From assembly GCA_022795675.1 (NCBI GenBank), contig JAAWHY010000002.1, positions 1 through 32,321 on the forward strand: DNA of 32,321 nucleotides. Reading direction: 5' to 3'. Made by a program: the position numbers and the translations under genes. The stretch is from Clostridia bacterium. Its GTDB lineage: Bacteria > Bacillota > Clostridia > TANB77 > CAG-508. Shown here in pieces: positions 1 through 32,321 of this stretch. Below the pieces are notes generated by a model. The model saw only the letters and a list, made by a program, of their open reading frames with translations. It was not told the DNA's origin and searched no databases. How positions within the stretch are numbered: the stretch's first letter is position 1; each line of letters opens with the position of its first letter.

Positions 1-12
1 TGCGCCCCTACA
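1..12. repeat. Partial GTAGGGGC-type dispersed repeat
   Basis: The first bases read TGCGCCCCTACA. This is the conserved end of a small palindromic repeat seen five more times in the window (4137, 4640, 7484, 10433, 20762). The rest of this copy lies outside the window. Confidence 0.5.
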
Positions 13-100
13 TCTTCTCTACAATTTTAAATATTACCTAAAAATTTATCATCTCAACAGACAAAAATTTATGTGATTAAAACCATTATCCAGTAACTAC

Positions 101-121
101 TTTTTTACGTCCCCAATGTGC
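101..121. repeat. Single arm of the GGGGACGT palindromic repeat
   Basis: The complement of this segment matches the left arm of the 13020-13115 inverted repeat exactly: GCACATTGGGG followed by ACGTAAAAAA. Only one arm is present here, just upstream of the first gene. Confidence 0.6.
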
Positions 122-194
122 ATAAAATATTTGTAAAGTACTATGAAAATTTACTAATTTGTGATATAAATTAAATATATAAGAGGTGATATAA

Positions 195-647
195 ATGCAA
201 ATTATAAATAGTATAGATTTATGGACAGAACAATACGAAAACCAATATGAATGTTTTAATGGTGCTTTTGTGGATGGGTTTGAGAACAATAAAATAGCAT
301 TTGATGAATATAAAATAATAAAAAATTGTAATTGTACAATAACAGTTAATAATCCTAACATTAATATAAGTAATAAACATTCAGCTATCGTTTTTTATAA
401 AAATGAAAAACCTATTAGATTAATGGTTATAAATAAAGATACTGATATTGATAAGTGTATTAATATAGCATTGAAACAATATTTTAATACTGCTATATTG
501 CAAGATTTTTATAATAAAATAAAAATTAAGTCAACAGAAATAGATATGAAGGAACCGCCAATATTTAGTAATATCTATATTGCCAAAGAAATTGATGTTG
601 GTTCCTGTGATAGATGGAGGCTTTTATACAATATGCTTAAGCGGTAG
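195..647 (+). CDS. Unknown protein, N-terminal part of a frameshifted gene
   Basis: A 150-codon ORF with a good ribosome site (AGAGGTGAT) ahead of its ATG. I do not recognise the family. It is acidic and Asn/Ile-rich, with no signal peptide or membrane segment. The last ~14 codons (from about position 598) look out of frame. The overlapping ORF ending at 837 reads VPVIDGGFYTICLSGSY over the same bases and continues as plausible protein. The intact gene was probably one reading frame of about 213 codons from 195 to 837, broken by a small indel near 590-610. A sequencing error cannot be excluded. Two real overlapping genes seem less likely, because the second ORF has no ribosome site of its own. 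Confidence 0.45.
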   Translation: MQIINSIDLWTEQYENQYECFNGAFVDGFENNKIAFDEYKIIKNCNCTITVNNPNINISNKHSAIVFYKNEKPIRLMVINKDTDIDKCINIALKQYFNTAILQDFYNKIKIKSTEIDMKEPPIFSNIYIAKEIDVGSCDRWRLLYNMLKR

Positions 648-837
648 TTATACAGAAAGTGATACATCATATGGAAATTTTGAAAGTGATAAGTATGAGT
701 TTGTTCCAAATTTGTACATAAAATATGATTTAAATACAGATACAGAAAGATTTGAAATAGAGCATAAATGTGCATTTATTAATACTACGAAAACTAGATT
801 AATCCCTATACAAGAAAACTCATCATTAACTAAATAA
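580..837 (+). CDS. Unknown protein, C-terminal part of the same frameshifted gene
   Basis: This frame carries on from the 195-647 gene after a shift at about 590-610. Its translation (VPVIDGGFYTICLSGSY, then a Tyr/Asp/Glu-rich stretch) looks like a beta-rich soluble domain but matches no family I know. The nominal ATG at 580 has no Shine-Dalgarno, so it is unlikely to be a true start. The stop at 837 is followed by two small hairpins. Confidence 0.4.
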   Translation: MPKKLMLVPVIDGGFYTICLSGSYTESDTSYGNFESDKYEFVPNLYIKYDLNTDTERFEIEHKCAFINTTKTRLIPIQENSSLTK

Positions 838-852
838 AACAATAAACTAGAA

Positions 853-906
853 AATGGGAGTGTCCCATATTACCAAAAAAGTGGAAAATAGAACGGTTCC
901 ATTTTC
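853..906. repeat. Two small hairpins between the first gene and the glycosyltransferase
   Basis: ATGGGA GTG TCCCAT (853-867) is a perfect 6-bp hairpin. TGGAAAAT and ATTTTCCA (about 881-906) form a second inverted repeat around GAACGGTTC. There is no clear T-tract, so these look more like REP-type palindromes than a terminator. Confidence 0.4.
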
Positions 907-926
907 CAGAAAGGATTTGATTTTTA

Positions 927-2057
927 ATGAAAAAGGCTTTAATTTTGTATGCTTGCTATGGTGGTGGACATATTAGTGCTGCTAATTCCCTTAAGGAGTG
1001 TATTGAGAAATATTATCCTAATATTGAACCTATTGCTATTGATTTTATGAATTATTTGAATGTTACTATTGATAAACTTACTACTACTGCTTATGAAGAA
1101 ATGGCTAAAAAAGTCCCTTATCTTTGGGGTACTGTTTATATGAAGTCCGAAAAAGGTGCTCTTGCTCGTTTTAGTATTGATTCTAATAAACTTTTAGCTA
1201 TTAAATTGCATTTTTTGATTAAAAGATATAAACCAGATTATATTATTTCTACTCATCCTTTTTCTTCTCAGATGTGTGCTTACCTAAAGAAAAAAAATAA
1301 ATTACCTAGAGTAAAACTTGCTACTGTAATGACTGATTTTGCTCCTCATGACCAATGGCTAGTTGGTTCTGAATATATAAGCTATTTCTTTGTTGCTCAT
1401 GAGGCTATGAAAGACTTAATTGTTAGTAAAGAAATTCCCGAAAAAAAGGTTTTCGCTACTGGTATTCCTTTATCTAATCGTTTTTTCTTGGATTATGATA
1501 AAAATTCCTTATTGAATAATTTTAATTTATCTAAAGATAAATTTACTATTCTATTTTTTGCTGGAGGTAGATTTGGTTTGGGTAAAAAGAATACATATAA
1601 AATTTTAGAAGATATTGCTAGATATATGGATAATGTGCAAGTTGTTGCTATTGCTGGTAAAAATAAAAAAATGTTTGATGCTTTTAATGATACTGTCAAA
1701 AAGTATAAGAGGAAAGATGATATAAAGGTTTTAGAGTTTACAGATAAAGTTCCTGAACTTATGCATATTTCTGATATTGTTATTTCTAAACCTGGTGGTC
1801 TAACTACTTCAGAGTGTCTTGCTTGTGGATTGCCTATGATTGTTATTAATCCTATTCCTGGTCAAGAGGAACAGAATGCTGAATTTTTGGAGAATTCAAA
1901 TTTGGCTTATTGGATTAAGGATGATGATAATCCTTTGGGTGTTATTTTTAAGGTGATTAATAATAAAGATATTTTTGGTAGTTTAAAGCAGAATGTGAAT
2001 AAGTATGCCAAACGTAATTCTACTAAGGAGATTTGCGATATTTTGTTTGAGAAGTGA
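927..2057 (+). CDS. MGDG-synthase-type (GT28) glycosyltransferase, probably diacylglycerol glucosyltransferase
   Basis: A 376-residue protein that starts at an ATG 11 bases after AAAGGA. The N-terminal half has the MGDG-synthase/UgtP signature: a glycine-rich loop at residues 11-15 (CYGGGHISAA), then ISTHPF and a TDFAPH motif. The C-terminal half is a GT-B nucleotide-sugar domain, with FAGGRFG, SKPGGLTTSECLACGLPMIV and PGQEEQNA. Family members transfer glucose or galactose from the UDP-sugar to diacylglycerol at the inner membrane face, making glycolipids and lipoteichoic acid anchors. The length fits the family (about 370-400). Phosphoglucomutase and GalU, encoded at 8647-11387, would supply UDP-glucose if the donor is glucose. 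The sugar and acceptor cannot be fixed from sequence. Confidence 0.85.
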   Translation: MKKALILYACYGGGHISAANSLKECIEKYYPNIEPIAIDFMNYLNVTIDKLTTTAYEEMAKKVPYLWGTVYMKSEKGALARFSIDSNKLLAIKLHFLIKRYKPDYIISTHPFSSQMCAYLKKKNKLPRVKLATVMTDFAPHDQWLVGSEYISYFFVAHEAMKDLIVSKEIPEKKVFATGIPLSNRFFLDYDKNSLLNNFNLSKDKFTILFFAGGRFGLGKKNTYKILEDIARYMDNVQVVAIAGKNKKMFDAFNDTVKKYKRKDDIKVLEFTDKVPELMHISDIVISKPGGLTTSECLACGLPMIVINPIPGQEEQNAEFLENSNLAYWIKDDDNPLGVIFKVINNKDIFGSLKQNVNKYAKRNSTKEICDILFEK

Positions 2058-2083
2058 AAATTGAGAGGTGAATGGTGAGAGAT

Positions 2084-2128
2084 TAAAATATAAAAGACAC
2101 ATATGTAATATGTGTCTTTTATATTTTA
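2084..2128. terminator. Bidirectional intrinsic terminator with 21-bp perfect stem
   Basis: Bases 2084-2104 and 2108-2128 are perfect complements around a GTA loop. The stem core is AAAAGACACATAT. A/T tracts on both sides give a U-run in either direction. It lies between two convergent genes (stops at 2057 on plus and 2126 on minus) and includes the stop codon of the minus-strand gene. Confidence 0.85.
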
Positions 2129-3112
2129 TAGATATATCTCTGGATTATATGTTACTCCATTTACCCTTATTTCAAAATGGCAGTGTGGTCCTGTTGAACG
2201 TCCTGTGTTTCCTGATTTTGCTATTATATCTCCTGCTGATACTGTTTGTCCTACTGAACATGTTAATGAACTATTGTGTCCATAATAAGTTTGAACTCCA
2301 TTACCATGTGATATTATTACTAAATATCCATATCCTCCTGAGTTCCATCCCGAATATGTTACTGTTCCAGGTGCTGAAGCATATATATTGTTTCCTACTG
2401 GAAGTGAAAAGTCTAGTCCTCCATGTAGTCTTCCCCATCTTCTTCCATATCTTGATGATATACGAGGTGAGGCTACTGGATATCTAAATGACATTCCTAT
2501 TTTTGGTCCTGTTGATGACCCAGCTGTTGGCTTACTAGTATTTTTTGATGAAATTGTAACTTTACCAGCTACTTTCTTTTGTTGATATAAAGTTGCTATA
2601 GCTTCTTCTGTTTGCTTTAATTCTCCCATTTCTACATCATATTTTTCTATTATTGATAAGCTATCTGCATTCGAACTATTTTTTTGTTTTAATTCGTTAA
2701 CTGCTGTTTGTGCTTCTTGGAAAGTTAATAGATTTAATTGTTCTTCATTGTTTACTGCTATTGCATAATATTTGTAATATGTAGTTCCCGTTTCTTTTAT
2801 CATATTGAATATTTCTTCATCGTTTGTTACTATGTCTTTTTTTAATAAGCATAGTTCGTATGTTGGCATACTTTCTAATTGTACAAATGCAACGTGTTCT
2901 TGTCCTTCTTCTCCTTTGTCTTGATATGCAACTATTCTTGATTGTAACTTTTGTTTATCCTCACTGTAACCTACAAATTCTCCATTTAAGTATACTTCAT
3001 ATATTGGTTTGTATAAAAATATTACCATTCCTATTATTAATAATGCTGCTATAATGAAAATAGTTATGAATTTTACTGATGCTCTGACTGCTACCAGTGC
3101 TCTTCTTATCAT
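2126..3112 (-). CDS. Membrane-anchored M23 (LytM-type) metallopeptidase
   Basis: A 328-residue cell-wall endopeptidase homologue. A basic N-terminus precedes one membrane segment at about residues 15-34, which places the rest outside the cell. Residues 35-185 form an extracellular linker that includes a possible G5/SLH-like strand region and a helical stretch. The M23 domain occupies about 205-328. The zinc ligands H230 and D234 (HGGLD) and H312 (HCHFE) are present, as are the catalytic histidines H279 (YYGH) and H310, so it should be active. The start codon overlaps the recR stop by 4 bases (ATGA), which implies translational coupling at the end of the dnaX-ybaB-recR operon. Such proteins cleave peptidoglycan cross-bridges. 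In Clostridia some act in sporulation, but nothing here proves that. Confidence 0.88.
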
Positions 3113-3711
3113 ATTTCTCTTCTCCCTTCAAGTGCTTTTGTTAACGTTATTTCATCTGCGTATTCTATATCTCCTCCAACTGGAACTCCATGTGCTATTC
3201 TTGTTACTTTTATTCCAAATGGCTTGATTAATTTTGATAAATACATTGCTGTTGCTTCCCCTTCTACTCTTGGGTTTGTCGCTATTATTACTTCTTCTAT
3301 TTTTTCTTCTCCTGCTAGTCTATTTAATAGTTCTTTTATTTTTATGTCTTCTGGTCCAATTCCATTCATTGGTGAAATTGAGCCATGTAATACATGATAT
3401 ACTCCTTTAAATTCATGTGTTCTTTCCATTGCAATTATGTCTCTTACATCTTCTACTACACATATTACTGTATGATTTCTTTTTTCATTTCCACATATTG
3501 GACATGGATCTGTATCTGATATATTATAACATTTTGAACAATATTTCAAGTTCTTTTTTGCATTTAATATTGAGTTTATGAATTCTTGGGTCTCTTCTTC
3601 ACTTGAGTTTAACATGTGAAATGCCAATCTTGCTGCTGTTTTGTTTCCTATGCTTGGTAGTCTTGCAAAACTTTCTATTAGTTTTTCTATTGATGGTGAA
3701 TAATATGACAT
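3109..3711 (-). CDS. recR: Recombination protein RecR
   Basis: 200 residues, the usual RecR length. An N-terminal helix-hairpin-helix (residues 12-30, [17 protein letters not shown]) precedes a C4 zinc finger (C58, C61, C70, C73). A Toprim domain follows, starting [10 protein letters not shown], with [12 protein letters not shown] near the C-terminus. RecR acts with RecF/RecO to load RecA on gapped DNA. The ATG directly abuts the ybaB stop, and the gene's own stop overlaps the start of the M23 gene. It is therefore co-transcribed with dnaX and ybaB, as in most Firmicutes. Confidence 0.97.
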
Positions 3712-4056
3712 TTACATCAACCCCGGAATATTATACTTACCTAGTGCTATATTCTGTGCCTCATCTACTTTTCTCAATGCTTCATTTACACAAGTTAGTA
3801 TTAAGTCTTGTAACATTTCTACATCTTCTGGGTCAACTACATCTTGTTTTATTTTTATTGATTTTAATGCTTTTGCTCCTGTTACAGTTACTTCTATTGC
3901 TCCTCCACCTGCTGTTGCTGAAAATTCTTTTACTACTAATTCTTCTTGTGATTTTTCAACGTCTGCTTGCATTTTTTTTGCTTCTTTCATCAGTTGATTG
4001 ATGTTCATTCCTCCAAGTCCTTTCATTCCTCCTGGAAATCCCCCTCGCTTTGCCAT
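3712..4056 (-). CDS. ybaB: YbaB/EbfC nucleoid-associated protein
   Basis: 114 residues from the chosen ATG. An upstream ATG (4065) overlaps the ribosome site, while AAAGGA lies 8 bases before the ATG at 4056, so the protein begins MAKRGGFPGG. The features are typical of YbaB: a Gly/Met-rich N-terminus, a basic helix (NINQLMKEAKKMQADVEK), then a beta segment with SATAGGGAIEV and a helical C-terminal part. Family members are dimeric DNA-binding proteins. The position between dnaX and recR is the conserved one. Confidence 0.95.
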   Translation of the reverse strand: MAKRGGFPGGMKGLGGMNINQLMKEAKKMQADVEKSQEELVVKEFSATAGGGAIEVTVTGAKALKSIKIKQDVVDPEDVEMLQDLILTCVNEALRKVDEAQNIALGKYNIPGLM

Positions 4057-4136
4057 TTTTATCATCCTTTCTTATATTTTGTGGAAGCTTTTAATAAATT
4101 GTGTTACACTTCCCTGTATTCATTAGAATTATTGCT

Positions 4137-4167
4137 CTCACGGTCGATTAATAATCGCCCCTACACT
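4137..4167. repeat. GTAGGGGC-type palindromic repeat between ybaB and dnaX
   Basis: The complement begins AGTGTAGGGG. It contains the perfect hairpin CGATTA A TAATCG (4145-4157) and ends in CCGTGAG. It matches the copy lying inside dnaX at 4640 closely. Confidence 0.7.
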
Positions 4168-4181
4168 CAATTTTCCATACT

Positions 4182-5912
4182 CTATTCATCTATATAGTTT
4201 ATGTCTATTCCTAAATCTGCTAAATCTTCTAATGAATTTATGCTATTACTTTTTTCTTTATTCATTTCATTTTTTGTTTGTTCCGTTTGGGTTTCTTGCA
4301 TTTTTATATTTTTTTCAGGTTTACTTTTTGGTTTATCAAGATATTTTATCTGCATTTCTTTGCCACAAGCTATTGATACTAATTTTTCTACTTCTTGTAA
4401 ATTTTCATTTTTCTCTAATAATTGTCTTCTAAAGTCATTTAGTTTACTTGAAAATTCTATTCCTATTGTCATATCATTTAGTTCAACTGCCCTGGAGTTT
4501 ATTAAATTTGCATATAACATCAATTTTCCATTCTGTTTTAATTGTTGTAATATGTTTGGCCAAAATTCTTGTGATTTTAAATTTGATGTCTGAATATTTG
4601 GTTCTATATCTTTTTTTTGTCTTTCTTCTTTTACAGTAAACGGGCGATTACTAATCTCCCCTACACTGGGACTTTTATCTATTTCTGTATTTGTTTTTGC
4701 TTGTATATTATTTTTTGCAGTATCTTTTTCCTTATTTAAATTAGTTTTTATTGGAATTGTGGTAATACTATTTGCAATTCTATTTTGAATTTTGTTTTCT
4801 AGTGCTTTTATTCTTTCTTCTAAACTTTTTGTTTCTTCATTTACGCATAAATTTATTATTCCTGTTTGAAAAATTATTATCTTTTGTGAGGATTGTTTTA
4901 CCTTGTTTTCCATTTCTGAAAGTTTTAATATTATATTTAATAGTCTATCTTTTGATGTTCTATCTGCTATTTTTTTAATTTGTTCTATTTCCTCATTGCT
5001 GTATATTTGCAATTTTTTTCCTATTTTCGTGACTAATATGTCTTTTGTGTATTTTATCATTTCCCATAAGAAATTGGTTAAGTCTTTTCCTTCATTTATG
5101 ACATTGTCTATTTCTTCTATTGCTTTTTCTACATTACTGTCTATTATCGCTTCAACTGTATTATTTATATAGGTTAATTTGGGAATACCTACTAAGTCTT
5201 TTATTTTATCTATGTCAATTTTACTTTCTCCATCTTGTATACATCTTTCTAAAATGCTTAAGGCGTCTCTCATTGCTCCTTCTGATAATACTGCTATTAG
5301 GTTTAAAGCGTCTTCGTTTATTTCAACTTTGTTCTTTTCACATACTAATTTTAGTCTTTTGGCTATGTCTTCATTTGGTATTTTTTTAAAGTCAAATCTT
5401 TGACACCTTGAAAGTATTGTTGCTGGTAATTTTTGCGGTTCTGTTGTTGCTAGTATAAATTTTACATGCTCTGGTGGTTCTTCTAAAGTTTTTAATAGTG
5501 CATTGAATGCTCCTGTTGATAACATGTGTACTTCATCTATTATGTATATTCTGTATTTTGCTCGGGTTGGTAGAAAGTTCACTTCATTTCTTATTTCTCT
5601 TATGTCTTCTACACTGTTGTTTGAGGCTGCATCCATTTCTACTACATCTGTTAGTGAACCTTCTAATATTGCTTTACATATCTCACATTCATTGCATGGT
5701 TCTCCCCCTTTAGGGTTTTCACAGTTTACAGCTCTTGCTAGTATTTTTGCTATTGATGTTTTTCCTGTTCCTCTTGTTCCATTTAATAGATAAGCATGTC
5801 CTACTCTTCCTGTTCTTATTTGATTTTTTAATGTTGTTTTTATGTGTTCTTGTCCAACTACTTCTGCGAAGGTTTTTGGCCTAAATGCTCTATATAATGC
5901 TGTGTATGCCAT
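4182..5912 (-). CDS. dnaX: DNA polymerase III subunit gamma/tau
   Basis: 576 residues. The AAA+ clamp-loader module has Walker A GTRGTGKT (45-52), a zinc-binding set C64, C73, C76 and C79, Walker B IIDEVHML, and the SRC arginine-finger motif (ILSRCQRF). Domain III follows. The C-terminal third (from about residue 370) is a low-complexity, Lys/Asn-rich tau linker plus a small terminal domain. It loads the beta clamp and bridges polymerase and helicase. The ribosome site AAAGGGGG precedes the ATG. A palindromic chromosomal repeat has been incorporated in frame into the linker at residues 416-427. The gene lies just downstream of the SRP RNA, the conserved Firmicutes arrangement. Confidence 0.97.
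   Translation of the reverse strand: MAYTALYRAFRPKTFAEVVGQEHIKTTLKNQIRTGRVGHAYLLNGTRGTGKTSIAKILARAVNCENPKGGEPCNECEICKAILEGSLTDVVEMDAASNNSVEDIREIRNEVNFLPTRAKYRIYIIDEVHMLSTGAFNALLKTLEEPPEHVKFILATTEPQKLPATILSRCQRFDFKKIPNEDIAKRLKLVCEKNKVEINEDALNLIAVLSEGAMRDALSILERCIQDGESKIDIDKIKDLVGIPKLTYINNTVEAIIDSNVEKAIEEIDNVINEGKDLTNFLWEMIKYTKDILVTKIGKKLQIYSNEEIEQIKKIADRTSKDRLLNIILKLSEMENKVKQSSQKIIIFQTGIINLCVNEETKSLEERIKALENKIQNRIANSITTIPIKTNLNKEKDTAKNNIQAKTNTEIDKSPSVGEISNRPFTVKEERQKKDIEPNIQTSNLKSQEFWPNILQQLKQNGKLMLYANLINSRAVELNDMTIGIEFSSKLNDFRRQLLEKNENLQEVEKLVSIACGKEMQIKYLDKPKSKPEKNIKMQETQTEQTKNEMNKEKSNSINSLEDLADLGIDINYIDE
4640..4668. repeat. GTAGGGGC-type repeat inside dnaX, read in frame
   Basis: The complement reads GTGTAGGGGAGATTAGTAAT then CGCCCG. 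It is translated as SVGEISNRPFTV in the DnaX linker. It parallels the intergenic copy at 4137-4167, with the palindrome GATTA C TAATC in the same relative place. Confidence 0.65.
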
Positions 5913-5945
5913 ATTTGCCCCCTTTTTAATATAAAACCGTAACTA

Positions 5946-5980
5946 AGATTTTGTATGCGGTGGAAACTGCTACAAAATCT
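5946..5980. other. Long hairpin between SRP RNA and dnaX
   Basis: AGATTTTGTA and TACAAAATCT form a perfect 10-bp stem. After a single bulged T, the inner GCGGT GGAA ACTGC adds 5 bp. It lies in the dnaX leader on the minus strand. It could be an attenuator, an RNA-processing site or part of a repeat. There is no U-tract next to it, so it is not a standard terminator. Confidence 0.4.
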
Positions 5981-5985
5981 AAATT

Positions 5986-6034
5986 CCGCCATAATTATCT
6001 TCTACGTAAAGTTATCATACCATGATAACTTTAC
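5986..6034. repeat. Hairpin-plus-tail repeat, copy 1 (after SRP RNA)
   Basis: On the minus strand a 13-bp perfect hairpin (6022-6034 with 6006-6018, core GTAAAGTTATCAT) is followed by GTAGAAGATAATTATGGCGG. The same order, hairpin AAAGTTATC..GATAACTTT then GTAGAAGATAATTATG-CGG, recurs at 31746-31793. It also sits where an SRP RNA terminator would be. Confidence 0.55.
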
Positions 6035-6046
6035 TAGAATATAAAT

Positions 6047-6175
6047 AAAATCTAACTCCTCTAAGGAAAGTACACTTCACATAAATGCACTACTTATCGC
6101 TGCTTTCTTCCGAACCTGACGAGATTCATAGCTTTTTATTGAAATCTACTCTCCATACAAGAGTTAGATTTTTAA
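6047..6175 (-). ncRNA. ffs: Signal recognition particle RNA (small 4.5S-like type)
   Basis: The complement of 6099-6120 reads GTCAGGTTCGGAAGAAAGCA. This is the conserved SRP domain IV with its GGAA tetraloop and internal loop. The ends pair as AAAATCTAACTC (6047-6058) with GAGTTAGATTTT (6161-6172), closing a rod of about 125 nt. This is near the 4.5S size and shorter than the ~270-nt Bacillus scRNA. A sigma-A-type promoter lies just upstream. The order tadA - SRP RNA - dnaX matches B. subtilis, apart from the 250-codon gene inserted before it. Confidence 0.92.
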
Positions 6176-6183
6176 CTTATATT

Positions 6184-6212
6184 ATTATACAACTTATTTA
6201 TTTTTTTTTCAA
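6184..6212 (-). promoter_or_regulatory. Promoter of the SRP RNA
   Basis: On the minus strand TTGAAA, 17 bases and TATAAT lie 8-10 bases before the predicted 5' end of the SRP RNA. Confidence 0.75.
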
Positions 6213-6217
6213 TGTTT

Positions 6218-6970
6218 TTACCTTAAATTTCTTCTAAAAATTATTTCTTTTAAGTCTGTCTTTTCATAATGAGAAGTTCCTTCTTCTATTATATTTCCTG
6301 TTGGCAAGTCTAATGTTACTGTCCCTGTATATATCATATCTGATTTCAATTTTATTGATATATCAAAAGATATTTTACATTGTAGGTCTTTATATTCTAT
6401 GTTTTGTGCTTTAAGAAGGGTTCCATCATGCTTTACTTCATCAGCATCTGATGTATATATCCCTAAGTCTTCTATTGCATATCTAAATAATATTAGACCT
6501 CCTTGATTAGCGATTTCTAAATTTTTTATACTAGTGCTTTCTTTTCCAGTATATTCTAATTTCTCTTTTATTTCATTTTCTTCATTGTTTTCATATGTTA
6601 CATTTTCCTTTTGTGTAGGCTTATATAGTTTTATTGTACCAATGTTTGGTGCTTCTACTACTTGTAAATTGTCTATTATTATTTTGTCTATTATTTCTAT
6701 TTCTTCATAGTTTTTGTTTTTTGATATTTCTAGGTATATATCATTATTTTGCAAAATTTCTAAATTCCATTTGTTTTCAGTTTGTTCTTCTTGTAGGTCT
6801 TTTCCTTCTCCTGTACTTATTACCATTATTTTTGATAGTTCAAATGGCACATTGTCTTCTCCTTCTACATTATATTTTAATATTAATAATGCTATTATTG
6901 TTGCTATTAGTATGGTTATAAGTATTGTAATGAATATACGTATTATTTTTTTTATTATTTGGTCTTGCAT
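6218..6970 (-). CDS. Unknown protein with one N-terminal membrane anchor
   Basis: A 250-residue protein. AAAGGAG lies 10 bases before the ATG. Residues 9-32 form one strongly hydrophobic helix with a basic start. The rest is acidic and beta-rich and is predicted to be extracytoplasmic (or a type II membrane protein). I recognise no domain. It begins 19 bases after the tadA stop, so it is probably co-transcribed with tadA. It interrupts the usual tadA-SRP RNA neighbourhood. The glycine-rich segment IANQGGLILFRYAIEDLGIY resembles the beta-sandwich of secreted Clostridia lineage proteins only in a general way. No function can be given. Confidence 0.75.
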   Translation of the reverse strand: MQDQIIKKIIRIFITILITILIATIIALLILKYNVEGEDNVPFELSKIMVISTGEGKDLQEEQTENKWNLEILQNNDIYLEISKNKNYEEIEIIDKIIIDNLQVVEAPNIGTIKLYKPTQKENVTYENNEENEIKEKLEYTGKESTSIKNLEIANQGGLILFRYAIEDLGIYTSDADEVKHDGTLLKAQNIEYKDLQCKISFDISIKLKSDMIYTGTVTLDLPTGNIIEEGTSHYEKTDLKEIIFRRNLR

Positions 6971-6989
6971 ATACTTCTGTCTCCTTTGT

Positions 6990-7448
6990 TTATTTTTTCT
7001 GTCTTAACTCTTTAAAAAATTTTTTTATTATTTCTTCGCATTCTTTTTGGTAGATACCTTCTTCTTTCTGCACACTATAATTTTGCTTGTATTCTTCTAA
7101 TACATTTGTTACTGAACCACATGCACCGTTTTTTTCGTCCATTGTTCCTATATATATTTTGTCTAGTCTTGCATTTATTATTGCCCCTGCACACATTGGA
7201 CATGGTTCTAATGTTACATACATTTCACATCCATTTAGTCTCCATGCTCCTATTTTTTTACTGGCTTTTTTTATTGCTATTATTTCTGCGTGCATTGTCG
7301 TGTCTGCCTTCTCTTCTTTTTGATTGTGTCCTCTTGCTATTATTTTTCCATTTTTTACTATTACTGCTCCTATTGGCACTTCTAGTTTTCCATAAGCTTT
7401 TCTAGCTTCCTTTATTGCTTCTTTCATGAATTTATCTTTTTCTTCCAT
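6990..7448 (-). CDS. tadA: tRNA-specific adenosine deaminase TadA
   Basis: 152 residues with the cytidine-deaminase-fold zinc site: H53-A-E55 with E55 as proton shuttle, and PCPMC with C83 and C86. Other TadA signatures are GAVIVKNGKIIARGHN and GAWRLNGCEMYVTLEPC. The enzyme converts adenosine 34 of tRNA-Arg(ACG) to inosine. AAAGGAG lies 5 bases before the ATG. It is the first gene of the tadA - SRP RNA - dnaX - ybaB - recR block, and a tRNA-Arg gene lies just upstream. Confidence 0.95.
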   Translation of the reverse strand: MEEKDKFMKEAIKEARKAYGKLEVPIGAVIVKNGKIIARGHNQKEEKADTTMHAEIIAIKKASKKIGAWRLNGCEMYVTLEPCPMCAGAIINARLDKIYIGTMDEKNGACGSVTNVLEEYKQNYSVQKEEGIYQKECEEIIKKFFKELRQKK

Positions 7449-7483
7449 GAATTCTCCTTTTTATATGTTTATTCCTCTGTTAG

Positions 7484-7513
7484 CACATACGAGCAATGCT
7501 CGCCCCTACACTA
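7484..7513. repeat. GTAGGGGC-type palindromic repeat upstream of tadA
   Basis: The complement reads GTGTAGGGG then CGAGCA T TGCTCG, a perfect 6-bp hairpin with one loop base, and ends in TATGTG. It lies between tRNA-Arg and tadA. Confidence 0.7.
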
Positions 7514-7533
7514 TTCACTATTAATTTTTCACT

Positions 7534-7551
7534 GCGACTTGCTAAAGTCGC
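7534..7551 (-). terminator. Hairpin after tRNA-Arg
   Basis: GCGACTT and AAGTCGC form a 7-bp stem around a 4-base loop, just past the 3' CCA end. The following run (GTGAAAAATTAAT on the minus strand) is a poor U-tract, so termination may be partial. Confidence 0.4.
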
Positions 7552-7556
7552 ACATT

Positions 7557-7632
7557 TGGTGTGCCCAGGCCGACTCGAACGGCCATCGGTTGCTTAGGAG
7601 GCAACTGCTCTATCCAGCTAAGCTATGAGCAC
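7557..7632 (-). tRNA. tRNA-Arg(CCT)
   Basis: A full cloverleaf on the minus strand. The acceptor GTGCTCA pairs with TGGGCAC. The D arm is GCTTAGCTGGATAGAGC. The anticodon stem GTTGC/GCAAC encloses the loop CTCCTAA, giving anticodon CCT. The T arm is GGCCG TTCGAGT CGGCC. The 3' CCA is encoded. Confidence 0.96.
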
Positions 7633-7793
7633 ATTTACTTGCCTATTATATTATATTTTCTTTTTATTTTCAAGAGGTTGTTTAATTTATTCATGACAAT
7701 TTCATCATTTATCACAAGGTTGTAATATTCGATGAAATTGCTGTGTAATTTATTCAGGGTATTTTTGTACTATCGTTGTCAATTTACATAATT

Positions 7794-7822
7794 TTGACTT
7801 TTCTCTAGAAATTTAGTATAAT
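7794..7822 (+). promoter_or_regulatory. Sigma-A-type promoter of the kinase-fold gene
   Basis: TTGACT, 17 bases, TATAAT, located 29 bases before the ATG at 7852. Confidence 0.8.
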
Positions 7823-7851
7823 TTAATTATCAACCTTGAAAGGAGAAGCTT

Positions 7852-8541
7852 ATGGAAAATATTTTAGCACTTGACATTGGAGCACGGAGTTTGAAGTTAT
7901 ACTCAGAATCTGGAGTCGGAGTACAACGTGTAATTCTTCACAATATCTGGAGCATATCAAAGAAATACCTCGTTGATACTGTTAAAAGTATTAGCGAGGA
8001 ATACCAAATGCACTTTGACAGTATTGCAGTAGCTTGTGCAGGTACTGTCAAAGATAATCGGCTAAAGTTTTACTGGGGACAACCTGCACTAATAGGGCTG
8101 AACCCAGAAGATTTTAAAGCTTTAGGAGTTCAGCGAGTCTGTATTTTGAATGATGCTGAAGCTGTATTTTGGGACTCTGGTATGTCCAAGAATGAAGTTC
8201 TTACAATTACGGTTGGTTCTTATATAGGTGCCTATCCGTTTGAACAGGACTCCTTCAAAGGATTTGTGATTTTGTCACTAATTAATGGAATATTACACTC
8301 TCAGTTGTGCCCGAAAAAAAGAACAGATGCAAAACTCCAAAAAGCTGCAAAGCTAATTGCTAAGCTCTGCAAAAAGTTAATGACACTTACTAATGCACAA
8401 AGCCTGTTTTTAGCAGGTGGAGGAACTTCAAATGAACATATTGCTGTTTGTTTGTCGAAGGAATCCTTACAATTCCAAATAGCACAAAATCCAGGATTTT
8501 CTGGTTGTAGGGGAGCAATTAAAGCGTTATTAACAAAATAA
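7852..8541 (+). CDS. Glucokinase/ASKHA-fold protein of unknown substrate
   Basis: A 229-residue protein with its own promoter and ribosome site (AAAGGAG). The N-terminus ILALDIGARSLKLY matches the phosphate-1 loop of the actin/hexokinase superfamily. IAVACAGTV resembles the ROK/glucokinase hinge. CILNDAEAVFWDSG corresponds to the sugar-kinase NDA motif with its catalytic Asp. LFLAGGGTS is an adenosine-binding glycine motif. At 229 residues it is short for ROK or Glk proteins (about 300-320), mostly in the middle of the chain. Codon use is more mixed than in the neighbours (CGG, CTC, GTC and TGC appear), which suggests transfer. It could be a sugar kinase or a non-catalytic sensor. Confidence 0.6.
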   Translation: MENILALDIGARSLKLYSESGVGVQRVILHNIWSISKKYLVDTVKSISEEYQMHFDSIAVACAGTVKDNRLKFYWGQPALIGLNPEDFKALGVQRVCILNDAEAVFWDSGMSKNEVLTITVGSYIGAYPFEQDSFKGFVILSLINGILHSQLCPKKRTDAKLQKAAKLIAKLCKKLMTLTNAQSLFLAGGGTSNEHIAVCLSKESLQFQIAQNPGFSGCRGAIKALLTK

Positions 8542-8572
8542 TTTTCATAACCATTCTTGGTAAGTATGGTTA

Positions 8573-8601
8573 TAATGCCCCCTGTTATACAGGGGGCATT
8601 A
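8573..8601 (+). terminator. Strong hairpin after the kinase-fold gene
   Basis: TAATGCCCCCT and AGGGGGCATTA form an 11-bp stem with a 7-base loop, 31 bases past the stop at 8541. The tail ACACAATAAAAA has few T's, so Rho-independent termination is likely but imperfect. Confidence 0.6.
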
Positions 8602-8613
8602 CACAATAAAAAG

Positions 8614-8640
8614 GAACTTTAGGGATGTTCTCTAAAGTTC
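8614..8640 (-). terminator. Terminator of the phosphoglucomutase gene
   Basis: On the minus strand GAACTTTAG and CTAAAGTTC (9 bp, 9-base loop) are followed by CTTTTTATTG, just after the stop codon at 8647. Confidence 0.75.
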
Positions 8641-8646
8641 TCAAGT

Positions 8647-10368
8647 TCAAGTGGTTATTTTTATCATTGCATTTTTTAATTCTTCTAATTCTTTTTGTGC
8701 TTCTTCATTGCTGTTTGCTTTTATTCCGAAGTACATTTTTATTTTTGGTTCTGTTCCTGATGGACGTATACAACACCAGTTGTCATTTTCTAGTTCATAG
8801 TATATTACATTTGATTTTGGTAGTTCTGTAGCTTTTTCTTCCCCTGTTTTTAAGTTTTTATATTTCATTAGTTCGTAATCAGATATTGATATTATATTGT
8901 GATTTCCTATTTGTTTTGGTAATTTGTTTCTTATTTTTTCCATTGTTTCTTTTATCTTTATTGCTCCTTCTGCTCCTTTTTTTGTTATTGTATATTGATC
9001 TTCTAGGTAGTATCCATATTTTTGATAGATATTTTGCATTTGATCATATATACTTATTCCTTTGTTTTTGTAGAATGCAGATAGTTCGCAAAGGCTCATT
9101 ATTGCTACTATTCCGTCTTTATCTCTTACATGTGTTCCTATTATACATCCAAAGCTTTCTTCATAAGAAAATAATATTTTATATTTATTATCAGTTTCGT
9201 TTTCTCTCATTATTTTTGCCATGTGTTTAAAGCCTGTTAGTGTTTTGAATAATTTTAGTTTGTATTCTTTTGCAATTGCTTCTGCTAAATTTGAGGATAC
9301 TATTGTTTTTATCATTGCTCCATTTTCTGGCATTATATTTTTTTGCTTCATTTGTGAAAATATATATTCTGCTATTAGTAAACTTGTCATATTTCCATTA
9401 AATCTTGTATATTCTCCTTTATTGTCTCTTACAAACATTCCTTCTCTGTCTGAGTCTGGATCGTTTGCAAGTATTATGTCTGCTTCTACCTTTTTTGCTA
9501 ATTCTATTGCTAGTTTAAATGCTTTTGGGTCTTCTGGGTTTGGATATTCTACTGTTGGAAAGTCTCCATCTGGTAGCATTTGTTTTTCTACTGTATATAC
9601 TTTTTTAAATCCTAATTCTGATAATACTCTTGTTACTAGTTTTCCTCCTGTTCCATGTAATGGTGTATATACTATTTTTAGTTCTTCTGCTTGTTCTTTT
9701 ATTGATTCTAGATTTAATATGTTTTTCTTTATTTCTTCTATATATCTGTCATCCATTTCTTTTCCTATTATGTTATATAGCCCTTTTTCTTCTGCTTCTT
9801 GTTTGTTCATTATTGTTATTTTTGAATAGTCTGTAATTTTGTTTACTTTGTCTATTATTCCTTTATCTATTGGTGATATTATTTGTGCCCCATCCTCCCA
9901 ATATACCTTATATCCATTGTATTCTGGTGGATTATGACTTGCTGTTATTACTATTCCTGATATACATTTTAATTCCCTTACTGCAAATGATAGTTCTGGA
10001 GTTGGTGCTAGTTCTTTAAATATATATGTTTTGATTCCTTTAGAGTTTAATATTAGTGCTACTTCTTCACTAAATTCCTTTGACATGTGCCTACAATCAT
10101 ATGCTATTGCTACTCCTCTGTCTTGCCCATTGTTCTTTATTATGTATTCTGCAAGTCCTAATGTTGCTTTTCCTACTGTGTATTTGTTCATTCTGTTTGT
10201 TCCGTAACCGATTACACCTCTTAATCCGGCTGTTCCAAATTCTAAATCTTTATAAAATCTGTCCTCTATTTCTTTTTCATCGTTTTTTATACTTTCTAAT
10301 TCTTTTTTTACTTCTTCTCCAAAGTTTGGGTTATTTAACCATTCTTCATATCTTTCTCTAAAATCCAT
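8647..10368 (-). CDS. pgcA: Alpha-phosphoglucomutase / phosphomannomutase
   Basis: 573 residues, matching the long PgcA/YhxB type (about 565-580). The phosphoserine loop is TASHNPPEYNGYKVY, with S144 the phosphorylated residue. The metal loop is NDPDSDREGMF. The substrate-binding EESFG is present, and the C-terminal phosphate-binding loop is RPSGTEPKIKMYF. All catalytic parts are intact. It interconverts glucose-6-phosphate and glucose-1-phosphate. Together with the adjacent GalU (149 bases upstream on the same strand) it would make UDP-glucose for glycolipids and wall polymers. AGGAGG precedes the ATG by 5 bases. Confidence 0.95.
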   Translation of the reverse strand: MDFRERYEEWLNNPNFGEEVKKELESIKNDEKEIEDRFYKDLEFGTAGLRGVIGYGTNRMNKYTVGKATLGLAEYIIKNNGQDRGVAIAYDCRHMSKEFSEEVALILNSKGIKTYIFKELAPTPELSFAVRELKCISGIVITASHNPPEYNGYKVYWEDGAQIISPIDKGIIDKVNKITDYSKITIMNKQEAEEKGLYNIIGKEMDDRYIEEIKKNILNLESIKEQAEELKIVYTPLHGTGGKLVTRVLSELGFKKVYTVEKQMLPDGDFPTVEYPNPEDPKAFKLAIELAKKVEADIILANDPDSDREGMFVRDNKGEYTRFNGNMTSLLIAEYIFSQMKQKNIMPENGAMIKTIVSSNLAEAIAKEYKLKLFKTLTGFKHMAKIMRENETDNKYKILFSYEESFGCIIGTHVRDKDGIVAIMSLCELSAFYKNKGISIYDQMQNIYQKYGYYLEDQYTITKKGAEGAIKIKETMEKIRNKLPKQIGNHNIISISDYELMKYKNLKTGEEKATELPKSNVIYYELENDNWCCIRPSGTEPKIKMYFGIKANSNEEAQKELEELKNAMIKITT

Positions 10369-10432
10369 GTTTTCCTCCTTTTATATTAGTTCAAAATAAT
10401 AAAAATATTTATTTAATGAATTTTGAACAAAA

Positions 10433-10473
10433 GTGAACTTCGTTCACACGGACGCCCAAAGGGCGCCCCTACA
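10433..10473. repeat. GTAGGGGC-type repeat with an extra hairpin
   Basis: GTGAAC TTC GTTCAC (10433-10447) is followed by CGCCC AAA GGGCG (10453-10465) and the conserved CCCCTACA end. It lies between galU and pgcA. Confidence 0.7.
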
Positions 10474-10517
10474 ATATTAAATTAAGGCACAATTTAATGC
10501 GCCCTATATATTTTATA

Positions 10518-11387
10518 TTATATATCTAATCCTTTTAAGAATTTTATGAATGGCTCTCTTAGTTCTGGTCTGTTTAAAGTTTCATCTACTGCTGCCATTA
10601 CAAATCCTAATTTGTCTCCTGAATCAAATCTCTTGCTTTTGTAATCATACGCATATACTCCTTCTTTTGTGTCTACCATTGCATTATATGCGTCTGTTAC
10701 TTGTATTTCTCCACCTTGACCTGGTTTTGTTTTTGCTAAGTATTCAAATATTTCTGGCATTAATACATGTCTATCGGAGATTGCTAAGTTTGATTTTGTT
10801 TCTGATATTTGTGGTTTTTCTTGTAATTTTTCTGCTTTGTAGAAACCATCAGATATTTGTACTCCTGATACATTTCCATATCTAGGTACATCTTTCCAGT
10901 CTACTTTTTCTACTCCTATTACAGATCCTCCACATTCTTCATGCTTTTCTATTATTTCTCTTAAACATGGCTTTTCTCCATGAAATACAACATCTCCATA
11001 TAGAATCGCAAATGGCTCATTTCCAATTATGTCTTTTGCTTGATATATCGCATGACCTAATCCTTTTGCTCCTCCATCTTGTTCTATAAAATGGATTTTT
11101 GCTCCATGTGATATATTTGTAACGAATGGTAAAAATTTTTCTTTATTTCTTTCGATTAAAAACTTTTTTAATTCTTCATCTTCTTTAAAATAATCTTGAA
11201 CTACTTCCTTCTTTCTTCCTATTACCATTACTATTTCTTCAATTCCTGATTCAACAGCTTCATCAACAATATATTGAATTATTGGTTTATCCAATATTGT
11301 TAACATACATTTAGGAACTGATTTGCATGCAGGTAAGAATCTTGTGGCAAATCCAGCAATTGGTATAACGGCTTTTTTTACGCTCAT
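10518..11387 (-). CDS. galU: UTP-glucose-1-phosphate uridylyltransferase
   Basis: 289 residues, beginning MSVKKAVIPIAGFATRFLPA. An ATG two codons upstream (11393) is only 1-2 bases from AGGAGG, so the second ATG at 7-base spacing is the better start. The nucleotide-binding signature AGFATRFLPACKSVPKCM is complete. EQDGGAKGLGHAIYQAKD and ILYGDVVF supply the base- and metal-binding parts. It makes UDP-glucose from UTP and glucose-1-phosphate. A consensus promoter lies upstream and pgcA lies downstream. Confidence 0.96.
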   Translation of the reverse strand: MSVKKAVIPIAGFATRFLPACKSVPKCMLTILDKPIIQYIVDEAVESGIEEIVMVIGRKKEVVQDYFKEDEELKKFLIERNKEKFLPFVTNISHGAKIHFIEQDGGAKGLGHAIYQAKDIIGNEPFAILYGDVVFHGEKPCLREIIEKHEECGGSVIGVEKVDWKDVPRYGNVSGVQISDGFYKAEKLQEKPQISETKSNLAISDRHVLMPEIFEYLAKTKPGQGGEIQVTDAYNAMVDTKEGVYAYDYKSKRFDSGDKLGFVMAAVDETLNRPELREPFIKFLKGLDI

Positions 11388-11433
11388 TTTCATTCCTCCT
11401 ATTATGTTAGAATATTTTAGGTTTTGCTATGTC

Positions 11434-11462
11434 ATCGTATACCAAATTTCGTAATTTGTCAA
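11434..11462 (-). promoter_or_regulatory. Promoter of galU
   Basis: On the minus strand TTGACA, 17 bases, TACGAT, located about 47 bases before the galU start. Confidence 0.7.
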
Positions 11463-11532
11463 CATTATTTTCTATTATATTACATATTATTTAGTTTTCT
11501 CTCATAATAACTACATTGAAGTTTTTTTATTT

Positions 11533-12066
11533 TTATATTGCTTCTTTTCTATGTCCCTCAAACATTGATTCTACTGGATATTCGCCTGATGTATTTATGA
11601 TATACTCATGTTCATTTAATATGGAGTTTATATTACTATTGAATTCAGATACTTCATAGCAATTTATTATATTAATATGTATTCCTTCTATTTTGTCAAT
11701 ATTCATATCTAACCAATATTCAATATTTTTATTTATATTATCTATTTCCTTTTTTGTCCCATTTACTATAATTTCTATATCATTGCTAGTTTTTATTATT
11801 TTTTCCATATATTCTTTAATATAACTAAAGTCTCCTTCTTCTGTATTTTCCCAGTTTATATTTAATACTTTTGCTTTTGTTATATCATTTATATTTAATT
11901 TTGATACAAGTTCCTTTAGTTCCTTCTTAATATTATTGTTTAATATTGTGTCTATTTTAACTCCTTTTTCTACTTTTGTTACTATATGTGGTAATAACAT
12001 TGTTACCAAATGATATTCACTCACATAAAATCCACATGTTTTTCTCACACAATTTCTAAAAATCAT
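11533..12066 (-). CDS. Unknown 177-residue protein divergent from spoIIR
   Basis: AGGAGGG precedes the ATG by 8 bases, so the gene is probably real. The N-terminus (residues 1-30, MIFRNCVRKTCGFYVSEYHL) is Cys-containing and mildly hydrophobic but not a clear signal. The middle is Lys/Asn/Ile-rich, with alternating helices, and contains IEIIVNGTKKEIDNINKNIE and INIINCYEVSEFN. I recognise no family. It is transcribed away from spoIIR and ends about 70 bases before the galU promoter. A link to sporulation would rest on the divergent position alone. Confidence 0.65.
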   Translation of the reverse strand: MIFRNCVRKTCGFYVSEYHLVTMLLPHIVTKVEKGVKIDTILNNNIKKELKELVSKLNINDITKAKVLNINWENTEEGDFSYIKEYMEKIIKTSNDIEIIVNGTKKEIDNINKNIEYWLDMNIDKIEGIHINIINCYEVSEFNSNINSILNEHEYIINTSGEYPVESMFEGHRKEAI

Positions 12067-12365
12067 TTGAAATCCCTCCTATGTTTTACTGGAAAATTTT
12101 ACCACTATTATTTCTATCAGTCAAGCCCTTATTTATTTTTTTATATATTTCTTTTCGACATTTCCGTATGTTTATCTCACTTTTTTACTGTTATTTCTCC
12201 TTTTTTCTATATTTTTTTATTTTATTTTTTTATACAATATATTTACGAATTATTATAAATTTACTTAACAATTCAACAATGTTTTTTTTACTGTATATTG
12301 TTTCTTTTTTTGGAAATAATTATTATATACATTTTTTTACATATCAGGAAAGGAGATTATGTTTT
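12067..12365. other. T-rich intergenic region before spoIIR
   Basis: The region is very T-rich on the plus strand and carries the divergent ribosome sites at its two ends. The plus-strand open frame that runs through it into spoIIR is low-complexity Phe/Leu/Ile and is not supported as coding. I could not identify a sigma-F promoter with confidence. Confidence 0.5.
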
Positions 12366-13007
12366 ATGAAAAAAAATATTTTTACTGCTTTTATAGTATT
12401 ATTTTTGTTATCTATATTTATAATTGTTTGTGCTAATTCTTATGTTTCTGCCGTTTCCTCTAATATTTCTTCTTCTGTTTTTAGGTTACATGTTATTGCC
12501 AATAGTGATTCTTCTGATGATCAGAATTTAAAGTATATTGTTAGGGATAGAATTTTAGATTATATGAATTCTTTAGTGGATACTAAGATTTCTTCAAAGG
12601 AGGAAATTATGAGAATTGTTTCTGAAAATTTAGAAAATTTTAGGTCTATTGCTCAAAACACGGTTTATGAGAATGGTTATGATTATAATGTTAATATTGA
12701 AATTGGAAATTTTGCTTTTCCTACCAAAGCTTACGGAGATATAGCTTTACCTTCTGGTTATTATGATGCTTTAAGAGTTTCTATTGGAGAGGCTAAGGGT
12801 AAAAACTGGTGGTGCGTGATGTTTCCTCCTTTATGTTTTGTTGACGTTTCTTCTGGTGTTGTTCCTGAAGATTCTAAGGAGACTTTGGAAGAAAGCTTAT
12901 CTGATGAAGAATATGAGCTAATTTCTGGTAGTTCTACTGAGTTTGAGGTTAAATTTAAGTTTGTAGAGTTTTTTGAGAACTTTAAAAATACATTTGCAAA
13001 AAGATAA
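12366..13007 (+). CDS. spoIIR: Stage II sporulation protein R
   Basis: 213 residues from the ATG at 12366, 10 bases after AAAGGAG. The open frame extends far upstream, but only from this ATG does the protein begin with a normal signal (KKNIFTAFIVLFLLSIFII). SpoIIR hallmarks are FRLHVIANSDSSDDQNLKY, VRDRIL and GKNWWCVMFPPLCFVDV. In sporulation this forespore-made secreted protein triggers SpoIIGA to process pro-sigma-E in the mother cell. Its presence marks the organism as a spore-former or recent descendant. The gene is monocistronic, followed by a palindromic repeat. Confidence 0.95.
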   Translation: MKKNIFTAFIVLFLLSIFIIVCANSYVSAVSSNISSSVFRLHVIANSDSSDDQNLKYIVRDRILDYMNSLVDTKISSKEEIMRIVSENLENFRSIAQNTVYENGYDYNVNIEIGNFAFPTKAYGDIALPSGYYDALRVSIGEAKGKNWWCVMFPPLCFVDVSSGVVPEDSKETLEESLSDEEYELISGSSTEFEVKFKFVEFFENFKNTFAKR

Positions 13008-13019
13008 CGCTCATCTAGC

Positions 13020-13115
13020 GCACATTGGGGACGTAAAAAAATGTGCAAAATTTGGAACTTACTTTTTAGTTAAGTAATAAACATTTTTGCACATTTTTTT
13101 ACGTCCCCGATGTGC
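13020..13115. repeat. 31-bp inverted repeat of the GGGGACGT family
   Basis: Arms 13020-13050 and 13085-13115 match at 30 of 31 bases (GCACATTGGGG, ACGTAAAAAA, ATGTGCAAAA) around a 34-base spacer. It lies between the convergent spoIIR and mutS2 genes. A single identical half occurs at 101-121. The form resembles REP/RAYT-type or MITE-like mobile palindromes. It could also serve as a terminator. Confidence 0.8.
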
Positions 13116-13127
13116 ACCTGATGTGCA

Positions 13128-15473
13128 TTATTTTAATTCTACTATTGTAACTCCCATTTCCCCTTCACCAAAGGTTCCATTTCTGAAGCTTTTTACATGT
13201 GGATGTGTTTTTAGATATGCTTGTATTCCGCTTCTTAGTTTCCCTGTTCCTTTTCCATGTACTATTCGTGTTGTTTTCATGCTTGTCATACTGCATTCGT
13301 CTAGATATTTGTCTATTATTGGGATTGCCTCATCTACTGTTAATCCTATTACATTTATTTCTGTTGATACATTGTTTTTTACATTTATTTCTCTTTTATT
13401 CGTCTTTTCATTTTTCACTTGAGATTCTTCATTCAAATTATTGTTTTTTATGAATATGTCTTCTATGTGAAAGTCTGTTTTTGCCATTCCTATTTGTACT
13501 CTTACCTTGTTTGATTTGTTTGATAGGCTTAATATTGTTCCTTCCTGATTTATGCTTCCAATGTATACTTTCATTCCTTTTTTTAAGTCTTCTAGTTTTG
13601 TGTCTGATTTTAATGTATTGTTTTCTATTTTTAATTCTTTTATTTCTTGATTTATATTGTTTTTTATTTTGTTCATTTTGTTTTTGTCTTCCTGTTCTGA
13701 TATTTGTTTGATAATGTCTTCTGCTTGATCTTTTGCATTTAATAGTATTTTTCTAGCTTCATATCTTGCATCATCTATAATTTTTTTTGCTTGTAGTTCT
13801 AGTTCAGTGTTGTCTCTTTCTAATTCTTTTTTTAGCCTCTCTATCTCTTTTAGGTTTTTTTCTGTTTTTTCTTTTTCTTCCTCAATTAATATTTTATTGT
13901 AATATATTTCTTTTAATACATCTTCTATATTAATGTTTTCTTTTTTGGTTAGTTCTTTTGCTCTGTTTAGTATGTGTTCTTCTAGACCTAGTCGTTTACT
14001 TATTGCAAAGGCATTACTTCTTCCTGGTACTCCCATTAATATTTTATACGTTGGTTTCATGTTTTCTACATCGAATTCTGAACTTGCATTTTCAAAGTTG
14101 TCTGTTGTTATTGCATAGTTTTTTATTTCTGAGTAGTGTGTTGTTACTATATTTATTGATTGTTTTCTATTTAGTTCTTCTAATATACTTATTGCTAAGT
14201 TTGCTCCCTCACAAGGATCTGTTCCTGAACATAGCTCATCTAATAGTATTAAACTTTTTTCTGTTGATTTTTTCATCATGTCTACTATATTTATCATGTG
14301 TGATGAGAATGTACTTAATGAGTCTGCTATGCTTTGCTCATCTCCTATGTCTGCAAATATGTTGTCAAATACATATATCGAACTTTTTTCTCCTGCTGGT
14401 ATATATAGTCCACTCATTCCCATACATGATAATAGTCCTATTGTTTTTAGTGTTACTGTTTTTCCTCCTGTGTTTGGTCCTGTTATTACTAAAGTGTTAT
14501 ATTTTTCTCCTATTTCTATGTCTACTGGTACTACTTTATTTTTGTCTATTAATGGATGTCTTGCTTTGTTCAGTTTTATTATTTTCTTATCATTTATTAT
14601 TGGTGCTACTCCATAGTTTGCTATCCCGAATTTTGCTTTTGCAAATATAAAGTCTAGTTTTCCAATTATTTTTATGTTTGTGTCTAATTCTCTAGTTATT
14701 CCCATGAATATTTCTGAAAGTTCTTGCTGTATTTTTTGAATTTCATTTGCTTCTTCTAGTTTTAAGGTATTTATTCTGTTGTTCATTTCAAATACTGGTA
14801 ATGGCTCTACAAATACTGTTGCACCACTTGCTGATATGTCGTGTACAAATCCTTTTATTTCATTTCTGTATTCTTGTTTTACTGGTATTACATATCTCCC
14901 ATTTCTTATTGTTATAAATGCTTCTTGTAAGTATTTTGAATGTAAGTAATTATTTAGTTTGTTTTTTATTTCGTTTTGTATTTGTTTTATGTTTTTTCTA
15001 ATTATATATAGATTTTTTGACGCATAATCATCTAGCGTGTTTTCATCTATAATTGATTTGAACATTTTGTCTTCTATTACTATATTTTTATATATATCAA
15101 AGAAATAGTTCCTTAATCTGTTTGTATCTACATTTTCTATTTCTGATACTTTTTCATAGTATTCTTTTAATTCCCTAGACATTTTAAGGACTTTTGCTAA
15201 TTCTAATAATTGTTTTATTGATAAATTCCCTCCTGCTTCTAGTGTTCTTAAGTGTACATTTATATCGTCTATTTCTCCTAGTGGAATTCCTCCAATTCTA
15301 TGTGTTAATATGTCTGCTTGTTCTGTTTCTTTTAAGTTTATTTGTACTTCATTTATATCAAATGATGGTTTTAAATTTCTTATCATTTCTTTTCCTAAAT
15401 ATGTTACTGAATACTCCTCTAACATTTCTAGGACTTTATTAAATTCTAATTTATCTAAATATTTCTGTTCCAT
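13128..15473 (-). CDS. mutS2: Endonuclease MutS2
   Basis: 781 residues, the usual length. The start is taken at the ATG at 15473, with GCGAGGA just before it. The open frame runs 10 codons further without a ribosome site. An N-terminal clamp/core region precedes the MutS ATPase: Walker A TGPNTGGKT, then LLDELCSGTDPCEGANLA as Walker B and signature, and TTHYSEIKN. A long coiled coil and KOW-like region follow. The C-terminal Smr nuclease domain has GLTVDEAIPIIDKYL and the RIVHGKGTGKLRSGI motif. MutS2 binds branched DNA or collided ribosomes and suppresses recombination. Its upstream region overlaps the first antisense-RNA promoter. Confidence 0.96.
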   Translation of the reverse strand: MEQKYLDKLEFNKVLEMLEEYSVTYLGKEMIRNLKPSFDINEVQINLKETEQADILTHRIGGIPLGEIDDINVHLRTLEAGGNLSIKQLLELAKVLKMSRELKEYYEKVSEIENVDTNRLRNYFFDIYKNIVIEDKMFKSIIDENTLDDYASKNLYIIRKNIKQIQNEIKNKLNNYLHSKYLQEAFITIRNGRYVIPVKQEYRNEIKGFVHDISASGATVFVEPLPVFEMNNRINTLKLEEANEIQKIQQELSEIFMGITRELDTNIKIIGKLDFIFAKAKFGIANYGVAPIINDKKIIKLNKARHPLIDKNKVVPVDIEIGEKYNTLVITGPNTGGKTVTLKTIGLLSCMGMSGLYIPAGEKSSIYVFDNIFADIGDEQSIADSLSTFSSHMINIVDMMKKSTEKSLILLDELCSGTDPCEGANLAISILEELNRKQSINIVTTHYSEIKNYAITTDNFENASSEFDVENMKPTYKILMGVPGRSNAFAISKRLGLEEHILNRAKELTKKENINIEDVLKEIYYNKILIEEEKEKTEKNLKEIERLKKELERDNTELELQAKKIIDDARYEARKILLNAKDQAEDIIKQISEQEDKNKMNKIKNNINQEIKELKIENNTLKSDTKLEDLKKGMKVYIGSINQEGTILSLSNKSNKVRVQIGMAKTDFHIEDIFIKNNNLNEESQVKNEKTNKREINVKNNVSTEINVIGLTVDEAIPIIDKYLDECSMTSMKTTRIVHGKGTGKLRSGIQAYLKTHPHVKSFRNGTFGEGEMGVTIVELK

Positions 15474-15496
15474 TTTATCCTCGCTTTTTTTAATCA

Positions 15497-15525
15497 TTGA
15501 CAAATACGTTTTATCTGTGTATAAT
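15497..15525 (+). promoter_or_regulatory. Antisense-RNA promoter, type I TA-like locus 1
   Basis: Perfect sigma-A consensus: TTGACA, 17 bases, TATAAT. It points away from mutS2 and no ORF follows in that direction. The only product is a short RNA ending at the terminator near 15620. Confidence 0.85.
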
Positions 15526-15531
15526 ATTTAT

Positions 15532-15622
15532 AGGAAAAGAGAAATCGCAGAAATGCGGTTACCTAAATAAAATTTTTAAATAACAACACATCGCTCTGCA
15601 GAAGCAAATGTGTTGTTTTTTA
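15532..15622 (+). ncRNA. Predicted antisense RNA (antitoxin candidate), locus 1
   Basis: A transcript of about 90 nt would start 7 bases after the -10 box. Its 5' end contains the GAAA-capped hairpin CGCA GAAA TGCG. It ends in the terminator AACAACACAT..ATGTGTTGTT followed by TTTTTAT. Its 3' part is complementary to the 3' end of the hydrophobic-peptide mRNA made from the other strand. The antitoxin role is inferred from this convergent layout. Confidence 0.65.
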
Positions 15623-15727
15623 TATTTGTCTATTTACCCATTGTATGTAGATTATACATAGCAAGGCAATATTTATGGTTACTGAAATCATTAATCCCAT
15701 AATTAGGAATGCCAATACTCCTACCAT
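15620..15727 (-). CDS. 35-residue hydrophobic peptide, type I toxin candidate (locus 1)
   Basis: ATG with AGGAGG 8 bases upstream. The peptide begins MVGVLAFLIMGLMISVTINI and ends in WVNRQI: one membrane-spanning helix and a short basic-polar tail, like small type I toxins. A homologue of identical length is encoded at 20467-20574. The two share FLI-GLM-S-TINIALLCIIYI and a C-terminal W...QI. At least 8 codon differences are synonymous and most others exchange one hydrophobic residue for another, which argues for coding. A hairpin (CTCGAT..ATCGAG, 15746-15762) lies in the 5' leader just before the ribosome site and may limit translation. I know no family by sequence. Confidence 0.7.
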   Translation of the reverse strand: MVGVLAFLIMGLMISVTINIALLCIIYIQWVNRQI

Positions 15728-15808
15728 TAGCCTCACCTCCTTACTCTCGATTGTTTATCGAGGTTCAGAGGTAACACACACATCCACTAAATTTCTCTTT
15801 TCTAGATT

Positions 15809-15931
15809 TTAATATACTATATTTTTTACTAAAAAGCAAGTGTTTGTTTTACTTAAATCAGATTTTTTTATTGGATTGTAAATTTTATTTATATAATCAT
15901 AACTGCTTGAATGTGATATATATATCTTCAT
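15809..15931 (-). pseudogene. 5' remnant of a gene with an MKIYISHS start, cut at TA-like locus 1
   Basis: GAGGAGGAG lies 6 bases before an ATG that opens MKIYISHSSSYDYINKIYNP, then about 20 more codons to a stop. The beginning resembles small TIR/nucleoside-deoxyribosyltransferase-like proteins (from memory, not checked). After roughly residue 26 the reading frame runs into the promoter of locus 1, so the gene seems to have been truncated there. It may instead be a real 40-residue peptide. Confidence 0.4.
15811..15839 (-). promoter_or_regulatory. Promoter of the locus 1 hydrophobic-peptide mRNA
   Basis: On the minus strand TTGCTT, 17 bases, TATATT. It is followed by a leader GAAAAGAGAAAT...GTGTTACCT that closely matches the 5' end of the opposing RNA. 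Confidence 0.65.
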
Positions 15932-16105
15932 TTATTACTCCTCCTCAACAGCTTGATTATATCATAAAGGATTTGCATATACTATATAAATATTAGAAAT
16001 TTTGATAATGAGTAATATTTATGTTTTTTATATTTACAAATTTATTTGTCAAAATATTAAATTTCATAATATAATTGAATTCACTTGTTCTATTAACATA
16101 AACTG

Positions 16106-16134
16106 TTGAATTTACCTAAATAAAATGTTATAAT
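16106..16134 (+). promoter_or_regulatory. Promoter of the ABC-ATPase gene
   Basis: TTGAAT, 17 bases, TATAAT, 43 bases before the ATG at 16177. Confidence 0.7.
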
Positions 16135-16176
16135 GTATATATGGAATATTTTGTCTATTTTAGTGAGGTGTTGTTT

Positions 16177-16305
16177 ATGGATAAAAGATATAATAGTAAT
16201 AGTGGTATATCTGTTCAACTTATAGTTTCAAAAATAGAACAAGAACTGAATAATAGATTTACTCCCCCTCAAAAAGATAGAAAAGTTAAAAAACACGTAA
16301 AATAG
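16177..16305 (+). pseudogene. N-terminal fragment of the ABC-ATPase gene before a frameshift
   Basis: ATG after GTGAGGTG, downstream of a good promoter. It encodes 42 residues starting MDKRYNSNSGISVQLIVSKI. The frame closes at 16305. One extra A in the A6 run at 16288-16293 would join it to the next frame as ...VKKTRKIGTLSTSDRKQ and on into the ATPase ORF. The likely intact product is 634 residues. Confidence 0.6.
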
Positions 16306-16340
16306 GTACTTTATCGACTTCTGATAGAAAACAACTTAGT

Positions 16341-18080
16341 TTGGGACTTCAAGTTTTAGAAAGAATAGTGACTGAAGGATTTGATAGTGAGGAACGAAAA
16401 TTATTGTCAGGTAAAACTGATGTAAGCAAACTTAGAAAAGATATCATTGGCTATAGGAGGTTAATGGAGAGTTTTATACGAAAACTTTCAATTGATGCTA
16501 ACAATATGTATGAATTACAGCAAAGAATAGATTTACTATCTGATTATTCTGAAATCGCTCAGGCCGCTAGAGATGGGATAATTTTAAAACAAGAAACTAG
16601 AACCGAAATAGTTAATGGAGAACCTAAAGAGGTAATTTATGATACTAGTATTACACCCAAAGAAGTCTTACATATTTTGAAGGAATATCAAAGTGAACGT
16701 GATAAGCTTGAATTTAACAGGCTTAGTAATTATTTAGGATTGGGCTTCGGGTTGGCAGGTACATTAGGTGCAATGTTTAGTGAACATAAGAATAATGGCA
16801 AAAAAGTAACTTCTTTAATAGCTTTGGGAACTACAGCTGTAAGTGGATTAAAATTGCTTGAAGGAGTTAAAGATCCTGATATTAGCAAAAGGTTTGACTT
16901 AATTCATCAAATGTTTAATATGGAAGATGATTTCTTAGAAATTGAACATATTAGTCATAAATCTAAAACAGATGATTTAAAAAATATAGAACAAGTCGAA
17001 CATGAAGCTCAAACATTATCAAATAAAATTGAAAATAAAGGGCTAGCACTTCGTATGACTTCAGATTTAGCAATAGCTTTGATATCTGGGATATATACTA
17101 ATTATACAACTACAACTCGAGCAAATGGAAAAATTGATGGAGCATCATTGTCTTCTTCAATAATTAGTTTAAATAACGCAGGTTCAAAAATGAATTCTTT
17201 TGCTAATATTATAAGACGTATTTCGATTGATAAAGAGGAAAATGAAAGTTTTGAAGAAATTTGTAAGATAGCAAGGAATATATTAGATCAAATGGAGGAA
17301 AAGGTATATCCTTTAAAAGGTGCTACACATCCTTTTGATTCATTTGAAATAGCTGATTTTACTGGCAATTTTTATCCCAAAAAAGATTATAATACTGGTG
17401 AAGTAAATTATTGTTCTACTATTAAGATTCCTGAGTTTAGTATGAAAAGAGGAGATGTTGTTTTATTATCAGGAGAGTCTGGTACTGGAAAAAGCACTTT
17501 TTTAAGATTTTTGAAACGTGGAGATATAAATAATAGAAAAGCAATAAAATTAGATAATAATGAAATGGTAGATAGTCTAGGGAATGAATATATCTCTTTT
17601 AGACCTAGTATAGAACTGGGTGATGAAACTAATGTGCTATATCAAATAACAGGAAAATCTAGTATTTCTGATTTGTCTGAAGAAGAGCAATTTAATTTAC
17701 TATCTATACTAAAAGAATTGAAATTTACTTCACCAGATTTATTGAATAAATTAGCTTCAAAAAAATTTATGGAGTTTTCTACTGGTCAACAAAAAAGATT
17801 AGCTTTATCGAAGTTATTTTATAGGATTGATGATGGAACTTCTGTGATTATTGTGGATGAACCTGTTGGGAATGTAGAAGATAGTTTAATTAAAGAACAG
17901 TTTGAAATGATTAAAAATTATGCAATGAGTAGAAATGTTATGTTATTATTAACTACACATCGCCTAGATTTAGCAGAGGAATTTGCTACTAAACGCTATA
18001 ATATTAATAATTCAGGTGTTTTAGAGCAATTACCTATTAAAAAGAAAGAGCTTAAAGAAGAATTTTGTCCTGAAATGTAG
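16341..18080 (+). CDS. ABC-type ATP-binding protein with an unusual N-terminal region
   Basis: 579 codons from a TTG at 16341, but the TTG lacks a ribosome site and the true start is probably 16177, lost through a 1-base deletion. The C-terminal ~210 residues form an ABC ATPase: Walker A SGESGTGKST, signature STGQQKRLALS, Walker B VIIVDEPVGN and H-loop TTHR. The N-terminal ~330 residues are helical. Two stretches (LGLGFGLAGTLGAMF and LALRMTSDLAIALISGIY) could enter or touch a membrane, but there is no standard six-helix domain. The usual E after the Walker B Asp is present (DEP). No permease or partner gene is adjacent. The gene is monocistronic between its own promoter and terminator. Substrate and role are unknown. 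Confidence 0.7.
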   Translation: MGLQVLERIVTEGFDSEERKLLSGKTDVSKLRKDIIGYRRLMESFIRKLSIDANNMYELQQRIDLLSDYSEIAQAARDGIILKQETRTEIVNGEPKEVIYDTSITPKEVLHILKEYQSERDKLEFNRLSNYLGLGFGLAGTLGAMFSEHKNNGKKVTSLIALGTTAVSGLKLLEGVKDPDISKRFDLIHQMFNMEDDFLEIEHISHKSKTDDLKNIEQVEHEAQTLSNKIENKGLALRMTSDLAIALISGIYTNYTTTTRANGKIDGASLSSSIISLNNAGSKMNSFANIIRRISIDKEENESFEEICKIARNILDQMEEKVYPLKGATHPFDSFEIADFTGNFYPKKDYNTGEVNYCSTIKIPEFSMKRGDVVLLSGESGTGKSTFLRFLKRGDINNRKAIKLDNNEMVDSLGNEYISFRPSIELGDETNVLYQITGKSSISDLSEEEQFNLLSILKELKFTSPDLLNKLASKKFMEFSTGQQKRLALSKLFYRIDDGTSVIIVDEPVGNVEDSLIKEQFEMIKNYAMSRNVMLLLTTHRLDLAEEFATKRYNINNSGVLEQLPIKKKELKEEFCPEM

Positions 18081-18118
18081 CATATGAGGCAGTTTTCCCT
18101 CATATGCTACATTTTTTT
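18076..18118 (+). terminator. Terminator of the ABC-ATPase gene
   Basis: GTAGCATATGAGG and CCTCATATGCTAC form a 13-bp stem with an 8-base loop, followed by ATTTTTTT. The stop codon TAG lies in the stem. Confidence 0.9.
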
Positions 18119-18197
18119 ACTAATGCACAATTCTACATAAGCCTCTATAACTTTATAGTTTTATATTTAAGGTTCCTCTTAAACATTTTATAACCTA

Positions 18198-18226
18198 TTG
18201 TTTTTTTTTTTTTTTTATGTTATATT
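18198..18226 (+). promoter_or_regulatory. Putative murA promoter with a poly-T spacer
   Basis: TTGTTT, 17 bases, TATATT. Bases 18201-18216 are 16 consecutive T's that include half of the -35 box and most of the spacer. It lies 43 bases before the TTG start of murA. A length change in the tract would change promoter spacing. Confidence 0.5.
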
Positions 18227-18269
18227 AAGTTTGCTTATAGTAAAATATTAACTTTAAGGAGGTTTCGAC

Positions 18270-19529
18270 TTGGAAAAGTTTGTTATTAATGGTAAAACTA
18301 GACTTGAGGGTGAGGTTGTTATTAATGGTGCTAAAAATGCTGCTGTTGCTATTTTACCTGCTACTTTGTTGGTTAATGGCGTTTGTACTATTGAAAACTT
18401 GCCTAATATTAGTGATATAAATATATATTGTGATATTTTGAGAACTTTAGGTGTTAAGATTACTAAAACCGCACCTAATACTGTGGAGGTTGATTCTCGT
18501 AATGTTAATTATATTGATGCTCCTTTAGATATGACTAGCAAATTTAGGGCTTCTTATTATTTAATTGGTGCTCTTCTTGGTAGATGCCACAGAGCTGTTG
18601 TTGGTATGCCTGGTGGTTGTAAACTTGGTGCTCGCCCAATTGACCAACATGCTAAAGCTTTTGAGTCTCTTGGTGCTAAAGTAGATATTGGACAGGGCAA
18701 AATTGTTGCTACTACTGATGGACTTGTTGGAAATTCTATTTATTTGGATATTGTTTCTGTTGGTGCTACTATTAATGCCATTCTTGCTTCTGTTTTGGCT
18801 GAAGGGACTACTACTATTGAGAATGTTGCTAAAGAACCTCATATTGTTGATGTTGCTAATTTTTTGAATACTATGGGTGCTGATATTCATGGTGCTGGTA
18901 CTGATATTATTAAAATTAATGGTGTTAAGGAGCTTCATGGTGGTACATATTCTATTGTTCCTGATCAAATTGAGGCTGGAACTTTTATGTTGGCTGCTGT
19001 TGCTACTAGAGGTGATATTACTATAAAAAATTGTATTACTAAGCATTTGGATGTTTTGTCTGCTAAGATTGAGGAAATGGGTGCTCATGTTGAGGAGATT
19101 AGTGGTGATACTCTTAGAGTTTGGTGTAATAAAAGACCTAAGTGCGTAAATATTAAGACTCTACCTTACCCTGGTTTTCCTACGGATTTACAGTCTCAAA
19201 TGGGTATTGTTTTGGCTACTGCTGATGGGACTAGCACTGTGACTGAGAGTATTTGGGAATCTCGTTTTCAATATACTGCTGAACTTAATAAAATGGGTGC
19301 TAAGATTAATGCACAGGGTAATGTTGCTTTTTTTGATGGTGTTCCTGAATTATATGGCCGTCCAGTTTCAGCTTCTGATTTAAGGGCTGGTGCAGCTCTT
19401 ATTATTGCAGGTATTGCTGCTAATGGTGTGACTGAAGTTTCTAATATTGAGTATATTGATCGTGGTTATGAAAATATTGAAGATAAGTTTAGAGCACTTG
19501 GTGCCGATATTAAGAGAGTAACGGAGTAA
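18270..19529 (+). CDS. murA: UDP-N-acetylglucosamine 1-carboxyvinyltransferase
   Basis: 419 residues from a TTG start with AAGGAGG 7-8 bases upstream. MurA/EPSP-synthase fold: the N-terminal INGAKNAAVAILPATLL carries the catalytic Lys-Asn pair. C117 in the loop PGGCKLGARPIDQH is the residue attacked by fosfomycin, so the enzyme should be sensitive by this criterion. RAGAALIIAGI and YIDRGYENIEDKF are C-terminal family motifs. It transfers enolpyruvate to UDP-GlcNAc, the first committed step of peptidoglycan synthesis. It is followed after 3 bases by the WalJ-like gene. Confidence 0.96.
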   Translation: MEKFVINGKTRLEGEVVINGAKNAAVAILPATLLVNGVCTIENLPNISDINIYCDILRTLGVKITKTAPNTVEVDSRNVNYIDAPLDMTSKFRASYYLIGALLGRCHRAVVGMPGGCKLGARPIDQHAKAFESLGAKVDIGQGKIVATTDGLVGNSIYLDIVSVGATINAILASVLAEGTTTIENVAKEPHIVDVANFLNTMGADIHGAGTDIIKINGVKELHGGTYSIVPDQIEAGTFMLAAVATRGDITIKNCITKHLDVLSAKIEEMGAHVEEISGDTLRVWCNKRPKCVNIKTLPYPGFPTDLQSQMGIVLATADGTSTVTESIWESRFQYTAELNKMGAKINAQGNVAFFDGVPELYGRPVSASDLRAGAALIIAGIAANGVTEVSNIEYIDRGYENIEDKFRALGADIKRVTE

Positions 19530-19532
19530 TTT

Positions 19533-20324
19533 ATGTTAAAATTTTGTAGCTTATATAGTGGTAGTACTGGTAATAGTTTATTTGCCCAAAATAATAATAC
19601 TAAGATTTTGATTGATTCTGGTGTTAGTGGTAAGAAGATTGTAGAGGCTTTAGATTCTATTAATGTTAATCCTAATGAAATAGATGCAATTTTGATAACT
19701 CATGAACATTCTGACCATGTTCAGAGTGTTGGAACATTTTCTAAGAAGTTTAATATTCCAGTTTATGCAAATTCTAAGACTTGGAGTAAAATTCCTAAGG
19801 AGGCTGAAAAAATAAGTAATGAAAATATCTTTACTTTTAAGATGTCTGAGGATTTTGTTGTTGGAGATTTAGTTATTCATCCTTTTAGAACTCCTCATGA
19901 TGCTATTGAGTCGTGTGGTTTTAATATTAGTGATGGTAATATTAAAATTAGTATTGCAACTGATTTAGGTCATGTGACTCCTGAGATTAAGAGCTGTTTG
20001 AAGGGTAGCAAATTTGCTTTGTTAGAGTCTAATTATGAGCCTGAGGTTTTAAGAATTTGCTCATATCCTAGTTTATTGAAAAGTAGAATTGCAGGTCCTA
20101 ATGGTCATCTTTCTAATAATATGGCAGGTCAGCTTATTTCTGATTTGATTGAGAGTGGTTTGGCTACTGTCATGCTTGGTCATTTGAGCAAAGAGAGCAA
20201 TTTCCCTGAGATGGCTTATGAGACCGTTTTAAGTGAATTAGAGAAGAAAAAGTTTAAAAGAGGAAGTATTGATTTGTCAGTGGCTAGCCGTTTTGAACCT
20301 AGTAAATTAATCGAAATTGGATAA
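19533..20324 (+). CDS. Metallo-beta-lactamase-fold hydrolase, YycJ/WalJ type
   Basis: 263 residues. The start lies 3 bases after the murA stop, with GGAG in the murA end as ribosome site, so it is translationally linked to murA. The MBL motif HEHSDH (with THEHSDHVQSVG) binds the metals. ATDLGHVTPEI, LESNYEPE and LGHLSKESN match YycJ-like proteins, and the length is typical. The family is implicated in DNA processing and wall homeostasis in Bacillus. Pairing with murA links it to the envelope here. Confidence 0.88.
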   Translation: MLKFCSLYSGSTGNSLFAQNNNTKILIDSGVSGKKIVEALDSINVNPNEIDAILITHEHSDHVQSVGTFSKKFNIPVYANSKTWSKIPKEAEKISNENIFTFKMSEDFVVGDLVIHPFRTPHDAIESCGFNISDGNIKISIATDLGHVTPEIKSCLKGSKFALLESNYEPEVLRICSYPSLLKSRIAGPNGHLSNNMAGQLISDLIESGLATVMLGHLSKESNFPEMAYETVLSELEKKKFKRGSIDLSVASRFEPSKLIEIG

Positions 20325-20347
20325 ATGCAATTTATTTCAAAAACTAT

Positions 20348-20376
20348 TTGACTTTATCTGAAAATCTATGTATAAT
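20348..20376 (+). promoter_or_regulatory. Antisense-RNA promoter, type I TA-like locus 2
   Basis: TTGACT, 17 bases, TATAAT. It occupies the same place relative to the hairpin and ORF as in locus 1. Confidence 0.8.
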
Positions 20377-20382
20377 ACATAT

Positions 20383-20467
20383 AGAAAATGAGAAACACAG
20401 AAATGTGTGTTACCCAATATAATTGAATTACACCACTAGCTCTGCGAAAGCGTATGTGGTGTATTTT
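20383..20467 (+). ncRNA. Predicted antisense RNA (antitoxin candidate), locus 2
   Basis: Starts with ATAGAAAATGAGAAACACAG, then AAATGTGTGTTACC. This includes ACACA GAAA TGTGT, a GAAA-capped hairpin like that of locus 1. It ends at ACACCAC..GTGGTGT followed by ATTTTTAT. It overlaps the 3' end of the peptide mRNA by about 40 nt. Confidence 0.65.
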
Positions 20468-20574
20468 TATATTTGTTTATCAGTCCACATTATGTATATA
20501 ATACACAATAAGGCGATATTTATGGTTGTTGATAACATTAATCCTATTATTAGGAATAGTAAAATTTCCACCAT
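20467..20574 (-). CDS. 35-residue hydrophobic peptide, type I toxin candidate (locus 2)
   Basis: ATG with AGGAGG 9 bases upstream. The peptide begins MVEILLFLIIGLMLSTTINI and ends in WTDKQI. It has the same length as the locus 1 peptide, with one transmembrane helix and a charged tail. The leader contains the segment GTGTGTTACCTC shared with locus 1, and a weaker hairpin before the ribosome site. The gene lies in an otherwise non-coding stretch between the WalJ-like gene and the Rieske oxidoreductase. Coding is supported by codon-level conservation with locus 1. Toxicity is inferred from layout and hydrophobicity. Confidence 0.7.
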   Translation of the reverse strand: MVEILLFLIIGLMLSTTINIALLCIIYIMWTDKQI

Positions 20575-20655
20575 AAGCACTCACCTCCTCACTCTTAACA
20601 TAGGTTGAGGTTTAGAGGTAACACACATCTGCTTTTATCTCATTTTCTATTTTAT

Positions 20656-20684
20656 AATATATAATATAATTTACAAAAAAACAA
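20656..20684 (-). promoter_or_regulatory. Promoter of the locus 2 hydrophobic-peptide mRNA
   Basis: On the minus strand TTGTTT, 17 bases, TATATT. The predicted start at about 20649 gives a leader ATAGAAAATGAGA identical to that of the opposing RNA. Confidence 0.6.
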
Positions 20685-20761
20685 GCGAACAAAACAAATT
20701 TTTTCTTTTTAATTTGTATAAAATATTTTTAAAAATAATATAAATATTGAAATTTTATCAG

Positions 20762-20790
20762 TTGGGCAGACGCAAGGCCTGCCCCTACAA
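20762..20790. repeat. GTAGGGGC-type repeat
   Basis: GGGCAG (20764-20769) pairs with CTGCCC (20779-20784), followed by the conserved CCTACA end. The rest of 20685-21079 is AT-rich and I see no gene in it. A short minus-strand ORF at 20709-20891 crosses this repeat and is not supported. Confidence 0.65.
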
Positions 20791-21079
20791 TACATATAGT
20801 GAATAATTATTTTTATAGAGTAGACGTAATAATCAAATATAATATTAAAAAATTGAGTTCGACCCCCAAGTACCCATTCATTGTGTGCCATTAGAGTGTG
20901 TCTATATTATATGAATTTTCAGTATTTTAAGCGCCTTCGAGAATGGAAATTTTTTAATATTCATATTTGGATTATGAAGTTGGCATTAATTATATAATTA
21001 GCAATTTTCCATGTAATAGAATAAAGTATAGAAATACTGCAAATAATAATCTATATTATTATTTAAAGTAGGTGTTTTT

Positions 21080-22579
21080 ATGAATTCTATTTGGATTGAT
21101 TCTGTTCCAAAAATTTTAGATGAGTCTAAGTCTCTTGATTCTAATATTTCTTGTGATGTTACTATTGTTGGTGGTGGGCTTACTGGGCTTACTTCTGCTT
21201 ATTATTTGAGTAAAAAAGGTCTTAAGGTTGTTGTTTTAGAGAAAGATTCTTTAATGCTTAAAACAAGTGGAAATACAACTGCCAAAATCACTGCTCAACA
21301 TGATTTATTTTATAAATATTTGATTGATACTTTTGGTGTTGAGACAGCAAAAAAGTATTTAAATTGCAATTTAGAGGCAATTGATAATATTAAGAAGATT
21401 ATTGATGAGGAAAGAATAACTTGTGATTTTGAGTACCAAAGTTCTTATGTTTTTACTAAGTCTAATTCTTATGTTCAGGATATTAAGGACGAGGCTAAAG
21501 CTACTCATATGTTTGGCTTTGATTCAAAGTTATTGAATAAAATCCCGCTTCCTATAAATAATGTGCTTTGTGCAATTGAGTTTCCTAATCAGGCTCAATT
21601 TAATCCTAGAAAATATGCTCTTGGATTATCCAATTCTATTTTGAATAATCAGGGATTAATATTTGAAACTTCTAAGGTTACAGATATTCAAAAAATTAAG
21701 GATACTTATTATACTAAGGTAGGAGATTATTCTGTTGAGTCAAAGTATGTGATTTTGGCTACACGTTATCCTTTTATTAATGCTCCTGGATTTTACTTTT
21801 TGAAGATGTATCAAACTTTATCTTATTGTGCTTCTTTTGAAATTCCTGATAATCTTTTTTCTGGTATGTATATTAATGCTGAGCATCCTACTCTTTCTGC
21901 AAGAATTGCTAAAGATAATGGAAAAGATGTATTATTACTTTCTGGTTGTAGCCATAAGGTTGGTAAACCATCTGGTGTCTCAGATCCATATTCTACTTTA
22001 ACTACTTTTGCACATTCTATATATCCTGATAGTAAAATGATTTCTAAATGGGTGACTGAAGATAGCGTGTCTTTAGATAAATTACCTTATATTGGTCAGT
22101 TTTCATCACTTATGCCTAATATGTATGTTGCTACTGGTTTTAAAAAATGGGGTATGACTTTTTCTAATGTTGCTTCTAATATATTGCTTGATAAAATCTT
22201 GGGAAATGATAATGAATATTCTGATATCTTTGATTCAACAAGGCTACACCCTATTCAGAATAAAGAGGAAATGGGTAATATGATTAAGGAGGCTACTACT
22301 TCTATTGTTATTAAAAAATTTACTCTTCCTAATGATACTATACAGAGTTTAGCTCCTAATGAGGGTAAAATTATAGAGTTTGAAGGTTCAAAGATTGGTG
22401 TTTATAAGAATAAAGATGGTGATATTTTTAAGGTAAAACCTGTGTGTACTCATTTGGGTTGTGAGTTGTCTTGGAATCCTGTTAATAAAACTTGGGATTG
22501 TCCTTGTCATGGTTCTAGATTTAATTATGATGGTAAACTATTATATGGTCCTGCTTTACATGATTTAGAGATTTTATAG
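21080..22579 (+). CDS. FAD-dependent oxidoreductase with C-terminal Rieske domain
   Basis: 499 residues. Residues 27-56 form a Rossmann FAD-binding motif (VTIVGGGLTGLTSAYYLSKK followed by VVVLEK), and the body is a DAO-type flavoprotein, with SGNTTAKITAQHD near the flavin. Near residue 345 comes GQFSSLMPNMYVATGFKKWG, the second FAD contact. The last ~100 residues are a Rieske [2Fe-2S] domain with CTHLGC and CPCHGS supplying the Cys-His pairs. This fusion is known in Bacillus YhfW-like proteins. The substrate is unknown. The ribosome site is weak (GTAGGTG). It is a single-gene unit ending in a strong terminator. Confidence 0.88.
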   Translation: MNSIWIDSVPKILDESKSLDSNISCDVTIVGGGLTGLTSAYYLSKKGLKVVVLEKDSLMLKTSGNTTAKITAQHDLFYKYLIDTFGVETAKKYLNCNLEAIDNIKKIIDEERITCDFEYQSSYVFTKSNSYVQDIKDEAKATHMFGFDSKLLNKIPLPINNVLCAIEFPNQAQFNPRKYALGLSNSILNNQGLIFETSKVTDIQKIKDTYYTKVGDYSVESKYVILATRYPFINAPGFYFLKMYQTLSYCASFEIPDNLFSGMYINAEHPTLSARIAKDNGKDVLLLSGCSHKVGKPSGVSDPYSTLTTFAHSIYPDSKMISKWVTEDSVSLDKLPYIGQFSSLMPNMYVATGFKKWGMTFSNVASNILLDKILGNDNEYSDIFDSTRLHPIQNKEEMGNMIKEATTSIVIKKFTLPNDTIQSLAPNEGKIIEFEGSKIGVYKNKDGDIFKVKPVCTHLGCELSWNPVNKTWDCPCHGSRFNYDGKLLYGPALHDLEIL

Positions 22580-22583
22580 TTAA

Positions 22584-22612
22584 AAGTCCCCTTGTCTTAC
22601 AACAAGGGGCTT
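22584..22612 (+). terminator. Terminator of the FAD/Rieske gene
   Basis: CCCCTTGT and ACAAGGGG form an 8-bp stem, extended by AAG/CTT across a bulged T. TTGTTTGT follows. Confidence 0.75.
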
Positions 22613-22626
22613 GTTTGTGCCGATAA

Positions 22627-23058
22627 TTAATGGAATAATGTAGAATATATATCGCCTTTAAAAAAAGAGGGAACTTCATATGATACTATACTCATATGTT
22701 TGTCGTCTTCTCTTTTTTCTTCTAAAAAGTCTTTCATTTGGTCAATGCAGACTTCCTTTATATGCAATAATAATATTCTTAAGTCGGTTGAAACCTTATC
22801 TGGTACTTTCACTGTTGTCTCAGGAACTAAAACTTCTTCATCAAGTGCAATCTCTACAGTTATTGTACAATATTTTTCACTGTTGTATTCTTTGCACTTA
22901 TTTAGTAAAAGTGTGAACTCCTGTGCAATTGCCCGCAAATCACTCTCTATTGCAATTAATCTGTTCAGTTGTTCTCCATTTTTAAATTTTGGTGGAAGAT
23001 TTGTAGCTCCCTTAATTGTTTCTCCTTTCCAATTTTCCACTCTTACGACACAATGCAT
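22627..23058 (-). CDS. Unknown 143-residue protein
   Basis: AAAGGAG lies 8 bases before the ATG. The protein is soluble with mixed alpha/beta content. It begins MHCVVRVENWKGETIKGATN, has a central helical part (LNRLIAIESDLRAIAQEFTL) and a Val/Glu-rich beta segment. I recognise no domain. Codon use is less T-biased than in its neighbours, rather like the 7852 gene, so recent acquisition is possible. A hairpin sits in its leader. It is convergent with the Rieske gene and has no operon partner. Confidence 0.65.
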   Translation of the reverse strand: MHCVVRVENWKGETIKGATNLPPKFKNGEQLNRLIAIESDLRAIAQEFTLLLNKCKEYNSEKYCTITVEIALDEEVLVPETTVKVPDKVSTDLRILLLHIKEVCIDQMKDFLEEKREDDKHMSIVSYEVPSFFKGDIYSTLFH

Positions 23059-23094
23059 TGGTCCTTCTCCTTTCTGCCCGTTATAGCGAGCGAT

Positions 23095-23114
23095 AGACTC
23101 CTTGATAGGAGTCT
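23095..23114 (-). promoter_or_regulatory. Leader hairpin before the 22627-23058 gene
   Basis: AGACTCCT and AGGAGTCT form a perfect 8-bp stem with a 4-base loop, 37 bases upstream of the start codon. One arm contains AGGAG, so it could mimic or compete with the ribosome site. A role as attenuator or mRNA stabiliser is speculative. Confidence 0.35.
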
Positions 23115-23620
23115 GTTACTTTGTTTTCAGTTCCATTTATATTATACTATATTTTTGACTCCTATTCAATAATTTTACATAGATTTTACAAAACTCAAAT
23201 CACTAATTTTTCCTTTGTTATTGCTATATTCAGCTTTTTACTTTTTTTGTTTTTTTGTAACAATTTTAGATGTAAATTTTTGATAACTTTTCTGTAAAAC
23301 ATTATTTTCCTACATAAAATTTTTGTAATTTGTAACTTCTTAAAATCTTTAGGAAAAACAAAAACATAGAAAAAAATGAATTATTTTTTAATATAAAGAT
23401 TAATAGTCAATTACAGAGTAATTGTTTTCACAAGAACTCTGTTTTATTATTTTAATGTCTAAGCTTATACCATTTGACAAAAATTGATTTGTTTGTTTAT
23501 AATCTAAAAGAATAAATATTTATATAATAAATACTTTTAATATTATATTATTTTAGATAAATAAAAAATTATTTGAGAAATCTGAATAGATAAAATTTAA
23601 CCTAAAAGGGGGATTAAATA
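23115..23620. other. AT-rich intergenic region upstream of the peptidase gene
   Basis: About 500 bases with no supported ORF. The only clear signal is the promoter at 23474-23503, described separately. The rest is T-rich and A-rich low-complexity sequence. Confidence 0.5.
23474..23503 (+). promoter_or_regulatory. Promoter of the C1B peptidase gene, near-copy of the AbiE promoter
   Basis: TTGACA, 18 bases, TATAAT. The 30-base block from -35 to -10 matches 25259-25288 (the AbiE promoter) at 28 positions; TT replaces CC in the spacer. The left arm of the AbiE inverted repeat is missing here. Confidence 0.7.
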
Positions 23621-24928
23621 ATGAAGGAAATCGAATTAAAGGATATAGAACAGTTTTCAAAGATTTATAATAGCAATGTTAATAATAAAAATTTAGAAAA
23701 CCAGATTAAACAATATGGATTAGATAAAGTTTGCATTAATAAAGAGATTATAGATGAGAACCCACCCTCTTTTAATATTGAACTAGAAGAAACTAAAAGA
23801 TATGATCAAAAGGATAGTTTAAGATGTTGGGCATTTTCTGGAATTAATGTAATTAAACGTAATATGGCAAAAAACTTAAATATTGATATTATGAATTTTG
23901 AGTTGTCAGATAATTTTATTATTTTTTTTCACAGATTAGAGAAAGCAAATACTACTTATGAAAAGATTCTTACAAGTAAGACTACTGATTTAAGTAAAAT
24001 TTTTAAGAAAAATATTCTTAAAAATCCAGTTGAAGAAGTAGGAAATTGGAAGACTTTTGTAGGTATTGTTAAAAAATATGGACTTGTACCAATGACAGTT
24101 ATGCCTATTACTATTGAAGGAGAAAATTCATCTAGAGTAACTAATTTATTTTCAGAAACTGTTAGAAGCTATGCAATTACTTTGTTGGAGTTAAAAAAGC
24201 AGAATAAAAATATAGAGGAACTACGAAAAATAAAATTAAAGATGTTAGCAGATAATTATGAGTTTTTATCAAAGGTTTATGGAGAACCAGTAAAAACATT
24301 CAATTATAATTATATAGATAAAGATAGAAATAATGTTACTTTAAAAAATACTACCCCAAATCAATTTGTTGAACAATTTTTAAGTATTGATATTGAAAAC
24401 TTTGTATTTATATCAAATGTTCCTAAAAAAAATAGAAAATATGGAGAAAAGTTAAAAAATCTATCTTCAATTAACATTAATAAGATGAAATATGTAGAGT
24501 TTTTACATATTTCAGCACAAGAATTAAAGGAGTTATCTATAAAACAATTAAAGGATAATATCCCTGTTATGGTAGGAATTTACATTAGAAAATTTGCAGA
24601 TAAAATATCTGGTGTTTTAGATACAAGATTATATGATTATGAAAGTTTAGTAAAATATAAAAATCTTAATAAGGAAGATGGAATGTTATTGGGAGATATT
24701 GAACTTCACCACTGGATGACTATAACAGGTGTACAAATAGAAGAGGGATCTCCAAAAAGATGGAAAGTTGAAGATAGTTATGGTGATAAAGAAAAGGTAA
24801 ATGGGTATTATATTATGAATGATAATTACTTTGATAAATATGTATTTACAGTTATTATTGATAAAAAATATTTATCTAAAAAACAATTAGAATTATATAA
24901 TCAAAAAGGAATTATTGAAGATAATTAA
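23621..24928 (+). CDS. pepC: C1B cysteine peptidase (aminopeptidase C / bleomycin hydrolase family)
   Basis: 435 residues, about the usual length, with AAGGGGGA before the ATG. The active-site block is DQKDSLRCWAFSG, with Q63 as oxyanion residue and C69 as nucleophile. The catalytic His is H364 in HHWMTITGV. The third catalytic position, normally Asn in VENSWG, is Asp here (D385 in VEDSYGD), and the usual HAM is HWM. It may therefore be slower or have altered specificity. It would be a cytoplasmic peptidase releasing N-terminal residues. It lies next to the left end of the integrated element but outside it. Its promoter resembles the AbiE promoter inside the element. Confidence 0.85.
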   Translation: MKEIELKDIEQFSKIYNSNVNNKNLENQIKQYGLDKVCINKEIIDENPPSFNIELEETKRYDQKDSLRCWAFSGINVIKRNMAKNLNIDIMNFELSDNFIIFFHRLEKANTTYEKILTSKTTDLSKIFKKNILKNPVEEVGNWKTFVGIVKKYGLVPMTVMPITIEGENSSRVTNLFSETVRSYAITLLELKKQNKNIEELRKIKLKMLADNYEFLSKVYGEPVKTFNYNYIDKDRNNVTLKNTTPNQFVEQFLSIDIENFVFISNVPKKNRKYGEKLKNLSSININKMKYVEFLHISAQELKELSIKQLKDNIPVMVGIYIRKFADKISGVLDTRLYDYESLVKYKNLNKEDGMLLGDIELHHWMTITGVQIEEGSPKRWKVEDSYGDKEKVNGYYIMNDNYFDKYVFTVIIDKKYLSKKQLELYNQKGIIEDN

Positions 24929-24930
24929 GA

Positions 24931-24963
24931 TAAAAAAATAAGCAAAGCTTCAAGCACCTTGCT
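24931..24963 (-). terminator. Original tRNA-Lys terminator, left of the element
   Basis: On the minus strand AGCAAGG..CTTTGCT forms a hairpin followed by TATTTTTTTATC. It lies directly beyond the left att repeat and matches the terminator after the intact tRNA-Lys (30405-30439). This fits the pre-insertion 3' flank of the tRNA gene. Confidence 0.65.
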
Positions 24964-24968
24964 ACATT

Positions 24969-25015
24969 TTGGTGGGCAATCGGGGGGTCGAACCCCGGAC
25001 CTTCTGATTAAGAGT
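24969..25015. repeat. attL, 47-bp copy of the tRNA-Lys 3' end
   Basis: Identical to 30445-30491. It covers the T arm, variable region and part of the anticodon arm, and lacks a tRNA 5' half. The sequence diverges right after GATTAAGAGT. Confidence 0.92.
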
Positions 25016-25238
25016 GAGGCGTTCCCTAAAAAATTGTACTTTTCTGAATTCGTTGATATAACTGATTTATCGGTGGAAAATATATATTTTAATAGGATTT
25101 GAGAAAAAAAGAAAAATTTATTATAGTTTAGAAAAGTTTAATAAAGTTTAAATAAATTTAATAAAAACCCCCAAAGTGATGCGAAAATTTTTAAAAGTGG
25201 TGCATCATTTTGGAAAGTGGATAATTGTTATAAGATTT
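25016..25238. repeat. Left element arm with integrase-site-like repeats
   Basis: AAGTGATGCGA (25174-25184) and AAGTGGTGCA (25195-25204) are direct repeats. The same motif occurs twice inside the right end (30377-30396). They look like arm-type binding sites of a tyrosine integrase. The rest of the region is A-rich, including repeats of AAAGTTTAATAA, and has no gene. Confidence 0.55.
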
Positions 25239-25288
25239 ACAAACAAATCGGTTTTTTATTGACAAAAACCGATTTGTTTGTTTATAAT
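25239..25288 (+). promoter_or_regulatory. AbiE promoter with an 18-bp perfect inverted-repeat operator
   Basis: 25239-25256 and 25264-25281 are exact inverted repeats (ACAAACAAATCGGTTTTT) around TATTGAC. The -35 box TTGACA (25259-25264) and -10 box TATAAT (25283-25288) sit in and beside it. AbiEi antitoxins are known to repress their own promoter by binding inverted repeats, so this is the likely operator. Confidence 0.8.
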
Positions 25289-25305
25289 GAAAAAGGGATA
25301 TAAAA

Positions 25306-25845
25306 ATGTTATATTATTTTAATGAATTATTAGAAAAAGGATTAAGTAAATATCAAATAGAAAAAAATGTTAAGGATAAAGAATTATTTAAAATTTCAAG
25401 AGGTATTTATTCTGATGAAGAATACCCAAATGATTTATCTGTAATAGTAAAAAAATATCCAAATGTAATATTAACTTTAAATAGTGCTTTTTATTACTAT
25501 GAGCTAACAGACAAAATACCAGAATATTACTACTTAGCAACAGATATAAAATCTTATATAATAAAGGATTCTTCTGTAAAGCAAGTTTTTATGAAAAAAG
25601 ACTTTTTAAAAATTGGATTAGCCAAATGTAAAATAGAAGAAACAGAAATCTATATATATGATAAAGAAAGATTGTTGATAGAACTTATTAGATATAAAAC
25701 AAAATTACCATATGAATTATATAAAGATGTCATAAATAATTACAGAAAAATTAGAAATGAATTAGATTTTATGAAAATTTATAAATATGCTCAAGTATTT
25801 AATAGTTCATATATAATGCAAACTATAGAAAAGGAAGTGATGTAA
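25306..25845 (+). CDS. abiEi: AbiEi-type antitoxin
   Basis: 179 residues. The N-terminal ~50 residues form a winged-helix domain (GLSKYQIEKNVKDKELFKIS, then GIYSDEEY), the usual AbiEi layout. A C-terminal domain follows with YLATDI and IYIYDKERLLIELIRYK. Type IV antitoxins of this kind repress the operon and counter the AbiEii nucleotidyltransferase. Residues 74-80 hold the Tyr-rich segment seen in the family. Stop and toxin start overlap by one base (TAATG), so translation is coupled. The operator/promoter lies directly upstream. AT-rich codons match the element. Confidence 0.85.
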   Translation: MLYYFNELLEKGLSKYQIEKNVKDKELFKISRGIYSDEEYPNDLSVIVKKYPNVILTLNSAFYYYELTDKIPEYYYLATDIKSYIIKDSSVKQVFMKKDFLKIGLAKCKIEETEIYIYDKERLLIELIRYKTKLPYELYKDVINNYRKIRNELDFMKIYKYAQVFNSSYIMQTIEKEVM

Positions 25846-26525
25846 TGAATGATTTAAATGAATGTGTACGTCAATATATTAAAGAAGGTTATAATAGAAA
25901 CTATGCTATTTCTAAGGTCTGTCAAGATATTATAATAAATAGAATTTATAATTCCAAATACAGTGATAAAATCACAATTAAAGGTGGAGTTGTAATGTTC
26001 CATTTAACAAACAATATTCGTAGAGCAACTGTAGATATTGATATGGACTTAATTAATATGTCTATAGCAACAGAAAATATTATTAATATTTTTATTGAAC
26101 TTAGTAAATTAGATAGTATTGATGGTTTTAAATTAAGTATTGACAAAAATAGAATTGAAGAACTATCACATCAAGATTATCATGGAAAAAGACTAACAGT
26201 TAGTATAACAGATAGTCATAGAAAAACTTATAATGTTAAGTTAGATATTGGCGTACATAAATATACAGATATTCATCAAGATACTTTACTATTAAATACA
26301 CAAATCATTGATGGAAATATAGAATTTTTAGTTAATCCAAAGGAACAAATTTTTACAGAAAAATTAATTCCTATATTAAAATTTGGTCCCCTATCGACAA
26401 GATATAGAGACGTATTTGACTTGTATTGGTTAATAACTGAAGGAAATTTAGATAAAGATAAAATTTTACATTATATGAAGATATTAATTTTTGATAGTGA
26501 CATAAATATTCATGAAACCCAATAA
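25845..26525 (+). CDS. abiEii: AbiEii-type nucleotidyltransferase toxin, C-terminus cut by a stop
   Basis: 226 residues with the DNA polymerase-beta-like motif KGGVVMFHLTNNIRRATVDI: GG at 47-48 and catalytic D64 and D66. Motif II lies around KLDIGVHK. FTEKLIPILKFGPLSTRYRD matches the conserved Lys-Arg region with the kinase-like core. After HETQ there is TAA at 26523-26525. The same frame then continues for 48 codons (LYNTVNLVLSEPNFIANLSN and on) to a stop at 26672, which looks like the missing C-terminal helical part. The original gene was probably 275 codons. The truncated protein may be inactive. Family toxins modify tRNA 3' ends or otherwise block growth and phage. Confidence 0.8.
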   Translation: MNDLNECVRQYIKEGYNRNYAISKVCQDIIINRIYNSKYSDKITIKGGVVMFHLTNNIRRATVDIDMDLINMSIATENIINIFIELSKLDSIDGFKLSIDKNRIEELSHQDYHGKRLTVSITDSHRKTYNVKLDIGVHKYTDIHQDTLLLNTQIIDGNIEFLVNPKEQIFTEKLIPILKFGPLSTRYRDVFDLYWLITEGNLDKDKILHYMKILIFDSDINIHETQ

Positions 26526-26672
26526 CTTTATAATACTGTGAATTTAGTATTAAGTGAACCAAATTTTATAGCTAATCTATCTAATAATTATAACTGGACT
26601 AATTCTAATATTGATACCATTTTAGAAAACATTAAAAACTATCTAAGAAGTTTAGAAGAAATAAGGGTATAA

Positions 26673-27066
26673 GATTAAGGGTGTATTAAATAATGATAAA
26701 GATAAAGAAAAAATCATCTCCCAGAGGGCAAAAAGGGTTTTAGGGATTTTTCCCTAAACAGCGATTTGTGGTCCAGAGGGCCATGCTGGCGAACATACCG
26801 TATAAAAAAAATGAAGGTTGTTCGGACACAAAATAAATTTTGCTATGTATATTATACTTCGCTACGCTAGTATAATATATTTTGCAAGTTAAATTACAAA
26901 TGGAATAGAAGGATTAAATGGTTACTGATTCAGAAAAAGAATTGGATAAAATATATTTTAGCAGGCTATCCTTATGATGTTTTTTAGCAGATTCAAAAAT
27001 GGCACTAACAAATTTCTCATTTTAAATATGTTTTCCTTTGACAACTTTTTGTATAAACTTTAGACT
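26673..27066. other. Hairpin-rich non-coding block, possible mobilisation-site remnant
   Basis: A GC-richer patch (26722-26800) carries TTTAGGGA TTTT TCCCTAAA (26739-26758) and GCCA TGC TGGC (26780-26790). An 11-bp perfect inverted repeat TATATTATACT (26848-26858 / 26869-26879) flanks TCGCTACGCT. The layout resembles the leader/oriT regions of Clostridia mobile elements, but no relaxase gene remains. Short broken frames around 26920-26990 suggest decayed coding sequence. No gene is supported. Confidence 0.4.
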
Positions 27067-27212
27067 AAACCCACGCACAACTATTGACAAATGCGTGAGT
27101 TTACTTAAAATAGTCATAGGTGATAAATATGGTTTATAATTATAGAGAAATTATAGAATTTTATAAAAATGATTTAATTTTATCAAACATATTGCAAATG
27201 GAGGTATTTTAG
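27067..27212 (+). pseudogene. Possible second AbiEi-like remnant with its own operator
   Basis: AAACCCACGCA (27067-27077) and TGCGTGAGTTT (27092-27102) form an inverted repeat with one mismatch around a TTGACA -35 box, the same design as the AbiE operator. TAAAAT follows at 16-base spacing. An ATG at 27129 opens 27 codons (MVYNYREIIEFYKNDLILSN) ending at 27212. This resembles the start of an AbiEi-like winged helix and then breaks off. The family assignment is tentative. Confidence 0.35.
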
Positions 27213-27268
27213 TTTGGTACCTTTTAACTTACGCACTTTATTTTACACTATCCAACTATTTATTACTA

Positions 27269-27928
27269 TTAGTTTTGTTCTTCTACAATTTTTTGAAAAC
27301 TCGGAAATATTGCAATGGCTACATTTGCCAAAATAGACAATTCATCGTCATTACATCTATTAATAATATCATTTTCAATGTTTTTTAATATTTTACTAAA
27401 AAATTTTTCTTGTATCCTTTCCTGTTTAACAATATATCCCAACTTCCTATAAAAACTATCTCCTACATAATGTCTCTCTATTACATTTTTAACAACATTT
27501 TTCACATTCAACATATGTTTTTTATCAGGGCATATCTTTTTATAAATTGGTTCTAGCTTCATATCTTTTAAAATTTTTTCTTCTATAATGCTTGCTATTA
27601 CAAATTCTTCATATGTATTTTTATATTCTATTATGCCAATATTATCCATAATCAATTTATTTATGATATTTTGATTTATAAAGATTGTATATTTTGATTT
27701 ATTTATAAATAATTTCTCAAATATACTTGGACGTATTCTATAATCATATAGTACATTTTCTGTAATATTATCTTTTACTAAACTATCACTTAAATATATT
27801 AAATCATATTCTTGATTTTTTAATTTCAATTCTAAATCACCTATTTTTGCATAATCAATACACTGTTCTTCATCTTTTTTTAATAAATCTATTGACTCAT
27901 CTACTATTAATATTTTATACATATTCAT
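27269..27928 (-). CDS. Unknown 219-residue cargo protein
   Basis: AGGAGG lies 5 bases before the ATG. The N-terminus MYKILIVDESIDLLKKDEEQ looks superficially like a response-regulator receiver (ILIVDES), with DLIYLSD placed like the phosphoacceptor strand. But the spacing and later motifs do not fit CheY, and the resemblance may be accidental. The C-terminal part is helical (LGYIVKQERIQEKFFSKILK). There is no signal peptide. It is second in an operon behind the 104-residue gene, both divergent from the XRE gene at 28418. This suggests a regulated accessory, toxin-like or defence unit. Function unknown. Confidence 0.65.
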   Translation of the reverse strand: MNMYKILIVDESIDLLKKDEEQCIDYAKIGDLELKLKNQEYDLIYLSDSLVKDNITENVLYDYRIRPSIFEKLFINKSKYTIFINQNIINKLIMDNIGIIEYKNTYEEFVIASIIEEKILKDMKLEPIYKKICPDKKHMLNVKNVVKNVIERHYVGDSFYRKLGYIVKQERIQEKFFSKILKNIENDIINRCNDDELSILANVAIAIFPSFQKIVEEQN

Positions 27929-27979
27929 TAACTCCTCCTAATCCTTTTCTATATTTTTCACAGACTAACTTTCGCATTT

Positions 27980-28294
27980 TTAAAACTTAAATAATGAATT
28001 TATTTTCTCAATTTTATTCATTAACTCATTATACTCTTCTCTACTAACACTTGTATTATTCAAACTTTTAACTTCTCTTATTTTATCTTCTTTCATATCT
28101 TTATCTTTGTAGTAGGCTAATAATTCCATATATAATACTTCAAATTCATATTCTGTATAAATTTTATCCTTTAACTTAATGCCTAATTTTTCTATAACTT
28201 TAAATTCATTTTCTGTAAAATGTTTCTGCAAATTAACAATTTCTTTATTGTGATATTTTTCACTCCACTCATCATAATTAAAATGCTTATTCAT
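27980..28294 (-). CDS. Unknown 104-residue cargo protein
   Basis: AGAAAGGA lies 6 bases before the ATG. It is acidic/basic mixed, mostly helical, and ends in a short predicted coiled coil (SREEYNELMNKIEKINSLF). I recognise no family. It is the first gene of a two-gene unit with 27269-27928 (51 bases apart). The intergenic region towards the divergent XRE gene holds a perfect palindrome. With small size and this context it could be the antitoxin or partner of the larger protein, but nothing proves it. Confidence 0.6.
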   Translation of the reverse strand: MNKHFNYDEWSEKYHNKEIVNLQKHFTENEFKVIEKLGIKLKDKIYTEYEFEVLYMELLAYYKDKDMKEDKIREVKSLNNTSVSREEYNELMNKIEKINSLFKF

Positions 28295-28356
28295 ATTTAA
28301 TCCTTTCTAAAATAACATTATTTTATATATTTTTTTAAAATAAAACCCAGTTCGCA

Positions 28357-28366
28357 GGTAATTACC
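28357..28366. promoter_or_regulatory. GGTAATTACC palindrome between divergent XRE and cargo genes
   Basis: A perfect 10-bp palindrome in the 123-base gap between starts at 28294 (minus) and 28418 (plus). It is a candidate operator for the XRE protein. Confidence 0.5.
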
Positions 28367-28417
28367 ACTAATTATTATAAAATATATAAGAATTTTTATG
28401 GGAAAGGAGCTTTTTTT

Positions 28418-28675
28418 ATGGGTGTAATTCGTAAATTTAATGACAAAGTAAACATTATTGGGACTAATGTCAAAAAGTATCGTGAAAAGCAAGGTCTTTC
28501 CCAACCAGACTTATGTAGAAAAATGCAGTTGCTAGGTGTTAATATGTTCCACTCTGATATATATGAAATAGAAAATAATAAAAGGCTTGTTAAAGACTTT
28601 GAATCAAAGGCATTTTCTTTAGCTTTTAATATTACTCTTGATGAGTTGTATGCTGATACTGATAAACTTTTTTGA
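28418..28675 (+). CDS. XRE-family helix-turn-helix regulator
   Basis: 85 residues, with AAAGGAG before the ATG. Residues 15-78 form an HTH_3 domain: IGTNVKKYREKQGLSQPDLC, then a second helix and EIENNKRLVKDFE. The domain fills the protein. FNITLDELYADTDKLF is the usual end of XRE domains in Firmicutes elements. It is divergent from the two unknown cargo genes and probably represses them and itself through the intervening palindrome. A convergent terminator follows. Confidence 0.85.
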   Translation: MGVIRKFNDKVNIIGTNVKKYREKQGLSQPDLCRKMQLLGVNMFHSDIYEIENNKRLVKDFESKAFSLAFNITLDELYADTDKLF

Positions 28676-28695
28676 ACACTAATTTATTAGTGTTC
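28674..28695. terminator. Bidirectional terminator after the XRE gene
   Basis: GAACACTAAT and ATTAGTGTTC form a perfect 10-bp stem with a TT loop, followed by TTTAATTAA. It separates the XRE gene from the convergent RHH gene. Confidence 0.7.
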
Positions 28696-28717
28696 TTTAA
28701 TTAATCCACTACATTAT

Positions 28718-29077
28718 CTAATATTTTATATAACAATTTCTTGTGTCTCTTTCATAACAAATTACTGCATTATATATCGCAATATTCACAAGTTTATATA
28801 TTGATAAATGATGTTTATCACTTAATCTTTCAAGTTCTTTATATGCAGTTTCTCTAATATTAAAATTATGTGATTCTGAAATTTCTTTTTCTGGTCTATC
28901 ATATAAATTTACATTGTTAGTTTCTACCATTTCAATAATAGCAACATTTACTAACTTATTTATTGATGCTTCATAAACTTCTGATAATTCTTTTAATTTT
29001 TCGTATAAACTTGCATCTATTTCAATTCTTCTCTTTAAGATATTATCTCTCTTGTAAAAATGCTTATCAAATACCAC
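28718..29077 (-). CDS. Protein with two tandem ribbon-helix-helix domains
   Basis: 119 residues from a GTG at 29077. AAAGGAG lies 8 bases before this GTG, whereas an ATG 13 codons upstream (29116) would put the ribosome site inside the gene. Two similar units follow one another: RRIEIDASLYEKLKELSEVY with ASINKLVNVAIIEMVE, then NFNIRETAYKELERLSDKHH with LSIYKLVNIAIYNAVI. Each is one beta strand plus two helices, as in Arc/MetJ/CopG repressors. A single chain could mimic an RHH dimer and bind DNA as a monomer. Target unknown; the element promoters are candidates. Confidence 0.65.
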   Translation of the reverse strand: MVFDKHFYKRDNILKRRIEIDASLYEKLKELSEVYEASINKLVNVAIIEMVETNNVNLYDRPEKEISESHNFNIRETAYKELERLSDKHHLSIYKLVNIAIYNAVICYERDTRNCYIKY

Positions 29078-29327
29078 TTTTTTCACTCCTTTTTGCAACA
29101 TTATTATATTGTACAAAACGGAGTATTTTAATTCCTTTATAGTATTATTTTTTGACGGTTTTTAGGATTTGTTCTTTAATTATTTTATTATTTATAAAAA
29201 TTTTTCAATCTCTAAAAAAAATTTAAAAAGTTTTTAAAAAGTTTTAATTTTTTGAGGTTTTGACGGCATGTATCTAGTAGAGGGGTAAATTTGACTCTTA
29301 CTAATTTAAGAAGGGAGGTAATCTACA

Positions 29328-29531
29328 TTGATAACAAATGAAGAAAATACAAAATTGGGATTAACTGTAGATGAAGCAAGAGAAATGTTAGGTATAGGTA
29401 GAAATTTAATGTTGCAATTAGTTAAAGTAGATGGTTTTCCAGCAGTAAGATTTAAAAGAAAAATTATTATAAATAAAGAATTATTGCCTAAGTGGTTTGC
29501 AGAAAACTATGGGCAATATTGTGGTTATTAA
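29328..29531 (+). CDS. xis: Excisionase-like MerR/HTH_17 protein
   Basis: 67 residues from a TTG start with GGGAGG about 9 bases upstream. LTVDEAREMLGIGRNLMLQL, VDGFPAVRFKRKIIINKELL and PKWF are the Xis/HTH_17 pattern of Tn916-like elements. It would bind the element ends and direct the integrase to excision. The integrase ORF lies 36 bases downstream. Confidence 0.85.
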   Translation: MITNEENTKLGLTVDEAREMLGIGRNLMLQLVKVDGFPAVRFKRKIIINKELLPKWFAENYGQYCGY

Positions 29532-29567
29532 TTTTTTCAACGTAAGGGCTGACAAATTGTTTTAAAA

Positions 29568-30305
29568 ATGATTTTTGACTTTTCTAGAGAACATAATTAT
29601 ATTTTTTATGTTCCAAGAGTTAAAAAGCCAAAAAAACCTTATACAGACAAAGAGGAAACAATAATCTTTATTGAATCTGATAGACAAGATTTATGGCTTG
29701 AATATTTTGAAAAAGAAGATACAGATGTATCATTACTTTTTGAAACAATGCTATTAACTGGTGTTAGACCAGAAGAAGCCTGTGGACTTAAATGGTGCGC
29801 AATAGATGAAATAGCAAATGAATTAATTATAAATAATGCCTATAAAGATTTTCCTATTTATAATGATGAATGTAAAATCATAGGACACAAAAGAGAAGAT
29901 GGCAGATTAAAAACACCAGAAAGCTACAGAAGGCTTCCATTAAATCCAAGGTTAAAAAGAAGATTGCTAGAACATAAAGAAAAGCAGAAAAAATTATTTA
30001 AGTATCATGGTATGAACTGGAATGAAAATAGTTATATGTTTTTAAATCAATATAGAAAACCCTATATAGCTGAAAATTTGTCTGATGCAATGAAAAGTTT
30101 TATAGTAAAACACCAATTAGAACCTATGATACCTTATGGATTAAGACATTCTTTTGCAACATTCTGCTCTGAACAAGGAATGGATGAAATTGTATTGATG
30201 AGATTAATGGGACATTCTAATTTTGATACTACTCAGAAATACTATATATGCGTTTCTAGTAAACGAAAAAAACAAGCTATTCAAGAAGTTTACAAATTAG
30301 ATTAA
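29568..30305 (+). CDS. int: Tyrosine recombinase (integrase), N-terminally truncated
   Basis: 245 residues. The catalytic domain is complete: R67 in TGVRPEEACGLKW, the YGLRHSFAT box (Tyr at the first position of HxxR), LMGHSN and the nucleophile region TTQKYY. Integrases of this kind have about 380-400 residues; the arm-binding and most of the core-binding domain are missing. The ORF begins in the middle of the core-binding domain (VPRVKKPKKPYTDKEE) and has no ribosome site, which fits a deletion between xis and int. It is probably non-functional. The stop codon overlaps a core-like GATTAAGAGT next to the right end. Confidence 0.85.
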   Translation: MIFDFSREHNYIFYVPRVKKPKKPYTDKEETIIFIESDRQDLWLEYFEKEDTDVSLLFETMLLTGVRPEEACGLKWCAIDEIANELIINNAYKDFPIYNDECKIIGHKREDGRLKTPESYRRLPLNPRLKRRLLEHKEKQKKLFKYHGMNWNENSYMFLNQYRKPYIAENLSDAMKSFIVKHQLEPMIPYGLRHSFATFCSEQGMDEIVLMRLMGHSNFDTTQKYYICVSSKRKKQAIQEVYKLD

Positions 30306-30341
30306 GAGTCTGCTTACTCTAGCCAACTGAGCTAGTGGATC
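30300..30341 (-). pseudogene. Degenerate tRNA-Lys 5' half after the integrase
   Basis: The minus strand reads GATCCACTAGCTCAGTTGGC, TAGAGTAAGCAGACTCTTAA, TC. This matches the D arm and anticodon loop of the intact tRNA-Lys (GCTCAGTTGG, GACTCTTAATC) but has a different acceptor stem. It joins the integrase end at GATTAAGAGT, the same core as the att repeats. It looks like a relic of an earlier insertion in another tRNA-Lys gene. Confidence 0.55.
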
Positions 30342-30376
30342 ATTTATCAAATTTTCAATATGATTTTTTTAACAAA

Positions 30377-30396
30377 ACTGGTGCGAAAGTGGTGCA
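30377..30396. repeat. Right element arm: integrase-site-like repeats
   Basis: ACTGGTGCGA and AAGTGGTGCA are adjacent direct repeats, similar to 25174-25204 at the other end. Confidence 0.5.
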
Positions 30397-30404
30397 AACT
30401 CTTT

Positions 30405-30439
30405 ATAAAAAAATTAAGCAAAGCCTCAAAAGCCTTGCT
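30405..30439 (-). terminator. Terminator of tRNA-Lys, carried by the element
   Basis: On the minus strand AGCAAGGC and GCTTTGCT (8 bp, one G-T pair) are followed by TAATTTTTTTAT. It closely resembles 24931-24963, so the element brings its own copy of the terminator. Confidence 0.75.
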
Positions 30440-30444
30440 ATTAC

Positions 30445-30491
30445 TTGGTGGGCAATCGGGGGGTCGAACCCCGGACCTTCTGATTAAGAGT
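30445..30491. repeat. attR, 47-bp repeat inside intact tRNA-Lys
   Basis: Identical to 24969-25015. It covers the tRNA from the 3' CCA into the anticodon loop. Crossover therefore probably occurs in the anticodon-arm sequence GATTAAGAGT. Confidence 0.92.
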
Positions 30492-30521
30492 CAGCTGCTC
30501 TACCAACTGAGCTAATCACCC
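30446..30521 (-). tRNA. tRNA-Lys(CTT), integration site of the element
   Basis: The acceptor GGGTGAT pairs with ATTGCCC. The D arm is GCTCAGTTGGTAGAGC. The anticodon loop CTCTTAA gives anticodon CTT. The T arm is CGGGG TTCGACC CCCCG. The 3' CCA is encoded. The base pair at 27-43 is a G-A mismatch. Confidence 0.95.
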
Positions 30522-30704
30522 ATATTTTTGATTTTGTTTTACTATTATTTTATGAATGTTACTTTTTGACTATATTTAGTCCTTTACTAAATGCGTTATT
30601 TATTTTTGTCTAAATATAATCTTATTTTTATCATTGATTTATTTTATTAACTTGTTTATTATAACATATCTTTTTATATCTTGCAAGAACAAATTATAAT
30701 TTTT
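30522..30704. other. AT-rich gap right of tRNA-Lys
   Basis: I see no gene or clear repeat. It should contain the tRNA-Lys promoter, but I cannot fix the boxes with confidence. Confidence 0.4.
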
Positions 30705-30903
30705 TTACTCCCAGAAAAACACTTCTGAGACTTTTGCTTCTAATGCCTTTGCTATGCTTTTCATTACTTCTATTGATGGATTATTTCTTGTTCCTTTTTC
30801 TAAATGACATAAATATCCGTGCTGATATTCCTGTTCTCAGTGATAGCTCACTTAATGTAATTCCCTTGCTTATTCTGTATTCTTTCATTCTATTTTCACT
30901 CAT
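30705..30903 (-). pseudogene. Frameshifted small XRE regulator
   Basis: AAAGGAG lies before an ATG at 30903. The first frame gives MSENRMKEYRISKGITLSEL and SLRTGIS, then shifts. The next frame continues GYLCHLEKGTRNNPSIEVMK and ends at 30705. A one-base insertion near 30819-30822 explains it. Joined, it is a 65-66 residue HTH_3 protein. It is divergent from the S24 repressor at 31122, a cI/cro-like layout. Confidence 0.7.
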
Positions 30904-30943
30904 TTTTACCACTCCTTTTATGACAATAAAATATTATCATATT

Positions 30944-30957
30944 ACTTGTTGACAAGT
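30944..30957. promoter_or_regulatory. ACTTGT-TG-ACAAGT operator-like palindrome
   Basis: A perfect 6-bp inverted repeat with a 2-base centre, in the gap between the divergent XRE genes. It overlaps the likely minus-strand promoter (TTGACT at about 30956-30961). Confidence 0.45.
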
Positions 30958-31059
30958 CAATACTTATATGATATTTTTAAATAAAAAAATAGTATTTTCT
31001 CGTTTAATGGCTTTTTATCAATAAAAATATGTTTTTTTGTAAAATTTTTCATTTACTGC

Positions 31060-31088
31060 TAGACAAATGACGTTTTATTGTGTATAAT
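31060..31088 (+). promoter_or_regulatory. Promoter of the XRE-S24 repressor
   Basis: TAGACA, 17 bases, TATAAT, 33 bases before the ATG at 31122. Confidence 0.65.
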
Positions 31089-31121
31089 AATACTATATTT
31101 TTTGGAAAGAGGTTGAAGATT

Positions 31122-31697
31122 ATGATTGGAGGTATGCTTGCAAAAGCTAGAAAAGCTAAAGGAATGACTAAGACTGAACTTGCTAGACTTACAGATATTA
31201 ACATTGGACATTTAACTCATATTGAGAAGGGAGAAAGAAATCCAAGCCATAAAGCCTTAAAGAACATTTGTAAGGCTCTTGATATCCCATATCAACAATT
31301 AATGTATACATATGATAAAACTATTAATGAGGAACAAGAAAGCTATAATGTTGTTAAACATATTTCTTATGACAAAATACTTGCTGTTAATAGTATTGAC
31401 AGTTTTATCGATTGCCCATCAGATATGCCTAGTGCTGCTATTGCACTTAAAATGCCTGATGATTCAATGAATAAATCATTTGAGAAAGGTTCATATATTT
31501 TTATAGAGTTTAATTCACCTTTAAATAGTAAGGATTATGGATTATTTAATTATAATAACCAAATTCTTATTAGAAGATTTTATGATAAAAGAGGTAAAAT
31601 TACTTTAAAGGCTGAAAATCCAGATTGTAAAGATATTCAAGTGTCAAATACTGATACATTTTATATTATCGGAAAAGTGCTAATTAAGAAAAAATAA
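31122..31697 (+). CDS. XRE-S24 (cI/LexA-like) repressor
   Basis: 191 residues. The ATG at 31122 follows AAAGAGG; the open frame runs 14 codons upstream into the promoter, so that start is rejected. Residues 5-60 are an HTH_3 domain (KARKAKGMTKTELARLTDIN, HIEKGERNP). The C-terminal domain resembles S24 peptidases: the catalytic Ser is S115 in PDDSM, and ITLKAENPDC is typical. The usual catalytic Lys is replaced by Arg (R151 in ILIRRFY), and no Ala-Gly cleavage site is obvious, so self-cleavage may be lost. It could be a prophage or element regulator left beside the tRNA. Confidence 0.8.
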   Translation: MIGGMLAKARKAKGMTKTELARLTDINIGHLTHIEKGERNPSHKALKNICKALDIPYQQLMYTYDKTINEEQESYNVVKHISYDKILAVNSIDSFIDCPSDMPSAAIALKMPDDSMNKSFEKGSYIFIEFNSPLNSKDYGLFNYNNQILIRRFYDKRGKITLKAENPDCKDIQVSNTDTFYIIGKVLIKKK

Positions 31698-31706
31698 TTT
31701 ATATAT

Positions 31707-31732
31707 TCGGCGGATTTATTTCCGCCGATTTT
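31707..31732 (+). terminator. Terminator of the XRE-S24 gene
   Basis: TCGGCGGA and TCCGCCGA form an 8-bp stem with a 6-base loop, followed by TTTTATTTAC. Confidence 0.85.
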
Positions 31733-31745
31733 ATTTACATTCTAG

Positions 31746-31793
31746 GAAAGTTATCCCAGTGGGATAACTTTCTGTAGAAGATAATTATGCGGA
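31746..31793. repeat. Hairpin-plus-tail repeat, copy 2
   Basis: GAAAGTTATCCC AGT GGGATAACTTTC (12-bp stem), then TGTAGAAGATAATTATGCGG. It matches the copy at 5986-6034 in layout and 16-base tail. Confidence 0.6.
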
Positions 31794-31809
31794 TTATTAG
31801 AATTCGTTT

Positions 31810-32258
31810 TTAATTTACACAGATATAGTCTTTTATGTTTTCGTATTTTATCTCTCCTATCCCTGATACATTTTTTATGTCTTCTATTGTTTTGAATTTT
31901 CCGTTTTTTTCTCTATATTCTATTATTTTGTTTGCTGTACTTTCACCAATTCCAGAGATACTTTCTAATTGACTTATATTTGCTGTGTTTATATTTATTT
32001 TTGTACTTGAACTTGAATCTTTTTCTGTTCCTTTATCTACTATTACAATATTGGAATCCTCTCCTTCTTTAAATACTCTTTCTGCATCTGAAATTTTTGG
32101 TACATAAATCTTTTGTCCATCTTTTAAAGTATATGCTAAATTGATCATGTCTAAGTTTATCTCATCACTCATTCCTCCAGCCGCTTCAATTGCATCTATT
32201 ATGCGTGAGCCTTCTCTTATTCTTACTATCCCCTCTTTTTCAACTGCTGACTGTACCT
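31810..32258 (-). CDS. comEA: ComEA-like competence protein, N-terminus missing
   Basis: About 148 residues are visible. A SLBB-type segment (GIVRIREGSRIIDAIEAAGG and LKDGQKIYVPK) is followed by a Ser/Asp linker. Two helix-hairpin-helix motifs then complete the C-terminus: KININTANISQLESISGIGE with KIIEYREKNGKF, and IKNVSGIGEIKYENIKDYI. ComEA binds incoming DNA outside the membrane for transport through ComEC. The N-terminal membrane anchor would lie upstream but is replaced here by unrelated sequence. The ATG at 32268 is inside that foreign segment and is not a real start. Confidence 0.85.
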
Positions 32259-32321
32259 TTCTTGACATCGGAGGAGGGGATCACGCTCTTGACGGACACC
32301 ACGATGATGTCACCAACGGAA
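32259..32321 (-). other. Foreign tail reading as ribosomal protein L14
   Basis: The final ~60 bases are GC-rich compared with the rest. On the minus strand, in a frame different from comEA, they encode VGDIIVVSVKSVIPSSDVK and then KGTV. This matches L14 (RplN) as I remember it from Bacteroidetes. A ribosomal gene segment fused to comEA without a boundary element is most easily explained by mis-assembly. Confidence 0.7.

Follow-up and report, generated by a model that had tools for sequence, protein, structure and literature searches.

The window, that is, the whole stretch of 32,321 nucleotides that was analyzed, holds at positions 15497 to 15839 a compact locus in which two promoters converge on a short open reading frame (ORF) (Table 1). 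The original prediction had described convergent promoters here, and both are present, the plus-strand one matching the consensus in 12 of 12 positions and the minus-strand one in 8 of 12. It had also described a minus-strand ORF (15727-15620) for a single-helix hydrophobic peptide with a strong ribosome site, and this could be seen directly, the Shine-Dalgarno sequence (SD) being GGAGGTGAGG. The opposing RNA of about 90 nt, said to end in a hairpin plus T-run, was located by sequence prediction at about 15530-15622; its predicted 3' end, AACAACACAT...ATGTGTTGTT followed by the T-run, abuts the stop codon of the ORF. All the coordinates originally given proved exact.

Table 1 Features of the two cassettes in the window
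Feature	Position	Strand	Basis
Copy 1
Antisense RNA promoter, TTGACA-17-TATAAT, 12/12, TGTG upstream	15497..15525	+	
Predicted antisense antitoxin RNA, ~90 nt	15530..15622	+	RNA model R2 match 15530-15623, 96.7 bits
Antisense 5' hairpin, AUCGCA-GAAA-UGCGGU, then UACCU	15544..15559	+	Covariation
Terminator hairpin, common to both transcripts	15582..15621	both	U-tract strong on antisense side, weaker on mRNA side
Putative toxin ORF, 35-aa single-TM peptide MVGVLAFLIMGLMISVTINIALLCIIYIQWVNRQI	15623..15727, stop 15620-15622	-	ORF list, family conservation, purifying selection
Toxin mRNA leader, predicted 5' end ~15804, opening with TAGAAAAGAGAAA module common to the antisense RNA	15728..15804	-	
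SD arm, GAGGUGA, pairing with the leader anti-SD arm	15733..15739	-	Covariation
Inner leader hairpin, CUCGAU/AUCGAG, between anti-SD and SD	15746..15762	-	
Leader anti-SD arm, UUACCUC	15768..15774	-	Covariation
Toxin mRNA promoter, TTGCTT-17-TATATT, weak, 8/12 vs consensus	15811..15839	-	Promoter scoring
Copy 2
Antisense promoter, TTGACT-17-TATAAT	20348-20376	+	
Predicted antisense RNA	20381-20469	+	R2 model
Putative toxin ORF MVEILLFLIIGLMLSTTINIALLCIIYIMWTDKQI	20470..20574	-	
Leader (R1 match 20572-20624); leader plus promoter region	20572..20694	-	

We then determined how far the cassette extends beyond the window. A profile search found it in 187 of the 388 genomes of the order, which are fragmented metagenome-assembled genomes (MAGs), with up to 7 copies per genome and nearly all of them in one family; peptide matches occurred in 45 of 97 relatives. 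Homologues beyond this contig, whose absence had been named beforehand as evidence against the prediction, were thus found in quantity. In all, 194 full cassettes were collected, and they encode 166 distinct peptides. In a class-wide sample, just three weak matches lay outside the order (E values of 0.002 to 0.006), two of them with internal stops, and these were treated as chance; the class-level searches gave no convincing relative of the peptide outside the order. A search with the leader DNA pattern returned 56 stretches in named records, and almost all of these came from MAGs of uncultured gut Clostridia. One cassette (L087) stood on a contig binned as Bacilli, by misbinning or transfer, and a leader pattern match on a contig binned as Alphaproteobacteria (L086) is possibly due to chance. 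No phage or plasmid relatives turned up when one subfamily peptide was tried against each, and the exact leader pattern was absent from viral contigs. Among the cassette loci we found no recurrent neighbor gene and no linked transposase, and since no neighbor recurs, the cassette appears self-contained; genes resembling those of conjugative elements were common to three loci. On one 6.6-kb contig (G002:C94), at least three cassettes form a tandem array, 1.1 to 1.3 kb apart (L040, L107, and L133).

A second copy, announced in the original prediction, is genuine: its minus-strand ORF encodes a protein 69 to 71% identical to that of copy 1, and the full cassette (20348-20694) is flanked by an MBL-fold hydrolase gene and a FAD/Rieske oxidoreductase gene. 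The same genome contains four further matches to the copy 1 peptide, including copy 2 and one with an in-frame stop. At a further cassette of this genome (L250, C11) the toxin is frameshifted and the antisense promoter is intact, making it a natural toxin-dead copy. The 3' regions of the two window copies pair weakly with each other (-33 and -39 kcal/mol, versus -79 and -87 kcal/mol for the cognate pairs). In many cassettes the motif TTTTGTTCGCTTG immediately precedes the toxin -35 region (in copy 2 at 20682-20694, minus strand); it has four exact copies in this genome, three of them at cassettes, and is possibly an operator. Elsewhere in the window, positions 25306-26525 (plus strand) encode an AbiEii family protein (type IV toxin-antitoxin), preceded by a probable partner of the AbiEi type that has no Pfam match, and positions 31062-31697 (plus strand) a repressor with a helix-turn-helix (HTH) and an S24 peptidase domain, whose promoter region is 93% like the antisense promoter over 29 nt.

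The peptide is under purifying selection, with a pN/pS of about 0.35 across the 194 cassettes. The synonymous excess that had been asked of the substitutions was seen: for cassette pairs 3 to 25% apart at the DNA level, the in-frame ratio was 0.34 to 0.38, versus 0.78 in one shifted frame and 3.6 in the other (pairs 8 to 18% apart). The conserved residues center on S-x-T-x-N-x-A-L within the membrane helix, the alignment contains no proline, and the C-terminal tails, examined with regard to the lysine-rich, charged C terminus of C. difficile type I toxins, are short and of mixed charge (e.g., WVNRQI, WVDKQLHK, and IDKE). The locus thus has the small hydrophobic protein-coding gene under selection that is expected of a type I toxin-antitoxin (TA) system. 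With the covariance model built for the antisense RNA (R2), diverged peptides also came to light under the common leader and antisense RNA, among them MVEQAMLMIIYLLFYGLVGMTIIAFALIIAIVVILSK, MVESALIIITYLLFYGLVAMTIINVALLIIICWLLHRQ, and MIETSFLFTIIYILFYSLIGITIITFALIVYLIIIISKQK; seven loci of such peptides were found through the RNA model alone (L261, L267, L269, L271, L276, L279, and L280), and the diverged peptides were likewise not found outside the order.

The other gene expected of a type I system, one for an antisense RNA complementary to the toxin mRNA, is present at the sequence level. An antisense promoter scoring at least 11 of 12 was found in 183 of the 194 cassettes, versus 1 of 194 in shuffles of the same flanks, and the distance from its -10 element to the toxin stop codon was 89 to 99 nt; toxin promoters scored 7 to 11 of 12. 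Two hairpins make up the R2 model, one at the 5' end and one that is the terminator. Together these were 93.7% paired and showed 34 double-sided changes, versus 11.8 (SD, 2.3) after shuffling, although covariation in the terminator hairpin would be expected of any terminator. The terminator U-tract amounted to 7.6 of 10 on the antisense side, versus 5.1 on the mRNA side.

Regarding the toxin mRNA, we built a second covariance model (R1) from eight leaders, which gave 68 matches in 87 sources. In the R1 alignment, 95.9% of the cells of the leader stem were paired, and there were 108 double-sided changes, versus 32.1 (SD, 4.1) in shuffled alignments and at most 13 in slid ones; the alignment having been fitted to the model, these counts lean toward it. 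The position that pairs with the SD swaps between U-A, A-U, and C-G among leaders. In a model-free test, the 5' and 3' halves of the leader paired at -21.5 kcal/mol with their cognates versus -15.1 kcal/mol with halves from other loci, and a closely related version of this test, comparing cognate with swapped halves, gave a permutation p of about 0.0002. In 48 of 72 controls whose upstream part had been shuffled, the SD was paired as well, so its pairing in the minimum free energy structure says little by itself. It is the covariation that gives strong evidence that the leader stem buries the toxin SD. A first RNAalifold run on a MAFFT alignment of the leaders had yielded no consensus because the inner hairpin differs in length, a problem solved by the covariance model.

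The two genes of the cassette decay differently. The antisense promoter was kept in 182 of the 184 loci with an intact ORF; of the two exceptions, one (L180) has its antisense gene cut off at the terminator, apparently by an insertion, and the other (L008) has a mutated SD. Conversely, an R2 search of 40 genomes revealed antisense genes without a complete toxin, the latter being truncated, deleted, or absent (L257, L262, L270, L277, and, with a damaged promoter, L268). Such an asymmetry is what should be left of a putative toxin and its antidote, with the proviso that it was a match to the peptide or the RNA that led to these loci, which introduces an ascertainment bias.

The original prediction held that the peptide matches no toxin family, and indeed nothing reliable was found for it in Pfam, NCBIfam, PHROGs, or PADLOC; the PHROGs matches were weak (best E value, 0.02; function of the match not assigned). 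Neither RNA belongs to an Rfam family, the weak matches falling far below the gathering scores. From the family libraries and the open-access literature, from which a description in a subscription journal or a supplement would escape, the best reading is that the family is undescribed. Validated type I systems in Clostridia are limited to C. difficile according to a 2019 review (PMC6563280).

Among known systems, the locus had been likened to par of pAD1 (Fst/RNA I-RNA II, Fst/Ldr superfamily), which has convergent promoters, a bidirectional terminator, and a leader stem sequestering the SD (PMC7472228). This analogy stands for all three features: convergent promoters with a shared bidirectional terminator give 3' complementarity here as well, with the weaker U-tract on the mRNA side, and a leader stem-loop sequesters the SD. 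Both also have a short membrane toxin, putative here, of about 33 to 35 amino acids. The analogy does not extend to the 5' end, where the direct repeats of par make its RNAs complementary at the translation start (PMC7472228). In the present cassette the repeats are inverted, so that the two RNAs are same-sense at their 5' ends, and a complementarity of the DRa/DRb type was rejected because the antisense 5' part was complementary to the leader plus ORF over 6.61 nt, versus 6.60 nt when shuffled, which is chance level. Moreover, the PXXXG(C) motif and any Fst match in Pfam or NCBIfam are absent, and the antisense RNA is about 90 nt long, versus about 40 nt in par. With three par features present and both the 5' complementarity and the Fst motif absent, the cassette has a par-like outline yet falls outside the Fst family.

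The C. difficile modules CD2517.1-RCd8, CD2907.1-RCd9, and CD0956.2-RCd10 likewise consist of convergent overlapping genes with a small hydrophobic toxin, occur in multiple copies, and are expected, as is the case here, to be specific for their cognates (PMC6563280). Most of them are located in prophages or close to CRISPR arrays, whereas the present cassettes have no common neighbor and no phage match. The portion of that account dealing with these modules, whose toxins were compared by description, mentions neither an S.T.N.AL core nor a covarying leader. In TxpA/RatA and BsrG/SR4 of Bacillus subtilis, toxin and antisense RNA are also convergent with a 3' overlap (PMC6563280). Here, in contrast, no Pfam or NCBIfam model matches the toxin, the overlap is at the terminator, and the antisense RNA is shorter. 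The AapA1/IsoA1 system of Helicobacter pylori differs from the cassette in orientation and peptide. It resembles it in a toxin mRNA fold that hides the SD (PMC6733600).

The locus is very probably a chromosomal type I TA module of an undescribed family with par-like anatomy. The originally proposed TA locus with convergent, 3'-overlapping RNAs draws support, all of it from comparative sequence analysis, from conservation, coding selection, RNA covariation, and the decay pattern; the toxin promoter of the window copy, weak by consensus, was counted against it. In the proposed mechanism, the strong plus promoter would produce a short, abundant antisense RNA, and the weak minus promoter the message for a single-helix membrane toxin of 35 residues. 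The leader would pair the SD with an upstream UURCCNY arm, a structure backed by covariation, and a new message would presumably be poorly translated. Over the terminator hairpin that the two transcripts have in common, the antisense RNA and the 3' end of the mRNA are perfect complements; pairing could start there and silence or destabilize the mRNA. By analogy, upon loss of the antisense RNA the mRNA would eventually open, and the peptide would enter the membrane and harm the cell.

A variant of this mechanism, not exclusive with it, concerns the 5' ends. Both transcripts of nearly all cassettes open with a AUAGGAAAUGA-like sequence at the predicted +1, and the longest identical 5' stretch of the two RNAs was 11.1 nt, versus 5.6 nt when shuffled. 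A conserved upstream ORF in the leader, suggested by this motif, was considered and rejected, as by inspection the reading frames differ between loci. The common leader may be left over from a duplication, or it may allow the antisense RNA to dock on the SD. Control of the toxin in trans through this module, with the URCC arm as a copy of the leader anti-SD that binds the SD directly, would fit the common opening and the observation that in 118 of 139 loci, versus 78.8 (SD, 4.3) when permuted, the antisense letter after CC (URCC-N) is able to pair with its counterpart in the SD. However, common ancestry or gene conversion of the leaders and the relatedness of the loci explain this coupling equally well, the energies predicted for pairing between the SD half and the antisense 5' part showed no preference for cognate over noncognate partners (p = 0.32), and their pairing overall was no better than shuffled, which leaves such control possible but doubtful. 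We are similarly tentative about antitoxin action by mimicry of the toxin leader, whereby pairing of the terminator hairpins would be accompanied by docking of the antisense copy of the anti-SD on the SD in trans, so that a single regulatory cassette would serve several diverged toxin peptides.

Other readings dispense with a toxin. The gene might encode a beneficial small membrane protein, e.g., a stress or transporter regulator, held under antisense repression and without a toxic role, which would agree with the purifying selection on the peptide and its vertical spread in one family. We nevertheless consider this unlikely, given the patchy presence in about half of the genomes, the scattered sites without a common neighbor, the tandem arrays, the dead toxins beside live antisense genes, and the near absence of intact toxins lacking the antisense promoter. 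Scattered copies and tandem arrays, along with the inverted likeness of the two ends, would suit a mobile or selfish repeat in which the two leaders, as inverted ends, serve for recombination and the peptide is incidental; but this likeness begins at the predicted +1 of both RNAs rather than at the promoters or outer ends, and the coding selection, the covarying SD stem, and the lack of a linked transposase render such a repeat very improbable. That the ORF arose by chance in AT-rich intergenic DNA could be argued from the frequency of hydrophobic ORFs in such DNA, which the many weak matches illustrate, yet hundreds of homologues with in-frame selection have already refuted this explanation, and its probability is negligible.

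A type I TA module at this locus would add to the uncultured gut Clostridia a large undescribed family with several toxin subfamilies on one RNA architecture. Its hundreds of natural variants would form a strong basis for comparing the ways in which type I toxin mRNAs conceal the ribosome site, and the same-sense duplicated leader raises the question of how the antitoxin finds its target. Dead toxins occur within the same genomes as solitary antitoxins, which allows the decay of TA pairs to be studied as well.
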